From: an uncultured Pseudomonadota bacterium
GTDB taxonomy: Bacteria > Pseudomonadota > Alphaproteobacteria > RF32 > CAG-239
Reading direction: 5' to 3'
NCBI GenBank assembly: GCA_902763155.1
Contig: CACWQS010000004.1
Span: 62,001-126,000 of the forward strand
DNA length: 64,000 bases
Shown: piece after piece, positions 1 through 64,000 of the stretch
Layout: every line of letters begins with the position of its first letter
How positions within the stretch are numbered: position 1 is the stretch's first letter
Made by a program: the position numbers and the translations under genes
The notes under the pieces: model-generated
What the model was told of the DNA's origin: nothing
The model's database searches: none
Seen by the model: the letters and a program-made list of their open reading frames with translations, nothing else

Positions 1-843
1 CCGATTGCCTTGGAAGCGTTGTATTTGGGGAGCCCGTTTGTTGAGGTTCTGGCCGTAGTGGTTGGCGGATTGCTTGCTTGGGAATGGGCGACCATGCTTT
101 CCAAGCCGACCACGGCTTCGTATTATGTAACTGCTTACGTTATCAGTTTGGCAGTTTCGATTTGGAGTTCCGATTTGGCTTTACCGATGATGGCGATTGT
201 GTCATTTTTCGTATGGTTTATTGCTTATGAAGAGAAGCACCGCAAATTGTTGACTCTCGGGGTTCCTTATATTTCGACCGGTATCGGTGCCTTGGTGTGG
301 ATGTATTTGTCGTTTGACCCGAGTGAGGGCAATTTTGATCCGCGTTACAATTACAGTTTTATGATGGTAATGTGGTTCTTTTTGGTGGTTTGGAGTATGG
401 ATATCGGTGGTTTGGTGGTCGGTTGCAATCTGCGCGGTCCTAAATTGGCACCGAATATTAGTCCGAATAAAACATGGTCCGGTTTTGCCGGGGGTGTTTT
501 GTTAGCTGTTTCGGTCAGCATAATCTTTATGTATATCTGCGTTGAAGTGTTTGATATGCCGTTTTATGATTTTAGCAAATTCCGCTATATATCATTTTCA
601 TATAAACCGTTGCAGATACACCATGAATGGACTGTAAATAGTCAACTGTTTTATGCAATTACGGCAGCGATTATTGCCATATTGGCACAGATAGGAGATT
701 TGATTGAGTCGGCAATTAAACGTATTGCCGGAGTGAAGGATTCGTCAAAACTCATTCCCGGACATGGTGGTGTGTTTGATCGTGTCGATGGTTTGATTTT
801 TGCCGCTCCGTTTGTGTATATGTTTTTCATATATTTACTGTAA
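1..843 (+). CDS. cdsA: Phosphatidate cytidylyltransferase, 5'-truncated by the window edge
   Basis: Makes CDP-diacylglycerol from phosphatidic acid and CTP in the inner membrane, the entry step of phospholipid synthesis. The frame is open from base 1 and the TTG at 10 is not a convincing start, so the N-terminus lies outside the window. The visible part is a multi-pass membrane protein (hydrophobic stretches throughout). The C-terminal part holds the family signature: SAIKR, then KD, then PGHGGVFDRVDG (about bases 709-790). It is followed 10 nt later by rseP, the usual alphaproteobacterial order cdsA-rseP-bamA. Family assignment is secure; only the start is missing. Confidence 0.95.
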   Translation, partial: PIALEALYLGSPFVEVLAVVVGGLLAWEWATMLSKPTTASYYVTAYVISLAVSIWSSDLALPMMAIVSFFVWFIAYEEKHRKLLTLGVPYISTGIGALVWMYLSFDPSEGNFDPRYNYSFMMVMWFFLVVWSMDIGGLVVGCNLRGPKLAPNISPNKTWSGFAGGVLLAVSVSIIFMYICVEVFDMPFYDFSKFRYISFSYKPLQIHHEWTVNSQLFYAITAAIIAILAQIGDLIESAIKRIAGVKDSSKLIPGHGGVFDRVDGLIFAAPFVYMFFIYLL

Positions 844-853
844 GGTGAAGATA

Positions 854-2278
854 ATGGAAACATTACTTAATATCATATACTACATTGTTCCGTTTATAGT
901 TCTTCTGGGCATTTTGGTTTTTGTGCATGAGTTCGGGCATTTTATCATTGCACGCTTACTCGGAGTTACGGTTACCGATTTTTCCATCGGCTTTGGCAAA
1001 GAGCTGTGGAGCAGAACCGATAAGCATGGCACGAAGTGGAAACTTTCGGCGATTCCGTTGGGCGGATATTGCCAGTTTTTAGGAGATGGCGATGCTTCGT
1101 CTTCAACAGTTAAAGATGTATCTGCATTGCCTAAAGAACAACAAAAAGGTGCGTTTTCGTTGCAAAGACCATGGAAAAAATTAGCCATTGTTGCGGCAGG
1201 TCCATTGTTTAACTATCTGTTTGCCATTGTTATTTTTATCGGTATGTTTTATTCTTTAGGACGTATGATATATCCGCCGGTTGTCGGTGCCTTAATGGAA
1301 AATGGTGCCGCAGTTGAAGCAGGTATTGCCATCGGTGATAAAATTGTGCGAGTTAACAATCATGAAGTGTCCGATTTTAAGGATATCAGTAATGAAGTTA
1401 TGCTGGCTGAACAAGATAATATTAAAGTCGATATTGAACGCCCGATGAGCGTGAATTTTCATGCTGAAGAACTGGATTTTATTCCTCGTTGCGCCAAAGA
1501 GCCTGAGCATCGTAAAGTTATAGGTGTGCAGTCTTTGCCGATGGATAAAGATGAAAAAGGGGAATTAATAAGCGCGCCGGCAGTTGTAGGTGATGTTTAT
1601 GACGGTAGCGCAGCACAGAAAGCCGGCTTGCAAAAAGGGGACATCTTGGTCAGCATCAACGGTATGGAATTGCAAACGTTTGATGATTTAAAAGATTATG
1701 TGAGTGAACACATTGATGATGAGTTTATCATTGAATATCGGCGTCCGCTGGTATTTGATGTTAAGTTGCGAGAAACAGACTACGAACCGGAGAACGGCAA
1801 CAAAGTTAAGCGCCGGATGCTGGGGGTGATTTCTTCGCACGAATTGAGTTTTGCCGAAGAAAATATGCCTTTTATGAACGCGGTAAAAGCCGGCTTTGTT
1901 GAGGCTTATGATTTGACGGCAAATACGTTACGCGCGGTCGGGCAAATGATAACCGGTCAGCGTGGCGGCGGCGAGGTCGGCGGGATTATTCGCATTGCCG
2001 AAATGTCGGGCGATGTAACCAAGACCGGCGGTCTGGTCAGCTTTTTGTATTTTATGGCATTGTTATCGGTAAATTTGGGTTTAATTAACTTGTTGCCGAT
2101 ACCGGTGCTGGATGGCGGAAATTTCGTGATTTTCTTTATTGAAATGATCATTCGCCGTGAACTTAATCCGAAAGTTAAAGACTATATTTTTAAGTTTGGG
2201 ATTTTTATAATTTTGGCCATTATGGTCTTAGCAACATGGAACGATGTTGTGCATTTAATAAGTCGTTGGTTTGACTAA
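854..2278 (+). CDS. rseP: RIP site-2 metalloprotease RseP
   Basis: Intramembrane zinc protease (S2P family) that cleaves membrane anchors such as anti-sigma factors during envelope stress. The first membrane helix carries the zinc motif HEFGH, and the C-terminal one carries the third ligand in PVLDGGNF. Between them are two PDZ-like regions, with GLQKGDILVSING as the clearest core. Length is 474 aa, normal for the family. I chose ATG 854, 10 nt after the cdsA stop, instead of the TTG at 800, which would lie deep inside cdsA. It is co-oriented with bamA (14 nt gap), so envelope quality control and barrel assembly are probably co-transcribed. Confidence 0.95.
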   Translation: METLLNIIYYIVPFIVLLGILVFVHEFGHFIIARLLGVTVTDFSIGFGKELWSRTDKHGTKWKLSAIPLGGYCQFLGDGDASSSTVKDVSALPKEQQKGAFSLQRPWKKLAIVAAGPLFNYLFAIVIFIGMFYSLGRMIYPPVVGALMENGAAVEAGIAIGDKIVRVNNHEVSDFKDISNEVMLAEQDNIKVDIERPMSVNFHAEELDFIPRCAKEPEHRKVIGVQSLPMDKDEKGELISAPAVVGDVYDGSAAQKAGLQKGDILVSINGMELQTFDDLKDYVSEHIDDEFIIEYRRPLVFDVKLRETDYEPENGNKVKRRMLGVISSHELSFAEENMPFMNAVKAGFVEAYDLTANTLRAVGQMITGQRGGGEVGGIIRIAEMSGDVTKTGGLVSFLYFMALLSVNLGLINLLPIPVLDGGNFVIFFIEMIIRRELNPKVKDYIFKFGIFIILAIMVLATWNDVVHLISRWFD

Positions 2279-2292
2279 AAAAGGAAGAAAAT

Positions 2293-4554
2293 ATGAAAAA
2301 AATACTATATATTGGCATATTATCCGGCTTTATGGCTTTGCAGGCGAATGCTCAAGGCACGTATGTAAAGAACATAGAAGTCAACGGATTGCAACGTGTT
2401 GAAAAAGCCACGGTGCTTTCCTATTTGAACTTGCAGGAAAACAGCAATGTTTCGCAAGATATGTTGGATAATGCATTCAAAAGTTTATACGAAACGGGTT
2501 TATTCAGTGATATTAACTTTGATACCACCGGTAATTCGCTGAAAATCAATGTGGTTGAGAACCCTATTATCGGCAAACGTGCATTTGACGGTAATGATAA
2601 AATTGATGATAAAATTTTGGAAAAAGAAGTGCAGTTAGGTCCTCGCTCGATTTACGAAAAGGCTAAAGTGCAACAAGATGTTCAGCGCATTTTAGATGTA
2701 TATCGTAAGACCGGCCGCTATACGGTAACGGTTGAACCGAAAATTATTGAGCGTGATGAAAACCGCGTTGATTTGATTTATGAAATCGACGAAGGTGCGA
2801 CAGCTAAAATTGATAAGATTAACTTTTTGGGCAATACCCACTATTCCAGCTCTGATTTGCAAGAAGAAATTATGAGTAAAGAAAGTCGTTGGTATCGTAT
2901 TTTCAGCTCGAAAGATACGTATGATACCGAGAAGATGGAATACGATAAAGAGTTATTGCGCCGTTTTTATACAGACCGCGGTTATGCCGATTTTGCGGTA
3001 AAATCGGCCGTTGCAGAATTAAGTGCCGATAAAAAGTCGTTTATTTTGACCTATTCTCTCGATGAAGGGCCGCGCTATGAAGTAAATAAAGTTAGCGTAA
3101 AATCGCACATGCCAAATGTTAACGCTGAAGATTTATATGACGAAATCGAGCTTGAAGAAGATGAATGGTATAAGCAAAGCGATGTTGAAAAGACGGTTGC
3201 GCAAATGACCGATTATTTGGGCAAACGCGGTGTGGCATTCGTAAATATTGAGCCTGAATTGGTACGTGATGCCGAGAATAATAAAGTTGACGTAATCTTC
3301 AATGTTTATGAAGGTGACCGCATCTTTATTGATCGTATTAACATTACCGGCAATGACCGCACGCTTGACGAAGTTATTCGCCGCGAATTCCGCGTGTCAG
3401 AAGGCGATGCGATGAACTTCTCGAAAATCCGCGATTCGCGCCGCAATGTTGAAAACTTAAATTATTTCAGCAAGGTTGATATTGAAACCACGCAAACTGC
3501 ACCGGATAAGGCTAATTTGGATGTTAAAGTAGAGGAAAAATCAACCGGTTACTTCAATGTCGGGGTTGGTTATTCTACCACCAACGGTGCTTTGTTCCGT
3601 GTCGGTGTTACGGAAAATAACTTCCGCGGCAAGGGACAACAATTAGGTGCTAACTTTGGTATTTCGCAAAGAACCAAAGATGTTAACTTGAGCTTTACGG
3701 AACCGTATTTCTTAGATCGTCGTTTGTCTGCCGGAGCCGATCTCTTTATGCAGGAACAAGACTATGAAGATGAAGCTTCTTATGATACTTCAACTTATGG
3801 CGGACGCTTGCGTATGGGGTGGAACTATACCGATGACTTCGGGCATTATGTTCGCTATACTTTAAGTGAAAACGAAATTCGTAAAGTTAAAGAAAATGCT
3901 TCATACTTCATTAAAAATGAAGAAGGCAAATCTACCACCTCGGCATTTGGTCAAACCTTGGTTTATGATAAACGTGATAATGCATATAATACCAAGGAAG
4001 GATATTTCTTGTCACTGGGGCACGATATTGCCGGTATTGGCGGAGATAATAAGTATAATAAGTTTGAAGTTAAGGCCTATAAGTTCCATACTATTGCCGA
4101 CTTCTTAACCGTTAAAGTGTTTGCAACCGGTGGCTATATTGCCGGTTACGGTGGCAAAGATGTTCGCTTGTTTGACCGTTTTTACTTAGGTGGACAGAAT
4201 ATGCGCGGTTTCGAATTTGCCGGTATCGGTGCCAGAGATGCGCAAACAAACGATGCTTTAGGTGGTAACTGGATGATGTATTCAGGCGTTGAAACCTTGT
4301 TCCCGATCGGTTTGGATGAACTTGGTGTTAAAGGTCGTTTGTTCTGGGATATCGGTGCTTTAGGTAAGCCTGACAATATGGATGATCCGTATCATCCGGT
4401 ACTTTATTCGGATAAAATCAGACAGTCTGTCGGTTTTGGTTTTGACTGGATGTCGCCGATGGGTAAAATTGACCTTGACTTCGGTTTCCCGATTGTTAAA
4501 GAACGCTATGATGAAAAAGAAGTGTTCCGTTTGAACTTCGGTACCAGCTTGTAA
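2293..4554 (+). CDS. bamA: Outer membrane protein assembly factor BamA
   Basis: Core of the BAM complex, which folds and inserts beta-barrel proteins into the outer membrane. Residues 1-20 are a Sec signal peptide ending in ANA. Roughly residues 23-420 contain repeated POTRA-type modules (for example VNGLQRVEKATVLSYL and IDKINFLGNTHYSSSDL). A 16-stranded barrel follows, with the conserved QNMRGFE (RGF) loop near bases 4195-4215. Length is 753 aa, typical. An AAGGAAG ribosome site precedes the ATG. The last residue is Leu, not the usual aromatic Phe or Trp, a small deviation. It lies between rseP and lpxD, as in many alphaproteobacteria. Confidence 0.97.
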   Translation: MKKILYIGILSGFMALQANAQGTYVKNIEVNGLQRVEKATVLSYLNLQENSNVSQDMLDNAFKSLYETGLFSDINFDTTGNSLKINVVENPIIGKRAFDGNDKIDDKILEKEVQLGPRSIYEKAKVQQDVQRILDVYRKTGRYTVTVEPKIIERDENRVDLIYEIDEGATAKIDKINFLGNTHYSSSDLQEEIMSKESRWYRIFSSKDTYDTEKMEYDKELLRRFYTDRGYADFAVKSAVAELSADKKSFILTYSLDEGPRYEVNKVSVKSHMPNVNAEDLYDEIELEEDEWYKQSDVEKTVAQMTDYLGKRGVAFVNIEPELVRDAENNKVDVIFNVYEGDRIFIDRINITGNDRTLDEVIRREFRVSEGDAMNFSKIRDSRRNVENLNYFSKVDIETTQTAPDKANLDVKVEEKSTGYFNVGVGYSTTNGALFRVGVTENNFRGKGQQLGANFGISQRTKDVNLSFTEPYFLDRRLSAGADLFMQEQDYEDEASYDTSTYGGRLRMGWNYTDDFGHYVRYTLSENEIRKVKENASYFIKNEEGKSTTSAFGQTLVYDKRDNAYNTKEGYFLSLGHDIAGIGGDNKYNKFEVKAYKFHTIADFLTVKVFATGGYIAGYGGKDVRLFDRFYLGGQNMRGFEFAGIGARDAQTNDALGGNWMMYSGVETLFPIGLDELGVKGRLFWDIGALGKPDNMDDPYHPVLYSDKIRQSVGFGFDWMSPMGKIDLDFGFPIVKERYDEKEVFRLNFGTSL

Positions 4555-4566
4555 GGATATAAAAAA

Positions 4567-5580
4567 ATGGTAGATACAACTTTTTATTATAGAAAAGAAA
4601 ATGTAACCTTGGCCGATGTGGCTAAGGTTACATCTGCCGTTTTAACCGATGAGAGCAAAGGTGGTGAAAAAATTGCCGATATCGCTACCATGGCAAACGC
4701 CACAGCTGACGATATTTGCTTTTTTTATGACCGCAAAAGCAAGGAAAAAGCAGCGAATATTAAAGCTAAGGCCTGTGTGACAACTAGCGATTTGGCGCAA
4801 TTTGTGCCGCAAGGGGTTATTTTGCTTATTGCCGAAAATCCGAAGTTGGCATTTTTAGCGCTCAACGAATACATGTATGCCGAATATCAACTGCAAGCCG
4901 GTATAGATTCGACCGCTAAAATTGCTGCCAGTGCTAAAATCGGGCAGGGGTGCCATATCGGTGCTTATGTTGTGATTGGCGACAATGTCGAAATTGGCGA
5001 CGGTTGTATTATTGAACCACACGTTGTGATAAATCACGATTGTAAAATCGGTGCCAAGTGCCGTATCGGTAGCGGTGCGTCAATTTCGTATGCACACATC
5101 GGTAACGGTTGCTATATTTATAGCGGTGCGCGCATCGGTCATGACGGGTTCGGCTTCCAATTTATGAACGGTCAACATCATCGCATTCCTCAGTTAGGAC
5201 GCGTGATTATCGGTAATGATGTTGAAGTCGGGGCTAATGCGTGTATTGACCGCGGTGCGCTTGATGATACGGTTATCGGCGATGGTTCGCGGATTGATAA
5301 TCTGGTGCAGATTGCGCATAATGACAAACTTGGTCGCGGTTGCGTGGTAGTGGCTCAAGTCGGTATTGCCGGCAGTTGCACACTGGGTGACTATGTTGTG
5401 CTCGGCGGTCAGGTCGGTTTAGCCGACCACTTAAATGTTGGCAGCGGTGCTCAAATTGCCGCGCAATCCGGCGTGATGCGTGATGTTGAAGCCGGAGCGG
5501 TAGTCATGGGTAGTCCGTGTGTGCCGTTCAAAGACTTTATGCGCCAAGTATCGTTTTTGCAAAAAAATTCTAAAAAATAG
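4567..5580 (+). CDS. lpxD: UDP-3-O-(3-hydroxyacyl)glucosamine N-acyltransferase
   Basis: Third step of lipid A synthesis: transfers a hydroxyacyl chain from ACP to the 2-amino group of UDP-3-O-acyl-glucosamine, in the cytoplasm. The N-terminal uridine-binding domain covers about residues 1-100. It is followed by a long run of hexapeptide repeats forming a left-handed beta-helix ([22 protein letters not shown] and on). The expected catalytic histidine sits in [11 protein letters not shown]. The C-terminus is a helical tail. Length is 337 aa, normal. It is followed 8 nt later by fabZ. The usual next genes lpxA and lpxB are not here. Confidence 0.96.
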
Positions 5581-5588
5581 AGGAAAAG

Positions 5589-6041
5589 ATGGCAGAAAAT
5601 AAAATTTATAACATTGATGAAATTATGAAGATGTTGCCGCACCGCTATCCGTTTTTGCTGGTGGACAGATTGGAAGTGGAAGTGCCGGGCGAAAAGGGTG
5701 TTGGCTTGAAAAATTTGACCATGAACGAGTTATTTTTCCAAGGGCATTTTCCGGGTAATCCGATTATGCCGGGGGTGTTGCAGATTGAGGCAATGGCACA
5801 AACCGCCGGTTGCGTAGTGATGAGTGCTAACGAAAATTACGCCGATAAAAAGTGCAGTGTTCTGTTTATGGCAGTTGACGGCGTTAAGTTTCGCAAGCCG
5901 GTTCGTCCGGGCGACCAACTGAAGATGTATGTTGAGAAAATCAAAATGCATCGCAATATTTTCGTATTCCATGGTGTAGGTAAAGTTGATGACCAAGTGG
6001 TGTCGGAAGCAGATTTAACCGCCATGATTGTTGAAGAATAA
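5589..6041 (+). CDS. fabZ: 3-hydroxyacyl-ACP dehydratase FabZ
   Basis: Dehydrates 3-hydroxyacyl-ACP to trans-2-enoyl-ACP in fatty acid elongation. It is a hot-dog fold protein of 150 aa. The motif HRYPFLLVDR and the active-site segment GHFPGNPIMPGVLQIEAMAQ, with its catalytic His, are intact. It is the last gene of the cdsA-rseP-bamA-lpxD-fabZ run, since a clear terminator follows. Sitting next to lpxD fits competition of lipid A and phospholipid synthesis for the 3-hydroxymyristoyl-ACP pool. Confidence 0.96.
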   Translation: MAENKIYNIDEIMKMLPHRYPFLLVDRLEVEVPGEKGVGLKNLTMNELFFQGHFPGNPIMPGVLQIEAMAQTAGCVVMSANENYADKKCSVLFMAVDGVKFRKPVRPGDQLKMYVEKIKMHRNIFVFHGVGKVDDQVVSEADLTAMIVEE

Positions 6042-6058
6042 TTTTCTTTTCTAAAAAT

Positions 6059-6108
6059 CAAACCAACTTGAAGCCATAGGTTTTGCCTTTGGCTTCTTTT
6101 TTGGTTTG
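6059..6108 (+). terminator. Rho-independent terminator after fabZ
   Basis: Stem GAAGCCA (6070-6076) pairs with TGGCTTC (6090-6096), extended by outer AACCAA and TTGGTT arms, with a T-run from 6094. It closes the cdsA-to-fabZ operon. Confidence 0.85.
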
Positions 6109-6125
6109 TAAAGCGGAAAAAATAA

Positions 6126-6154
6126 TTGAAAAATCTTGTACGATAGCGTAATGA
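6126..6154 (+). promoter_or_regulatory. Putative sigma-70 promoter for miaB
   Basis: TTGAAA (6126-6131), 17 bp spacer, TAATGA (6149-6154), placed between the fabZ terminator and the miaB start. Start of transcription is inferred. Confidence 0.5.
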
Positions 6155-6187
6155 TAAATATTATCAAGATTTAAGGAAAAACATAAG

Positions 6188-7522
6188 TTGACGAAGAAAT
6201 ATTATATCAAAACTTTCGGTTGCCAGATGAATGTGTATGATTCATCACGAATTGCCGATATGCTGAAAAAAGAAGGATACGCAGAAACTCTTAAGCAGGC
6301 TGAAGCAGACATTGTGCTGTTTAATACCTGCCATATCAGAGAAAAAGCGGCAGAAAAATTGTTTTCTGATTTGGGGCGGGCAAAGTTGATTGCCGACGAG
6401 CGTTTCGAGAACGGCAAGCGCACCATTATCGGTGTTGTCGGTTGTGTGGTGCAAGCCGAAGATGAACAAATTATCAAACGCGCACCGTATGTCGATTTTG
6501 CCGTGGGGCCGCAAATGTATTTTCGCATTCCGGAAATTTTGCGCCAAATTGAAAAGAAAAAAGATTATGAAAGTGTTATAGATACCGATTTTCCGGCGAT
6601 AAATAAGTTTGACTTTCTGCCGGAAAACAAATCTCAGGGCGCTTGCTCCTATTTGGCGGTGCAAGAAGGGTGTAACAATTTCTGCACTTATTGCGTGGTG
6701 CCATATACCCGCGGTGCGGAATATTCGCGCTCGGTCGCCGATGTGTTGACCGAAGCCAAACGGCTGATTGCCGGCGGCACATTGGAAATTAATTTATTGG
6801 GGCAAAACGTTAATTCTTATCATGGCGAAGATGAAAGCGGAAAGGAACGTGATTTAGCCTATTTATTGCATAAAATGGCTGAACTTGACGGGTTGAAAAG
6901 ATTGCGTTACACCACTTCTTATCCGGCAGATATGACCGATGACTTGATTACCTGCCATAAAGATATCGATATTTTAATGCCGTATTTGCATCTTCCGGTA
7001 CAATCCGGTTCCGATAAAATTTTAAAAGCGATGAACCGCCGCCACAGCCGTTCCGATTATTTACGGATAATCGAAAAACTTTACGCGGCAAATTCCAAGC
7101 TGAAAATGTCGTCCGATTTTATTGTCGGTTTTCCGGGCGAAACCGACGAAGATTTTGCCCAAACGCTTGATGTTGTTAACAAGGTAAAATATATTCAGGC
7201 ATTTTCTTTCAAATACAGTCGCCGCCCGGGGACTCCTGCCGCCGTTATGGAAAATCAGGTGGAGGAAAAAGTCAAAAAAGAGCGCTTGGAAATTTTACAG
7301 ACGTTGCTGTTTGACTATCAGACCAAATTCAACGAATCGTGCGTTGGCAAAACAATGCCGGTGCTGTTTGAGCAAAAAGGACGGCATAAAGGACAGCTAA
7401 TCGGGCGCACTCCGTATATGCAAAACTTGCATATTGAAACAAAAGATGATAACATGAACAAAATTGTAGATGTGGTTGTTTGTGAGGCAACAACAAATTC
7501 GTTAAGCGGAAAGGAGTTGTAA
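6188..7522 (+). CDS. miaB: tRNA-2-methylthio-N6-dimethylallyladenosine synthase MiaB
   Basis: Radical SAM methylthiotransferase that adds the 2-methylthio group to i6A37 of tRNAs. Three domains are visible: an N-terminal UPF0004 domain with cluster cysteines (FGCQMN, NTCHIREKA, GCVVQ), the radical SAM motif CNNFCTYC near residue 160, and a C-terminal TRAM domain. Length is 444 aa, normal. The start is TTG at 6188, preceded by AAGGAAAA. No ATG gives a full FGCQMN domain, so the TTG is probably real. It heads a miaB-phoH-ybeY-lnt operon, with phoH 2 nt downstream. Confidence 0.95.
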   Translation: MTKKYYIKTFGCQMNVYDSSRIADMLKKEGYAETLKQAEADIVLFNTCHIREKAAEKLFSDLGRAKLIADERFENGKRTIIGVVGCVVQAEDEQIIKRAPYVDFAVGPQMYFRIPEILRQIEKKKDYESVIDTDFPAINKFDFLPENKSQGACSYLAVQEGCNNFCTYCVVPYTRGAEYSRSVADVLTEAKRLIAGGTLEINLLGQNVNSYHGEDESGKERDLAYLLHKMAELDGLKRLRYTTSYPADMTDDLITCHKDIDILMPYLHLPVQSGSDKILKAMNRRHSRSDYLRIIEKLYAANSKLKMSSDFIVGFPGETDEDFAQTLDVVNKVKYIQAFSFKYSRRPGTPAAVMENQVEEKVKKERLEILQTLLFDYQTKFNESCVGKTMPVLFEQKGRHKGQLIGRTPYMQNLHIETKDDNMNKIVDVVVCEATTNSLSGKEL

Positions 7523-7524
7523 AA

Positions 7525-8493
7525 ATGGCAGAAGTCGGGTTTGAACTTTTTAATAATCAATTGATGCAACAGTTGGTGGGCGAAGCCGATGCAAATTTGC
7601 GGCTGATTGAAAAAATGCTCAATGTCGAAATTTTGAGCTTTGGTAACCAGATGACCATTAAAGGGGCAACAAGTGATGTGGAAAATGCAAAGGCGGCGAT
7701 TGAGATTTTATATAATAAGGCCAGCAAAGGCTTGAATATTGGTGAACAAGAGGTCAAAGCGGCAGTACGAATGAGCGGTGATAATCACCATAGCGAAAGC
7801 GAAAAGCAAGAAATGAACGATATTGTGCTCAAGACCAAGAAACGCTACATTTATCCGCGTTCAGCCATGCAAGCCAAATATATCCAAGAAATGATGAAAA
7901 ATGAATTGGTATTCGGCTTAGGACCGGCCGGAACCGGTAAAACCTATTTGGCAGTGGCATTGGCAGTGGCGATGATGCTTGAGGGGGCGATTGATAAGAT
8001 TATTTTATCACGTCCGGCGGTGGAAGCCGGTGAAAACTTAGGCTTCTTACCCGGCGATTTGAAGGAAAAAGTCGATCCGTATCTGCGCCCGCTTTATGAT
8101 GCGCTTTACGAGATGCTACCGGCAGAAATGGTTGATAAAAAACTGGCGCTCGGCGAAATAGAGATTGCTCCGTTAGCTTTTATGCGCGGGCGCACACTTG
8201 CTAATTCGTTTATCATTTTGGACGAAGCGCAAAATACTACCCCGATGCAGATGAAAATGTTTTTAACCCGTTTGGGCGAAAATTCGCGTATGGTAGTTAA
8301 TGGCGATTTAAGTCAGGTAGATTTACCGCGCGGTGTTGTTTCCGGTTTGCGCGATGCTTTGGATACATTGAAAAACGTTGATAATATCTCATCAGTTACC
8401 TTTGGTGCCAACGATGTGGTTCGCCACGGTTTGGTAGCAAAAATCGTTCAAGCTTATGAAGAAAGAAACAAACAACGGTCGGAAAATGACTAA
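7525..8493 (+). CDS. phoH: PhoH-family ATPase
   Basis: Cytoplasmic P-loop ATPase, often linked to RNA metabolism and next to ybeY in proteobacteria. Residues 1-95 are a small N-terminal region with KH-like character. The ATPase core has Walker A GPAGTGKTYLA and Walker B FIILDEAQN. Length is 322 aa, normal. The ATG follows an AAGGAG site inside the end of miaB. Its last codons overlap the chosen ybeY start by 8 nt, which suggests translational coupling. The biochemical role of PhoH itself is poorly defined in the literature. Confidence 0.93.
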   Translation: MAEVGFELFNNQLMQQLVGEADANLRLIEKMLNVEILSFGNQMTIKGATSDVENAKAAIEILYNKASKGLNIGEQEVKAAVRMSGDNHHSESEKQEMNDIVLKTKKRYIYPRSAMQAKYIQEMMKNELVFGLGPAGTGKTYLAVALAVAMMLEGAIDKIILSRPAVEAGENLGFLPGDLKEKVDPYLRPLYDALYEMLPAEMVDKKLALGEIEIAPLAFMRGRTLANSFIILDEAQNTTPMQMKMFLTRLGENSRMVVNGDLSQVDLPRGVVSGLRDALDTLKNVDNISSVTFGANDVVRHGLVAKIVQAYEERNKQRSEND

Positions 8494-9016
8494 AATTGAA
8501 GTAAATACGGATATTACTGATGAGCGTTGGCAAAGCAGTATCGCTAATATTACCGAGGTAATCGAAAAAGTAAAAAACGCGACCTTTGCGTATGTGGCAG
8601 AGCATGAAAATTTACCGATTTTGCAAACCGATAAACCGCTTGTTATCAGCCTGTGTCTCAGTGATAATGCTACGGTTCACGAGTTAAACCGAGATTTTCG
8701 CGGTATGGACAAACCGACTAACGTGCTGACTTTTGCTAACATAGATTCCGATAGTTTTACCTTGGCCGATGATTGCTTTGATGAAATAGATTTAGGAAGC
8801 ATTATTTTGGCTTACGAAACAATGACGCGTGAGGCAGACATTGAAAACATCAGCTTGGAAGCCCATTTTTGTCATCTGCTGACTCACGGATTTTTGCACA
8901 TTATAGGTTATGACCATATCAAAGAAGATGAAGCAGAGCAAATGGAAGGTTTGGAGGTGGCAATTTTGCAAACCATGCAAATTGCCAATCCTTATGCGGA
9001 AGATGAAGTTGAGTAG
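8486..9016 (+). CDS. ybeY: Endoribonuclease YbeY (16S rRNA maturation)
   Basis: Zinc-dependent endoribonuclease acting in 16S rRNA 3'-end processing and ribosome quality control. The three-histidine motif is intact in HGFLHIIGYDH. Conserved NREFR-like (LNRDFRGMDKPTNVLTF) and early core segments are present. Length is 176 aa from ATG 8486. An upstream in-frame ATG at 8456 would overlap phoH by 38 nt and add ten polar residues not expected for the family. It overlaps lnt by 14 nt. The corC-type gene often found between ybeY and lnt is missing. Confidence 0.94.
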   Translation: MTKIEVNTDITDERWQSSIANITEVIEKVKNATFAYVAEHENLPILQTDKPLVISLCLSDNATVHELNRDFRGMDKPTNVLTFANIDSDSFTLADDCFDEIDLGSIILAYETMTREADIENISLEAHFCHLLTHGFLHIIGYDHIKEDEAEQMEGLEVAILQTMQIANPYAEDEVE

Positions 9017-10706
9017 AAAAACACAAAAAATATTTGATTTTTTCAGCACCAAACGTAAAACATTGGCGCTTATTTCCGGTTTATTGCTTGCAACAGCTCT
9101 GCCACCGTTTTACCAGTTTTGGGCGGTTCCGGTTGCTTTTTCGCTTGCCATGTGGTTGTGTATGCAAACGCAAAGAGCGCGCCATTTGGCCGGCATAGGT
9201 TATTGGTTCGGCTTCGGTTATTTTGCCGCCGGATTTTATTGGATTGGCAATGCTTTACTGATAGATATTGCAACGACGGGAATTTTATATCCTTTAGTAT
9301 TATTTTTAAATGGTGCTGTTTTCGGCTTATTTACCATTTTGCCGTTTATGATTACCCGTCGCGGTCGCAATTTGGCGGCTAAAATGGTTCTGTTTACGGC
9401 CATGTGGTTTTTCTGCACCGAATGGTTGCGCAGTTTCATCTTTACCGGTTTTCCGTGGAATCCCGTCAGTTCGGTCTTGGCTTTCCGACCGGCATTGTTG
9501 CAAACTTTGGCTTGGTGGGGAACTTACGGGTTGTCAATGGTCGTGATATTGGTGGCATTTTTACCGGTAATGTGGCTCTTAAATCCGAGTAAAAAGCGTT
9601 TGATATGGATAGCGGCATCTTTCGGTATTTTCGGGTTTCTTTGGGAATACGGCGCTTATGTTCTGGCACATATAGACCAAAATACCGACGGTGATGAAAT
9701 AATGGTTCGTTTGGTGCAACCTTCCATTCCGCAGAGTTTGAAATGGAGCAGGGAGGCTGCTGAAGATAACCTTAAAAGTTATATGGACTTAAGCACCGAA
9801 AAAGATAATCACCACATAGATTTTACCTTTTGGGGCGAAACAGCTTCTCCGTTTGATTTAACCCACGATGAAATCCACCGTGGTAAACTCTGGCGCGCCG
9901 TGCCGAAACACGGATATCTGATTACCGGCTTATTGCGCTACGATATTACTCCTGATGGCTATATTCCATACAACTCCCTAGCGGTAATCAACCGCCGCAC
10001 TCAAGTTCTTAATTTATATGATAAAGCGCACTTAGTCCCGTTCGGGGAGTATATCCCGTTCCGCGAATATTTGCCGGATTGGGTTCATCCGCTTACCAAC
10101 ACTATCGCTGAATTTGGTCAGGGAAGGCAGTTCAAAACCATTACCATTGACGGCTATCCGGAATTTGCCCCGCTTATTTGTTATGAGGTAATTTTTTCCG
10201 ATGATGTGGTGCGCAAAGGCGATAAACCGCTATGGGCTGTAGTGCTTACCAACGACGGTTGGTACGGTATGAGCGCCGGTCCGTATCAACATTTGGTAGC
10301 GGCACAAATGCGAGCGGTGGAAGAAGGGATGACCGTTGTGCGTAGTGCCAACAGCGGTATCAGTGCCGTTATTACTCCTTACGGCGAAATGCCGGCTAAA
10401 ATTGCTCTTGGCGAACGCGGATTTGAAGATGTGGCAGTCAAACTCAGCTTGGCGCATCGCACTTTGTTTGGAGAATACGGTAATGCAATTCCGATTATGA
10501 TGGCATTCAGCTTAATGTTTATTGCTTGGCTGATAAATAAATGTCATCAGTTAAAACTGAAAATGTATATGAGCAAAAAAATAGCCAAATACAGTCCTCA
10601 ACCTAAACCGGTAAAGAAAAGCAAGACAACAAGCAAGCCGGTTCGTAAATTCGGAAAAGCAAAGAAAAAAACACCGACACGCAAAAGAAACACGGCGAAA
10701 AAATAA
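9003..10706 (+). CDS. lnt: Apolipoprotein N-acyltransferase
   Basis: Third enzyme of lipoprotein maturation: adds the N-acyl chain to the lipid-modified cysteine, in the inner membrane. About six N-terminal membrane segments precede a nitrilase-type domain. The expected catalytic triad is visible as Glu in FWGETASPF, Lys in YDKAHLVPFGEY and Cys in PLICYEVIF. I chose ATG 9003, inside the end of ybeY; the open frame upstream to 8910 lies within ybeY. Length is 567 aa. The C-terminus after the last membrane helix is an unusual Lys/Arg/Thr/Pro-rich tail of about 45 residues. The stop is 2 bp from the convergent ybgC. Confidence 0.95.
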   Translation: MKLSRKTQKIFDFFSTKRKTLALISGLLLATALPPFYQFWAVPVAFSLAMWLCMQTQRARHLAGIGYWFGFGYFAAGFYWIGNALLIDIATTGILYPLVLFLNGAVFGLFTILPFMITRRGRNLAAKMVLFTAMWFFCTEWLRSFIFTGFPWNPVSSVLAFRPALLQTLAWWGTYGLSMVVILVAFLPVMWLLNPSKKRLIWIAASFGIFGFLWEYGAYVLAHIDQNTDGDEIMVRLVQPSIPQSLKWSREAAEDNLKSYMDLSTEKDNHHIDFTFWGETASPFDLTHDEIHRGKLWRAVPKHGYLITGLLRYDITPDGYIPYNSLAVINRRTQVLNLYDKAHLVPFGEYIPFREYLPDWVHPLTNTIAEFGQGRQFKTITIDGYPEFAPLICYEVIFSDDVVRKGDKPLWAVVLTNDGWYGMSAGPYQHLVAAQMRAVEEGMTVVRSANSGISAVITPYGEMPAKIALGERGFEDVAVKLSLAHRTLFGEYGNAIPIMMAFSLMFIAWLINKCHQLKLKMYMSKKIAKYSPQPKPVKKSKTTSKPVRKFGKAKKKTPTRKRNTAKK

Positions 10707-10708
10707 GA

Positions 10709-11146
10709 TTATCCGACCGGCATTTTGGAAGTTATTTCGGCACAAATTCGTGTCGGACGATGGGTAGCCAAACTCAAAAAAATCAGCTTAACTTCAATCT
10801 CGGCCAATATTTCATCGCCACGGCAAATCCGTTGCTTCATTACCGCGCTGGCACTCCCCATTTCCGTTACTTTGCAGGCAACAACCAAAGCATCGTCCAA
10901 AACGGCCGATTTCAAATATTCAATGTGGCACGAACGCACCACAAATCCGGCCTGTTGCTCAGCTAAAATTTTTTGCTGATTGATACCCAAAGCGCGCAAA
11001 AACTCGCTCCGCGCCCGCTCGGCAAATTTCAGGTAATTAGCGTAATAAACAATCCCTCCGGCATCGGTATCTTCATAATACACTCGCACCGGAAAGTAAA
11101 AAACGCCGTCTTCTAAAATTCCTTTTGCCGGTAAAATATTTGCCAT
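10709..11146 (-). CDS. ybgC: YbgC-family acyl-CoA thioesterase
   Basis: Hot-dog fold thioesterase of the 4-hydroxybenzoyl-CoA/YbgC type, which hydrolyses acyl-CoA or acyl-ACP. The signature YEDTDAGGIVYYANYLKFAE, with the catalytic Asp, lies at about residues 24-43. Length is 145 aa, normal. In many genomes it heads tol-pal. Here it instead ends a thiE-like-truA-ruvA-ruvB-ybgC operon and overlaps the ruvB stop by 1 nt (TAATG). No tol or pal gene is in the window. Confidence 0.9.
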   Translation of the reverse strand: MANILPAKGILEDGVFYFPVRVYYEDTDAGGIVYYANYLKFAERARSEFLRALGINQQKILAEQQAGFVVRSCHIEYLKSAVLDDALVVACKVTEMGSASAVMKQRICRGDEILAEIEVKLIFLSLATHRPTRICAEITSKMPVG

Positions 11147-12204
11147 TACTCATCTCCCAAAGCGTCTAACAATTCATACTGCTTCACTTGCTTTGCCGGC
11201 ATTTTCATACCCAGATATTTATAGCCGAGTTGCGAAATAATACGCCCGCGCGGGGTACGTTGCAAAAAACCGAGTTTGAGTAAAAACGGCTCCACCACTT
11301 CCTCAATGGTATCGCGCTCTTCCGACAGCGCCGCCGCCAGGGTATCAGCCCCCACCGGACCGCCGCCGTAATTTTTAGCAATGCAGGTTAAGTAGCGTCG
11401 GTCAAAATTATCCAAGCCGAAACCGTCAACATCAAGACGCTTTAACGCCATATCCGAAAGTTGGGAATTGATGATTTTTTCCGCCGAAACGGCACCGAAA
11501 TCGCGTACTCTGCGTAACAGCCTGCCGGCGATTCGCGGCGTACCGCGACTGCGTTTGGCAATCTCCATCGCTCCGTCTTCGGAGATATTCAAGTCGAGCA
11601 ATTTGGCACCGCGCAATACGATTTTCTTGAGTTCTTCATCGCTGTAAAAATCTAATCGAAGCGGAATCCCAAAGCGATCACGGAGCGGATTAGACAGCAA
11701 CCCCGAACGGGTGGTCGCTCCAATCAAAGTGAACGGTTGTAAATCGATTCGCACCGAGCGCGCCGACGGACCTTCGCCAATAATTAAATCCAACTGAAAA
11801 TCTTCCATTGCCGAATACAACACTTCTTCAATTGCCGGATTCAAGCGGTGAATTTCATCAATAAACAGCACATCGTTGCGCTCCAAATTAGTCAAAATCG
11901 CCGCCAAATCTCCCGACTTTGAAATCATCGGCGCCGAAGTTGCCCGAAACCCAACACCTAACTCTTTCGCCACAATGGAAGCAAGCGTTGTTTTGCCCAA
12001 CCCCGGAGGACCAAACAACAACACATGGTCAAGCGCTTCTCCCCTTTGTTTAGCCGCTTCGATAAACACCTTCAAATTGTCGCAAACTTCGCGTTGTCCC
12101 ACAAAGTCGGCCAGCGAATTCGGGCGCAAATTGATAGGATTAGCCTGATTATTCTCATCTTCCGGTTGTGTCTGCGGACTTACTATACGTGCATCTTCTT
12201 TCAT
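11146..12204 (-). CDS. ruvB: Holliday junction branch migration helicase RuvB
   Basis: Hexameric AAA+ motor that drives branch migration of Holliday junctions with RuvA. Walker [12 protein letters not shown], Walker [12 protein letters not shown] and the arginine-finger region [18 protein letters not shown] are intact. The C-terminal winged helix includes RTPRGR. Length is 352 aa, normal. It lies 2 nt downstream of ruvA. ruvC is not adjacent, unlike the common ruvCAB order. Confidence 0.97.
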
Positions 12205-12206
12205 TT

Positions 12207-12845
12207 TCAGTAATCCTTATTGGCAAATTCTTTGAGCGCCAAACGAATGAGCGTTGGCACATTGGCATCGGCATTTTCCGCCATAACTTTGCTCACGGCG
12301 CGATACGCTTCCAAGCGCTGATAGCCCAAATTGACCAATGCCGAAATCACATCTTCGCTTTTAGAATAATCGGCACTTGCCGCCGGCATAGCAGGTGCGG
12401 CGGCAACCGCTTCGGCAGCACTGCCGGTAATATTTCCCGCTGGAATGGTTACAATCTTGTTCTTTAGCTCCGCTACGATGCGCGCCGCTAACTTCGGTCC
12501 CACACCGGAAGCGCGGCAAAACGAGGCACTGTCCTGCGCACCGATGGCTTGCGAAAGTTGGCTTGGTGTCAGCACCGAAAGAATGCTCAACCCCACTTTT
12601 GCACCCACACCTTGCACTTTGGTCAAGGTATTGAACCACTCCTTTTCCCAAACGTCGGCAAAACCGAACAGCGCCATACTGTCTTCGCGCACAATCATCT
12701 CCGTCAATAGCGATGCTTCACTGCCCACAGCTAATTTGCCCAAAGTTTTAGCCGAAGCCGATACTAAATAACCCACACCGCCGACATCGATGATGCAATA
12801 ATCTTCGCCCAGCGTATCTATAATTCCCCGTAATTTTGCTATCAT
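12207..12845 (-). CDS. ruvA: Holliday junction DNA-binding protein RuvA
   Basis: Tetrameric junction-binding partner of RuvB. It has an N-terminal OB domain ([28 protein letters not shown]), a central helix-hairpin-helix domain ([13 protein letters not shown] and [17 protein letters not shown]), an Ala-rich linker, and a C-terminal RuvB-contacting domain ([17 protein letters not shown]). Length is 212 aa. The 73 bp gap to truA is AT-rich with no clear terminator, so the two may share a transcript. Confidence 0.95.
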
Positions 12846-12918
12846 TTTATATCCTTTGTTAGCTTAAAATTACACAAATATAAGCATTGGCGCAAGTGTT
12901 TTATGTGGCTTATGCAAG

Positions 12919-13662
12919 CTAATACATCACTTTGCTCAAATACAACCCGCAGGCCGGCGCACTGATGCCGGCTTTTGTGCGGTCTTTGGCTTCCAAAATG
13001 CGCTTTACATCTTCCGGTTGCAACTTACCGCTTCCCACTTCCGCCAGCGTGCCGACCATATTGCGCACCTGATGGTAAATAAACGAGCGCGCCTCAACGG
13101 TGAAAATAATCTCATCTCCAACCACAGCTATATCGAGCTTATCGAGTGTCTTAATCGGCGACAGCGCCTGACACCCTGCCCCGCGAAACGAGCTGAAATC
13201 ATGATTACCGAGCAAATATTGCGCCCCTTGCCGCATTGCTTCAACATCAAGTGCCGGAAACGGCAAACGCCACACCCGATTTACTCTTAAGGGTGTCGGC
13301 CCGCGCCGATTTAGCAACCGATAAATATATCCCCGTCCTTTTGCAGAAAAACGAGCGTGAAAATTCTCATCAACACATTCGCAGTCGAGCACTCCGACCG
13401 GTGCCTGCAATTCTCGCAACAAAGCATTCAAACTTTCTTGCATTTTGAAAGCCGACAAATCGGTTTCCAAATCAAAATGCGCCACTTGCCCCAAAGCATG
13501 CACACCGGCGTCGGTTCTGCCGGCTCCGAAAACTTCGGCTTGCCGGTGCGAAAAGCCCTCTATGGCTTTTTCTAAAAATTCCTGCACGCTCGGTCCGTCT
13601 TTTTGCTTTTGCCAACCGACCAAATTTGTTCCGTCATATTCTACCGTAATTTTGTAGCGCAT
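12919..13662 (-). CDS. truA: tRNA pseudouridine(38-40) synthase TruA
   Basis: Converts U38-U40 of tRNA anticodon stems to pseudouridine. The catalytic aspartate lies in GAGRTDAGVHALGQ. Further conserved segments are ARFSAKGRGYIYRL and the C-terminal SFIYHQVRNMVGTL. Length is 247 aa, normal. It starts 3 nt after the stop of the upstream thiE-like gene, which indicates co-transcription. Confidence 0.96.
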   Translation of the reverse strand: MRYKITVEYDGTNLVGWQKQKDGPSVQEFLEKAIEGFSHRQAEVFGAGRTDAGVHALGQVAHFDLETDLSAFKMQESLNALLRELQAPVGVLDCECVDENFHARFSAKGRGYIYRLLNRRGPTPLRVNRVWRLPFPALDVEAMRQGAQYLLGNHDFSSFRGAGCQALSPIKTLDKLDIAVVGDEIIFTVEARSFIYHQVRNMVGTLAEVGSGKLQPEDVKRILEAKDRTKAGISAPACGLYLSKVMY

Positions 13663-13665
13663 TTT

Positions 13666-14181
13666 TTACTTTCCGTTCACTTTAACATCATCTAAAATTA
13701 CCAAATCAGCCGCCAAATCAGCATAATCAATATCATCTTCAATTTGTGCCGCACATTGAATAAGGAAAAATTCGCTATACCACGCAAGCAGTTCCTTACT
13801 TTTTTCCAATCCGTCTTTCCACACTTTGAAAACCACAAAATCCGGCTCACATTCACTAATCAGCATCGCCTCATGCCGCCGATTACGACTAACCACACCC
13901 AAAACGGCCTTTGGTGCTTTTTTCTGCACTTCTTTTATAATTTTTTGCGGTTTTTCATCTTTAGATGCATCAGTAATGATACCGTCCGCCTGATATTGAG
14001 TATATAATTGCAGAGCACTTTCGCCTTCAAACAGCACCAATTTTTCTTGTTGATGCGCCTTTTCTATAAATTCCGCGGCAAAGTTATCCCGCACATTTTC
14101 CGACAGCAAAAAGCACGAAAATCGCTCGTTAGCGAGCAATTTAAAATTTTCTTGCGTAATTCTGATGATAAAGTTTTGCAT
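13666..14181 (-). CDS. Degenerate ThiE/TenI-like TIM-barrel protein
   Basis: Function unknown. The 171 aa product has alternating strand/helix blocks like thiamine-phosphate synthases: LVLFEGESALQLYTQYQADG then ITD resembles the ThiE IND...GADGVHLG segment, and AVLGVVSRNRRHEAMLISEC resembles the ThiE GxSxHxxxEA segment. The residues that bind Mg and pyrophosphate in ThiE are not clearly kept, so thiamine synthesis is doubtful. I chose the ATG at 14181 because the upstream extension to 14271 crosses the divergent promoter region. It is the first gene of the truA-ruvAB-ybgC operon. The family call is by motif resemblance only. Confidence 0.5.
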   Translation of the reverse strand: MQNFIIRITQENFKLLANERFSCFLLSENVRDNFAAEFIEKAHQQEKLVLFEGESALQLYTQYQADGIITDASKDEKPQKIIKEVQKKAPKAVLGVVSRNRRHEAMLISECEPDFVVFKVWKDGLEKSKELLAWYSEFFLIQCAAQIEDDIDYADLAADLVILDDVKVNGK

Positions 14182-14259
14182 TTTGAATATCTTTATGTTA
14201 CCACTATATTTAATAGGACGATTATACAACAATTTTTGATAAAAGGAAGTTTTTTTATT

Positions 14260-14898
14260 ATGGATGCGCAAAAATTAGAAAAAAGCACAGAATCATTGAA
14301 TCGCTTAAGCCAAGCTGTCGATGAGTTGATTGGGGTTATACATAAACAACGGCATGAATTTCAGGCTGCACTAGATGCTGAAAAAAATAATACTTCTGCC
14401 GCAAATCAAAAAGTTGCAACTTTAGAGCAACAAGTTCAAGAGTTGCAAAGCGCTAAAGAAAAGTTGGCGGCCGATTTAAATGCGGCTCAGAATGATACCA
14501 CAAGCGAAGAAAAAATCAAAGAATTGCAAAGTTTGGCCGATTCGCGTGCTGAAAAAATAAACGGTTTGCAAACCGAAGTGCAAAATTTAAATACGGCACT
14601 GGCAAATCGGAAAACGCAACTGGAAGAAAGCGAAAAACAGAAAAATGCACTTGAACAACAATTAGCTGAAGCAAATAATAAGGTTGTAGCATTAGAGCAG
14701 GCTAAGGCGTCCGATAGTTCGGCAACTGCGGATTTGCAAAATCGTCTGAATGCGGTTGCAAATGAAAAAAATGAGTTGGCTCAAAAGATAGAACAAATGC
14801 AACAAACCATTACACAAACAACCGACGACATTGACAATGTTGTCGCCAGATTAGAAAAGGTATTGCAAGAAAATGGGGCAAGTAACAATAACGATTGA
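14260..14898 (+). CDS. Coiled-coil protein upstream of ZapA
   Basis: Unknown 212 aa protein, almost entirely alpha-helical coiled coil. Heptad-like Leu/Ala/Gln/Lys/Glu patterns run from about residue 5 to 195 (for example VATLEQQVQELQSAKEK and NRLNAVANEKNELAQKIEQM). It has no signal peptide or membrane helix. The ATG at 14260 follows an AAAAGGAAG site; the longer frame from 14008 lies on the opposite strand of the ThiE-like gene. Its end overlaps the zapA start by 26 nt, implying coupled translation. In other alphaproteobacteria a small coiled-coil gene (DUF4164-like) often precedes zapA. A Z-ring role is inferred from position. Confidence 0.75.
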   Translation: MDAQKLEKSTESLNRLSQAVDELIGVIHKQRHEFQAALDAEKNNTSAANQKVATLEQQVQELQSAKEKLAADLNAAQNDTTSEEKIKELQSLADSRAEKINGLQTEVQNLNTALANRKTQLEESEKQKNALEQQLAEANNKVVALEQAKASDSSATADLQNRLNAVANEKNELAQKIEQMQQTITQTTDDIDNVVARLEKVLQENGASNNND

Positions 14899-15187
14899 TA
14901 AGCGCGAATATGCCATTGTTTGCGAAGACGGACAAGAAGAGCATATCGTTAAGCTTTCCAAAATTTTAGATGAGCGCGCGCAGCAGGTAACCGGCGGTTC
15001 AAGGTCGATAAATGAGAATTTGATGTTGGCTTTGGTGGGCTTAACTTTGGCCGATGAACTGCAAGATATCAAAGATGGTCTGTTTTGTATTCGTCCTGAA
15101 GATATTGCTAAAGACGATGCCGCCTTGGCGCAAAGTATTGATGCCCAAACCGCCAAGATTACCAATCTGATTAAAGATATAAAATAA
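14873..15187 (+). CDS. zapA: Cell division protein ZapA
   Basis: FtsZ-associated protein that bundles protofilaments and stabilises the Z ring. The 104 aa sequence shows the family pattern: an N-terminal strand GQVTITIDKREYAI, then HIVKLSKILDERAQQV, then a helix NLMLALVGLTLADELQDI and a short C-terminal coil. It starts inside the preceding coiled-coil gene. The tiny gap to the next gene leaves no room for a 6S RNA, which often follows zapA elsewhere. Confidence 0.88.
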   Translation: MGQVTITIDKREYAIVCEDGQEEHIVKLSKILDERAQQVTGGSRSINENLMLALVGLTLADELQDIKDGLFCIRPEDIAKDDAALAQSIDAQTAKITNLIKDIK

Positions 15188-15205
15188 CAAATAGGAAAGT
15201 TTAAG

Positions 15206-15667
15206 ATGTTTTCGGAAAAATGGAATTATCGTTTCATGGAGTTGGCGGAATTGGTCGCCACTTGGTCGAAAGACCCGTCAACCAAAACCGGAGCCGTTGT
15301 GGTGGGACCGGATAAGGAAATTCGTGCCACCGGTTATAACGGCTTGGTGCGTGGTGTGAACGATGACGTGGCAGAACGCATGGAACGCCCGACTAAATAC
15401 GATTTTTTTGAGCACGCCGAGCGCAACGCTATTTTTAATGCTTGCCTGACCGGTACCAAGTTGAAAGGTTGCACCATTTTTTGCACTCTGACACCTTGCA
15501 CCGATTGTGCCAGAGCCATTATTCAAGCCGGCATTAAAGAAGTTGTTACTTATGAATATAAAATAAGTGATAACGATCCGAAAAACACTTGGCGAGACAA
15601 ACTGAACTATTCGGCAGAGATGTTTAAAGAAGCCGGCGTTACCTACATTACGCTACCTAAAAAATAA
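15206..15667 (+). CDS. dCMP deaminase-family protein
   Basis: Zinc-dependent deaminase of the ComEB/dCMP deaminase group, expected to convert dCMP to dUMP for dTMP synthesis. The zinc and proton-shuttle motif is HAERNAIFNA, and the second zinc motif is TLTPCTDCARAI. The early segment SKDPSTKTGAVVV also fits the family. Length is 153 aa, normal. A GGAAAG site precedes the ATG. It is 18 nt from zapA and probably co-transcribed. Exact substrate (dCMP or another cytosine nucleotide) cannot be fixed from sequence. Confidence 0.85.
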   Translation: MFSEKWNYRFMELAELVATWSKDPSTKTGAVVVGPDKEIRATGYNGLVRGVNDDVAERMERPTKYDFFEHAERNAIFNACLTGTKLKGCTIFCTLTPCTDCARAIIQAGIKEVVTYEYKISDNDPKNTWRDKLNYSAEMFKEAGVTYITLPKK

Positions 15668-15702
15668 GACTTAAATAAATACGTTTTTGGGACTTTAAAT
15701 TC

Positions 15703-15741
15703 AACCAACAAAGTATATATAACTGGCAATTACCGGTTGGT
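15703..15741. promoter_or_regulatory. Inverted repeat upstream of the LuxR regulator
   Basis: ACCAAC (15704-15709) and GTTGGT (15736-15741) form a 6 bp inverted repeat. A second, imperfect pair (AACTGG and CCGGTT) lies inside it, just before the regulator gene. It could be an operator, possibly autoregulatory, but short palindromes arise by chance. Confidence 0.3.
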
Positions 15742-15764
15742 ATATAGTTTTAGGAGATTTAGGA

Positions 15765-16391
15765 ATGAAAATTCTCATTGCGGACGATCATGCACTTTTC
15801 AGAGACGGTTTGGCGCTGAGATTGGAACAAATAGCGCCCGATGCGATTATTTTACAAGCCTCTAACTATGCGCAAATTTTCAAAATAATCAAAAACGATA
15901 CCGATATCGCCATCATCATTTTAGATATTGAAATGCAAGATATGCCGTGGCTTGAGGCCTTACAGGATATGCGAAAATTATTACCTAAGACAGCGATAGT
16001 GGTAGTTTCGGCTTCCGAAGACGGACGCACGATTCGCACGGTGATGTCAACCGGCGTTAAAGGATATATTCCCAAACGTTCGGATATCAAAGTTTTTGAC
16101 AATGCGTTGAAGTTAATTTTGGATGGCGGCACCTACGTTCCCCCGATTTTGATAAACAATCCGCCGATTAACAATTTAAGCACCAAAAGCACTGGTCTGA
16201 AAACTCTGACCAATCGTCAGTCGCAAGTTCTGGATTTAATTGCTCAAGGTAAATCGAATAAGCAAATCGCTTACGATATGGGGGTTTCGGAATCAACGGT
16301 AAAGTTGCACATAAACGCTTTATTGCGCTCGCTTCACGTCAGCAATCGCACTCAAGCGGTGGTAACAGCACAAAAATTAGGAATTATTTGA
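15765..16391 (+). CDS. NarL/FixJ-type response regulator with LuxR HTH
   Basis: Two-domain transcription regulator of 208 aa. The receiver domain (1-120) has the acidic pair ADDHALFRDGL, the phospho-acceptor Asp in IILDIEMQD, and the conserved Lys in GYIPKRSD. The LuxR-type DNA-binding domain (about 145-208) starts at LTNRQSQVLDLIAQGKSNKQ and ends with the recognition helix SESTVKLHINALL. A TTAGGAGATTTAGGA site precedes the ATG. No histidine kinase gene is in the window. The downstream outer-membrane protein gene is a possible target by proximity only. Confidence 0.9.
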   Translation: MKILIADDHALFRDGLALRLEQIAPDAIILQASNYAQIFKIIKNDTDIAIIILDIEMQDMPWLEALQDMRKLLPKTAIVVVSASEDGRTIRTVMSTGVKGYIPKRSDIKVFDNALKLILDGGTYVPPILINNPPINNLSTKSTGLKTLTNRQSQVLDLIAQGKSNKQIAYDMGVSESTVKLHINALLRSLHVSNRTQAVVTAQKLGII

Positions 16392-16428
16392 AATAAACAA
16401 TAGTGGCACAAGCATCACTTCTTTATTT

Positions 16429-16490
16429 CTCAAACAGATTTAACGAAAAATTAGATATTTTAATATACCTTAAAATCAAATCTGTTTGAG
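16429..16490 (+). promoter_or_regulatory. 13-bp inverted repeat overlapping the SD of the barrel gene
   Basis: CTCAAACAGATTT (16429-16441) and AAATCTGTTTGAG (16478-16490) are perfect inverted repeats, separated by 36 nt. The right arm runs into the Shine-Dalgarno GAGGAG (16488-16493) of the gene at 16503. It could act as an mRNA hairpin limiting ribosome access, or as a DNA operator. Confidence 0.65.
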
Positions 16491-16502
16491 GAGTAAAACA
16501 AA

Positions 16503-17039
16503 ATGAAAAAATATCTGTTGTGCGCCGTTAGCGCTTTGGTTGTTTCCGCCGGTGCGGCAAATGCCGGCGAATATATGCCTTATGTGGGGTTTGATTATGT
16601 TAATATGACGCCTAATGTTGGCGATAACTATCCGGATAATTACGATATCGGTAATATCAATGCCGGTGTTAAATTGACGGACTTAGGTGCGTTGGAATTG
16701 TTTGCCGAGCGTTCCATGCGCGAAAAGAAAAACGGAGCTTCCGGCATAGCTCGCGGACGCCTTTACGGTTATGGTGCCGATGTGTTGATTAACGGTTGGA
16801 ATTTTAATGAAGGTGCTATTTTAGGCTCAGTCGGCTATGGACGTATTTCAACCAAATTAAAGCATAATGGTGTGACGGAAAAAGATACGGCAAATGCTTT
16901 GCGCTTGGGTATGGGCGGCGAGCTCAATCCTACGCCGGAATGGGGCTTGCGTGCCATGTTCCGCTATTCTTTAGCCAGTGGCGATAATTTTCCTAATGCC
17001 AAGGAGTTCAGTTTAGGTGCCAGATACTATTTCTATTAA
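16503..17039 (+). CDS. Small outer-membrane beta-barrel protein
   Basis: Predicted porin-opacity/OmpA-like beta-barrel of 178 aa. Residues 1-21 are a Sec signal peptide ending in ANA. The rest alternates aromatic and polar residues as amphipathic strands (YMPYVGFDYVNM, GALELFAERSM, RLYGYGADVLI, GLRAMFRYSL). It ends in FSLGARYYFY, with the C-terminal aromatic typical of BAM substrates. A perfect inverted repeat overlaps its ribosome site, and a terminator follows, so it is a single-gene unit. The specific role (structural, adhesion or pore) is not evident. Confidence 0.8.
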   Translation: MKKYLLCAVSALVVSAGAANAGEYMPYVGFDYVNMTPNVGDNYPDNYDIGNINAGVKLTDLGALELFAERSMREKKNGASGIARGRLYGYGADVLINGWNFNEGAILGSVGYGRISTKLKHNGVTEKDTANALRLGMGGELNPTPEWGLRAMFRYSLASGDNFPNAKEFSLGARYYFY

Positions 17040-17061
17040 AACCCATAAATAAACAAAGAAA

Positions 17062-17090
17062 AACGCTGACAGCAATGTTGGCGTTTTTTT
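17062..17090 (+). terminator. Rho-independent terminator after the barrel gene
   Basis: AACGCTGAC and GTTGGCGTT arms around AGCAAT (two G-T wobbles), followed by seven T. Confidence 0.8.
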
Positions 17091-17102
17091 GTAAATCCTT
17101 AC

Positions 17103-17131
17103 TTGACAAATTGGCGAAAAAAGATTAGATT
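17103..17131 (+). promoter_or_regulatory. Promoter of the 17333-18882 unit
   Basis: TTGACA (17103-17108), exactly 17 bp, then TAGATT (17126-17131): close to sigma-70 consensus. Confidence 0.65.
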
Positions 17132-17332
17132 GCTTACGATTGCCTACAATTATAGTAATTATGATGTTGATTATTGGTTAGCAAATTGAGCGTTTGTTCA
17201 AAGTTGTTAATACGAAAATTAGCGGAAGAATGAAATATTGAAAGCGACCAGGTTATCTGTTTCTTGTTCCCCTGATAACTTTAACAATTTGACGCCGACG
17301 GAGAACCGGCGGGCCATTAAAGAAATAATAAT
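17132..17332 (+). other. Structured ~190-nt leader before 17333
   Basis: Untranslated stretch between the promoter and the ATG. It contains two short hairpins: GTTATC/GATAAC (17252-17257 and 17274-17279) and CGCCG/CGGCG (17293-17297 and 17307-17311). No ribosome site lies at the usual distance before ATG 17333. It does not match any riboswitch that I recognise. Confidence 0.4.
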
Positions 17333-18517
17333 ATGGCTACAAACAAAAAACTTAAAGAGCTTAAGATTGCTCTGCAGATTATTTTTATCTGCAATCCCTT
17401 CTCAATGTGTTTATTTAATCTTGTTGCTCCGGCAAAAGCAGCGGCGTTTGCTCACAAAAAAGAGTTTTCTCCGCTGATGGCTGATGTCTACGGATTTTGG
17501 AGCTACTGGTTACCATGGCACTGGAAAAAACATTGGATAGCGTATGAGGTATTGGCTGATTATCCCGTCGAAGACCAGTGCCGCTATTTTCTGGAATGTT
17601 CTAAAACTCCCGAAACGTTGGGTAAAATGTCTGAAAAGGCGCAAGACATCTTGTGGTCTGTGATTACTGCTTATCCAAAAACCAGAGGAACTTATTCGCG
17701 TCAGAATACCGCTGACACAGTATGGTGTAAGAACAGAATGCTTTTCAATTCTTCTGATGTGCTTCCTATTTTTGCCAAAGCTCCGGTCAAACTGAAAGAC
17801 GAACAGGTTAAATATCTGTTGGAAAATAAAAAATTTGAAGTTTTTCAACAGTATTTGAGCAGAGGAGCCATTCGTTACGAACAGGTCAAGATGCTGGTTC
17901 ATGCTGCAGTTTATGCTCACCCGACATTGCCGCTCTACAAGCCGCAGGTTGGTGATGGCGGTCTTGAAAGCGGTACTGCTCATTCCTACACCGAGGCGGA
18001 AATTCGTGCGATTGAGCGCAGTTACCAAGCCGATCAGCAGATATTTCTGGAAATTCTGATAAATTACGTGAAACGACACGGCGTCAAAACAGAAATTTTT
18101 GCCTACGTTGATGGTTTTTCGGCAGGTGAAAGAGTATATGATGTTAGACAGGCGTTAAGTTCGGCATTGAAAGTGCATGAACAGTGCGTCTTTACCTCAT
18201 CGCATCAAGATGATGAACGGCTTGAAGAATGGCAAACATTCTGCCAAAACACACCTGAGATATGCGTTGAAGCACAAATGCGTATGAGCTTAAAGCAGTA
18301 TGATGTGTATCATAGCACGGGGCATATTTTGCAGGCTGAAGCGATTGCATATTTTATTCGCAAAGGCAATATTGATATATGTCGCAAAATTTTTGTTAAC
18401 GAGCCGGAAAACGGTTTTATCAACGAAGAAATTGCCCACCTTATCCATGCCAATAACGAAGTGCAAGCTCTGTTTTATCAGGTATTAAAAGAATTGCATG
18501 AGAAAAGTAACTTCTAA
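17333..18517 (+). CDS. Hypothetical 394-aa protein with N-terminal hydrophobic segment
   Basis: Function not recognised. Residues 1-40 look like a signal or anchor (IALQIIFICNPFSMCLFNLV then APAKA, a possible signal peptidase site). The remainder is soluble and mostly helical, rich in aromatic, Gln and Glu residues, with cysteines scattered. There is no recognisable catalytic motif. No Shine-Dalgarno sequence precedes the ATG; the context is AAATAATAATATGG. It is followed after 11 nt by a 117-aa gene, and the pair ends in a terminator. Its own consensus promoter and long leader set it apart from the neighbouring operons. Confidence 0.7.
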   Translation: MATNKKLKELKIALQIIFICNPFSMCLFNLVAPAKAAAFAHKKEFSPLMADVYGFWSYWLPWHWKKHWIAYEVLADYPVEDQCRYFLECSKTPETLGKMSEKAQDILWSVITAYPKTRGTYSRQNTADTVWCKNRMLFNSSDVLPIFAKAPVKLKDEQVKYLLENKKFEVFQQYLSRGAIRYEQVKMLVHAAVYAHPTLPLYKPQVGDGGLESGTAHSYTEAEIRAIERSYQADQQIFLEILINYVKRHGVKTEIFAYVDGFSAGERVYDVRQALSSALKVHEQCVFTSSHQDDERLEEWQTFCQNTPEICVEAQMRMSLKQYDVYHSTGHILQAEAIAYFIRKGNIDICRKIFVNEPENGFINEEIAHLIHANNEVQALFYQVLKELHEKSNF

Positions 18518-18528
18518 ATAACAAGAAA

Positions 18529-18882
18529 ATGAACAAAGTAAAGTTTATTACCACGGTCGGCGACACCGTTCGCATTGATTTATGGATGCTTGAAAAAGCA
18601 GAAGTGGAGAAGAAGGCTGAAAAACACTTTGGCAAAAAAGTAACGGCGATTGCCGGTATGTATGGTAGCGGTCATGTTGGTGCCGGTTGGCAATTTCGTG
18701 ATGCAATTACAGACAAAGTGCTTGGTTATCTTTCTTTAAGTGTCGGAAAGTTTCATCGCCAGAGCGATTATGAATACGGTATTAACGTGTTTGTCCCTTT
18801 ATGCGAGCTATGGACCACTCTTCCTCACGGAAAAATTCGTTTCTGCGATGGAAAGATTGAATTAAATTTTGGTTTGCCTTGA
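18529..18882 (+). CDS. Hypothetical 117-aa protein
   Basis: Not recognised. A compact alpha/beta protein: a Lys/Glu-rich helix (EKAEVEKKAEKHFGKK), a Gly-rich stretch (GMYGSGHVGAGWQF), then strands (KVLGYLSLSVG, KIRFCDGKIELNFG). No signal peptide or membrane helix. It is the second gene of the unit starting at 17333 (11 nt gap). It also lacks a Shine-Dalgarno sequence: the context is TAACAAGAAAATG. The stop codon lies inside the loop of the terminator hairpin. Confidence 0.65.
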   Translation: MNKVKFITTVGDTVRIDLWMLEKAEVEKKAEKHFGKKVTAIAGMYGSGHVGAGWQFRDAITDKVLGYLSLSVGKFHRQSDYEYGINVFVPLCELWTTLPHGKIRFCDGKIELNFGLP

Positions 18883-18900
18883 CGGCAAACCTTTTTTTTT
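18871..18900 (+). terminator. Terminator overlapping the stop codon of 18529-18882
   Basis: GGTTTGCC (18871-18878) and GGCAAACC (18884-18891) with a five-base loop containing the TGA stop, then nine T. Confidence 0.9.
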
Positions 18901-18948
18901 ATATACATAACAAGCAGATAAATCAAGCAGATAAATTAAGGAGGTCTG

Positions 18949-19218
18949 ATGGATTTTCTAGGAGATATTTTAGGCTATATGGCCGGTATTTGCACCGCAA
19001 TATGCTTTTTACCGCAAACCATAAGCACCATACGCTCACACAATGTTAACGGATTATCTTTGCTGAGCTACAGTATCTATGCCCTCGGTATGCTTTGTTG
19101 GATTCTTTACGGCTTACATCTGACTGCCTTGCCTATGATTATATTTAATACTCCGGCACTGTTTTTTGCCCTGATAATTATTTATCAGATTATTCGTTAT
19201 AAAGGTAAAGTAAAATGA
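18949..19218 (+). CDS. SemiSWEET (PQ-loop/MtN3) sugar transporter
   Basis: Single triple-helix-bundle unit of 89 aa; such proteins dimerise into a sugar uniporter in the inner membrane. Three membrane helices are visible, with the PQ motif FLPQTISTIRSHNVNGLS after helix 1. A strong AAGGAGG ribosome site precedes the ATG. It overlaps the following ROK kinase gene by 4 nt (ATGA), with anmK after that. This links it to sugar or amino-sugar handling. The actual substrate is unknown. Confidence 0.85.
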   Translation: MDFLGDILGYMAGICTAICFLPQTISTIRSHNVNGLSLLSYSIYALGMLCWILYGLHLTALPMIIFNTPALFFALIIIYQIIRYKGKVK

Positions 19219-20006
19219 AAATATTAGCATTTGACATCGGCGGCACCAAAATTGCTTATGCAGTAGTTGATGAAAATGGCGTATTGCAAACCGAAATAAT
19301 AACCAAGCCGACACCGCACAGCAGTTTTGATATTGCTTGTCTGGTAGCAGAAGTTGCTGCGTCTTATGAAGTTGATAAGTTGGCTGTTGCCACCGCCGGC
19401 GTGGTTAAGGATAACAGGCTGACAGGTAAGCCGATAAATCTGCCGGAAGGTTACGAAAATATTGATTTTAATGCCATAAGCGGTCTGCCGTGCATAATGG
19501 AAAACGATGCCAATGCCGCGGCTTGGGCGGAGTATAAAGTCGGAGCTTTGCAAGGGTGTAATAATTGCGCCATGCTGACTCTTGGTACAGGTGTCGGTTG
19601 CGGTTTGATAATAAACGGTGAAGTATATCGCGGTGCCACCGGTGCATCGGGCGAAGTGCGCTTTAAAGTGGCCGGCGGAGATTTGGCTGAATTGGCACAA
19701 AAAAGCGGTTGCTTTGAGAGTGATTGTTTCAAAATCAAAGCCAAAGCTGATGAGGGCGATGTTTCTGCCAAACAGTCGTTGCAACTGTGGCAAGATGAGC
19801 TGGCTAAAGCCTTGGTATCAATGCAAGAAATTTTGGATTTGGAGGCGTTTGCGCTTTCCGGCAGTCTGGCAAAAATTGTTGATTATTCGGTAGTGGAAAA
19901 TGCCGTGCGTCAGAAGATATGGCAGCCTAAAGTTCGGATTTTGCCGGCACAAACCGGTTCCGATGCCTGTTTGATCGGTGCCGCTTTATTGTGGAGCAAA
20001 AAATAA
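19215..20006 (+). CDS. ROK-family sugar kinase, possibly amino-sugar specific
   Basis: ATP-dependent sugar kinase of 263 aa. The phosphate-binding loop is AFDIGGTKIAYAVVD, the catalytic Asp is in MENDANAAAWAEY, and the adenosine motif is TLGTGVGCGLIING. The zinc-binding CxCGxxGCxE motif of most ROK proteins is absent from the expected segment after GASGEVRF; only isolated Cys (SGCFESDCF) remain. Sitting between a SemiSWEET and anmK suggests GlcNAc or MurNAc-derived substrates in wall recycling, but that is inference. It overlaps both neighbours, so it is tightly coupled. Confidence 0.82.
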   Translation: MKILAFDIGGTKIAYAVVDENGVLQTEIITKPTPHSSFDIACLVAEVAASYEVDKLAVATAGVVKDNRLTGKPINLPEGYENIDFNAISGLPCIMENDANAAAWAEYKVGALQGCNNCAMLTLGTGVGCGLIINGEVYRGATGASGEVRFKVAGGDLAELAQKSGCFESDCFKIKAKADEGDVSAKQSLQLWQDELAKALVSMQEILDLEAFALSGSLAKIVDYSVVENAVRQKIWQPKVRILPAQTGSDACLIGAALLWSKK

Positions 20007-21268
20007 TGGTTAAGTTGCGCATTATCGGGATTATGACCGGCAATTCGATGGACGCCATAGACTTGGTTTTAACCGAATTTGAGGGCGATAAAATGCGCGA
20101 TATTTGTGCCTATAGCGAACCATACAGTGTGGCGCAAAAACAACAAATAGATGATTTAAGACATCGTGCGGCTGAGCAAAAACTGACCAAACGGCAGTTG
20201 GTAAATGACCGCAAATTTATTGCAATTCATTGGCAATATATTGAGGGAATTGCCAATGCCGTTAACACAATGTGTGATAAATTCGGACTGCAAAAAAAGA
20301 AGATTGACGCCATCGGTTTTCATGGTAAAACCCTTGACCACTATCCGCCGTCTATGGCAAAAATTCACGGCGATAAACCTTTTACCACTCAGATGGGGTC
20401 GGCGCAACTGTTGGCGAATTTGACCGGCATTCCGGTAATTAACGATTTTCGCTCGGCTTTGGTGCAACATGGTTTTGAGGGAGCACCGCTGGCCGGTCCG
20501 CATAATGCTCATGTGGCACTTACCGAGGGCGACGGATGCTATTTTAACGCCGGTAATACCGGTAATTTGGCATGGATAAAAGATGGTATTTTGCAAATCA
20601 GTTACGATGTCGGCCCATTCAATGAATATATCGACCAATATATTTTGCAGGTTAAAGGCGAGGCGATGGATATTGACGGAGCTCACGGCAAAAAGGGCAA
20701 ACTATTGCCGGAACTATTACAAAAATCCTTTGATTTATGCCGTGAATATTACGAATTATTACCGCCTAAATCGGGCGATCCGAGTTATTATCACACTCCT
20801 GAATTGCTAAACCATATTAAGCAAAATTATAAAGAAGAAAAATTTAACGATGTGGTGCATACGCTTGAATATTTTGCGGCTTATGTTGCGGCTTACGGTT
20901 TGGCACAAACGCCGGAAAATATTGAATTAACACCTCGTTTTATTTTGTTTGGCGGTGGTTGGAAAAATCCGGTGGTAATGAAAAGTTTTAAAGATTTGCT
21001 TAGCAAAGAAGTTAATGTTTTGCCTGAACATGAGGAAATATTTGCGGCTTTACGCCAACGCTTAGGCAAAAAGCCGGAGATAAAATATTCCGAATTCGGT
21101 AACTATATGGAAGCTCGCCTGATGGCCGATCTGGCACGTTATTTTATAGAACAAAAAACTTGGGAATTACCGGAGTTAAAAGGAAAAGAGCTAGTGCTCG
21201 GAAATGCTCGTTTTCCGTTCACCGGTGCAGTTGATGATTTTTTGAGTGCCGCTGCTCGCGGTTGGTAA
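20006..21268 (+). CDS. anmK: Anhydro-N-acetylmuramic acid kinase
   Basis: Phosphorylates and opens 1,6-anhydro-MurNAc to MurNAc-6-phosphate in peptidoglycan recycling. The N-terminal motif GIMTGNSMDAIDLVL is diagnostic, followed by IGFHGKTLDHYP, INDFRSALVQHGFEGAPLAG and the C-terminal FILFGGGWKNP. Length is 420 aa from ATG 20006, which overlaps the kinase stop (TAATG). A GTG at 19991 would add five residues. Downstream processing to GlcNAc-6-P needs MurQ, which is not in this window. Its stop is 15 bp from the convergent rlmN. Confidence 0.93.
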   Translation: MVKLRIIGIMTGNSMDAIDLVLTEFEGDKMRDICAYSEPYSVAQKQQIDDLRHRAAEQKLTKRQLVNDRKFIAIHWQYIEGIANAVNTMCDKFGLQKKKIDAIGFHGKTLDHYPPSMAKIHGDKPFTTQMGSAQLLANLTGIPVINDFRSALVQHGFEGAPLAGPHNAHVALTEGDGCYFNAGNTGNLAWIKDGILQISYDVGPFNEYIDQYILQVKGEAMDIDGAHGKKGKLLPELLQKSFDLCREYYELLPPKSGDPSYYHTPELLNHIKQNYKEEKFNDVVHTLEYFAAYVAAYGLAQTPENIELTPRFILFGGGWKNPVVMKSFKDLLSKEVNVLPEHEEIFAALRQRLGKKPEIKYSEFGNYMEARLMADLARYFIEQKTWELPELKGKELVLGNARFPFTGAVDDFLSAAARGW

Positions 21269-21283
21269 TAGCTAGCGTATCGA

Positions 21284-22357
21284 CTATTTTTTATCTTCGC
21301 TATCTTTTTTAGATTTAAGCTGTCCGCAGGCGGCAAGAATATCTTGCCCTCTGGCCACGCGCACCGGTGCGGCAAAACCGGCATTTTCCAATTCGCGTGC
21401 AAAGGCTTTCACTTGAGCATTACCGCTCGGCTTAAAAGCGCACCCCGGCCACGGATTAAACGGAATCAGATTAAAACTGGCGCGAAGTCCATATTTCTTC
21501 ATCAGCGTAATCAACTGATGCGCACAATCAAGCGAATCATTTACTTTATCTAAAAGCAAATATTCAAAAGTAATATAGCGGCTGCCGTCTTCTTCCTGAT
21601 ATTCCTGACAAGCTTTCAACACTTCTTCCAACGGGTAGCGATTGTTAATCGGCATAATCTGTGAACGCAATTCATTGTTAGGTGCATGCAAAGATATCGC
21701 TAACCGCACACCGGTTTTTTGCAATGCCTCTACAATGCGCGGCGCAATCCCCGATGTGGACATCGTTATACGTCGGCGCGAAATGGCAATGCCGTCGCCA
21801 TCGGTTAAAATATTGAGTGCTTTTATCACATTTTCCATATTATGTAGCGGCTCTCCCATTCCCATCACCACAATGTTGGAAAGATAGCGTGTTTCATTGG
21901 TGGGACTCGGCCACTCGCCATAAGTATCGCGCGCCACCATAAACTGGCTGACAATTTCTCCGGCGGTCAAATTACGGGTTAATTTTTGACTGCCGGTATG
22001 GCAAAACTTACACCCTACGGCACATCCTACTTGGGTAGAAATACACACCGCACCGCGGTCGCTCTCCGGAATATAAACCATTTCCACCCTCTGACCATCG
22101 GCAAATTCCAAGAGCCATTTGCGCGTTTTATCACTCGAGAGTTGTTCGGTAACGATTTTCGGACGTGTAATCGTAAAGTTTTCCTTTAACTTTTCCCGCA
22201 AAACTTTTGACAGGTTGCTCATTTTTTCAAAATCGGTTTCTCCAAAATAATAGAGCCATTGCCAGAGCTGTTTAGCGCGAAAAGGCTTTTCACCGATATC
22301 GGTTAAAGCCTTTTGCAACTCGTCTTTAGAAAGACCGATTAACTCAATTTTATCCAT
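21284..22357 (-). CDS. rlmN: 23S rRNA (adenine2503-C2)/tRNA methyltransferase RlmN
   Basis: Radical SAM enzyme methylating C2 of A2503 in 23S rRNA and of A37 in some tRNAs. The 4Fe-4S motif CAVGCKFCHTG is present. Other conserved blocks are VVMGMGEPLHNMENV, ITMSTSGIAPRI and LAISLHAPNNELR. The methyl-carrying Cys is probably in ARGQDILAACGQL. Length is 357 aa, normal; the tail is Lys/Asp-rich. It starts 3 nt after the ialB-like gene and is probably co-transcribed with it. Confidence 0.96.
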   Translation of the reverse strand: MDKIELIGLSKDELQKALTDIGEKPFRAKQLWQWLYYFGETDFEKMSNLSKVLREKLKENFTITRPKIVTEQLSSDKTRKWLLEFADGQRVEMVYIPESDRGAVCISTQVGCAVGCKFCHTGSQKLTRNLTAGEIVSQFMVARDTYGEWPSPTNETRYLSNIVVMGMGEPLHNMENVIKALNILTDGDGIAISRRRITMSTSGIAPRIVEALQKTGVRLAISLHAPNNELRSQIMPINNRYPLEEVLKACQEYQEEDGSRYITFEYLLLDKVNDSLDCAHQLITLMKKYGLRASFNLIPFNPWPGCAFKPSGNAQVKAFARELENAGFAAPVRVARGQDILAACGQLKSKKDSEDKK

Positions 22358-22360
22358 AGA

Positions 22361-22870
22361 TTATCTTTTGCATTTTGCCGTAATGGCATTATACGCCGAA
22401 GTGAATCCTTTTAAGGAATAAGTATCTTTAGTAACAGTACCGCGGCTCGATGTTCCGTCAACAATCATACGGCTTCCGCGTTTCATTTCGGCGATTAAGT
22501 TCTTATCTTCGGTATTGCTGACCATCCAAGCCTTATCCCCTTCGGTAAAGGTGTTCTTAAATGTCTTATTCCCGATTTTAACCGTCATCGGTGCGCCCGA
22601 TTTGAAGGTATATCCTGCCATAAAGCTGACTTCATCAAACGATTTTTCTGCCGGTCTGTGGGTAATGATAACGAAAATATCACCGCGTTTGGTATATTTT
22701 CCTTCATCTTTTTTCGGCGTTGATGACATATAGCAAATCAAATTGCCGCTTTCATTATATGTCCAAGCGGTCCAATCGCCGTATTCGCCCAAAACCTGCG
22801 GTTGCGCAGCTTCTGCAGCAGAAACCGTTGCGATAGTCAAAACCCCGATTAAGCTTAAAAATTTAAACAT
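22361..22870 (-). CDS. Invasion-associated locus B (IalB) family protein
   Basis: Periplasmic protein of 169 aa, of the IalB family found mostly in alphaproteobacteria. Residues 1-21 form a signal peptide (MFKFLSLIGVLTIATVSAAEA). The family pattern follows: GDWTAWTYNESGNLICYMSS, then FVIITHRPAEKSFDEVSFMAGY, then the C-terminal TYSLKGFTSAYNAITAKCKR. The two cysteines probably form a disulfide. The name reflects the Bartonella invasion locus; most homologues have no proven invasion role. It precedes rlmN by 3 nt. Confidence 0.85.
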   Translation of the reverse strand: MFKFLSLIGVLTIATVSAAEAAQPQVLGEYGDWTAWTYNESGNLICYMSSTPKKDEGKYTKRGDIFVIITHRPAEKSFDEVSFMAGYTFKSGAPMTVKIGNKTFKNTFTEGDKAWMVSNTEDKNLIAEMKRGSRMIVDGTSSRGTVTKDTYSLKGFTSAYNAITAKCKR

Positions 22871-22962
22871 TTCTGTCCCCTTTTAAATTAATTTACTTGG
22901 ATTTTACTAAAAAATTATATATAAACAGTTAATAAAATTTAAAATAAGGAAGTTTTTTAAAG

Positions 22963-24171
22963 ATGATGAGATCTGAATATTTGGATATGACGCCGATTTT
23001 GCGTTCAAAAAATATTCTTAAATTGTTTTCAGCCGTAGAAGAACACGGTGGCACGTTGCGCTTTGTCGGCGGTGCCGTGCGTGATACATTGGCCGGATTA
23101 AGCGGATTTGATCTGGACTTGGCAACCGATCTGACACCTGATGAATTGGTGGAAGCATGCCAAGATTTTCGCTTAAAAACAGTGCCGGTAGGCCTAAAGT
23201 TCGGCACCACCGGTGTCGTAATAGATAACCAAGTCTTACAGGTTTCCTCTCTCAAACGTCGCATTAAAAAAGGTCGCCATCAAGAAGAAGTTTTTACCGA
23301 TGACTGGAGCGCCGATGCCGCCACTCGCGACCTGACCATTAACGCTGTTTATGCCGACAGCAAAGGCAATGTGTTTGACTATTATAACGGTATTGATGAC
23401 TTGGAGCATGGTGTGGTGCGCTTTATCGGTAATGCCGAAGAACGGATTAAAGAAGATCCGCTGCGGATTATGCGTTTTTTCCGTTTCTATTCCAAATTCG
23501 GCAAAGCTCCTATTGATAAAGAAAGTTTTGATGCTTGTATCAAATTGAAAGATGAGTTGCGCAAGGTGGCGATAGAGCAGGTGCGCGATGAACTCTTTAA
23601 GCTGTTGGTTACCCCTAATGTTACCGCCACTATGCGCCTGATTTACGATAATGATATTCTCGGTTATTTCTTGCCGCAGTCGAAACACCTTGACGAGTTG
23701 GAGCAACTGACAAAGGTAGTGGCAGATGCGCAATATGAGGGCAATTTTTTGCGCCGTTTGTTTGTGCTGTATCAACCGAATGTTGCTCAAGCCGAAAATA
23801 TAGCCAACAATCTTCGTTTTACCAAAAAGCAAAAAGAAGTATTTATAAGTTGGGCAAAAATCTCGCTTGATGTTGATATGGCGGCATCAAAACATGAGCG
23901 GCTGAAGTTTATATACCGCTATGGCAAACAATTTACCATTGATAAAATCTTGCTTTTTGCGGCAATCCATCAAGTAAATATAACCGTATTACCGGCGGTT
24001 TTGAAAGAAATTGAAAACACCGTTGTTCCCATTTTCCCGCTGCGTGGTCGCGATTTAATCGGTCGCATCGGTAACGGCGAACAGGTCGGTCGTGTGCTTG
24101 CCAAGCTTGAACAACAATGGATAGATAGCGGATTTACTTCAACCCGCGATGAATTGTTACGCGCATTATAG
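22963..24171 (+). CDS. tRNA nucleotidyltransferase / poly(A) polymerase-type protein, copy 1
   Basis: Class II nucleotidyltransferase of 402 aa, the compact alphaproteobacterial CCA-enzyme type without an HD domain. Motifs: RFVGGAVRDTLAG, the metal-binding pair in GFDLDLATDL, TRDLTINAVYAD (motif B), and EDPLRIMRFFRFYSKFG. An AAGGAAG site precedes the first ATG; a second ATG follows directly. A different, HD-domain enzyme of the same superfamily lies at 42858-44105. The two may split the CC-adding and A-adding steps or serve different substrates. Confidence 0.85.
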   Translation: MMRSEYLDMTPILRSKNILKLFSAVEEHGGTLRFVGGAVRDTLAGLSGFDLDLATDLTPDELVEACQDFRLKTVPVGLKFGTTGVVIDNQVLQVSSLKRRIKKGRHQEEVFTDDWSADAATRDLTINAVYADSKGNVFDYYNGIDDLEHGVVRFIGNAEERIKEDPLRIMRFFRFYSKFGKAPIDKESFDACIKLKDELRKVAIEQVRDELFKLLVTPNVTATMRLIYDNDILGYFLPQSKHLDELEQLTKVVADAQYEGNFLRRLFVLYQPNVAQAENIANNLRFTKKQKEVFISWAKISLDVDMAASKHERLKFIYRYGKQFTIDKILLFAAIHQVNITVLPAVLKEIENTVVPIFPLRGRDLIGRIGNGEQVGRVLAKLEQQWIDSGFTSTRDELLRAL

Positions 24172-24175
24172 AATC

Positions 24176-26800
24176 TTATTCCTCAACCCCGATAACCGCA
24201 CGGCGTCCCACTCTATCCGGCGGCGTTACCACACCTTCATCTTCCATACGTTCAATCAGCATAGCGGCACGATTGTATCCCAAACGCAACTTGCGCTGAA
24301 TATAGCTGGTCGAAGCCTTTTTATCGGTGCGCACAATTTGCACTGCCTGGCGATACAACTCATCATCACTATCTCCGCCGGCGCCCATTTCTCCCTTATC
24401 AAACACTGGCGTATCTTTGGTGTTCAGCTCACCTTCGGTAACGGTAGCCACATACTGCGGTTCTCCTTGCGATTTCACAAATTCGACCACGCCCTCAACT
24501 TCCTCATCTTTTACAAAACAGCCGTGAACCCGCACCGGCCGCATACCTGACGGCATATAGAGCATATCACCCATACCGAGGAGCTGCTCGGCACCTTGTT
24601 CGCCTAAAATGGTGCGGCTGTCGATTTTAGTCGTTACATGGAAACTGATACGACTCGGGAAGTTTGATTTAATCGTTCCGGTAATCACGTCAACCGACGG
24701 ACGTTGGGTGGACATAATGAGGTGAATACCGGCGGCACGCGCCATTTGCGCCAAACGTTGAATAGCCGCCTCTACTTCCTTACCGGCAACTAACATTAAA
24801 TCGGCCATTTCATCAACCACAATCACGATATACGGCATCGGCGAGGTGTCGATAATCTGCTCCTCATAAATCGGCTTTCCGGTTTCTTTATCAAAGCCGG
24901 TCTGAATGGTCTTTTTCATTTCTTTACCCGATTTTACCATATCGGCCACTTTTTGGTTATAACCGGCAATATTACGAACATTGATGAGCGCCATTGCCCG
25001 ATAACGATCTTCCATTTCGCGCACCGCCCACTTTAAGCCGACAACTGCCTTTGCCGGATCGGTAATTACCGGTGTTAACAAATGCGGAATGCCGTTATAC
25101 ATCGAAAATTCCAATTGCTTCGGGTCTATCATAATAAATTTGCACTGCTCCGGTGTCATTCGATACAACAGTGATAAAATCATTGAATTAACCCCGACCG
25201 ACTTACCCGAACCGGTAGTACCGGCCACCAACAAGTGCGGCATTTTCGCCAAATCGGCATAAACGTGTTGTCCACCAATATCTTTACCCAAAGCCACATT
25301 CAAAATATTCTTACTGTTTTTAAATGTTTCATCTTCAAACAATTCGCGTAACCATACCGTCTCGCGCTTGGCATTCGGCAGTTCAATACCGATGGTATTG
25401 GCGCCGGCCACCACCGCCATACGCACCGAAGCCACCGCCATCGAACGGGCAATATCGTCCGAAAGACCGATAACCCGTGCCGTTCTGGTCCCCGGTGCCG
25501 GCTCCAGTTCATATAACGTTACCACCGGTCCCGGGCGCACCTTAACAATTTTGCCGTGAATACCAAAATCATTCAAAACGCTTTCTAGTTTTACCGCATT
25601 AGCCTTTAGTGTGGCTTCATCATAAACCACAGCCTTATTCTGCGGCACTGAAAGCAAATTTATATCCGGTAAAGCATATTCTTTTGCGGCAGGTTTCGGC
25701 TCAGCTGCCGGAGTGTCAGTTTTTACTTGCTCTACTTTTTTACGCGCTGAAGCCGCGGCTTTCCCTTCGGTCTTATAAATATCTTCCGGTGAAATTTTTT
25801 TACTCGGCTTTTTTACATTCTGGTTGGCAATATCGCCTTCCGCCACAAAATCAAAAGTCGGATTAAAACTGTTATTAGATTGCTTGGCAACCGGCACTAC
25901 TTCTTCTTTAATCGCCAAATTACCCACAGATGTCTGCGGTATTTCTATTTCCGGTTCATTATTATTTTTTGCCACAACCGCAAAATTATTATCTGTTTGA
26001 GTATTTGTAGTTACGCTTGAACCGCGCGCCTGCACCACCGATGCCCCATGTTCAAAGGCCGGCTCTTGGCGGATTCTCAATTTTGGTTTATTCATCTCCG
26101 GCATTTTAGATTGCAAATAGCTTGGATTTAACTCTTTAAATTCAGCAAAGTTGCGAACTTTTGCCAGTTTTTTGCCGCCGCTGACAAATTTTTGCCACAC
26201 ATAGCCGAACAGACTATACATTCTTCTGATAAACGCCCCCCACAATTTAATGGTAATTCCCGCCGCAAAATTGAATGACAACACAGCCACAAACAGGATA
26301 ATCCCCTCCAGCAAAAGCGTATTATACGGCATATTGAGCTGATTTATCGCCGTATTCAGCGGACGACTTAACGAGCGACTCCATTCTCCGGCTAAGTTCG
26401 GCACACTAAAACCTCCCAAATACCCGCGGCAAGTTAAATCAAAAAAACACGCCAAGCAAAGCATACCCACAAGCCAAGCAAACGCCCGTGTTTTCCACTC
26501 AGCCAAAGTTTGATACCTTAATAAAGTATATCCCCAAAAGAGAGGCACCAAAAGGAAAATAATCAGAGCCAAACCGAAAGATTGAAAAATAAAATCAGCA
26601 CTGTATGAACCGAAAGTTCCCAGCACATTTTGCACTTCTCCCTCGGTTACTTTATTAAAAGAAGGATCTTCGGCATGATAAGAAAACAGGCTGATAAACA
26701 ACAAAATCGGCAAAACTACAAAGCTTAAACCGAACAAATAACAAATCATAATTTGCCACCAAGTTTTTTTCTTTTCTTTTTTCATCTTTCTGTTTGCCAT
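24176..26800 (-). CDS. ftsK: DNA translocase FtsK
   Basis: Septum-located DNA pump that clears chromosomes and activates XerCD dimer resolution. The 874 aa product has about four N-terminal membrane helices (to roughly residue 190) and a Pro/Glu/Lys-rich linker. The RecA-like motor has Walker A VAGTTGSGKSVGVN near residue 525 and Walker B IVIVVDEMADLM. The C-terminal gamma winged helix is TSYIQRKLRLGYNRAAMLIE. I chose ATG 26800, preceded by GGGGAAG; the frame upstream to 26914 overlaps the fabD promoter region. Confidence 0.95.
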   Translation of the reverse strand: MANRKMKKEKKKTWWQIMICYLFGLSFVVLPILLFISLFSYHAEDPSFNKVTEGEVQNVLGTFGSYSADFIFQSFGLALIIFLLVPLFWGYTLLRYQTLAEWKTRAFAWLVGMLCLACFFDLTCRGYLGGFSVPNLAGEWSRSLSRPLNTAINQLNMPYNTLLLEGIILFVAVLSFNFAAGITIKLWGAFIRRMYSLFGYVWQKFVSGGKKLAKVRNFAEFKELNPSYLQSKMPEMNKPKLRIRQEPAFEHGASVVQARGSSVTTNTQTDNNFAVVAKNNNEPEIEIPQTSVGNLAIKEEVVPVAKQSNNSFNPTFDFVAEGDIANQNVKKPSKKISPEDIYKTEGKAAASARKKVEQVKTDTPAAEPKPAAKEYALPDINLLSVPQNKAVVYDEATLKANAVKLESVLNDFGIHGKIVKVRPGPVVTLYELEPAPGTRTARVIGLSDDIARSMAVASVRMAVVAGANTIGIELPNAKRETVWLRELFEDETFKNSKNILNVALGKDIGGQHVYADLAKMPHLLVAGTTGSGKSVGVNSMILSLLYRMTPEQCKFIMIDPKQLEFSMYNGIPHLLTPVITDPAKAVVGLKWAVREMEDRYRAMALINVRNIAGYNQKVADMVKSGKEMKKTIQTGFDKETGKPIYEEQIIDTSPMPYIVIVVDEMADLMLVAGKEVEAAIQRLAQMARAAGIHLIMSTQRPSVDVITGTIKSNFPSRISFHVTTKIDSRTILGEQGAEQLLGMGDMLYMPSGMRPVRVHGCFVKDEEVEGVVEFVKSQGEPQYVATVTEGELNTKDTPVFDKGEMGAGGDSDDELYRQAVQIVRTDKKASTSYIQRKLRLGYNRAAMLIERMEDEGVVTPPDRVGRRAVIGVEE

Positions 26801-26907
26801 AATCTTCCCCGATAACTTATAATCATAAACAACAACATTATAGTGCAAAATATTCAAGAAAATGTTAATTTTAGCTTTCGTTTTGTTAATAAAAAATACG
26901 CATTGAC

Positions 26908-26949
26908 TTGACATTTTGAGCCAATGGTTTATACACTTGCGAACAAGTG
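26908..26949 (+). promoter_or_regulatory. fabD promoter with overlapping inverted repeat
   Basis: TTGACA (26908-26913), 16 bp, TATACA (26930-26935). A perfect inverted repeat CACTTG-CGAA-CAAGTG (26934-26949) overlaps the -10 end and reaches the GGAGG ribosome site (26949-26953). Either a repressor operator or a start-proximal mRNA hairpin is possible. Confidence 0.6.
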
Positions 26950-26963
26950 GAGGATATAATTAA

Positions 26964-27908
26964 ATGAAGTATGCTTTTGTGTTTCCCGGCCAAGGTTCTC
27001 AATTTGTGGGCATGGGAAAAGAACTGGCGGAAAATTTTACTGCCGCGCGCGATGTTTTTAATGAGGTTAATGAAGCACTCGGACAGAATCTATATAAAGT
27101 GATGACCGAGGGTCCGGATACCGAGCTGACCATGACGGCAAACACTCAACCGGCGCTAATGGCTTTTTCAATGGCGGTGGTGCGGGTTTTAGAACAAGAA
27201 TTCGGTGTTTGCTTAAAAGACAAGGCCGCTTTTGTAGCCGGTCACTCGCTCGGTGAATATTCTGCGGCATGCACGGCGGGCGTATTTTCATTAACCGATA
27301 CAGCCAAATTGTTACGCTTGCGCGGACAAGCCATGCAAAGCGCCGTTCCGTTCGGGGTTGGCGGCATGGCGGCAGTTTTAGGACTGTCATATAAAGACGT
27401 TGGAGCTTTGGTAGAAGCATGTTCTAACGATAAAGATATTTGCGTGGCTGCCAATGATAATTCCGACGGACAAGTGGTGCTATCCGGCTCCATGACGGCC
27501 ATCGACCGTGCTATTGAAATTGCACAGGAGTTTGGCGCGCGTAAGTGTGTAAAATTGGCGGTGAGCGCTCCGTTTCATAGTCCATATATGGCGCCGGCCG
27601 CCGATGTAATGGCACGTGCTTTTATGAAAGTGGAAGCACACGATGCACAAATTGCGCTTATATCTAATGTTTTAGTTAAACCTTTAACCGATCACAAAGA
27701 AATTATTAAACAACTTATCGCCCAAGTAACCGGCACGGTGCGTTGGCGCGAAACCATGAACTTTATGAACGAACAGGGAGTAACCGATTTGGTGGAACTG
27801 GGAGCCGGTAAGGTGCTTTCGGGGATTGCCAAACGCGGTTATAAAGACATTAACTCATTTTCTGTCGGTTCAATCGCTGAAATTGAAGAACTGGCGAAAA
27901 ATTTATAA
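26964..27908 (+). CDS. fabD: Malonyl-CoA:ACP transacylase FabD
   Basis: Loads malonyl groups onto ACP for fatty acid synthesis. The N-terminal FPGQGSQFVGMGKEL and the nucleophile elbow GHSLGEYSAA are intact, as is the catalytic His in KLAVSAPFHSPYM. Length is 314 aa, normal. A good GGAGG ribosome site precedes it. fabG follows after 15 nt. The usual next genes acpP and fabF are missing here; a repeat-rich region comes instead. Confidence 0.97.
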   Translation: MKYAFVFPGQGSQFVGMGKELAENFTAARDVFNEVNEALGQNLYKVMTEGPDTELTMTANTQPALMAFSMAVVRVLEQEFGVCLKDKAAFVAGHSLGEYSAACTAGVFSLTDTAKLLRLRGQAMQSAVPFGVGGMAAVLGLSYKDVGALVEACSNDKDICVAANDNSDGQVVLSGSMTAIDRAIEIAQEFGARKCVKLAVSAPFHSPYMAPAADVMARAFMKVEAHDAQIALISNVLVKPLTDHKEIIKQLIAQVTGTVRWRETMNFMNEQGVTDLVELGAGKVLSGIAKRGYKDINSFSVGSIAEIEELAKNL

Positions 27909-27923
27909 TGAAAGGAAAATCAA

Positions 27924-28661
27924 ATGTTTAGATTAGACGGAAAAGTAGCTTTAATTACCGGTGCCGCCGGTGGCTTGGGGCATAAAATTGCCCATACTTT
28001 GCACGACCAAGGCGCTATCTTGGCTCTGACCGATATGAACGCCGAACGCCTGCAGGCTCTGAAAGACGAACTGGGCGGTAATTCCGAATGTTTTGTGGCG
28101 AATTTGACCGATGCCGAAGCTGTTAAAAATCTGGTTGCCGAAGTTGAAGAAAAAATGGGGCGCATTGATATTTTGGTTAACAATGCCGGTTTAACGCGCG
28201 ACAATTTGTTTATGCGTATGAGTGATGAAGATTGGCAACTGGTTTTAGATGTTAACCTTTCCGCCGGCTTCAAATTGGCTCGTGCGGCAGTTCGCGGCAT
28301 GATTAAACGTCGTTTCGGTCGCATTATCGGTATTGCCTCGGTGGTTGGTGTTATGGGAAATCCGGGACAAGCTAACTATTCAGCTTCTAAGGCAGGTATG
28401 ATTGCCATGAATAAGTGCTTGGCTCAAGAAGTCGGCTCGCGCGGTGTTACCGTTAACTCGATTGCACCGGGCTTTATCCGCACTCCGATGACCGATGTTT
28501 TACCGGAAGATGTAAAGGCTGCTTTGCTTGCTAAAATTCCGGAACAAAAATTGGGCGAAGCTCAAGATATTGCCAATGTTGTTGCATTCTTGGCTTCCGA
28601 TGAAGCACAATACATCACGGGACAGACTATTCACGTTAATGGCGGCATGGCCATGATTTAA
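27924..28661 (+). CDS. fabG: 3-oxoacyl-ACP reductase FabG
   Basis: NADPH-dependent short-chain dehydrogenase reducing 3-ketoacyl-ACP. The cofactor loop is ITGAAGGLGHKIA, with NNAGLTRDN as the second motif. The active-site Ser is in IGIASVVGVMGNPGQ, followed by the YSASK tetrad segment. The C-terminus ITGQTIHVNGGMAMI is typical. Length is 245 aa. It is the last gene of the fabDG unit. I see no classic terminator directly after it; the palindromic repeats downstream may serve instead. Confidence 0.97.
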   Translation: MFRLDGKVALITGAAGGLGHKIAHTLHDQGAILALTDMNAERLQALKDELGGNSECFVANLTDAEAVKNLVAEVEEKMGRIDILVNNAGLTRDNLFMRMSDEDWQLVLDVNLSAGFKLARAAVRGMIKRRFGRIIGIASVVGVMGNPGQANYSASKAGMIAMNKCLAQEVGSRGVTVNSIAPGFIRTPMTDVLPEDVKAALLAKIPEQKLGEAQDIANVVAFLASDEAQYITGQTIHVNGGMAMI

Positions 28662-28683
28662 AATTTATTTGGCGGGTGCTTGC

Positions 28684-29210
28684 TTGGAAATTTTTTCCTC
28701 GTGTAGCTCTATCTACACGTCGTCAAAAATTACGCGTCGCAATCACACACGCCAACTAAATTTTATCCGTTGTTAGGGGAATTTTTCCTCGTGTACTATC
28801 TTTGTACACGTCGCTGGAGAAAACAAAACAAGCCTTAAATGCTTGTTTTGTGACGACAGGCGTAGTCAGCTTAATGAGCCGGAACGGCAGTGATGGCGAA
28901 TTTAGCAGACAAGTGACCGAAGCGCAGTTGTTGAGCGTTGATTAAACGCGAAACTTACGGAGCAAGAAAAATTTCCCTTCGTATTAACCTAATTCTCCGG
29001 ATTTTTAGTTGATATTTTCCTCGTGTAGCTCTATCTACACGTCGTCAAAAATTACACGTCGCAATCACACACGCCAACTAAATTTTGTCTGTTGCTTGAG
29101 GTTTTTCTCCTCGTGTACTTTGCTTGAGGTTTTTCTCCTCGTGTACTATCTTTGTACACGTCGTCGAAAAACCTCTTCGCATTTACACACGCTCTCCGGA
29201 TTTTTAGTTG
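28684..29210. repeat. Palindromic repeat cluster after fabG
   Basis: Non-coding region with several hairpin units sharing the core CGTGTA(G/C)...(C/G)TACACG: 28700-28719, 28790-28810, 29022-29041 and 29140-29160. Outer arms differ between units but pair with each other, for example GAGGTTTTTC (29126-29135) with GAAAAACCTC (29166-29175). An ~80 bp unit at 28692-28771 recurs almost unchanged at 29014-29087. CTCCGGATTTTTAGTTG occurs at 28995 and at 29194. A 27-bp block beginning TGCTTGAGG is tandemly doubled near 29093-29146. The same family occurs after pgk. Confidence 0.8.
28823..28851. repeat. Perfect 11-bp hairpin within the repeat cluster
   Basis: ACAAAACAAGC (28823-28833) and GCTTGTTTTGT (28841-28851) with a seven-base loop. 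It is followed by a GC-richer stretch to about 28960 that is unlike the surrounding AT-rich DNA. Confidence 0.7.
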
Positions 29211-29325
29211 CTTTATTTTTCTAAAATAAAAAGTCATCCCTATTTTTTCGCGTTTTGCGAAAAAATTCAAGGGATCTTCGAATTTCTATTTTCCCTACGC
29301 CATTCTGAGCCGACAGGCGAAGAAT

Positions 29326-29550
29326 CTACTCAAACACAATTTTCATTTTTTTACCGTAAAGTTCCGATAAGCGCTTTAACGGAATATACGGAATACATTT
29401 ACCTTCTTCCATACGTTGAAGCAATTTAGCCGAAAGGTGGATTTGTTCTTGCACTTGTTCCGGTGTTAAGCCTTTTTCCAAGCGCATTTGCTTTAACTGC
29501 GGTCCGATTTCTTCAATTATTGCTCTGTTAAAATAACTTCTTCTTCCCAT
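29326..29550 (-). CDS. Small XRE-like helix-turn-helix protein
   Basis: 74 aa DNA-binding protein candidate. Residues 17-60 read as an XRE/Cro-type HTH: GPQLKQMRLEKGLTPEQVQE, then LSAKLLQRMEEGKCIPYIP, then LKRLSELYG. I chose ATG 29550 because GGGAGAG precedes it; the TTG at 29565 lacks a ribosome site. It lies 33 nt downstream of a structured RNA that ends in a terminator on the same strand. Its expression may therefore depend on read-through. Targets are unknown. Confidence 0.7.
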   Translation of the reverse strand: MGRRSYFNRAIIEEIGPQLKQMRLEKGLTPEQVQEQIHLSAKLLQRMEEGKCIPYIPLKRLSELYGKKMKIVFE

Positions 29551-29583
29551 AGTTTTCTCTCCCAAAAGTTTTTGTAATTATTA

Positions 29584-29733
29584 AAACAAAAACCTGCCTA
29601 AAACAGGCAGGGGAGTTCGAAACTGCTCTTGTCAGTATGGTTTATTCAATATATTCAACCATCTCCCCTAACGGAGGAGTTGTTTCAAGAGAAGGAGTTT
29701 CGACACTCCATCGGTAAAACTCTTACCGACAAA
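29584..29733 (-). ncRNA. Structured ~150-nt RNA ending in a terminator (unknown family)
   Basis: Read on the minus strand. A 5' hairpin (TCGGTAA/TTACCGA, 29711-29729) is followed by a long stem formed between 29686-29709 and 29612-29631, whose arms complement each other with small bulges. Two inner hairpins follow: CTCC...GGGAG and ATGGTT...AACCAT. It ends with CCTGCCT-GTTTT-AGGCAGG (29593-29611) and a T-rich tail. The segment near 29673-29679 reads CTCCTCC on the RNA, complementary to Shine-Dalgarno sequences. A plausible promoter (TTGCTT, 18 bp, TGTAAT) lies just upstream. It could be a trans-acting sRNA or an attenuator leader for the HTH gene. Confidence 0.6.
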
Positions 29734-29830
29734 GTTTATATTACACTTGTCTTAGTAAAAAGCAAGCAAATTTCTCATAAAACATAAAATTCCACGACTC
29801 ATCGGCATTTATATTTCTTTAAAAAAACAC

Positions 29831-29858
29831 TTGCAATTCGCTTGATTTTGTGTATATT
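29831..29858 (+). promoter_or_regulatory. Promoter of the rpsF operon
   Basis: TTGCAA (29831-29836), 16 bp, TATATT (29853-29858), upstream of a ~110 nt leader. Confidence 0.65.
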
Positions 29859-29865
29859 AGCGCTT

Positions 29866-29959
29866 GTCCCTTGCCGGATTCATAATTGATTCGGCTATAC
29901 ATTAGGCGGTCTGTGGCGTATTTATGCGTTGCTGACCATTTGTTGAGTTATCCATAAGG
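29866..29959 (+). promoter_or_regulatory. Possible S6:S18-binding leader of rpsF
   Basis: The leader contains a GCCG...CGGC hairpin (around 29873-29895) and a second GGTC...GACC stem (around 29909-29937). Many bacteria have an rpsF leader hairpin with CCG elements bound by the S6:S18 complex for feedback control. Position and CCG content fit; structure agreement is not established. Confidence 0.35.
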
Positions 29960-29972
29960 AGATATTAAAAAT

Positions 29973-30311
29973 ATGGCAAATTATGAAAGCGTGTTAATTG
30001 CACGTCAAGATCTCGGTGCCTCGCAAGTTAATGCTTTGGTTGAAGAATTGACCGGCGTTATCAAAGCCGAAGGCGGTGAGGTTGTTAAAATTGATAATTG
30101 GGGTTTGAAGAATCTCGCTTATCGTATTAAGAAAAACCGCAAAGGTTACTACGTTTTATTAGACATTGTTGCTCCGGCGCAAGCTATTACCGAATACGAA
30201 AGACGTGTTCGTTTGAACGAAGACGTTATTCGTTATATGACGGTTAGAGTAGAAGAATTTAACAATGAAGTAGCTTCCGATGAAGAAGTTGCCGAAGCTG
30301 TTGAAGCATAA
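29973..30311 (+). CDS. rpsF: 30S ribosomal protein S6
   Basis: Small-subunit protein that binds with S18 in the platform. The N-terminal [20 protein letters not shown] and the central [20 protein letters not shown] are family-typical. The acidic C-terminal tail ([11 protein letters not shown]) matches S6. Length is 112 aa. AAGGAG precedes the ATG. It is the first gene of rpsF-rpsR-rplI. Confidence 0.97.
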
Positions 30312-30325
30312 AAAGGAGAAAGACA

Positions 30326-30553
30326 ATGGCTACAAAACAATCATTTTTCAAAAGAAAGTCTTGTCCGTTTTCCGGTGAAAACGCACTCAAGATTGATTAT
30401 AAAGATGTGAAATTGCTTTCTCGTTATATTTCGGAGAAAGGTAAAATTATTCCGTCTCGTATTACATCTGTTTCAGCTAAAAAGCAAAGAGAATTGGCTC
30501 GTGCCATCAAACGCGCTCGCTACATCGCTTTGTTACCGTATGTTGCTATGTAG
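30326..30553 (+). CDS. rpsR: 30S ribosomal protein S18
   Basis: 75 aa basic protein. [20 protein letters not shown] and the C-terminal [20 protein letters not shown] are diagnostic of S18. A strong AAGGAGA site precedes it, 14 nt after rpsF. It partners with S6 on the 30S platform. Confidence 0.97.
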
Positions 30554-30562
30554 GAGGGGAAA

Positions 30563-31048
30563 ATGGAAGTAATTTTACTCGAACACATTGAAAAATTGGG
30601 CAAAATGGGCGATAAAGTAAATGTTAAGAACGGCTATGCTCGTAACTACTTGTTGCCGCAACAAAAGGCTTTGCGCGCTACCGAAAGCAATATGGCTTAT
30701 TTTGAAGCGCAAAAAGCTGCTTTAGAAGCTCATAACAAAGAATTGTTTGATAACGCAACCAAGATTGCCGAATCTTTGAACGGCTTCAAGGCTGTTCTGA
30801 TTCGTCAAGCTGCTGAAACCGGTCAATTATACGGTTCGGTTACCATCCGTGATATTGCCGCTGCTATTAAAGAAGCCGGTTTTGACGTGGCTCGCCGCTA
30901 TGTATATCTTGAAAAGCCGATTAAGGACTTGGGCGTATATCAAGTTAAGCTGAATTTGCATCCGGAAGTTACACAAACCATTTTGGTAAATGTGGCTCGT
31001 AGTGCTGAAGAAGCTAAGAAACAAGCTAAAGCTTATAATCAAGAATAA
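30563..31048 (+). CDS. rplI: 50S ribosomal protein L9
   Basis: 161 aa. The N-terminal signature EVILLEHIEKLGKMGDKVNV then KNGYARNYLLP binds 23S rRNA. A long helix (AYFEAQKAALEAHNKELFDN) links to the C-terminal domain. GAGGGGA precedes the ATG. It ends the ribosomal operon, with a terminator shared with the convergent PBP gene. Confidence 0.97.
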   Translation: MEVILLEHIEKLGKMGDKVNVKNGYARNYLLPQQKALRATESNMAYFEAQKAALEAHNKELFDNATKIAESLNGFKAVLIRQAAETGQLYGSVTIRDIAAAIKEAGFDVARRYVYLEKPIKDLGVYQVKLNLHPEVTQTILVNVARSAEEAKKQAKAYNQE

Positions 31049-31064
31049 TTCTGTTCTTGAAACG

Positions 31065-31099
31065 AAAAAATGCCGAACAGCAATGTCCGGCATTTTTTT
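31065..31099. terminator. Bidirectional terminator between rplI and PBP1A
   Basis: AAAAAATGCCG...CGGCATTTTTTT hairpin (31065-31097) with A-run on one side and T-run on the other, usable by both convergent genes. It overlaps the stop codon of the minus-strand gene. Confidence 0.85.
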
Positions 31100-33059
31100 A
31101 TTGGATTTCCTCTATCAGATTTCCGATTGTGTCGGGATCTTCCTCTTCTGTCTGCTCAATCAAGTCCCCGATTTCATCATTTTCCGGTGAATCTGCCGAT
31201 ATATTTTCATAACCGTTACCGGTCGGTGTATCCTTAACTGTGGTAATCATAATATCGTGCCAAATTTCCGCCGGCAAACTACCGCCGCCGACCTTATTCA
31301 TCGGTTTTTCGTTATCGTTTCCTACCCATACTGCGGCAATATATTTATTGGTCCAACCGATAAACCAGGCATCGCGATAGTTTTGCGTGGTGCCGGTTTT
31401 TCCGGCGGCAAATATCGGCAATTTTGCTCGTCTTCCGGTGCCTTGGTTAATTACCGCTTCAAGCATTAACGCCATATCTCGCGCCGTAGTCGGGGCAATA
31501 ACTTGCTCTTGTGGCTGTTCTTGACGAACGTAGAGTTGACGTCCGTCGTGCGTTGCCACTTCGTTAATAGCATACGGATAAACCGATTTACCGCCGTTAG
31601 CCATCACTGCATAAGCTGTCGCCATATCTAGCAGCCGCACATTATTGGTACCCAAAACCATTGACGGTGTAGTGTTCAAATGTGTGGTAATTCCCATTCT
31701 TTGCGCATTGGCGGCAATATCTTTTAAATATAACTCGCGCGAAAGATTAACTGTGGCAACATTAAGCGAGTTAGCTAGCGCAAAGGTCAACGAAACATTA
31801 CCATAATAGCGTTTGGTGTAGTTTTCCGGCTTCCATTTGCCGATGGTTATCGGTGCATCGTTAATGGTGCTGTTCGGGCTGAAACCGTATTGCAACGCCG
31901 TCAGATATACAAAAGGCTTAAACGCCGAGCCGGACTGCCGCTTGGCTTGCACCGCCCGATTAAACTGGCTTTGGTTATAATCCACCCCGCCGACCATAGC
32001 CTTAATCGCGCCGTTTTTATCTAAAATCACCACCGCACCTTCACTCACATTTAGCCCTTTGGCGCCGGCAATTTTTTGCCGTAAAATGCGTTCTGCCGTT
32101 TCTTGTAATTTTTGGTCCAACGTAGTTGAAACCAACACGTCATCATTACGCTCACCGACAATTTCATTGACCATATCATAGGCATATTGCGCAAAGTGTT
32201 TGCCGCCGGCCACCCGATATTTTTGCCCGTCACTGATAGGTTGCGCCAGCGCTTCTTTATATTGTGCATCATTGATAAACCCGTGATTTTTCATTGCTTC
32301 CAACACGACTTTAGCCCTCGCCAATGCCTGCTCACGATGCCAAATCGGATTATAGCGAGATGGTGCTTTTAACAAACCTGCCAAAATCGCCGCTTCGTGC
32401 AAATTCAAATCATACACGCTTTTGTTGAAATACCAATTTGCCGCCGCTTCTGCACCATACAATCCGGAACCGAAATAAACGCGGTTGAGATACAGTGCCA
32501 TAATTTGCTTTTTATTTAGCTTTTTTTCGAGCCAAAATGCCAACAACAGCTCTTGCACCTTGCGTTTGATGGTTTTGTTCGGAGTTAAGAAAATATTTTT
32601 TGCCACCTGTTGAGTAATGGTTGAAGCCCCTTGCGCATAGCGTTTCTTAAAAATATTCATTACAATCGCCCGCGAAAATCCCCATGCATCAAATCCGTTA
32701 TGCTTATAGAAGCGCCTATCTTCGGTAGAAATAATGGCGTCGGTCAAATTTTTAGGTAGATTATCCGGCGCAATTACTTGAGCATAAACATTGCCGAATT
32801 TGGTAATATCGCTGCCATTCTCCGCCATAATTACCGTTGAGGGCTCGCGCGTGCGGCTGATTGCCTTTTGCATATCCGGTAGCGTTAAATAACAATATCC
32901 AATGTATCCGGCAAGCAATACAAACAGTAAAAATGCGCCATAAACCGCCCATTTAAATAAAGTCCACTTCCAAGTGCTTGATTTTTTACTTCTGCTGTTT
33001 TTCTTTTTGCGAGCCGATGTTTTTTGGTTCGTTGTTTTTTTCTTCACCGTTTTTGCCAT
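31098..33059 (-). CDS. mrcA: Class A penicillin-binding protein (PBP1A type)
   Basis: Bifunctional peptidoglycan glycosyltransferase/transpeptidase of 653 aa in the inner membrane. A very basic cytoplasmic N-terminus (Lys/Ser/Arg-rich, residues 1-30) precedes one membrane anchor. The glycosyltransferase domain has STEDRRFYKHNG and QGASTITQQVAKN. The transpeptidase has the nucleophile SGSAFKPF, the SxN motif in ANSLNVATVN, and GKTGTTQNYRDAW. The acidic tail is Glu/Asp-rich. It lacks the long OB insert of E. coli PBP1a, so it is a compact version; the gene symbol is by type. Confidence 0.9.
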   Translation of the reverse strand: MAKTVKKKTTNQKTSARKKKNSRSKKSSTWKWTLFKWAVYGAFLLFVLLAGYIGYCYLTLPDMQKAISRTREPSTVIMAENGSDITKFGNVYAQVIAPDNLPKNLTDAIISTEDRRFYKHNGFDAWGFSRAIVMNIFKKRYAQGASTITQQVAKNIFLTPNKTIKRKVQELLLAFWLEKKLNKKQIMALYLNRVYFGSGLYGAEAAANWYFNKSVYDLNLHEAAILAGLLKAPSRYNPIWHREQALARAKVVLEAMKNHGFINDAQYKEALAQPISDGQKYRVAGGKHFAQYAYDMVNEIVGERNDDVLVSTTLDQKLQETAERILRQKIAGAKGLNVSEGAVVILDKNGAIKAMVGGVDYNQSQFNRAVQAKRQSGSAFKPFVYLTALQYGFSPNSTINDAPITIGKWKPENYTKRYYGNVSLTFALANSLNVATVNLSRELYLKDIAANAQRMGITTHLNTTPSMVLGTNNVRLLDMATAYAVMANGGKSVYPYAINEVATHDGRQLYVRQEQPQEQVIAPTTARDMALMLEAVINQGTGRRAKLPIFAAGKTGTTQNYRDAWFIGWTNKYIAAVWVGNDNEKPMNKVGGGSLPAEIWHDIMITTVKDTPTGNGYENISADSPENDEIGDLIEQTEEEDPDTIGNLIEEIQ

Positions 33060-33200
33060 AGCTGTTTCTTTCCGTTACAAAACTTTTTCTGCATTATAGC
33101 TCTTAACAGTTAACAAGTGATAAAGTTTGGGAGCAAAACGGATAAATGCTTGGCGCTATAAAAAATATTGTTTATATTGAAGGCAGGGAGAAAATTAAAA

Positions 33201-35930
33201 ATGACGAAAGTTTGTTTAATAGACGGTTCCGGTTATATCTTCAGAGCTTTTTACGCACTGCCTAATATGACTGCACCCGACGGCACACCGGTTAACGCGG
33301 TTTATGGTTTTATCACTATGTTTATGCGGCTTTTGAAAAATATTCCGTGCGACTATTGTGTGGTGCTGTTTGATGCCAAACGGCAAAATTTTCGCAACGA
33401 AATTTTCAGCGAATACAAAGCCACTCGTGCCGAAATTCCCGAACTTCTTATTCCGCAATTTGACCTTATTCATGAAGCGGTCAAAGTGCTTAATCTTCCT
33501 TATGTGTTGCAAGAAGGTTATGAAGCTGATGACCTTATCGCTACTTATGCCAAACAAGCTACCGATGCCGGTTATGAAGTAACGGTTGTTTCCGGCGATA
33601 AAGACTTAATGCAACTGATTAACGAGCATGTCAGTTATTATGACGGCATGAAAGACAAATATTTCAGCAAAGAAGATGTTAAGGAAAAGTTTGGCGTTTA
33701 TCCGGAGCGGGTGATTGACGTGCAGGCACTTTCCGGCGATAGTATTGATAATGTTCCCGGTGTGCCGGGGATTGGCCCGAAAACTGCGGCGGAACTGATA
33801 AATACTTTTGGTTCATTGGAAGAATTGCTTGCCAATGCCGATAAAATTCCGCAGAACAAACGCCGCCAAACTATGCTGGATAACATAGATGCCGCTCGCA
33901 TTTCTTACCAACTGGTCAAACTTAAAGACGATGTGCCGGTGGAGCATGACTTAAAAGAATTCCACTGTATGCCGCCGAAACTTGATGAGGTAATGCACTT
34001 TATCGACCGCTTAGGCTTTAAGAGTATCCGCCCGAAAATGGAACAATGGGTAAAAGACCGTTGCTCGACCGGAGATGAGCAAATAAACGAAGAAAAAGAG
34101 GATAAACTCGAACCGGAAAAATATTCGACTGCTCCGACTTATGTAAAAATTACCACTCGTGCCGAGCTTGAAACATTATATCGCGAGATTTTACAAGCAC
34201 AAAAATTTGCCTTGCATATTTTATCAAACGGCGAAGATATAGCCGGTATCAGTTTCAGCACGGCTGGTAATTCGGCGTATTATCTGTCTTGGCCGCAACA
34301 AATTGCCGGAGCCGATTTGTTCAGTTTCGATGCACCGCAAACTGAGCTCGATTTAACAACGGTTTCAAAATTTTTACAGGCTATTCTGAATAATGATTCG
34401 CTGCTGAAAATTGCGCACGGTCTAAAGGCCCAATGGCATCAATTACGTAAACTTCTCAAGACCGAACTTAATCTTTTTCCGTATGATGATGTAGCGCTGA
34501 TGTCTTATTGTTTGGACAGTTCAGAGCACGAGCACGCGTTGTCGACATTAAGTGAGATATTTTTGCAACTTCCATTAACCGAGCCCAAACCGGCAGGACG
34601 TGATAAAGCTATAGATTATACCTCGCCTGAAGTTATGGATTATGCTTTCAAAACCGCTGATTACACAATGCGTTTGCACACTTTCTTCAAAAAGCGCCTT
34701 TTTGCCGAACATAAAAACTATGTTTATGAAGCATTAGACCGCCGCCTGTTGCAAGTTCTGTTTGATATGGAAGAAACGGGGATAATTGTCAATGAAAAGT
34801 CTTTGCAAGAGCTCGATGAGGAATTTAAAACTCAATTGTCTGCTTTAGAAAAGGAAATCTATGCTTTGGCCGGCGAAGAATTTAACATCAGTTCTCCGCA
34901 ACAAATCGGGGCTCTGTTATACGGTAAAATGGGCTTGAAAGGTAAAAAAACAGCGTCGGGAAATTATAATACCAGCGCCCAAGTTTTGGAACAACTGGCC
35001 GAAGAAAATGAAATCGCCGCCAAAATTTTGGAATATCGCACCTATGCCAAGCTCAAATCGACTTACACCACAGCTTTGCTGGTGGCGCGTGATAAAAACA
35101 GCCGTGTCCACACCACTTTTTCGCAAACGGTGGTTAATACCGGTCGCTTGGCATCATCGGATCCGAATTTACAAAATATTCCGAACCGCACCGGTTTGGG
35201 GCAAAAAATTCGCGAATGTTTTGTGGCGCAAAAAGGCTATAAAATCGTGGCGGCGGATTATAGTCAAATGGAACTGCGCTTGCTTGCTTCGGTTGCCGAT
35301 GTAAAGGCATTAAAAGAGGCGTTTGCCCAGGGAGTTGATATTCACGCGGCAACAGCGGCTAGAGTATTTGGTCTGCCTTATGAAGCGGTGGACAAGGAAC
35401 ATCGCCGCCGCGCCAAGGCCATTAACTTTGGTATTGTTTATGGCATTTCACAATTCGGTCTGGCACGTCAACTGGGGATACCGCGTAACGAGGCTCAACA
35501 ATATATCGATTCGTATTTCCGCATTATGCCGGAAGTGCGCCGTTATATGAGCGAAACTATCGAATTTGCGCGTGAACACGGATTCGTTGCAACTCCGATG
35601 GGACGCAAATGTTATATTTTCGGTATCAATTCTCCAAACGGGCGAGTGATGTCTTTTGCTGAGCGTGCGGCGATAAATGCGCCTATTCAGGGCGGTGCGG
35701 CCGATATTGTAAAACTGGCGATGCAACGAGTGGCTTGGGCGATAAAGGAGCAAAATATACCGGCGCGCATGCTGTTGCAAGTGCATGACGAACTTGTTTT
35801 GGAAGTGCGCGAAGATGCGGTAGATGAGGTGAGGGCGCTTTTGAAACAAATTATGGAAAACGTAGCCGAAACATCGGTTCCTATGGTGGTTGATGTCGGC
35901 GTTGGCGATAACTGGCACGACGCACACTAA
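33201..35930 (+). CDS. polA: DNA polymerase I with degenerate proofreading domain
   Basis: Repair and Okazaki-fragment polymerase of 909 aa. The 5'-3' exonuclease domain (1-290) is complete (LIDGSGYIFRAFYALP, EADDLIATYAK, SGDKDLMQL, GIGPKTAAELI). The polymerase domain has motif A AADYSQMELRLLA, the O-helix RRRAKAINFGIVYG, and motif C LLQVHDELVLEV. In the 3'-5' exonuclease region the DxE metal pair is replaced by FALHILSNGED, and the KYD-type Asp by LKAQWHQL. Proofreading is therefore probably lost. I chose ATG 33201, preceded by CAGGGAG, not the TTG at 33168. Confidence 0.95.
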   Translation: MTKVCLIDGSGYIFRAFYALPNMTAPDGTPVNAVYGFITMFMRLLKNIPCDYCVVLFDAKRQNFRNEIFSEYKATRAEIPELLIPQFDLIHEAVKVLNLPYVLQEGYEADDLIATYAKQATDAGYEVTVVSGDKDLMQLINEHVSYYDGMKDKYFSKEDVKEKFGVYPERVIDVQALSGDSIDNVPGVPGIGPKTAAELINTFGSLEELLANADKIPQNKRRQTMLDNIDAARISYQLVKLKDDVPVEHDLKEFHCMPPKLDEVMHFIDRLGFKSIRPKMEQWVKDRCSTGDEQINEEKEDKLEPEKYSTAPTYVKITTRAELETLYREILQAQKFALHILSNGEDIAGISFSTAGNSAYYLSWPQQIAGADLFSFDAPQTELDLTTVSKFLQAILNNDSLLKIAHGLKAQWHQLRKLLKTELNLFPYDDVALMSYCLDSSEHEHALSTLSEIFLQLPLTEPKPAGRDKAIDYTSPEVMDYAFKTADYTMRLHTFFKKRLFAEHKNYVYEALDRRLLQVLFDMEETGIIVNEKSLQELDEEFKTQLSALEKEIYALAGEEFNISSPQQIGALLYGKMGLKGKKTASGNYNTSAQVLEQLAEENEIAAKILEYRTYAKLKSTYTTALLVARDKNSRVHTTFSQTVVNTGRLASSDPNLQNIPNRTGLGQKIRECFVAQKGYKIVAADYSQMELRLLASVADVKALKEAFAQGVDIHAATAARVFGLPYEAVDKEHRRRAKAINFGIVYGISQFGLARQLGIPRNEAQQYIDSYFRIMPEVRRYMSETIEFAREHGFVATPMGRKCYIFGINSPNGRVMSFAERAAINAPIQGGAADIVKLAMQRVAWAIKEQNIPARMLLQVHDELVLEVREDAVDEVRALLKQIMENVAETSVPMVVDVGVGDNWHDAH

Positions 35931-35939
35931 TAAATAAAA

Positions 35940-35966
35940 AAAAAGCCCCCGTGCAAGGAGGCTTAA
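35940..35966 (-). terminator. Terminator for the 35971-36276 gene
   Basis: On the minus strand AAGCCTCC-TTGCAC-GGGGGCTT is followed by nine T. On the plus strand no T-run follows, so it mainly serves the minus-strand gene. Confidence 0.8.
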
Positions 35967-35970
35967 AGAT

Positions 35971-36276
35971 TTAACTAAAATACACCCAAACAGCAGAGGT
36001 AATAATCCACACCAGCCAAAGGCTGAAATTGATTACTTCCCAGTAGTTGTATTGCTTGGTACTGATTTCTTTGCAGCGCCATAAAATCGGTGCCAAGAAG
36101 GAACTTATAACTCCGACCCCGGCGGCTAGCACCAAAGTCCACTCAAACCAACCGGCGGTACGGTGTATAACCGTCAGGATTAACTGTCCGATTACCTGAA
36201 TGGCATAAACAACACTCAAGCCAAACAGAAGCCAATTAAACAGCTTCATAACCTGTCTTTTTTCTTTTTCGTTCAT
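35971..36276 (-). CDS. Small membrane protein, function unknown
   Basis: 101 aa with about three membrane helices: LFNWLLFGLSVVYAIQVIGQ, WTLVLAAGVGVISSFLAPIL and VINFSLWLVWIITSAVWVYF, joined by short basic loops. No known family recognised. It is a single-gene unit with a consensus promoter and its own terminator. The ATG has no Shine-Dalgarno sequence; the context is AAAAATTAGAAACTATG. It sits between two unrelated operons. Confidence 0.7.
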   Translation of the reverse strand: MNEKEKRQVMKLFNWLLFGLSVVYAIQVIGQLILTVIHRTAGWFEWTLVLAAGVGVISSFLAPILWRCKEISTKQYNYWEVINFSLWLVWIITSAVWVYFS

Positions 36277-36316
36277 AGTTTCTAATTTTTAAATTAATAA
36301 TTCTTTCTTGATTCTG

Positions 36317-36345
36317 ATATTAGTGTAAGAAATACATTTTGTCAA
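36317..36345 (-). promoter_or_regulatory. Consensus promoter of the 35971-36276 gene
   Basis: On the minus strand: TTGACA (36345-36340), exactly 17 bp, TAATAT (36322-36317). This is one of the best sigma-70 matches in the window. Confidence 0.75.
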
Positions 36346-36366
36346 CAAAATTCGGCAAAATTATTC

Positions 36367-36393
36367 AAAAAAATCCCCCGCGTCGGCGAGGGA
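36367..36393 (-). terminator. Terminator after the prepilin pair
   Basis: On the minus strand TCCCTCGCC-GAC-GCGGGGGA followed by seven T. Confidence 0.8.
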
Positions 36394-36417
36394 GTTGAAA
36401 TCAGGTAAAATATTCTT

Positions 36418-36996
36418 TTATCTGAAGGCAAAATACATCGCAACACCATCTGTGCATAGTGTTGCCGCTTTATCCAAGGTTATCGTCGCCGGAGGAATTG
36501 CCACATTATTTGCCGTGCCAGCTTGAATTGCCGTGGCTGCAGCAGTAATATCGGCATCACCTATCGACATTCCGACAAATCCGCTGGTAGCTTTGTTACC
36601 ATAGTTAGCATTGACCATATTCATACACATTTCGGTTGTCAGCCCCGAAACTCCGATAACAAACAGAATAGCCCCGCCTTCGCTGATGTATTGAATATCA
36701 TAAGTAATATCATTACGATCGGTAAAACCGCTGGAGCTATATTCCAAACTATCTGGAAATGCTCTGCCAGTATTAACGTAGCTGTTCAAACTACCGGCCG
36801 CACCGGTATAATCTCTGGCTACCACTCGCACTTTGCGTGCCAAGGTGGTTAAATTGTCGGTTACTTCGTTGATTTTTTGATGCGTCTGTGCCTTCATTAC
36901 CAAATTGAAACCACCTACCGTCAAAATACCGATAATTGCTAAAACTCCCAGCATTTCAATCATTGAACGTCCGTTTTGCATACATTTCTTCTTCAT
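36418..36996 (-). CDS. Prepilin-like protein with GRSMIEM N-terminus, copy 2
   Basis: 192 aa type IV pilin-like protein. A short basic leader (MKKKCMQNG) is followed by RSMIEMLGVLAIIGILTVGG, a class III signal: Gly before the cleavage point, Glu at +5 and a hydrophobic helix. The usual Phe at +1 is Arg here. The exported part has two cysteines (TEMCMNM and ATLCTDGV), which could form a C-terminal disulfide loop. It lies 18 nt downstream of a similar gene. No pilus assembly ATPase or prepilin peptidase is in the window, so the machine must be encoded elsewhere. Confidence 0.75.
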   Translation of the reverse strand: MKKKCMQNGRSMIEMLGVLAIIGILTVGGFNLVMKAQTHQKINEVTDNLTTLARKVRVVARDYTGAAGSLNSYVNTGRAFPDSLEYSSSGFTDRNDITYDIQYISEGGAILFVIGVSGLTTEMCMNMVNANYGNKATSGFVGMSIGDADITAAATAIQAGTANNVAIPPATITLDKAATLCTDGVAMYFAFR

Positions 36997-37014
36997 ATTC
37001 TGTCCTCCTTTTCT

Positions 37015-37575
37015 CTATTGTCCTTGTCTGCAACCATAATACGACAACGTAATTTTGTTATTATCTACGCTTGAACAAGCCGTTGCCGCAGCATCCATAT
37101 TTAATGTCATTTTAGTTACTGTTCCCACAGTTAATTCCTTAAAACCGGTTGAATGCACCGATCCCCAATTATCTGAAGCCATGCGCATACATAAATCTTG
37201 CGGAACATTTTCTAAAGTGATTTTAAATGAACTGCTACCATTACCCCCTGCTTCAAATTTATAGGTAACATCTAAAACGCCTGTATATTTTCCGGCATCT
37301 GTTCCGGTTGTTATATAAGTCAGATTGTCCGGATATTTACCTGACTTATATAAAAACAAACCATAATCAGAATACCCGTCATCATCTAAAAATTGGCAAG
37401 ACATTTTTTTTGCCGATGCCGCTAACTCTGCTACGTTAGACATTATCTGAGTATATCTTTGACTTTTCATGGCCTTAGCCACAATACCAAATCCACCAAC
37501 TGATAAAACTCCGATAATGGCCAATACACCAATCATTTCAATCATCGAACGTCCACATTGATTCCTGCGGTCCAT
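37015..37575 (-). CDS. Prepilin-like protein with GRSMIEM N-terminus, copy 1
   Basis: 186 aa, the same architecture as the next gene: leader MDRRNQCG, then RSMIEMIGVLAIIGVLSVGG. The long N-terminal helix continues to about residue 55 (KAMKSQRYTQIMSNVAELAA). A beta-rich C-terminal domain with Cys pairs (LCMRMASDNWG, ATACSSVD) follows. AAAGGTAAAACT precedes the ATG. It lies downstream of the terminator that ends the cysteine-repeat protein gene, so it is expressed by read-through or from a promoter that I cannot see. It is a pilus or pseudopilus subunit by inference. Confidence 0.75.
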   Translation of the reverse strand: MDRRNQCGRSMIEMIGVLAIIGVLSVGGFGIVAKAMKSQRYTQIMSNVAELAASAKKMSCQFLDDDGYSDYGLFLYKSGKYPDNLTYITTGTDAGKYTGVLDVTYKFEAGGNGSSSFKITLENVPQDLCMRMASDNWGSVHSTGFKELTVGTVTKMTLNMDAAATACSSVDNNKITLSYYGCRQGQ

Positions 37576-37602
37576 AGTTTTACCTTTCTTTTATCTGTTT
37601 TC

Positions 37603-37627
37603 AAAAAAGGCCCCCTGCACGGGGGCC
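37603..37627 (-). terminator. Terminator after the cysteine-repeat protein gene
   Basis: GGCCCCC-TGCAC-GGGGGCC (37609-37627), with a six-T run on the minus strand. Confidence 0.9.
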
Positions 37628-37638
37628 GGTTTATTATA

Positions 37639-39804
37639 TTATTTACGTTCCTTTGCCGGCATTTCTTCCGGTGCTTTCTGCACCACCTTAATCTGCTCGG
37701 TTACAGGTTTATAAATCGTTTGTTGCCACGGGCTTTCTTCAACATATTCTTGCCCGCAAATACAAATACCCAAACTGCGTAAAGCTGTTTCCGTAGGGAT
37801 AAACGCATCTAAGCCGTCATTAGTGCGAATTCCCGAATGTGCCATGCCGTTAACGGTGCAATCTTTGTAGAACAAAGCACCGCCAACCGTTACATTTTGC
37901 ACAAATGTATTGGCTAGGATTTCTGCACCTTTTTCTTCGGTGTAACGATATCCTTCAATTTTGGCACTGTTTTCAAGATAATTTTCTCCATCTTTGAAGT
38001 CTTTAACATCAAGCAAGCCTAAAGTCAAATAACCGTTACGCCCAACTTCCGGCAAATTCAAATTAAGTGCCAGCGGAGTGTATTCAGTAGGCTGATCGAG
38101 CATCAAAAGCGCGGTATTTTTGCTCGGATTAACCCGAACCGCACGTGCATTCAGCATAATATTTTGTATTGTCTTAACAGTGTAATTATTGCTGTTCGTA
38201 TCAATCAAATCGCCCGAAGTTAAAATAAAGCGATCCGAAATCAGCAAACCTGCACCTTTGCGGCCGTTCGGACTATCAATTTGCACAACTGATGAGCGCA
38301 TACGATAAACTGTTTCCGGCGTTAGGTTTTGACAAGGGTTGGAGGTAACAACACATAAGTTTTCCAAAGCAGTAACATCGCCGGTGTCAATCCATGTATC
38401 ATCAACCACTTGGCATTGCCCGTCTTCACGGACATTACCGTTTTCATCAATGCAAATATCTACAACCTCGTGGCTGGTAACAACATTACCGGTTTCTATT
38501 ACCGCCGGTTCTGGTGCGCAACCGCATGTAGGCTGACATTGCGCAATATCAATCCCCGGACGGCTGATTTCACAACTCTTTGCACATTCATATTCTTTTA
38601 AATAACCGCATTTCATCGGGTTTAATGCACGCTCTTCTTCAATCAAAGCATAACGTTGCGCTGCCAAGCTAACCGGATCTACTCGCATGGCCAGCTGGTC
38701 TTCAAACCCAGGTAATGCACGCAAATTACTTACGGCATCGGCAAACGCACGTTCAATTAACTTAACTTCGCCGTTAACCTCACCTTGGTAAAGTTCGCCA
38801 TAACCGGTACTTTCACCCTTCCAATATACGGTATTTTTAGTTAAATCCATCAAACGCCATACCACTGTCATTTCGGAAGTGCCGTTACGTTGGTCATTTT
38901 TAGAAGCTCTGTCCCAATCATATTCATCACACACATTCATGAAATAATCGGTAATTTCCGCCGTCAACACATACTCCGGCAATTCGGTCGGCACAGTTTG
39001 CAAACACAAATCTTGCGGCATCGGCAAAACCTTGTAGCAATCACCGGTAACTTCTTCAAATACAGATGTAAATTTGATGTTCTTCTCCATAATGCGGCCG
39101 CTGTTTAAATTTGCTTCTTTGTTGAAACGGCGACAACCGAAAATACGGAAACGATAGTTACCTAAACGACTGCTGTATGGACCGTCAATGCCGTTATTTT
39201 TAATGCGAAAATCAACATGGTCAAGCGCCAGAGGTGCTAAAGCGCAACAATTATGCTGCATTGCCGCATATATAGCCGGCTGATACGGCACATAATTTTT
39301 GATAAGCGGAGTTTGAACATATTCAATCTTACGCTCTTCGCATTTTTTGCAAGGTCCGGGGAATAAACTTCCGTCTTTCGAACAATTTACACAAGGATCA
39401 CCGCCCAGCAGACTTCCGTCTTTTGAGCAATTCACACAAGGCGCTCCGCCAAACAAACTTCCGTCTTTCGAACAACTGACGCATGGTCTGCCACCGAAAA
39501 GGCTGCCGTCCCTATCTTCTTTTGGCTCTTGTGCCGTTTGTTCAGGCTGAGCCATTGGCGCCATACCGTATTGTGGCTGATATGGAACTGTTTCATAAAC
39601 AACCATTCCGGCAGGCAAACTTTGCACTTGCGGCACATTTGGCTGCACATCACTACGAGGACCGGCGATTTTTTGCGAATAACTGTTCGCATCACGATAA
39701 GCCCCGTTTGCTGCATAATAGCCTTGCGCTCCGGCTGAACCAACCATGGCACCGGTGCTTAAAAAAGCGGCTAATGCGTATAATATATGTTTTTGTGTGT
39801 TCAT
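37639..39804 (-). CDS. Secreted protein with four CxxC repeats and a dead trypsin-like domain
   Basis: 721 aa, not recognised as a known family. Residues 1-26 are a signal peptide ending in AGA. Residues 99-155 hold four tandem 15-16 residue units of the form DGSLFGGxPCVNCSK, each with one CxxC. A middle region (about 170-400) is Cys- and aromatic-rich. Residues ~505-690 resemble a chymotrypsin-fold protease (SSVVQIDSPNGRKGAGLLIS), but the catalytic positions are replaced: TSGDLID for TAAHC, KNTALLML for the Asp strand, and VGGALFYK for GNSGGP. It is third in a lipoprotein-comM operon, 12 nt after comM. Confidence 0.75.
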   Translation of the reverse strand: MNTQKHILYALAAFLSTGAMVGSAGAQGYYAANGAYRDANSYSQKIAGPRSDVQPNVPQVQSLPAGMVVYETVPYQPQYGMAPMAQPEQTAQEPKEDRDGSLFGGRPCVSCSKDGSLFGGAPCVNCSKDGSLLGGDPCVNCSKDGSLFPGPCKKCEERKIEYVQTPLIKNYVPYQPAIYAAMQHNCCALAPLALDHVDFRIKNNGIDGPYSSRLGNYRFRIFGCRRFNKEANLNSGRIMEKNIKFTSVFEEVTGDCYKVLPMPQDLCLQTVPTELPEYVLTAEITDYFMNVCDEYDWDRASKNDQRNGTSEMTVVWRLMDLTKNTVYWKGESTGYGELYQGEVNGEVKLIERAFADAVSNLRALPGFEDQLAMRVDPVSLAAQRYALIEEERALNPMKCGYLKEYECAKSCEISRPGIDIAQCQPTCGCAPEPAVIETGNVVTSHEVVDICIDENGNVREDGQCQVVDDTWIDTGDVTALENLCVVTSNPCQNLTPETVYRMRSSVVQIDSPNGRKGAGLLISDRFILTSGDLIDTNSNNYTVKTIQNIMLNARAVRVNPSKNTALLMLDQPTEYTPLALNLNLPEVGRNGYLTLGLLDVKDFKDGENYLENSAKIEGYRYTEEKGAEILANTFVQNVTVGGALFYKDCTVNGMAHSGIRTNDGLDAFIPTETALRSLGICICGQEYVEESPWQQTIYKPVTEQIKVVQKAPEEMPAKERK

Positions 39805-39816
39805 CTGTTTTTTCTC

Positions 39817-41340
39817 CTAAACCTGTTTAGACGGCATCACATAACGGTATGACAACGCCTCTGCTATGTGCATTTTAGACACATTTTTTTCATTTTGCAA
39901 GTCCGCAATTGTTCTTGCGAGCTTTAAAGTGCGATGATATGCTCGAGCCGAAAGTTTCATCTTATCGGCAAAAGCTACCAATATTTTCTTTGATTCCTCA
40001 TCAAGCTGCGTTACCTGTTCCAAAGCATCGCCTCGTAGTTGAGAGTTGGTATATAAATCGGAATACCCCATTTTTATAAAGCGCTCACGCTGAATTTTTC
40101 GTGCCGCAATCACACGCTCACGAATAACGGCAGAACTTTCACCTGTTTTAATCTCCGACATATCCCACGGACTGACCGGCGGTACTTGGATGTGCATATC
40201 AAACCTGTCCATCAGCGGTCCCGATATGCGCGACTGATATTCTTCGGCACATTTCGGCGCTCTGGTACATTCTTGTCCATCAACTCCCAAATATCCGCAT
40301 CGACAAGGGTTCATTGCCGCAATCAGTTGGAAATTTGCCGGATATTGCGTATGACAATTAACCCGAGAAATTGAAACATAACCGGTTTCTAAAGGTTGAC
40401 GTAAGGCCTCTAAGGTAGCACGATTAAATTCCGGTAATTCATCAAGGAACAAAACCCCGTTATGAGCAAGCGAAATCTCCCCCGGTATGCCTTTGCGCCC
40501 ACCACCGATTAAGGCCGGCGTTGAGGCATTATGATGCGGGTCGCGATAAGGTCTGTCAAAACTGATTGCCCCATCTTTAAGTTCGCCGGCAACCGAGTGA
40601 ATCATACATGTCTCAAGCGCTTCTTCGGTTGTCAGCGGCGGCAAAATCGTTACCATACGTGCCGCCAACATAGACTTTCCCGCTCCCGGTGTGCCGACCA
40701 TCAACAGATTATGTCCTCCGGCAGCAGCAATTTCTAATGCCCGTTTAGCGGTTTCCTGCCCTTTAACATCTGCCATATCCAAATCTGACGTGCGATTTTT
40801 CTTCTGCTTGGCCTCCGGTTTCGGCAGTTGCTGAACTCCCTTTAGGTGGTTAACCAACGACAGCAAGCTTGGCGCGGCAACAATATCTTCTAACCCCGCC
40901 CATACGGCTTCGCTTCCTTGCGATTGCGGACAAATCAGCCCCAAATTTTGCCGATGTGCATGAATGGCAACCGGTAATACCCCGTTAACCGGCAAAATCT
41001 GTCCGTCTAATCCAAGCTCGCCGATAGCAATATAATCGCTTATTTCTTCTGCCGGAACTACACCAAGTCCGGCAAGCAAAGCCAAAGCAATCGGCAAATC
41101 AAAATGCGAACCTTCTTTTAATAAATCAGCCGGCGCTAAGTTAATAATAATTCGTTTCGCCGGCAATTCAATCCCCATGGTGTTCAGTGCCGCGCGCACT
41201 CGTTCTTTGCTCTCGGCGATAGTCTTATCCGGCAATCCGACAATAGCAAACATCGGCATACCGGACGTAATCTGCAATTGCAAATCTACGTCCAGAGTAT
41301 TTAAGCCGTTGAAAGCGATTGTTTTAACGTGAGCCAACAT
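39817..41340 (-). CDS. comM: YifB/ComM-family Mg chelatase-like AAA+ ATPase
   Basis: 507 aa helicase-type ATPase. In naturally competent bacteria ComM drives branch migration during integration of transforming DNA. It has an N-terminal Lon-protease-like fold (residues 1-165: VGLPDKTIAESKERVRAAL). The AAA+ domain has Walker A VGTPGAGKSMLA, Walker B GVLFLDELPEF, and a zinc-like Cys cluster NPCRCGYLG...CTRAPKC. It lies 3 nt after a lipoprotein gene and 12 nt before the cysteine-repeat gene. The nearby prepilins make a DNA-uptake context possible. Confidence 0.93.
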   Translation of the reverse strand: MLAHVKTIAFNGLNTLDVDLQLQITSGMPMFAIVGLPDKTIAESKERVRAALNTMGIELPAKRIIINLAPADLLKEGSHFDLPIALALLAGLGVVPAEEISDYIAIGELGLDGQILPVNGVLPVAIHAHRQNLGLICPQSQGSEAVWAGLEDIVAAPSLLSLVNHLKGVQQLPKPEAKQKKNRTSDLDMADVKGQETAKRALEIAAAGGHNLLMVGTPGAGKSMLAARMVTILPPLTTEEALETCMIHSVAGELKDGAISFDRPYRDPHHNASTPALIGGGRKGIPGEISLAHNGVLFLDELPEFNRATLEALRQPLETGYVSISRVNCHTQYPANFQLIAAMNPCRCGYLGVDGQECTRAPKCAEEYQSRISGPLMDRFDMHIQVPPVSPWDMSEIKTGESSAVIRERVIAARKIQRERFIKMGYSDLYTNSQLRGDALEQVTQLDEESKKILVAFADKMKLSARAYHRTLKLARTIADLQNEKNVSKMHIAEALSYRYVMPSKQV

Positions 41341-41343
41341 AGT

Positions 41344-41805
41344 CTACCACCTTGGGACAACTTCTCCCTCACGCCAACGTCTGGTTGGGTAAGTTCCGGT
41401 TTTCAAAGTATCATATTTTGCAGCCAGGTGCGGAATTTCCGAAATTCGAGTATAACACGAATTTTCGAGCATCGAAACACATTCCTCGATTTCTTCCTCA
41501 CTACCGCGACAATATGCCAAAACACGAGTATTCAAATTTTCCATGATTACTTGAGGTTGATAATGTTTATTATCCGGTACTTCAGGATATCCGCGGTCAA
41601 CCGTAACATAATCATATTCATATTCATAATCGGCACATCCCGGAAAAGTATGCATACCGTCTTTATCATAAATCGCCACTGTCGTTTCTTTTCTGCAGCG
41701 CGGCGAAATTCCATACATGTCTTCTACATCATATTGCGCACGCCCCATACAGCCGCTGACTAAAACAACTGCTGCCAATACTGCAAATTTGTATATTTTC
41801 TTCAT
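41344..41805 (-). CDS. Small lipoprotein upstream of comM
   Basis: 153 aa. The lipobox is VLVSGC after a hydrophobic stretch (MKKIYKFAVLAAVV), so it is a lipid-anchored envelope protein. The mature part is acidic, Tyr-rich and Cys-containing (CRKE, GCADYEYEYDY, YCRGSEEEIEECV, NSCY). No domain recognised. I chose ATG 41805, preceded by GGCGAGG; the frame upstream to 41838 has no ribosome site. First gene of the lipoprotein-comM-cysteine-repeat operon. Confidence 0.75.
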   Translation of the reverse strand: MKKIYKFAVLAAVVLVSGCMGRAQYDVEDMYGISPRCRKETTVAIYDKDGMHTFPGCADYEYEYDYVTVDRGYPEVPDNKHYQPQVIMENLNTRVLAYCRGSEEEIEECVSMLENSCYTRISEIPHLAAKYDTLKTGTYPTRRWREGEVVPRW

Positions 41806-41880
41806 TTTGCCTCGCCAAATACTACAATCTGTCACCAAAATAACCGAAAAATGTTAAAATTATGTTTATTTATAACGCAC

Positions 41881-41909
41881 TTGACATTTTTTTTACAAAT
41901 CTGTATTTT
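41881..41909 (+). promoter_or_regulatory. Promoter of the 41965-42315 gene
   Basis: TTGACA (41881-41886), 17 bp, TATTTT (41904-41909). Confidence 0.65.
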
Positions 41910-41964
41910 GAAAAGTGAAAATTAATTATCAAGAATATTATTGTTCAACTAAAATATTTATGTT

Positions 41965-42315
41965 ATGAAACAGAAATTAACTTTAACAAAACGCCAAAAG
42001 TGGGCTTATGCTCGTTGGTATATGAAAGATGCTTTCATAATCATTCCGGTCTTTTTTGTGGGCTTGGTTTATATGGGATTAGCTCTATGGTGGGTTCAAC
42101 CTTTTGTAGATTATTATCTCCAAAATCCTCCGGAACACTGGCTTTTCTGGCAGGCGCTGGCTCGGTTGACATGTGTTTTCGGCAGCTTTACAGCGGCTTG
42201 GATAACAATTTATGTAATCTGCTTCTTGTGGTGCTTTTTCTTCAATAAAGATGAAGTGTTGCAACGTCATTTTATGAAGTATCATTACAAAAAGAAAAAT
42301 ATTTGGACACTCTGA
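41965..42315 (+). CDS. Two-helix membrane protein, function unknown
   Basis: 116 aa with two membrane segments (FIIIPVFFVGLVYMGLALWW and LARLTCVFGSFTAAWITIYV then ICFLWCFFF) and basic ends (RQKWAYARWYMK; FMKYHYKKKN). No family recognised. It is a single-gene unit: consensus promoter, no Shine-Dalgarno sequence (ATATTTATGTTATG), own terminator. It shares this layout with the genes at 17333, 35971, 44200, 52459 and 54001. Confidence 0.7.
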   Translation: MKQKLTLTKRQKWAYARWYMKDAFIIIPVFFVGLVYMGLALWWVQPFVDYYLQNPPEHWLFWQALARLTCVFGSFTAAWITIYVICFLWCFFFNKDEVLQRHFMKYHYKKKNIWTL

Positions 42316-42320
42316 TAAAT

Positions 42321-42358
42321 TCCCCGTCATACAAACTGTGTATGGCGGGAGTTTTTTT
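42321..42358 (+). terminator. Terminator after 41965-42315
   Basis: TCCCCGTCATAC and GTGTATGGCGGGA arms (42321-42350) followed by seven T. Confidence 0.85.
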
Positions 42359-42363
42359 ATCTG

Positions 42364-42391
42364 TTGCAATTTTGTAAAATTGTGCTATAAC
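42364..42391 (+). promoter_or_regulatory. Promoter of the 42414 gene and cca
   Basis: TTGCAA (42364-42369), 16 bp, TATAAC (42386-42391). Confidence 0.6.
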
Positions 42392-42413
42392 ACAACCTCA
42401 ATGAGGAAGATTG

Positions 42414-42857
42414 ATGTATTACATTAAAATAAACGGCGAAATTCAAGCAAAACCACACCAGCTTATCAGTGATGCTAAGGCGGAAATAGAGCGTCTGCGC
42501 GCAGAAACGAATGTCGATTCTTGGAATATCCTCACGGAAGAATCTGCCGCTTATGAAATGAAGATTTATCCGCATCATTTAGCTATTTCAAATACCGAAA
42601 AATGGGTAATAATTATCCTGTTTGTGCTTATTGCCATCGGAGTGAGTGCTATGTTGCTTCGTCGTTATGCCTTGCCGCAACCGACGCACTATGTGGCGCC
42701 GGAATTGGTAAATTATCGCAACGAACAAGGCGATATTTTAGGACAACTCGGTAAAGGCACCGGTGTTGAGTGTGTAAAAATCATCGGTAGCCGTTGCCAA
42801 GCCGTTATCAATGGCAAAGAAGCCTATATTTATCTGAATGTCCTACAGAAAAAATAA
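42414..42857 (+). CDS. Membrane-anchored protein with SH3-like C-terminus
   Basis: 147 aa, function unknown. A soluble N-terminal part (1-55) has a Glu/Ala helix. One membrane helix follows (WVIIILFVLIAIGVSAMLL), then a periplasmic ~70-residue domain (LVNYRNEQGDILGQLGKGTG then VECVKIIGSRCQAVINGKEA) that resembles a bacterial SH3 fold. The ATG at 42414 follows GAGGAAG. Its stop directly abuts the cca start codon, so the two are translationally linked; why is unclear. Confidence 0.7.
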   Translation: MYYIKINGEIQAKPHQLISDAKAEIERLRAETNVDSWNILTEESAAYEMKIYPHHLAISNTEKWVIIILFVLIAIGVSAMLLRRYALPQPTHYVAPELVNYRNEQGDILGQLGKGTGVECVKIIGSRCQAVINGKEAYIYLNVLQKK

Positions 42858-44105
42858 ATGAATAAAAAAATGCAAATATACATGGTGGGCGGTGCGGTGC
42901 GCGATATGTTACGCGGTATGGAGGCGCAAGACCGCGATTTTGTGGTAGTCGGCGCCACACCGGAACAGATGTTAAGCCTAGGATTTGAGCGTGTCGGCAA
43001 AGATTTTCCGGTATTTTTACATCCAGAAACCAAAGAAGAATATGCTTTGGCGCGTAAAGAAATTAAAACCGGCGATAAGCATACGGATTTTGAGTTTATT
43101 TTTGATGCCGATGTCACATTGGAAGAAGATGTTGAACGCCGCGATTTTACCTGCAACGCTTTGGTTTATAATCCCGAAACCGATGAAGTTATTGATTTTG
43201 TCGGTGGCAAACAAGATATTGCAAATAAAATCATTCGTCATATAAATGCCGAACATTTTGTTGAAGATCCGCTTCGGGTGTTGAGAATGTGCCGTTTTGC
43301 CGCTCAACTCGATTTTACCATAGCGCCGGAAACGATGGTATTGGCACAGAAAATGGTCGGCGAGGGTATGTTGCAACATTTGACTAAAGAAAGAGTTTGG
43401 CAGGAATTTTATAAGGCCTTGTGTACATCGCATTTCAGCAAATTTATTTTAGTGATGCGCGAATGCGGTGCTTTACAAGAAATTTTACCGGAAGTGGAAG
43501 AGCTGTGGCAAATGCCGGAGATTTTAGAGTATCATCCCGAAGGCAACAGCGGCGCGCATACCATTTTGACGCTGGAAAAAGGTGCTGATTTGCCGCCGCT
43601 TGCAAAGTATGCTTTGCTATTGCACGACATCGGCAAAACAATAACCAAACCCGATATCTTGCCGCACCATTATATGCACGATATTAACGGCATTTCTTTA
43701 GTGCAAAAGATCGGCAAACGTCTGAAAGTGCCTAAAGCATTCACGCATGCGGCTTATACGGCGGCACTTTACCACATGCGCTTTTTCAGAGTTCCGGATA
43801 TGCGCCTCGGCAAGTTGCGCGATTTCGTGGCCGATGTAACCGATAATTTTCGCAATGAAAATTTACTCAATCTGCTGTTTGAAGTCTGTCGGTGTGATAT
43901 GTGCGGTCGCGCTTTAGAACCGAATGCCGAAGAACAGGCGCGCTACAAAAAGGCGGTTGAACTCTGCCGGCAGGTTTTTGTCATTCTCTCTCCACTCAAA
44001 GCTACCGATATTCCGAATTTTGACAAGTTACCCAAAGATGCCGCTTTTGCCGCCAAGTGGCGTGAATATCAGATTGAGCAGTTGCAAAAAAATAAAAATT
44101 TTTAA
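42858..44105 (+). CDS. cca: HD-domain tRNA nucleotidyltransferase (Cca type), copy 2
   Basis: 415 aa, of the gammaproteobacterial Cca type. The head domain has MVGGAVRDMLRG and the metal pair in QDRDFVVVGATP. DVERRDFTCNALVY (motif B) and EDPLRVLRMCRFAAQLDF follow. An HD phosphohydrolase domain (YALLLHDIGKTITKPDILP...H) covers about residues 245-350. In E. coli this enzyme adds CCA and has 2',3'-cyclic phosphodiesterase and phosphatase activity. A second family member without HD lies at 22963-24171. No Shine-Dalgarno sequence is evident; it abuts the upstream stop. Confidence 0.88.
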   Translation: MNKKMQIYMVGGAVRDMLRGMEAQDRDFVVVGATPEQMLSLGFERVGKDFPVFLHPETKEEYALARKEIKTGDKHTDFEFIFDADVTLEEDVERRDFTCNALVYNPETDEVIDFVGGKQDIANKIIRHINAEHFVEDPLRVLRMCRFAAQLDFTIAPETMVLAQKMVGEGMLQHLTKERVWQEFYKALCTSHFSKFILVMRECGALQEILPEVEELWQMPEILEYHPEGNSGAHTILTLEKGADLPPLAKYALLLHDIGKTITKPDILPHHYMHDINGISLVQKIGKRLKVPKAFTHAAYTAALYHMRFFRVPDMRLGKLRDFVADVTDNFRNENLLNLLFEVCRCDMCGRALEPNAEEQARYKKAVELCRQVFVILSPLKATDIPNFDKLPKDAAFAAKWREYQIEQLQKNKNF

Positions 44106-44114
44106 AAAAAGCTC

Positions 44115-44142
44115 TTGACTTTTGTCAAAAAAGACATAAAAA
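44115..44142 (+). promoter_or_regulatory. Possible promoter of the 44200 gene
   Basis: TTGACT (44115-44120), 16 bp, TAAAAA (44137-44142). TTGAC-TTTT-GTCAA is also a small palindrome here. Confidence 0.45.
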
Positions 44143-44199
44143 TAACTCTTGTGTTTTATTTACAATTTATAAGTTATTAATCCTAATTCATTAAGCATT

Positions 44200-44706
44200 A
44201 TGGAACAAAAACAGAAATTGATTGCGCAGATTCTCGATGAGATGCGCAAAGGTGAGGTTACGTTTGAGGAACTGAAGGAAGCACGTCTTGCCGCTCTTCG
44301 TCCTAAGTGCACAGAGAACTTCGACCTCCTGGTCGTAGAAGACGGCGTGGCTCAGCGCGTTCCCTTTGAGGAGGGTAAGGATATGGAGCCTACCGGCATC
44401 TTCCCATTCAAGGGAGCCCCGTTCTATATGGAGTTCAAGGAGACCGAGCCGCAGGATTACCCTGTTAAGCTGAAAGAGCAACTGCCCGGCGCCAATTCGT
44501 TCGCCCGTCTCGGTGACATCATGCCGGAACTCAACGCCAAACTCAGAGAGCTCCATCAGCCCGAGTTCGAAGGGACATACTGGCTCAACGGCCATGAGTG
44601 GTCCGGTATCGGCTACTGGGTTGGCAAGGTGCACAAGAACAAGGTGGATACCACCTACCTCGACGAGAAGCACAAGGCCAAGGTGCGCCTGCTCGGCTAT
44701 CTCTAA
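44200..44706 (+). CDS. Foreign-looking hypothetical 168-aa protein
   Basis: Not recognised. An acidic/basic soluble protein. The N-terminus is helical (KLIAQILDEMRKGEVTFEEL). The C-terminal half is aromatic- and Gly-rich (FEGTYWLNGHEWSGIGYWVG). It has no signal peptide or membrane helix. Codon use is clearly unlike its neighbours: many C/G third positions (CTC, GAG, AAG, GGC, TTC), while flanking genes prefer A/T. It has no Shine-Dalgarno sequence (TCATTAAGCATTATGG) and its own GC-rich terminator. The pattern suggests recent transfer, for instance from a Bacteroidota neighbour; the donor is inference. Confidence 0.7.
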   Translation: MEQKQKLIAQILDEMRKGEVTFEELKEARLAALRPKCTENFDLLVVEDGVAQRVPFEEGKDMEPTGIFPFKGAPFYMEFKETEPQDYPVKLKEQLPGANSFARLGDIMPELNAKLRELHQPEFEGTYWLNGHEWSGIGYWVGKVHKNKVDTTYLDEKHKAKVRLLGYL

Positions 44707-44731
44707 TCCTTCGAAATCTGTAAAACTATCA

Positions 44732-44769
44732 AAGTCTTGTCCCCCACCGCGGGTGCAAGACTTTTTCTT
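44732..44769 (+). terminator. Terminator after the foreign-looking gene
   Basis: AGTCTTG (44733-44739) and CAAGACT (44756-44762) around a GC-rich loop, then a T-rich tail. Confidence 0.85.
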
Positions 44770-44782
44770 TTTAGTATTACAA

Positions 44783-44880
44783 AATGCCATCTCTCAGCCC
44801 TCGCGGTGTGCGGTGCATCAATTAATAATGTCATCCCTCAGTCTGCGCGGTGCGTCAGGCTGTCAAGAGATCTTATCTTT
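44783..44880. repeat. GC-richer repeat patch between 44706 and gap
   Basis: Two related blocks (CATCTCTCAGCCCTCGCGGT at 44789, and CATCCCTCAGTCTGCGCGGT at 44832) resemble dispersed GTCATCCCTCA-type intergenic elements. The rest of the 362-bp gap holds AT-rich DNA and the gap promoter. Confidence 0.5.
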
Positions 44881-44962
44881 GCGAAGCGCTATATTCAAAA
44901 AAAACAGCAATACCAAAAAAATCCTTCTTATAACCTTTTTTACCTCATTATGAAAATTTTAC

Positions 44963-44990
44963 TTGAAAATTTTATCTTTGGTGCTAAATT
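44963..44990 (+). promoter_or_regulatory. Promoter of gap
   Basis: TTGAAA (44963-44968), 16 bp, TAAATT (44985-44990). A GTGCGG...CCGCAC hairpin follows in the leader, around 45021-45038. Confidence 0.55.
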
Positions 44991-45068
44991 GTCACCAGTT
45001 TTTTTGAAACTTTATGCCCGTGCGGGGCTGTCCGCACATCAAATATAGAATTTTAAGGAGAATAATAA

Positions 45069-46076
<1,008 letters not shown>

Positions 46077-46091
46077 TAATAAAAATTGAAA

Positions 46092-46134
46092 TTCCCCGCC
46101 AAAACAGTATGCTTATACTGGGATTGACGGGGAA
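46092..46134 (+). promoter_or_regulatory. Intercistronic hairpin between gap and pgk
   Basis: TTCCCCG (46092-46098) pairs with CGGGGAA (46128-46134), with an inner CAGTAT/ATACTG stem. No T-run follows directly, so it looks more like an mRNA-stabilising or processing element than a terminator. Confidence 0.6.
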
Positions 46135-46162
46135 CATTGTTTAATAAAAAGGAATAAAATAA

Positions 46163-47368
46163 ATGGAATACAGAACAATAGAAGATTTAGGCAATCTTAA
46201 CGGCAAAGTCGCTATGCTTCGTGCCGATTTGAACGTGCCGATGGATGAAAATTTTCATGTAACCAATACTGCACGTATTGACCGCACCGTACCGACCATC
46301 AAAACTTTGATGAACAAAGGTGCTAAAGTGGTGGTTATTTCCCACTTCGGTCGTCCGGAAGGCAAGGGCGATGTCAAAAATTCTTTGAGCCACGTTGCTC
46401 CGGAATTGGAAAAGGCTTTGGGCTACAAGGTTGTGTTTGTTGATGATTGTATCGGTCCGAAAGTGGCTGATGCCGTTAAAAATATGAAAGCTGATGAAGT
46501 TTTGCTTCTCGAAAATCTTCGTTATTATGATGAAGAAAAGAAAGGAAATGAAGCTTGGGCTGCCGAACTGGTTAAACCGGCTGATGTTTATGTTTCCGAT
46601 GCATTTTCAACCGCTCACCGCGCTCATGCCTCTATGGTGGCTGCTCCGAAGTTACTTCCTTCGGCTATGGGGTTATTGATGGCCGAAGAAGTTAATGCTT
46701 TAACAACCGGTTTGAATGATCCGAAACGTCCGTTAATGGCTGTTGTCGGCGGTTCTAAAGTTTCCACCAAGCTCGATTTATTGAACAATTTAGTCAAAAA
46801 GGTTGATAAATTGGTTATTGCCGGCGGTATGGCTCACACTTTCTTAAAAGTTAAGGGTGCGGCAGGTATCAACACCGAAAATTCGTTGGTACAGATGGAT
46901 ATGCTTGATACTGCTAAACAAATTTTGGAAACGGCAAAAGCCAATAACTGCGAAGTTTTGTTACCGCTTGACTTGGTTTGGGCTAAAGAATTTGCCGCTC
47001 ATGCCGAACATCAAACGGTTGATCCTGATAATGTTCCGTCCGGCGGAACTTTGCTTGATGTGGGTGAAAAAACAATTGCTCATATTAACGCTAAATTAGA
47101 TGAATGCAAAACTGTTGTTTGGAACGGTCCGCTCGGTGCGTTTGAATTAAAACCGTTTGATAATGCAACGAACAAAGTGGCTCAACATGCTGCAGAATTA
47201 ACGGTTGCCGGTAAATTAACCACGGTTGCCGGCGGTGGTGATACCGTTTCAGCTTTGGCAAATGCCGGTGTGGCTGATAAATTCAGCTATATCTCAACAG
47301 CCGGCGGTGCCTTCCTTGAATGGATGGAAGGTAAGGAATTGCCTGGCGTCATCATCATGAAGAAATAA
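46163..47368 (+). CDS. pgk: Phosphoglycerate kinase
   Basis: 401 aa. Substrate-binding N-terminus VAMLRADLNVPMDENFHV, then VISHFGRPEGKGD. The hinge and nucleotide motifs are LMAVVGGSKVSTKLDLLNNL and VVWNGPLGAFELKPFDNAT; the C-terminus is TVAGGGDTVSAL...FSYISTAGGAFLEWMEG. Normal length. AAAGGAATAAAA precedes the ATG. Palindromic repeats, not a classic terminator, lie directly downstream. Confidence 0.97.
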   Translation: MEYRTIEDLGNLNGKVAMLRADLNVPMDENFHVTNTARIDRTVPTIKTLMNKGAKVVVISHFGRPEGKGDVKNSLSHVAPELEKALGYKVVFVDDCIGPKVADAVKNMKADEVLLLENLRYYDEEKKGNEAWAAELVKPADVYVSDAFSTAHRAHASMVAAPKLLPSAMGLLMAEEVNALTTGLNDPKRPLMAVVGGSKVSTKLDLLNNLVKKVDKLVIAGGMAHTFLKVKGAAGINTENSLVQMDMLDTAKQILETAKANNCEVLLPLDLVWAKEFAAHAEHQTVDPDNVPSGGTLLDVGEKTIAHINAKLDECKTVVWNGPLGAFELKPFDNATNKVAQHAAELTVAGKLTTVAGGGDTVSALANAGVADKFSYISTAGGAFLEWMEGKELPGVIIMKK

Positions 47369-47393
47369 AAACTCGTATAACGGGCTTCTAATC

Positions 47394-47444
47394 AAAGGTT
47401 TTTTGTCTTATGTACTACTTTGTACACCGCGACAAAAAACCTTT
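47394..47444. repeat. Palindromic repeat unit 1 after pgk
   Basis: Outer arms AAAGGTTTTTTGTC (47394-47407) and GACAAAAAACCTTT (47431-47444) are perfectly complementary over 14 bp. The inner core is TGTAC...GTACA (47411-47426). CTCCGAGTTTTTAG follows at 47461. Depending on strand use it could terminate pgk transcription. Confidence 0.85.
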
Positions 47445-47494
47445 CTCTATAAGCTCCGTTCTCCGAGTTTTTAGTGTGTTTTATGTTTTTCCAA

Positions 47495-47538
47495 AGTGCT
47501 TTTCTTGTGTACATTTTTCGTACACGTCGCAAAGCACT
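47495..47538. repeat. Palindromic repeat unit 2 after pgk
   Basis: Outer arms AGTGCTTT (47495-47502) and AAAGCACT (47531-47538). The inner core is GTGTAC...GTACAC (47507-47525). Arm sequence differs from unit 1, while the core is shared. Confidence 0.8.
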
Positions 47539-47570
47539 CTTTTTCTATCTGTCACATTCTTCGACTTTGC

Positions 47571-47612
47571 AGGTTTTTATGTGTACTACTTTGTACACCG
47601 CGACAAAAAACC
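47571..47612. repeat. Palindromic repeat unit 3 after pgk
   Basis: Outer arms AGGTTTTT (47571-47578) and AAAAACCT (47605-47612). Core GTGTAC...GTACAC (47581-47598). Followed by the same AAGCTCCGTTCTCCGAG tail as unit 1. Confidence 0.8.
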
Positions 47613-47670
47613 TTTTTCTATAAGCTCCGTTCTCCGAGTTTTTTAAGATACTGTTTGGATTTTTTTCACG

Positions 47671-47765
47671 TCATTGCGAGCGACCATCGGGAGCGTGGCA
47701 AGTTCGAGCAGAATAAAGAACATCATCGCGAGGAGCGTCAGCGACGTGGCGAGGTCGAGAAACCC
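47671..47765. repeat. CGTCATTGCGAGC-type intergenic repeat
   Basis: The block starting CGTCATTGCGAGCGACC, followed by GAGCGTGGC and CGACGTGGCGAGG segments, resembles the widespread CGTCATTGCGAGG intergenic sequence family of bacteria. Related, diverged blocks occur at 49472 and 53757. Confidence 0.6.
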
Positions 47766-47774
47766 AACTGACGG

Positions 47775-49220
47775 CTATTTTGAATGCTCAACCTGTTTTT
47801 TCACACTCTTTGTCGGCTGCGAAATAACCGTATCAATTTTACTTAAAGCCACGAGATTTTCATCATTTTTCAAGTTCGGATTCTTATCTAAAACGCGCTT
47901 AAATGTTTTAGCCATTTCACGCTTTTCGGCATCGGTTTTGCCGCCTTTACGAATTGCATACAACTCGCCAAGCATCTCTTTTTTCATTGCCTCATCTTTG
48001 GTTAAAACATAAGCATTGCACATCGAATTTAAGCATGGTTCAAGCATAATCGGATGTTCTTTCATCAATTTTTTCTTAAGCTCAAATTTATCTTTCAACT
48101 CCGCATCTGACAGACCTTTAAAATCCTCATTGGCATTAACACTTGTTGCACGTTCGGAAGCCACGGCTTGTTCCTTATAGCCTAAATATCTTTCTTTATT
48201 ATTCAATTCTTGTTCTTTTTGCTCTAATCTGCTTTTCACGTCCTCTAATTTTTTAGAAATCTCTTCATTTTTGGCTTGATCTTGTAAAATTTTATTTTCA
48301 GCAATAGCTTTATCAATAAATTCCGGAGAAAATCTTCCTTTTAAATCTTCCAATGATATTGTCAAACCTTCTTTCATCAAAGATTTTAAAACATCTTCAC
48401 TTCTCGTTTGCCCAAGCATAAGTTTCTTTTGTTCGAACGTTAAATCTTTAATATGTGTCTCAATTTTTTTTTCAATAGCCGCCATTCCGCGCAAATATTC
48501 CGGATATTTATCTTCATTTTCAAAAATGCTTGTTTTATCAGTCCATTCGCCAGAAAGATGGAAATAACCTCCTTTACCTTCTTTTGAACTAAAATAGAAT
48601 TCTGCTAATTCCGAAAGTTTATATTTTGTTTTTCCGTCGGCAATCATTCCAAATAACTTCGCCCGCATTTCATCACGTTCATCCGCATAAGCTTGATATA
48701 CTTCAAAATCTTCATAAGGACCATACTCTCTATACCTTCTTATAGCATATAAATCATTCTTCAAATCTTTACCTTCTACATAATAAACATAACGATTGCC
48801 TACAGATAACGCTTCATTCATTTCATAAAACGGACTTTTCTTCTCAGCATCAACAAATTCTTTACACCAACTGACACCATTTTTTTCAGCAGCTTGCAAA
48901 ATATCGTCAAGGAGATTTTTTGCAAAAACTTCTTCTTTTGCGTAATTTGTTTCACTCCATGCTCGACGATTTTCATCATGTTTACTGAGACTTTTTCCTA
49001 TTTTATCTTTTGCCTCACAGTACAATAATTCTTGTTTGCTTTCAGAAATGGCATTATACATAATATCCCTGATTACATTTCTATTTCTATCAATATCATC
49101 AAACAGAGTTTCTCTTGCCGAAGTTTTCTTATTAAACAATGAATCAATATAAGTAGATTGCAATTCTTCGGACTGATGTTTTTCCAAAAAATTCAGAATA
49201 TTTCTTGTTTTGTTTTCCAT
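47775..49220 (-). CDS. Hypothetical 481-aa charged coiled-coil protein
   Basis: Not recognised. Soluble, highly charged (Lys/Glu/Asp), with no signal peptide. A coiled-coil block lies near residues 325-365 (KLEDVKSRLEQKEQELNNKE). The N-terminal half is Tyr-rich (YREYGPYEDFEVYQAYADER). I chose ATG 49220, preceded by AAGGGAT; the frame upstream to 49271 runs into a palindromic operator. The gene lies alone between repeat elements. An AAACGTACGTTT palindrome sits between its likely -35 and -10. It may be cargo of a mobile or regulated accessory unit. Confidence 0.7.
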   Translation of the reverse strand: MENKTRNILNFLEKHQSEELQSTYIDSLFNKKTSARETLFDDIDRNRNVIRDIMYNAISESKQELLYCEAKDKIGKSLSKHDENRRAWSETNYAKEEVFAKNLLDDILQAAEKNGVSWCKEFVDAEKKSPFYEMNEALSVGNRYVYYVEGKDLKNDLYAIRRYREYGPYEDFEVYQAYADERDEMRAKLFGMIADGKTKYKLSELAEFYFSSKEGKGGYFHLSGEWTDKTSIFENEDKYPEYLRGMAAIEKKIETHIKDLTFEQKKLMLGQTRSEDVLKSLMKEGLTISLEDLKGRFSPEFIDKAIAENKILQDQAKNEEISKKLEDVKSRLEQKEQELNNKERYLGYKEQAVASERATSVNANEDFKGLSDAELKDKFELKKKLMKEHPIMLEPCLNSMCNAYVLTKDEAMKKEMLGELYAIRKGGKTDAEKREMAKTFKRVLDKNPNLKNDENLVALSKIDTVISQPTKSVKKQVEHSK

Positions 49221-49270
49221 AGCTTTATCCCTTAGTAACTGTTTTATTTCTATGCTCTCATTATGGCACA

Positions 49271-49282
49271 AAACGTACGTTT
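49271..49282. promoter_or_regulatory. AAACGTACGTTT palindrome, proximal copy
   Basis: Perfect 12-bp palindrome 51 bp upstream of the 47775-49220 start codon, within the presumed promoter (CATAAT -10 on the minus strand). A second identical copy lies at 49378. Typical of a dimeric repressor site. Confidence 0.6.
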
Positions 49283-49291
49283 TTGCCCAAC

Positions 49292-49318
49292 TACAAATTT
49301 TAAAAATGAAAATTTGTA
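49292..49318. repeat. 10-bp inverted repeat between the two palindromes
   Basis: TACAAATTTT (49292-49301) and AAAATTTGTA (49309-49318) with a seven-base loop; AT-rich hairpin of unknown role. Confidence 0.5.
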
Positions 49319-49377
49319 ACTTATTGATTTTGCATAATAAAAATTTTTAGATTTTTAGAAAAAAAAGTGGTTGACAA

Positions 49378-49389
49378 AAACGTACGTTT
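49378..49389. promoter_or_regulatory. AAACGTACGTTT palindrome, distal copy
   Basis: Identical to the 49271 site, 107 bp away (about ten helical turns), directly after a TTGACA. The arrangement would permit looping by one regulator. Confidence 0.6.
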
Positions 49390-49471
49390 AAATTGACCAG
49401 ATAAAATTGGCTAATTTATTGATTAAATTAAAGAAAACAGCACTCAAAGGTTCATAAAAAGATAACATAGA

Positions 49472-49526
49472 GACGTCATCTTGAGGAGTGCGAAGCACGA
49501 CGTCAAGATCTCCGCACAAAGTGCGG
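49472..49526. repeat. GACGTCATCTTGAGGAG repeat with CCGCAC hairpin
   Basis: GACGTC occurs twice around GAGGAGTGCGAAGCAC, then a perfect CCGCAC-AAA-GTGCGG hairpin (49512-49526). It resembles dispersed intergenic repeats. The rest of the 49221-49583 gap is AT-rich. Confidence 0.55.
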
Positions 49527-49583
49527 TAAAATAATTCTTGTCATTCTTGTTCAAAGACAGAGTTTTTCTGCAAAAGTCTGTTC

Positions 49584-51932
49584 TTATTTTCTCAGCGCAA
49601 TTTTTAGCACTTCGGTTGCATTTGTCACCGGAATAATTTCAATTCCCTGCTTCACGTTATCCGGAATTTCCGCCAAATCTTTGACATTCTCTTGCGGAAT
49701 AATCACGGTCTTAATTCCACCCCGCAGCGCCGCCAGCAACTTTTCTTTTAAGCCGCCAATCGGCAACACTCGTCCTTGCAAGGTAATCTCTCCCGTCATA
49801 GCCACATCGCTCCTTACCGGCGTTTTGGTAAATACCGAAACCAAAGTTGTGTACATAGCGATACCTGCCGAAGGCCCGTCTTTCGGCGTTGCACCTTCCG
49901 GCACATGGACGTGCACATCGGTCTTGTCAAACACTTCCGGCGCAATACCCAAATCTGCTGAATGTGAGCGCACCACCGAATATGCCGTTTCGATGGATTC
50001 TTTCATCACATCTCCCAGCTTTCCTGTCTGTGTAACTTTACCTTTACCCGGCATATCTACGGCTTCGATGAATAAAATATCTCCGCCCACTTCCGTCCAT
50101 GCCAAACCGGTGGTAACTCCGATATGGTCAGCAGTATCCGCCACTCCGTAACTAAAGCGCTTTACTCCCAGATATTTTTCCAAATTATCCGGCGTTACCT
50201 CTATTGTTACACATTTTTCCTTATCCATCAAAATCTCTTTGGTGGCCTTACGGGCAATGGTTGCCAGCTCGCGTTCCAAATTTCGCACCCCTGCTTCACG
50301 CGTATAGTAGCGAATAATATCGCGAATTGCATCATCTGTTACTACTAGTTCCGAACACTGCACGGCATTTTCATCAAACACTTTTTTAATCAAATGCCGT
50401 TTGGCAATTTCCACCTTTTCATCTTCGGTGTAACCGTCCAAGCGAATAATTTCCATACGATCCAACAGTGGTCGCGGCATATCGAGCGAATTTGCCGTGG
50501 TAACAAACATCACATCCGACAAATCATAATCCACTTCCAAATAATGGTCCTCAAAGGTATTATTTTGCTCCGGATCCAACACTTCCAAAAGTGCCGAACT
50601 CGGGTCTCCGCGCCAATCTGAACCCAGCTTGTCAATTTCATCAAGTAAAAACAGCGGATTGGTTGTCGCGGCTTTTTTCATCGATTGCAAAATTTTCCCC
50701 GGCATAGCCCCCACATAGGTGCGCCTATGCCCACGAATTTCAGCTTCGTCTTTCATGCCCCCCAATGATGCGCGCACAAAATGTCGATTCGTAGCACGAG
50801 CAATCGACCGTCCGAGCGAAGTTTTGCCCACTCCCGGAGGACCGACCAAACACAAAATCGGTGCTTTCAAACGTTTGGAACGCGCCTGCACGGCCAAATA
50901 TTCAACAATCCTCTCTTTAACCTTTTCCAAGCCGTAATGGTCTTCTTCCAAAATATCTATGGCTGTTTGCAAATCTTTGTTGAGTTTGGTGCGCTTATCC
51001 CACGGTAAGTCCAAAAGCCAGTCGAGATAGTTGCGAATAACCGAACTTTCCGGCGAACTTTGGCTCATCGAACGCAGTTTTTTCAACTCAGCTAAGGATT
51101 TTTCGCGTGCTTCTTTAGAAAATTTTGTATTATTGATACGCTTCAAATAACCGCTGTATTCGTCTTCCTCGCCTTGATTCAATTCCTTTTGAATAGCCTT
51201 CATTTGCTCGTTCAAGTAGTATTCCTTCTGGCTTTTTTCCATTTGTTTTTTAACGCGAGTTTTGATGCGATCTTCAACTTCCGCCACCATCATTTCGGTA
51301 TCTATCAGCTCCAACAGCTTATTCAAACGCTCTTTGAGAGTATCAGCCTCCAGCAAAAACTGCTTATCCTGTGTCTTCAGTGAAAGGTGCGAAGCAATAG
51401 TATCAGCCAGCTTATCATATTCATCAATTTGCTTTACGGATTGCACCACATCAAGAGGAATTTTCTTATTAGATTTAACATATTCTTCAAATTGACTGAC
51501 CACGGCGCGTGCCCACGATTCCAGCTCATCTCCGTCCTCTGAAGTTTGTGGATAACTGGTTGCTTCAGCCGAAATAAAACTCCCGTCATTTATATATTTT
51601 TTAATTTTTAAGCGTTCCAAGCCTTCAACTAAAATCTTTATCGTTCCGTCCGGCAATTTCAGCATTTGCAAAATATTGCCGAGAGTTCCCACAGTGTATA
51701 AGTCTTTTAATTCCGGTATTTCGGTTTCGGCCTTTTTCTGCATTGCCAAAATAATCTGCGAGCCCTTGTCATTGGCTTTTTGCACCGCTTCAATTGACAT
51801 ATCACGCCCGACGAAAATAGGGATAATCATTTTCGGATAAACAACGACATCTCGCAACGGTAACACCGGTAATACAAACATATTATCTTCTTTTTTGATT
51901 TTTTTCTTAATTTTTTCAACAACTTTTGCCAT
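49584..51932 (-). CDS. lon: ATP-dependent protease Lon
   Basis: Cytoplasmic AAA+ serine protease degrading misfolded and regulatory proteins; 782 aa. N-terminal substrate domain starts at VLPVLPLRDVVVYPKMIIP. Walker A is GPPGVGKTSLGR and sensor blocks follow. The catalytic Ser is in PKDGPSAGIAM, with the partner Lys downstream in GGLKEKLLAALRGG. The N-terminus has an unusual Lys-rich extension (VEKIKKKIKKEDN). Length is normal. No clp genes flank it. Confidence 0.97.
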   Translation of the reverse strand: MAKVVEKIKKKIKKEDNMFVLPVLPLRDVVVYPKMIIPIFVGRDMSIEAVQKANDKGSQIILAMQKKAETEIPELKDLYTVGTLGNILQMLKLPDGTIKILVEGLERLKIKKYINDGSFISAEATSYPQTSEDGDELESWARAVVSQFEEYVKSNKKIPLDVVQSVKQIDEYDKLADTIASHLSLKTQDKQFLLEADTLKERLNKLLELIDTEMMVAEVEDRIKTRVKKQMEKSQKEYYLNEQMKAIQKELNQGEEDEYSGYLKRINNTKFSKEAREKSLAELKKLRSMSQSSPESSVIRNYLDWLLDLPWDKRTKLNKDLQTAIDILEEDHYGLEKVKERIVEYLAVQARSKRLKAPILCLVGPPGVGKTSLGRSIARATNRHFVRASLGGMKDEAEIRGHRRTYVGAMPGKILQSMKKAATTNPLFLLDEIDKLGSDWRGDPSSALLEVLDPEQNNTFEDHYLEVDYDLSDVMFVTTANSLDMPRPLLDRMEIIRLDGYTEDEKVEIAKRHLIKKVFDENAVQCSELVVTDDAIRDIIRYYTREAGVRNLERELATIARKATKEILMDKEKCVTIEVTPDNLEKYLGVKRFSYGVADTADHIGVTTGLAWTEVGGDILFIEAVDMPGKGKVTQTGKLGDVMKESIETAYSVVRSHSADLGIAPEVFDKTDVHVHVPEGATPKDGPSAGIAMYTTLVSVFTKTPVRSDVAMTGEITLQGRVLPIGGLKEKLLAALRGGIKTVIIPQENVKDLAEIPDNVKQGIEIIPVTNATEVLKIALRK

Positions 51933-52028
51933 CTGTAAGACTACTCCGTTAAAAATACCTTTCTAATATATAGGTTAGGTTTTGTGCTTCGACAAGTAAC
52001 AAGAGTTATTTTCCCCAAATTTATTTTA

Positions 52029-52295
52029 TTAACTAACAGCCAATACTTTAGCGTGGCGTAATAAATAGTCTTCAACCGCGGCACTAATATGTTGTTTTAA
52101 ACTCGCCAATTGGCTGTGTCGCAGTTCCGGAATTGCTTTTTTAAGCTCATTATAATCAGCATTTTCGACATATTCGGCAAAAGCTAAAATGCAGTTTGTA
52201 TCAGCAGACAAATATTCACCGTCTTCAGCTTGCGGGTGCGTAGCCATAAAATATAAATATAGGCTATTTATTCTCTCTATCTGCTTTTTATCCAT
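52029..52295 (-). CDS. Hypothetical 88-aa protein
   Basis: Small acidic helical protein, unrecognised (RINSLYLYFMATHPQAEDGE, then a helix NADYNELKKAIPELRHSQLA). No membrane segment. A proper AGGAG ribosome site precedes the ATG, unlike the SD-less units nearby. It lies alone between lon and the 52459 gene. Confidence 0.65.
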   Translation of the reverse strand: MDKKQIERINSLYLYFMATHPQAEDGEYLSADTNCILAFAEYVENADYNELKKAIPELRHSQLASLKQHISAAVEDYLLRHAKVLAVS

Positions 52296-52394
52296 AATTT
52301 TTCTCCTACTGCAATATGATATATTTATTATTATAATCTATGTCAATAATATTTTTATCATTATTAATTTAAAACATCATATTTAAGTAATTAC

Positions 52395-52423
52395 TTGACA
52401 GTAGGGTTGAAAAGTGTTACATA
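52395..52423 (+). promoter_or_regulatory. Promoter of the 52459 gene
   Basis: TTGACA (52395-52400), 17 bp, TACATA (52418-52423). Confidence 0.6.
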
Positions 52424-52458
52424 AAACGGCGTTAAAATTTATAAGTTAAATAAGAATT

Positions 52459-53661
52459 ATGAAACAGGAAAAGGAAAAACAGGAAAACGGGGCTGAACAC
52501 CTTGTTACCCCCGAGAAGTTCTTGGAAAGAATTTCTGAACAGGACAAGAAGTTTTGGACGGCTGATGCTTTGAAAAAAACCACTCCGGTAGCAAAACGCT
52601 GGGCTCACTATCTAATGAAAGAAGAACACCTCAATTTTGCCGAAATTGAAGATATGTTTTTCGAAATTCATTTTATAGAGAATTCTCTTTATGAAGGTCT
52701 TCGGCACAACTTAATAAACCATATCGGAAGACATGGTTTAGACGCCAGAGGACTTGAATTTATGCGTATGTTTGAAAATGTGAATGATTTTAATTTTCAT
52801 GAGTACGAGGCTGTTTTGCGCAAAATTCGTAAAGCTTTCGCCCATAATTCGCGTAACATTGAAAAGTTGAAAAAACAACTTGAAACAACAAGTGATTATG
52901 AACTGAGACGCAGAAGAGAGCTTGAGTTGGCAAATCTGAAGCGTGAAAGCGATGATTTTGAGTATTTGATTGCTAAGATCAATGAATTTCTCAGGAAAAT
53001 GCGTGATTTAGGCAATAAAGGCTATGAGCTGTTACTGCAAGGAGAGGTTCCCAACCTGAATTTGTGGAAAAACCAGGCATTAATGAATGATCGTCTGTTT
53101 GAGGAAAATAAACAGTTTCTTAAGCAGACTCTGCACCATATAGACACTTTACAAGAAAGCCAGTGTAAACTTGGAATTGCGGAGATTCACCTTTTGCTCT
53201 ACCACAAAGATGGCTGTCGTCGTCAAAAGTTGCAAAAAATGGTGGAAGAAGATATCATTGCCATCTTTAATCAACTGGAAAGCGAAGATGAACGCAAAAC
53301 TATCTATCCCGAAATTTGTGATTTTGTGTCAGAAATCGTGCCTAGCGTTGGTTATATTTCTCCACTTATGGTATCTTTTATCTTTGACCGCGGGTTTGTA
53401 TCGTCTATCAGTCGCGACTTACTCTTAAAACTTAAGCCGGTAATTTGTGGACTGAATATGATGCCGCTTTTGGAAACTCCGCTACAAAGATATTTGCAAA
53501 CAACGTTACATAATCTGAGAGTCGGAAAACTGACGGAAACCGATGAATATGTCTTGGAATTGACGCAGGCTTATATGCCTAAATCTCTATCGGAAGATGT
53601 TATGATCGCTTGGCAGAAATTGCAAAATATTCCTGAAACGACAACAACAGTTCAATCCTAA
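52459..53661 (+). CDS. Hypothetical 400-aa helical protein
   Basis: Not recognised. All-helical, charged and without signal peptide. A coiled-coil segment lies near residues 120-180 (AFAHNSRNIEKLKKQLETTS, RRRRELELANLKRE). The N-terminal half includes KRWAHYLMKEEHLNFAEIED. It is a stand-alone unit with a TTGACA promoter and its own terminator. There is no Shine-Dalgarno sequence (TTAAATAAGAATTATG). It shares helix-rich character with the 17333 product, but I see no clear sequence match between them. Confidence 0.7.
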   Translation: MKQEKEKQENGAEHLVTPEKFLERISEQDKKFWTADALKKTTPVAKRWAHYLMKEEHLNFAEIEDMFFEIHFIENSLYEGLRHNLINHIGRHGLDARGLEFMRMFENVNDFNFHEYEAVLRKIRKAFAHNSRNIEKLKKQLETTSDYELRRRRELELANLKRESDDFEYLIAKINEFLRKMRDLGNKGYELLLQGEVPNLNLWKNQALMNDRLFEENKQFLKQTLHHIDTLQESQCKLGIAEIHLLLYHKDGCRRQKLQKMVEEDIIAIFNQLESEDERKTIYPEICDFVSEIVPSVGYISPLMVSFIFDRGFVSSISRDLLLKLKPVICGLNMMPLLETPLQRYLQTTLHNLRVGKLTETDEYVLELTQAYMPKSLSEDVMIAWQKLQNIPETTTTVQS

Positions 53662-53671
53662 AACTTTTTAG

Positions 53672-53715
53672 CCGCTGTGTTAGCCTTTTGAATTGGCAAC
53701 ACCGCGGTTTTTTTT
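53672..53715 (+). terminator. Terminator after 52459-53661
   Basis: CCGCTGTGTT (53672-53681) pairs with AACACCGCGG (53698-53707), one mismatch, then eight T. Confidence 0.85.
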
Positions 53716-53756
53716 ATTTTTCCAAATCATTACTAGCTTTTCACTTTCCCCCACGT

Positions 53757-53845
53757 CATTACGAGCTTGTTTGGTGCAATAGATTGCAAAGCAATCCATT
53801 TTTTCGGAGCTGTGGCGATAAGAAAAAATGCACCAAACTTCGGCA
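53757..53845. repeat. CGTCATTACGAGC repeat with inverted arms
   Basis: Starts with CGTCATTACGAGC. TTTGGTGCA (about 53770) and TGCACCAAA (about 53830) are inverted arms enclosing a GATTGC-AAA-GCAATC hairpin. Same general family as 47671 and 49472. The rest of the 53662-54000 gap holds a terminator and a promoter. Confidence 0.6.
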
Positions 53846-53930
53846 AAGTAATCCAGAATTTATAAAGCCATATTCTAACAGGTAGCTTCACTGAACAAAG
53901 ATTACTTATTTTATCGACCAAATTATAATC

Positions 53931-53959
53931 TTGACAAAAATACTCAAATGTGCTTCAAT
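53931..53959 (+). promoter_or_regulatory. Promoter of the 54001 gene
   Basis: TTGACA (53931-53936), 17 bp, TTCAAT (53954-53959). Confidence 0.5.
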
Positions 53960-54000
53960 AGAACCAATTTGAAATTATTAACTTTTTAAAAATTAAGAGT

Positions 54001-54834
54001 ATGATTTTTCTAGGAATTGTCGGGGCTGAAATCCCAATGGCTAAGGCCATGATTGAGCAAATTGCTCAACACAGTGAGGAGTATCGCATCTGCTTTAAGG
54101 TTGATGCCAGTTACAAAGAAGACAAAGCTGAGGCTAAGTATGCCAATGTCGATATGGCTTTGCTGATGCTATCTGCCACGTTGGTTATCGACTTCACCGA
54201 AGATGCCAAGGGAGCTTACGAAAATGCCAAAGCGTACCTTGATTACCATGTTCCCGCTATTTTGGTAACAGCCGGATTGGACGAGGAGATGCTGGATACC
54301 TTGAAGCATATTCGCTCTGCGCGAACGATTGCTCCAATATTGATTGTTTCGCCAAAACTGTCGGTAAATAAGGTACTTATGGTCGAGCAGGCTGAGCGAA
54401 TTCTCAGAGTGGTCGGAGCCGATGTAACGCAAATCGACCTTGATTTCCGCTATCCGGTCGGCCCTGAGTTTAACGTTGAGCCATATATGCCGCTCATTGA
54501 ACGCTTAAATCGCGCCATTGGTATCCGCGACTGGGCACCGAAGACAGAAGCCTCTCAGAACAGTCGTACATATACCCAGAAGTTCGGCTTTGTGCAGATT
54601 ACATTGGAGCGCGCTTTCAGTTCCGGAGTTGTCTTTATGGACGGTCTTTACGATCTGCAGATGAAAATTCATCTGAAAGATTCGTGGTTTCAGCTGGGCG
54701 AGAAGAGTAGTCTCTCTGATGTCTGGAACGGTCTGTCGATGCTAACTGAGTATGCGGTGGTTAATAAAGAAGTTGAAAATGGCAAAATTTACACCAATTT
54801 ATTGCCATATCTTGTGCATCGCCGTATGCAATAA
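54001..54834 (+). CDS. DapB-like protein lacking the catalytic loop
   Basis: 277 aa resembling dihydrodipicolinate reductase. The N-terminal LGIVGAEIPMAKAMIEQI aligns with the Rossmann GASGRMG segment. ATLVIDFTEDAKGAYENAKA matches the VIDFTxPxATxxN motif, and later ITLERAFSSGVVFMDGL resembles the DapB C-terminal IxHxAxxRxxFAxGAL. The HHxxKxDAPSGTA active-site loop is missing, replaced by QIDLDFRYPVGPEFNVEPY. A role in lysine/DAP synthesis is therefore unlikely unless divergent. Stand-alone unit with own promoter and terminator and no Shine-Dalgarno sequence. Family call is by pattern only. Confidence 0.5.
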   Translation: MIFLGIVGAEIPMAKAMIEQIAQHSEEYRICFKVDASYKEDKAEAKYANVDMALLMLSATLVIDFTEDAKGAYENAKAYLDYHVPAILVTAGLDEEMLDTLKHIRSARTIAPILIVSPKLSVNKVLMVEQAERILRVVGADVTQIDLDFRYPVGPEFNVEPYMPLIERLNRAIGIRDWAPKTEASQNSRTYTQKFGFVQITLERAFSSGVVFMDGLYDLQMKIHLKDSWFQLGEKSSLSDVWNGLSMLTEYAVVNKEVENGKIYTNLLPYLVHRRMQ

Positions 54835-54844
54835 AAATAAAAAA

Positions 54845-54880
54845 AATATCTCTCGATTCGTCGTGAGATATTTTTTTTGC
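54845..54880 (+). terminator. Terminator after the DapB-like gene
   Basis: AATATCTC (54845-54852) and GAGATATT (54865-54872) followed by a T-run. Confidence 0.85.
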
Positions 54881-54997
54881 TATAAAACTTACATTCTTAA
54901 AAGTATGTATAAAAATGCACTTTTTTGCACCTTTTAAGGTCATTTTTTGGTACCATTTTGCACCTAAAATGCCCCCAAAAATACCTAAAAAGCGGTT

Positions 54998-56515
54998 TTA
55001 ATAAGAGCGGGCATAAATCACATCCATCGTGGCATCTTTGCCTGTAAGTAAGCACTTTCCGCTTGTCCCGCTTTGATCAAACGGAATACAGCGAATAGTA
55101 ATTTTCATCGCCTTTAAAATCTCTTCCGTTTCCGGTTCTGCGCACCATTTACCGCGCACAAATGCCACTTTTCCGGCCTTTCCGTCCTCTATCCATTCGT
55201 TGGAATTGGCAAAATAAGCGGCGAATTCTTTCGGTGTCGTAATATCGGTTCTGATGTTGGCTTCAAGACGTGTTTTAGCTTTGCTAAACATCTGATTTTG
55301 CAACATTTCTAACCGTGCGCCAAGCTGTGTAACAAACTCATCGGCCGGCATAATTTTCTTGCCTTCCGGCTGTCCGATATAGATGCGTTCTTTAACCATT
55401 AAACCTTTACTGTCGGCATCTCTCGGCCCGATTTCGCATACAATCGGCGCACCTTTTCTAATCCACTCCCAAGACTTATCGACACTCGGCTTATCGCGTG
55501 TATCAACTTTAAGGCGGATTTTTTCTCCAAATGCTGTTTGTAATTTAATTTGTTGCTTTAAGTTATCAATATAACTCATTACTTTTTCGGCATCTTCTGG
55601 CTTCTTGATAATCGGCACAATTACCACCTGATACGGCGCCACATGCGGCGGAACTACCATTCCGTCATCATCGGCGTGGCACATAATTGTTCCGCCGATA
55701 AGCCGCGTGGAAACGCCCCAAGATGTAGTATAAGCATACTCTAACTCGTTGTTTTGATTAGTAAATTTAATATCTGCCGACTTAGCAAAATTTTGCCCCA
55801 AAAAGTGTGAAGTTCCGGCTTGCAGGGCTTTGCCGTCCTGCATCATGGCTTCAATACAATAAGTATCAATAGCCCCAGGGAATTTTTCATGTTCCGGCTT
55901 GCGACCGACAAGCACCGGCATTGCCAATGCGTTTTCGCTGAAATCACGATAAACTTCAAGCATTTTCTTGGTTTCATCTTCTGCTTCTTTAGGGGTGGCA
56001 TGCACGGTATGACCTTCTTGCCACAAGAATTCTCTGGTGCGCAAAAACAGACGCGGGCGCATTTCCCAACGTACCACATTTGCCCATTGGTTCAACAATA
56101 TCGGCAAATCGCGATATGAATTTACCCATTTGGCAAATGAATCGGCAATAATCGTTTCGCTGGTCGGACGCACAATCAGCGGTTCTTCCAGCGGAGATGC
56201 CGGCTTCAATTTGCCCTCTTCATTTACTAAGCGTGAGTGCGTTACCACTGCCATTTCTTTAGCAAAACCCTCAACATGGTCGGCTTCTTTTTGGAAGAAG
56301 GAGAGGGGAATAAACATCGGAAAATAATAGTTTTCATGTCCGGTTTCTTTGATTTTTTCATCTAAAACACGTTGGATACGCTCCCATAAACCATACCCCC
56401 ATGCCTTCATTACCATGCACCCCGGAGATACGGAATTTTCCGCCATATCTGCCTCGGATACCACTTCTTGATACCATTGCGGGTAATTTTGTTTGCGAGT
56501 TGTTTTCATAGCCAT
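54998..56515 (-). CDS. proS: Prolyl-tRNA synthetase, archaeal/eukaryote-like type
   Basis: Charges tRNA-Pro. The 505 aa class II enzyme is of the ProS type 3 (archaeal/eukaryotic-like) form: N-terminal QNYPQWYQEVVSEADMAENS, motif 2 around WEMRPRLFLRTREFLWQEGH, and a characteristic C-terminal domain ending in Tyr (DVIYARSY). It lacks the editing insertion of the long bacterial type. Most alphaproteobacteria carry the bacterial type, so this may be an acquired replacement. It is 12 nt downstream of pheT in one operon. Confidence 0.92.
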   Translation of the reverse strand: MAMKTTRKQNYPQWYQEVVSEADMAENSVSPGCMVMKAWGYGLWERIQRVLDEKIKETGHENYYFPMFIPLSFFQKEADHVEGFAKEMAVVTHSRLVNEEGKLKPASPLEEPLIVRPTSETIIADSFAKWVNSYRDLPILLNQWANVVRWEMRPRLFLRTREFLWQEGHTVHATPKEAEDETKKMLEVYRDFSENALAMPVLVGRKPEHEKFPGAIDTYCIEAMMQDGKALQAGTSHFLGQNFAKSADIKFTNQNNELEYAYTTSWGVSTRLIGGTIMCHADDDGMVVPPHVAPYQVVIVPIIKKPEDAEKVMSYIDNLKQQIKLQTAFGEKIRLKVDTRDKPSVDKSWEWIRKGAPIVCEIGPRDADSKGLMVKERIYIGQPEGKKIMPADEFVTQLGARLEMLQNQMFSKAKTRLEANIRTDITTPKEFAAYFANSNEWIEDGKAGKVAFVRGKWCAEPETEEILKAMKITIRCIPFDQSGTSGKCLLTGKDATMDVIYARSY

Positions 56516-56527
56516 TTTTTTATTCTC

Positions 56528-58915
56528 CTATCTGAGTGTTCCGCCGGTTTTCTTACCGACTTCAACAATAACTTTATTCATCAGATTTTCGATATCTTTA
56601 TCGGTAAAAGTTTGTTCTATCGGTTGGAAGGTCAGGCTGATGGCCACCGATTTTTTATCTTCCGGCAAATTACCGCCTTCAAAGATGTCAAAAATACGAA
56701 CATCGGTTATATGATTCCTGTCAGCATTTTTAGCCGCCGCAGTTATTGCCGCAGCCGTTACGGTTTTATCAACCACAAATGCCAAGTCTTTATCTACCGG
56801 TTGGAACGGCAAAAGTTCGAGTTTTTTGCGTGCTTTACCGGCGGATTGGCGTGGCAAAGGAATATTATTCAAATTCACTTCAAACGCCACTACACGCGTC
56901 TTAATATCGAGCGCTTTCAGCACTGCCGGATGTATCTCACCGAAGTAAGCCAACACGTTTTTGCCCAAGCGAATAACGCCGGAACGTCCCGGATGATAAT
57001 AACCCGGCGCATCGGTCGTAATCTGCGGATTTTCATATGGGCCTTTAGCCGCAGCAATAACTGCGAGAGCATCAGCTTTAGCATCAAAAATATCATAATC
57101 GCGTGCGGCGTGAGACCAATCTTTTTTAGCGGTTTGTCCGCAACGTATTCCGCTGGCAGACATATGTTGTTCCGTCGGATTTCTACCGTCAAATTCCGGA
57201 CCGATTTCGAACAGAGCCAAGTTTGCATAACCGCGTGCAATATTATTCTTTACCGCTGTCAGCAGATTAGGTAAAATCGACGGACGCATCTCGTTTAATT
57301 CCTTGACAATCGGATTTTGCAACAAAATTGCTTCGTGTCCGTTGCGGAAATATTGCGCAATATCGCTATCGGCGAAGCTCCATGTAACCGTTTCATACAT
57401 ACCGCGAGATGCCAATTCGTGTCTTGCCATCATCGCATTATGCTGAGCCGGCGTCAAAATCGGCTTCGGCAGTTTGTCATGCGGCAAAGATACAGCCGGA
57501 ATCTCGTCCAGTCCGATCATGCGTACCACTTCTTCAACCAAATCCTGCTCATATTCGATATCGCCGCGCCAACTTGGCGAAACAGCCTTAATTTTACCGT
57601 TCTCGAGCGATACTGCAAATCCGAGTTTTTGCAAGATTTCCATAGATTTTTCGGCGCTTACCGGCAAACCGACCAATGTTTCCATGCGTTCAGGACGCAA
57701 ATATGCCACTTGCGGTTGGTAATTTTCTTCCGAACCGACGACCGTCAGTTCCGATGCCTCGCCGCCGCAAATTGAAATAATCAAAGCAGTGGCATAATCG
57801 GAGCCGCTGATATTTGACTTCGGGTCAACCCAACGTTCATAGCGATAGCGGGAATCCGAATCTATTTGCAGTTTACGACCGGTTTTGGCGATGCATTCCG
57901 ACTTAAACAATGCACATTCAAGCAAAACGTTGACTGTATCTGCCGAACAACCTTTTTCTAAGCCTCCCATGATACCACCGAGACATTGCACACCTTCTTC
58001 GTCGCAAATACCTAAAGCAAAATCTGCCAACTCATATTCTTTTTCGTTAAGAGCGACGAATTTTTCGCCGTTCTTAGCCATGCGAATTGTCAAATCTCCT
58101 TTGAGTTTATCGGCATCAAACACGTGTAACGGCCGCGCTAAGTCATAGTTGAGATAGTTCGTTATATCTACCAACGGAGAAATAGAGTGAATACCAATGG
58201 CATTCAGACGGTCTTTCATCCATTTAGGTGTTTCGACATGGTTATTCACGCCTTTGATATAACGTCCGGTATATGTTGGACATTCATTCGGGCATTGGAC
58301 CGTAATTTTAATCGGGTTGGCGAATTTTGCCGGAGTTTTTACGATATTAAGCGGCTTAAGTGTGCCTAATCCGGCTGCCGCCAAGTCGCGCGCAATACCA
58401 CGTACACCCAAGCATTCGGCACGATTCGGCGTAATGGAAACTTCAATTACCGGATCAATTTCCAAGGCCTCTGCTGCCGACAAACCGAGCGGTGTATCGG
58501 AAGGTAATTCGATAATTGCGTCATGGGATGTACCGATTCCGATTTCATCAACGGCACACATCATACCGCAACTTTCCACACCGCGAATGGTGGCGCGTTT
58601 TAAGCGTTCGTTATAAAGCGGAATGAGAGTTCCTTCGCGAGCAAAAATACCAATAAGACCTTCGCGAACATTAGGTGCGCCGCAAACAACTTGGTAGATA
58701 TCTTTACCGTCATTAACACGTAAAATATGCAACTTATCGGCATCTGGATGATTTTCTACACTATCGATACGAGCGGTTATAAATTCTTTTAAACCGGCCG
58801 ACGGATCGGTAATTTCTTCAACCTCCAAACCGATGCGCGTCAGTGTTTCACTGATTTCATCAATATTTGCCGTGGTTTCCAAATGCTCTTTGAGCCAAGA
58901 TAATGTGAATTTCAT
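56528..58915 (-). CDS. pheT: Phenylalanyl-tRNA synthetase beta subunit
   Basis: 795 aa. Domains in order: N-terminal KFTLSWLKEHLETTANIDEI, a tRNA-binding OB domain (HPDADKLHILRVNDG, QVVCGAPNVREG), the B3/B4 editing domain, B5, the catalytic-like core, and the C-terminal anticodon-binding domain (FPVDKDLAF-like FQPVDKDLAFVVDKTV). It overlaps pheS by 4 nt. Together the subunits form the (alpha beta)2 enzyme charging tRNA-Phe. Confidence 0.97.
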   Translation of the reverse strand: MKFTLSWLKEHLETTANIDEISETLTRIGLEVEEITDPSAGLKEFITARIDSVENHPDADKLHILRVNDGKDIYQVVCGAPNVREGLIGIFAREGTLIPLYNERLKRATIRGVESCGMMCAVDEIGIGTSHDAIIELPSDTPLGLSAAEALEIDPVIEVSITPNRAECLGVRGIARDLAAAGLGTLKPLNIVKTPAKFANPIKITVQCPNECPTYTGRYIKGVNNHVETPKWMKDRLNAIGIHSISPLVDITNYLNYDLARPLHVFDADKLKGDLTIRMAKNGEKFVALNEKEYELADFALGICDEEGVQCLGGIMGGLEKGCSADTVNVLLECALFKSECIAKTGRKLQIDSDSRYRYERWVDPKSNISGSDYATALIISICGGEASELTVVGSEENYQPQVAYLRPERMETLVGLPVSAEKSMEILQKLGFAVSLENGKIKAVSPSWRGDIEYEQDLVEEVVRMIGLDEIPAVSLPHDKLPKPILTPAQHNAMMARHELASRGMYETVTWSFADSDIAQYFRNGHEAILLQNPIVKELNEMRPSILPNLLTAVKNNIARGYANLALFEIGPEFDGRNPTEQHMSASGIRCGQTAKKDWSHAARDYDIFDAKADALAVIAAAKGPYENPQITTDAPGYYHPGRSGVIRLGKNVLAYFGEIHPAVLKALDIKTRVVAFEVNLNNIPLPRQSAGKARKKLELLPFQPVDKDLAFVVDKTVTAAAITAAAKNADRNHITDVRIFDIFEGGNLPEDKKSVAISLTFQPIEQTFTDKDIENLMNKVIVEVGKKTGGTLR

Positions 58916-60021
58916 CGTGCTAATCCTCCGTTATTGCTTAATCCGCCGGTCATTGAAGAAAAATCAAGCGGCGTAAATCCGTAATGTTTGAGCCAACGCA
59001 CATCAGATTCGAAGAATGTGCGTAAATCCGGAATGCCGTATTTAAGCATCGCCAAGCGGTCAATACCTAATCCGAAAGCAAAACCTTGATATTCATCAGG
59101 ATCAATACCACCGGCACGCAATACATTCGGGTGCACCATGCCGCAACCTAAAACTTCCATCCAGTCGGTACCGGCACCGATTTTTAATTCGGTCTTGGTT
59201 TTAAGACAGCCGATATCCATTTCTGCCGAAGGTTCGGTGAACGGGAAATATGACGGGCGATAACGCACCGGCAATTCATCAAGCTCAAAAAACGCTTTCA
59301 TAAAATCATAGAGGCAGCCTTTAAGATGGGCCAGCGTAATATTTTTATCAATAACCAAACCCTCAAGCTGGTGGAACATCGGAGTATGTGTTGCATCATA
59401 ATCGGAGCGATATGTTCTACCCGGAGCAATAATCCGAATAGGCGGTTGCTGTTTTTCCATAGTGCGGATTTGTACCCCCGAAGTATGGGTTCTGATAACA
59501 TACGCTGTTTCCATATCAAACTGTTTTGTCGGATCATTATTCAAATAAAACGTATCTTGCATTTGGCGGGCAGGGTGATTCACCGGCATATTAAGTGCAT
59601 TAAAGTTATGAAATTGGTCTTCAATATCCGGACCTTCGGCAATATCGAAACCCATTTGTCCGAAAATAGCCGCCACTTCTTCATAAATTTTGGAAACCGG
59701 ATGGATTCGACCTTGGGTTTCCGGACGAACCGGCAAGGTAACATCAATAGTTTCATTTTTGAGTTTTTCGTTTAATGCTTTTTCTTCCAAAATCTTTTTT
59801 TGCTTTTCTAAAGCCGCTTCAATATCATTTTTTAAGATATTAAGACCTTTACCGAAAGCAATTTTTTCTTCCTGCGGTAAAGCTCCCAAACCTTTCATCA
59901 TTTCGGTAATTTTGCCTTTTTTACCTAAAACTGCAACACGTACATCATCTAATTGTTTTAATTCAGTGCATGTGTTGATTTTTGCTATAATTTCATTTTT
60001 TAAATCTTCTAAATTTTCCAT
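58912..60021 (-). CDS. pheS: Phenylalanyl-tRNA synthetase alpha subunit
   Basis: 369 aa, carrying the active site. The N-terminal coiled coil (1-90) is followed by the class II core: HPARQMQDTFYL (motif 1 region), LLRTHTS-like VIRTHTSGVQIRTM (motif 2), and GFAFGLGIDRLAMLKYGIPD (motif 3). I chose ATG 60021, with AAAGG 9 nt upstream; a TTG at 60030 would add three residues. A terminator-like hairpin lies in the leader between rplT and pheS. Confidence 0.97.
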   Translation of the reverse strand: MENLEDLKNEIIAKINTCTELKQLDDVRVAVLGKKGKITEMMKGLGALPQEEKIAFGKGLNILKNDIEAALEKQKKILEEKALNEKLKNETIDVTLPVRPETQGRIHPVSKIYEEVAAIFGQMGFDIAEGPDIEDQFHNFNALNMPVNHPARQMQDTFYLNNDPTKQFDMETAYVIRTHTSGVQIRTMEKQQPPIRIIAPGRTYRSDYDATHTPMFHQLEGLVIDKNITLAHLKGCLYDFMKAFFELDELPVRYRPSYFPFTEPSAEMDIGCLKTKTELKIGAGTDWMEVLGCGMVHPNVLRAGGIDPDEYQGFAFGLGIDRLAMLKYGIPDLRTFFESDVRWLKHYGFTPLDFSSMTGGLSNNGGLAR

Positions 60022-60044
60022 AATCAGCAACCTTTTGTTCGTTC

Positions 60045-60092
60045 AAAATAAAAAAAGAGTCAGCCGGTAATGCCTCAAGCCAACTCTTTTCC
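60045..60092 (-). promoter_or_regulatory. Terminator-like hairpin before pheS (possible attenuator)
   Basis: On the minus strand AAGAGT (60088-60083) and ACTCTT (60060-60055) pair, with further pairing inside, followed by TTTTTATTTT. It lies between rplT and pheS. A 33-codon frame that includes two Phe codons starts at an ATG inside this leader. Attenuation of pheST is known in enterics; here it is only a possibility, and a plain rplT terminator is the alternative. Confidence 0.5.
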
Positions 60093-60119
60093 ATTTTATT
60101 TTGTTTGTATCTTTTTATA

Positions 60120-60476
60120 TTACTTAAGAGCCGCTTTGGCAGTTTCTACCAGCTTAGCAAATGCTTGGGGCTCTTTCAAAGCGATATCAGCCAAAACTTT
60201 ACGGTCAAGCTCAATACCTGCTTTATTGAGCCCGCTGATAAATCGAGAATAAGTCATATCATTGATACGAGTTGCAGCGTTGATACGTTGAATCCACAAC
60301 GAACGAAAACTTCTTTTCTTCGCTTTTCTGTCACGGTATGCATATTGCAAACCTTTTTCAACTTTTTCAACAGCTACTCTGAATACATTTTTATTACGAC
60401 CTCTGTAACCTTTCGCCATATTCAAAATTTTTTTATGACGAGCGTGAGCCGTTAAACCTCTTTTAACACGAGACAT
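60120..60476 (-). CDS. rplT: 50S ribosomal protein L20
   Basis: 118 aa basic protein. [20 protein letters not shown] and [20 protein letters not shown] are diagnostic, followed by [20 protein letters not shown]. In many bacteria L20 represses its own rpmI-rplT operon by binding mRNA. It lies 15 nt after rpmI. Confidence 0.97.
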
Positions 60477-60491
60477 ATCTTATCCTCCCTC

Positions 60492-60686
60492 TTAAATAAA
60501 CGGTAAAAACTTCTTAACAAACTTGTTGGCAATGTCAATCAAACGAGTGCCTCTGGCTTGTCTTTTTTGTTTTGTCGGCTTGTTAAAGAGCAAGTGTCTC
60601 TTAAACGAGTGATTTCTTTTTATTTTGCCGGTTCCGGTAACGCTGAAGCGCTTAGCGGCGGCTTTCTTTGTTTTCAATTTAGGCAT
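60492..60686 (-). CDS. rpmI: 50S ribosomal protein L35
   Basis: 64 aa, very basic. [20 protein letters not shown] then [12 protein letters not shown] is the L35 signature. AAAGGGAAT precedes the ATG. infC, the usual upstream gene, is missing; instead a promoter and ~90 nt leader precede it. Confidence 0.97.
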
Positions 60687-60765
60687 TTTATTCCCTTTCT
60701 TTTTTTGGAATTACACAACGAGTTGTCAGGCATGCCAATTTCGCCCGATGAACTCAAACGACATG

Positions 60766-60794
60766 TTTATAACTCAAACCTTTGTTATTTGCAA
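60766..60794 (-). promoter_or_regulatory. Promoter of rpmI-rplT-pheST-proS
   Basis: On the minus strand TTGCAA (60794-60789), 17 bp, TATAAA (60771-60766). The following leader contains a GGCATGCC palindrome and could carry an L20 site. Confidence 0.6.
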
Positions 60795-60813
60795 GCATTT
60801 TTTTCAAAAACTT

Positions 60814-60846
60814 CAAAAAAAGAACGCAAAAGTAAAACTGCGTTCT
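60814..60846 (-). terminator. Terminator after the 60871-61437 gene
   Basis: AGAACGCA/TGCGTTCT hairpin (60821-60846) with seven T on the minus strand. Confidence 0.85.
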
Positions 60847-60870
60847 CTTTTATTTACATCTTAGATTAGT

Positions 60871-61437
60871 TTATTTTTCAACAATTACTACACCGAGTTT
60901 GAAAAAGTCGAAAGGAACTTCTGAGGGAATTTGAAATTCTTTATTTTCTTTTACCGGAACGTTGGTTGCCTTAATTCTACCTTCATAGACTAAGATACCT
61001 TCCCTATCAAAAAAAGCCACCGGAATAGTAATTGAGCTGATATCTTCATCATTTGTATTTTCTAAATTACCGCAAACGGCCGCATCACACTTATGCATTT
61101 TATCTATTATAACTCCATCTCTGTTATAATAGTTTGATTGTGCCAGCATCTCAGCTTGCGAAATAGAGGGATTATTTACCGGTTTTGCTTCTTCACTGCT
61201 CGGATAAATAATGTAAAGCAAGATAACGGCAACCGTCAACACCGCCGCCAAAGGTACTTTCTTGCCTTTAACCGTAATAAAACGCCCTTTGATATAACCG
61301 GTATAAGTAGTTCTAAATATATTCAAAAATTCTTTTAAGGCTGCAAAATATTGCTTCTTGGTCAGCAGTTGAAAAACTTGCTTTAAACCCTCAAATACCG
61401 CCTTTGTAGCAGGAATAATATCTTTAATATTGCTCAT
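60871..61437 (-). CDS. Membrane-anchored protein with periplasmic FxLYD-like domain
   Basis: 188 aa from the second ATG (61437), which is better spaced from AAGG than the first (61443). A cytoplasmic helical N-terminus (1-65) precedes one membrane helix (VPLAAVLTVAVILLYIIYP). A periplasmic domain follows: CDAAVCGNLENTNDEDISSI then PVAFFDREGILVYEGRIKAT, like the FxLYD-type beta-sandwich with a possible disulfide. Function unknown. It ends in its own terminator. Confidence 0.7.
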   Translation of the reverse strand: MSNIKDIIPATKAVFEGLKQVFQLLTKKQYFAALKEFLNIFRTTYTGYIKGRFITVKGKKVPLAAVLTVAVILLYIIYPSSEEAKPVNNPSISQAEMLAQSNYYNRDGVIIDKMHKCDAAVCGNLENTNDEDISSITIPVAFFDREGILVYEGRIKATNVPVKENKEFQIPSEVPFDFFKLGVVIVEK

Positions 61438-61584
61438 TTTCATATCCTTAAATAAATACCTTATATATTGCTAACAGTAATGCAAAATTCTTGATAAATA
61501 GTAAAGAAAAATCATTGCATCCCCCCCCTTATTAAACAAAATATTAAATTTTATGGTATATACAGCAAAACATAGGATACCATT

Positions 61585-62340
61585 ATGAGTTATAAGGCTG
61601 AAAATTTAAGAGAAGAAAAACATTGTTTTTTTGGGGCTGAAGGAGGTGTTTCAACGGGCAAATATGCTTCGCTTAATACCAACTTAAGCAGCCAAGATGC
61701 TCGTCTTAGTATTGAGCGTAATTTTGAGATTATTGCAAAATATTTTAATTTACCTAAAAAACAGATGTTCACCTTGCGGCAAAGTGTATCTGCCGACGTG
61801 GTTTGGGCAGATGCTCCATCTTGGTTTTCTATTGCCGCCGATGGTATGGTAACAGATGATCCCGATATTTTACTCGGCATCAAAACTGCCGATTGCGCTC
61901 CGGTATTGATGGCCGATTACAAGCATGGTATTATCGGCGCCGCTCATGCCGGTTGGCGCGGCGCTTATAAAGGTGTGGTCGAAAATGTGTTGAGTTTAAT
62001 GGTGGCGCATGGAGCGCAAAAACAGGATATTGCGGTTGCCATCGGTCCGTGCATGCAACAAAATTCTTTTGAAGTGCGCGAAGATATGATAAACATTTTT
62101 TTGGAACAATCTCCGGAAAATATGCGTTATTTCAGAAAAGATGAGCAAAAATATTATTTCGATTTAAGCAGGTATTTGATTAATAAAATACATAAGTTCG
62201 GGGTGGAAAATATTACCGATTCGGGTATCGATACATATACGGCAAATGATGATTATTTCAGTTTTCGTCGCTATACCAATATGCATTTGATTGAAATTCC
62301 GCGTGATTATCCGACTCAATTTTCTTGTATAAGGTTATAA
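61585..62340 (+). CDS. pgeF: Peptidoglycan editing factor / YfiH-type laccase-domain protein
   Basis: 251 aa. Members have been described as purine nucleosidase or adenosine deaminase-like enzymes and as cytosolic factors that remove non-canonical cell-wall precursors (PgeF). The metal/active-site residues are present: KTADCAPVLMAD (Cys), AAHAGWRGAYKG (His) and AIGPCMQQNSFEV (Cys). The C-terminus FFSFRR-like DDYFSFRRYTNMHLIEI fits. No signal peptide. It is 3 nt upstream of an amidase gene, which supports a wall-related role. Confidence 0.88.
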   Translation: MSYKAENLREEKHCFFGAEGGVSTGKYASLNTNLSSQDARLSIERNFEIIAKYFNLPKKQMFTLRQSVSADVVWADAPSWFSIAADGMVTDDPDILLGIKTADCAPVLMADYKHGIIGAAHAGWRGAYKGVVENVLSLMVAHGAQKQDIAVAIGPCMQQNSFEVREDMINIFLEQSPENMRYFRKDEQKYYFDLSRYLINKIHKFGVENITDSGIDTYTANDDYFSFRRYTNMHLIEIPRDYPTQFSCIRL

Positions 62341-62343
62341 AAA

Positions 62344-63057
62344 ATGAAAATTATCCAACATCCGTTACCTTTTTGGGAAGAACGTCCGCGAGCCATCGAT
62401 TCGCTGGTCTTACACTGCAGTGCTCATAATCCGGAAGACATGATTAAAGTTCTGTTTGCCGAGAAACTGAGTTCGCATTATATTATCGGCGCAGACGGGC
62501 AAGTTTTTCAACTGGTGCCGGAAGAAAAACGTGCCTGGCACGCCGGTAAAAGTTTTTGGCGCGGAGAAGAAAGTCTGAATCAACGTTCCATCGGGATAGA
62601 GTTAAGTTCACCGAGCATGGGACAAGAGACTTATCCGGCAAAACAAATCCAAAGTTTAGAGCGCTTGTGCAAAGATATTTTGCGGCGCCATCCGGCAATC
62701 AAAGCGCAAAATATTGTTGCCCATTCTGATGTGGCTCCTACTCGTAAGCCTGATCCCGGCATAGCTTTCCCGTGGCAAGAATTGGCTGAAAAAGGTATCG
62801 GTTTGTGGTATGATCTGGCAAACGCCACAAAGATTAAAGAAACTAATGTAGCGGTGTTATTATCAGAAATCGGTTATGATACAAGCAATCTACCGGCGGC
62901 GGCATACGCCTTTTGCCGTCATTTCGCCCCAAAATATGTGGTAAGGTGTGATAGTATTTCTCACCTTATAGAAAACGTCTATCCGGCAGATTTTGTGCTT
63001 CCTGCGGAAGTATTGCCGATTTTGCGGGCTGTGGTTTACAGTTATCGAACATATTAG
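62344..63057 (+). CDS. AmpD-like N-acetylmuramoyl-L-alanine amidase
   Basis: 237 aa amidase_2 (zinc amidase) protein without a signal peptide, so probably cytoplasmic. It would cleave the amide between (anhydro)MurNAc and the stem peptide. Motifs: LVLHCSAHN (zinc His), SSHYIIGADGQVFQLVPEEK, RAWHAGKSFWRG, SIGIELS and IVAHSDVAPTRKPDPGIAFP (zinc and catalytic residues). The C-terminal ~75 residues are a helical extension (PG-binding-like). With anmK and the ROK kinase elsewhere in the window it suggests wall recycling. Confidence 0.88.
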   Translation: MKIIQHPLPFWEERPRAIDSLVLHCSAHNPEDMIKVLFAEKLSSHYIIGADGQVFQLVPEEKRAWHAGKSFWRGEESLNQRSIGIELSSPSMGQETYPAKQIQSLERLCKDILRRHPAIKAQNIVAHSDVAPTRKPDPGIAFPWQELAEKGIGLWYDLANATKIKETNVAVLLSEIGYDTSNLPAAAYAFCRHFAPKYVVRCDSISHLIENVYPADFVLPAEVLPILRAVVYSYRTY

Positions 63058-63104
63058 TTTGCCTTTTTTATACGTGTAAGGCAAGAAATACACAAAAAAG
63101 ATTC

Positions 63105-63239
63105 TGTGTATAAGTTGGTGGATAAATTGTTGATAACCTATTTATAATCCTGAGGATATTTTGTTTATAAGTATGTGGATTAGTTGTTTATAACTTATGA
63201 ATAAGTCTGTGAATAAACTGTTGAAAAGCTTGTGCAAAA
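63105..63239 (+). repeat. Phased array of DnaA-box-like 9-mers
   Basis: Twelve head-to-tail 9-mers like TGTGNATAA start at 63105, 63117, 63128, 63139, 63151, 63162, 63174, 63185, 63196, 63208, 63219 and 63231, each 11 or 12 bp apart. TGTGTATAA (63105) and TGTGAATAA (63208) match the DnaA-box consensus perfectly. Seven more have one mismatch and three have two. The array fills the intergenic space between two convergent genes. It is a candidate origin-type or DnaA-titration locus. Confidence 0.7.
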
Positions 63240-63243
63240 AATG

Positions 63244-64000
63244 TCATGAATTCAGGCTGAAAACCACTTTTAAACCATCGGCGGCCGAAGATGTGATACC
63301 TCCGGCATATCCGGCTCCTTCGCCGCACGGGAAAATGCCGCGGATATTGCATTGCATCGTTGCATCGCGCACAATTCGTATCGGAGATGATGAACGCGTT
63401 TCCACACCGGTCAATACCGCATCGTAACGGTCAAATCCGTGCAATTTTTTACCTATTTCCACAATACCGGCGCGCATTGTTTCGGCAACTGTTGTCGGTA
63501 AAATCAGACCTAAATCGCTCCATGTCACCCCCGGCAGATATGACGGTTCCACATCACCTCCATGTCGGCTGGAGTGAGCATGTAAAAAATCTCCAACCAG
63601 TTGTGCAGGAGCATGATAATTTTCGCCACCAAAGCGAAATGCCAATTCTTCCAAACGGCGTTGAAAATACATACCGGCTAAAACATCATCACTGCCAAAA
63701 TCTCGCTTATCAACTCCCACCAAAAGTGCCGCATTGGCATTAGCTTTATCGCGGGCAAATTCACTCATACCGTTAGTAACGAGACGCCCCTTTTCCGAAG
63801 CCGCGGCCACCACCGTTCCCCCGGGACACATACAAAATGTATAAGCCGCACGACCGTTCGGCAAATGCACTGCCAATTTATAATCTGCCGCTTCCAGATA
63901 CGGACTGTTTGACGCTTCTTTACCGTATTGCGCAAGGTTAATCATTGCTTGCGGATGTTCAATACGTGCACCGACGGCAAACGGTTTTGGCTCCATATAT
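63244..64000 (-). CDS. FAD-dependent dehydrogenase, C-terminal part (gene runs off the window)
   Basis: About 250 aa visible; the frame is still open at base 64000, so the N-terminal FAD-binding domain lies outside. Visible blocks: FAVGARIEHPQAMINLAQYG, YTFCMCPGGTVVAAASE, NGMSEFARDKANANAALLVG, and the C-terminal RDATMQCNIRGIFPCGEGAG then YAGGITSSAADG. This matches the uncharacterised FAD-dehydrogenase family (COG2509-like) related to BaiN/HI0933 flavoproteins. The substrate is unknown. Its stop is 5 bp from the 9-mer array. Confidence 0.8.
   Translation of the reverse strand, partial: YMEPKPFAVGARIEHPQAMINLAQYGKEASNSPYLEAADYKLAVHLPNGRAAYTFCMCPGGTVVAAASEKGRLVTNGMSEFARDKANANAALLVGVDKRDFGSDDVLAGMYFQRRLEELAFRFGGENYHAPAQLVGDFLHAHSSRHGGDVEPSYLPGVTWSDLGLILPTTVAETMRAGIVEIGKKLHGFDRYDAVLTGVETRSSSPIRIVRDATMQCNIRGIFPCGEGAGYAGGITSSAADGLKVVFSLNS

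Follow-up and report, generated by a model that had tools for sequence, protein, structure and literature searches.

The array and its surroundings

The window, the whole 64,000-nucleotide stretch analysed here, corresponds to C4:62001-126000 of a 1.47-Mb assembly of 21 contigs that we call G000. Near its right end two genes converge, an amidase gene on the + strand and an FAD-dependent oxidoreductase gene on the - strand. The space between their 3' ends is occupied by an array of twelve DnaA-box-like 9-mers resembling TGTGNATAA, all in one direction on the + strand (63105-63239). The features, by position, are:

62344..63057, + strand: gene for an N-acetylmuramoyl-L-alanine amidase (PF01510), which converges on the FAD gene and is not a conserved neighbour
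63105..63239, + strand: array of 12 head-to-tail DnaA-box-like 9-mers at 11/12-bp steps
63105..63113, + strand: box 1, TGTGTATAA, perfect
63117..63125, + strand: box 2, GGTGGATAA
63128..63136, + strand: box 3, TGTTGATAA
63139..63147, + strand: box 4, TATTTATAA
63151..63159, + strand: box 5, TGAGGATAT
63162..63170, + strand: box 6, TGTTTATAA
63174..63182, + strand: box 7, TGTGGATTA
63185..63193, + strand: box 8, TGTTTATAA, same letters as box 6
63196..63204, + strand: box 9, TATGAATAA
63208..63216, + strand: box 10, TGTGAATAA, perfect
63219..63227, + strand: box 11, TGTTGAAAA
63231..63239, + strand: box 12, TGTGCAAAA
63244..63996, - strand: 3' portion of the gene for the FAD-dependent oxidoreductase (PF21688), the conserved neighbour, which continues beyond the window end; its stop codon abuts the array

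An earlier note on this DNA had described twelve head-to-tail 9-mers at 11-12 bp steps, two of them perfect, and these positions were confirmed exactly. The successive steps are 12, 11, 11, 12, 11, 12, 11, 11, 12, 11 and 12 bp (mean 11.45), leaving 2 or 3 bp in all eleven gaps between boxes. Relative to TGTGNATAA, two boxes have no mismatch, seven have one and three have two. The same note had called the array helically phased. At 10.5 bp per turn a step of 11.45 bp drifts by about 33 degrees per box, which amounts to about one full turn across the array, so that the term fits only in part and the 2-3 bp gaps describe the arrangement better.

Runs of boxes were scored as chains, with +1 per match, -1 per mismatch and 3 subtracted per box, and with steps of 11 or 12 bp only. 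The array reaches a chain score of 34 with TGTGNATAA-type boxes. No chain of 10 or more was found in the rest of the visible genome (1.40 Mb of the 1.47-Mb assembly, that is, all but the 72 kb of C2:240001-312000), and none of 9 or more in simulated sequences (nine 1.5-Mb Markov genomes of orders 1, 3 and 5, and three of 0.5 Mb trained locally). The window contains 77 single DnaA boxes where 70 are expected, which is no enrichment, so the signal of the array lies in clustering and spacing. Elsewhere in the window, a 45-bp tandem repeat of about 2.5 copies with 81% matches is present at 39365-39475.

The array in related genomes

A DNA similarity search with the array recovered two relatives only, and the sequence-only models R1 and R2 were used in its place. 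Relatives were surveyed with the R2 array model together with a protein search with the FAD gene, which covered 21 same-genus genomes with a readable flank. In 12 of the 21, an array of 2-19 boxes at 11/12-bp steps lies near the 3' end of the FAD-dependent oxidoreductase gene. It abuts the stop codon in nine genomes (G000 with 12 boxes, G003 with 8, G010 with about 10, G012 with 4, G014 with 5, G015 with 19, G017 with 2, G018 with 7 and G025 with 13), and in three others it is at most 1.6 kb from the 3' end (G002 with 3 boxes, G005 with about 12 and G009 with 3). The boxes even overlap the final codons of the FAD gene in G012 (L356), G017 (L012) and G018 (L361), and thus the coding end itself contains box sequence there. 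The other nine genomes have no array beside the FAD gene, and a model search found no long array elsewhere in them. Because at least nine same-genus genomes are without an array at this site, it must be dispensable or mobile. Elsewhere in the family, the FAD loci of other genera showed no such array. Weak R1 pair matches in other genera were set aside, their adjacent genes sharing no single conserved setting; two-box R1 matches occur at about chance level and were excluded from the evidence.

Aligned over their whole length, arrays from different species match poorly; the motif and the 11/12-bp step are nevertheless kept genus-wide, while the identity of the FAD protein falls to about 70% across the genus. 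The comparison in relatives that the earlier note had proposed thus found boxes and spacing strongly conserved in the genus. Array-bearing genomes are scattered over the genus in the FAD-protein tree, the deep forks of which are poorly supported. This suggests that the array may be an ancestral feature of the genus that was lost or moved several times. As judged by its boxes, it is a second, genus-level DnaA-box locus besides oriC.

The gene opposite FAD is the amidase in G000, fmt in G015, pth in G012, G017 and G018, and an unnamed gene in G003, G005 and G025. Since this neighbour varies between genomes, what persists is the array together with the end of the FAD gene. At loci with both neighbours clear, the flanking pair is usually convergent, which makes promoter control by the array unlikely. 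Short runs of three to four boxes at about 11-12 bp steps were also found just after parC in G013 (L141:1503-1535), where the run is upstream of pheA, and in G004 (L150:1259-1300). Possibly they are a relocated small version of the array.

DnaA bound at the array might do a different job from the control of initiation, such as regulation of adjacent genes, halting of forks or transcription between convergent genes, or chromosome organisation. The location where two genes converge, often directly behind a terminator-like hairpin, is in line with such a role, as are the runs after parC in both genomes and upstream of pheA in one of them. However, the opposite neighbour varies together with its promoters while the array stays, and a gap between two 3' ends should hold no promoter. 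We consider a role of this kind unlikely.

Replication origin and GC skew

The usual origin neighbourhood in Alphaproteobacteria comprises dnaQ-coaE / rho, trmE, gidA, gidB, parA and parB, and hemE often adjoins it. In G000, dnaQ and coaE (- strand) diverge from rho (+ strand) at C2:197390-197802, followed by trmE, gidA, gidB, parA and parB. These genes span around 196-235 kb of C2, and the array, on the separate contig C4, is outside this neighbourhood. The remark in the earlier note that dnaA, hemE, gidA and parAB are absent near the array was correct: dnaA is on C8 and parB on C2, and hemE was not found in G000. The coaE-rho gap contains two perfect and five one-mismatch DnaA boxes in mixed orientation, and it ties with the array as the densest DnaA-box cluster of the visible genome (weighted score 13 each, the next being 6). 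The raw GC-skew minimum of C2 falls at 197755 and the change-point of the strand-corrected third-position skew at 197098-198429. Boxes upstream of rho stand at nearly equal distances from it in most same-genus genomes with a readable upstream region, the exception being G007, which has none there. G061 belongs to the family and has a contig of 392 kb, on which three signals coincide with rho or lie no more than about 4 kb from it, namely the skew minimum (189558), the change of sign and the top box cluster; the skew also flips at rho in G007 and G016. The chromosomal oriC is very probably the coaE-rho gap on C2, and the array, located elsewhere, is very probably not the chromosomal origin. It is unusual that the longest ordered box run of G000 lies outside the origin, while the oriC boxes are few and of mixed direction.

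Could the array be a second, backup or lineage-specific origin, where DnaA oligomerises and opens nearby DNA? On C4 the gene-strand-corrected GC3 skew is minus-leading before, and plus-leading after, a stretch at about 113-125 kb, a weak change of the origin type, and the raw minimum of this contig, at 126879, is 1.7 kb from the array. Long unidirectional DnaA-box runs are also known from the halves of E. coli oriC (PMC10316083). Against this, G000 and most relatives examined have a canonical oriC with conserved box positions, the skew flips at rho in G061, G007 and G016, and in G000 the flip at coaE-rho is stronger than the weak one near the array. G025, with its 13-box array, shows no flip beside it: the right side is strongly minus-leading, the left flank being only 5 kb long. 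Moreover, other origin-type flips occur on C2 and C3, which indicates that flips also mark rearrangements. Because the array has acquired a different left neighbour in this lineage, because the C4 flip resembles those on C2 and C3, and because G025 has none, we infer that the weak flip on C4 is a rearrangement boundary. Origin function explains no observation beyond this flip and is not needed otherwise; we regard it as quite unlikely.

The earlier note had raised an origin in an unusual setting, to be judged by a skew flip and by conservation of the 9-mers and their spacing. The outcome was mixed: the conservation part stood firmly, whereas the skew part came down to the weak flip in G000 only. 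An origin at the array was given up as the main reading in view of the canonical oriC at C2:197390-197802, with its conserved boxes and skew minimum, and of the lack of a flip in G025. Further sharp changes of strand-corrected GC3 skew in G000 are located on C1 at ~97 kb (+ to -), on C3 at ~58 kb and on C7 at ~11 kb, and suggest inversions or a terminus. Gene order is scrambled relative to G061, and synteny with that genome did not place the array relative to oriC.

When 289 genomes of the class were searched with R2, long box runs in a single direction turned up in a few unrelated lineages. The one in G389 is at the local skew minimum of that genome and so is probably its oriC; it serves as a positive control, in which the R2 model and the skew test recognise an origin where one is present. 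G266, which belongs to a different alphaproteobacterial family, has eleven perfect TGTGCATAA boxes with steps of exactly 11 bp at two contig ends (L372:1552-1670 and L364:5-123). One of these ends lies next to fabI, and in a relative, G367 (L369), that gene is accompanied by four perfect boxes. The array of G266 is probably longer and interrupts the assembly. Two genomes of one shared genus, G182 (L365:1478-1607) and G401 (L366:1315-1567), have 12 and about 23 DnaA-box-like 9-mers at ~11-bp steps, in each case next to the same gene, named by eye as an M23-type peptidase.

A putative DnaA-titrating locus and its known counterparts

The boxes of the array match the oriC boxes of the genus, with a common consensus and common tolerated substitutions. 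Changes of position 4 from G to T or of position 7 from T to A account for 15 of 31 one-mismatch array boxes, 60 of 82 in oriC and 321 of 1824 in the background (arrays against genome background, Fisher p = 1e-4). Background near-matches are the fairer comparison here, since the frequency matrix, from 95 boxes chosen by pattern, is partly circular. By eye, the DnaA of G000 ends in a canonical-looking domain IV. In vivo, E. coli DnaA favours paired boxes with 2 or 3 bp between them (PMC11317965). From the identity of the motif and the normal domain IV, DnaA would be expected to bind the array, presumably with its protomers in order.

Repeats that bind a different protein, and resemble DnaA boxes only incidentally in AT-rich DNA, would be compatible with the two mismatches in three of the twelve boxes. 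Yet the array boxes share both consensus and substitution pattern with the conserved oriC boxes, and their gaps equal the known spacing of DnaA pairs, which leaves such a protein very unlikely. A neutral tandem-repeat expansion or functionless relic, to which the absence of the array from several species and the rearrangement of neighbours at it might point, is extremely improbable, as adjacent boxes and spacers differ (Tandem Repeats Finder detects only about two copies) and motif and 11/12-bp step persist across the genus despite the poor alignment of the arrays and an FAD identity as low as ~70%.

The reading that we favour, and hold to be probable, takes the array as a DnaA-binding locus of the chromosome, distinct from oriC, that would act like datA, titrating or inactivating DnaA. 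Each replication of the array would create about twelve new DnaA sites that share one direction and have 2-3 bp between them, and DnaA would assemble on them head to tail. DnaA would in this way be withdrawn from oriC, and the neighbouring AAA+ domains of the bound protein may hydrolyse ATP faster. The next initiation would be delayed, and the array would exert negative control of initiation. As a locus of the datA type should, the array clusters DnaA boxes in intergenic DNA that is not a promoter and lies outside oriC. A titration or control site like datA, the other proposal of the earlier note, thus fits what can be read from the genomes: an array outside oriC, conserved in the genus, intergenic without a promoter and absent from some species. 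More tentatively, it may represent a dedicated alphaproteobacterial DnaA-filament locus outside the origin, in which a polar run of up to 19 boxes would nucleate a head-to-tail DnaA polymer and thereby inactivate or sequester DnaA without IHF, with a box number tuned in each species.

Whether DnaA titration times replication has been a matter of debate for decades, and E. coli has supplied most of the evidence. In the open-access literature searched, no datA-like locus was named in Alphaproteobacteria. A natural locus with 0 to 19 boxes at one fixed place in one genus would offer a comparative test of the titration model.

In E. coli, datA titrates DnaA and promotes the hydrolysis of DnaA-ATP (PMC10380432, PMC5835720). 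Both datA and the array are non-coding intergenic clusters of DnaA boxes away from oriC and downstream of genes; no sequence relationship is claimed. Whereas datA has about five boxes, the array has 12 (2-19 in relatives) in a uniform one-direction run at 11/12-bp steps. Also, datA needs a single IHF site, while the only exact match to the IHF consensus near the array (63123-63135) falls within the boxes, and such matches are common in the window. An IHF site was therefore rejected as support for datA membership, the match being part of the boxes. In the halves of E. coli oriC (R5M-tau2-I1-I2 and C3-C2-I3-C1), same-direction low-affinity boxes guide head-to-tail DnaA oligomers (PMC10316083). 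Each run has its boxes in one direction, like the array; however, the halves belong to an origin with an unwinding element, while the array is outside the skew-defined oriC, longer and in one direction only. DARS1 and DARS2 of E. coli are likewise intergenic DnaA-box loci outside oriC that tune DnaA. Their core requires boxes I and II head to head (PMC10380432), and all twelve boxes of the array are head to tail, which disfavours a DARS identity. Finally, DnaA binds in vivo to the double boxes of E. coli (purH and others), whose 9-mers stand 2 or 3 bp apart (PMC11317965); these are single pairs, while the array extends to a run of twelve between convergent genes.
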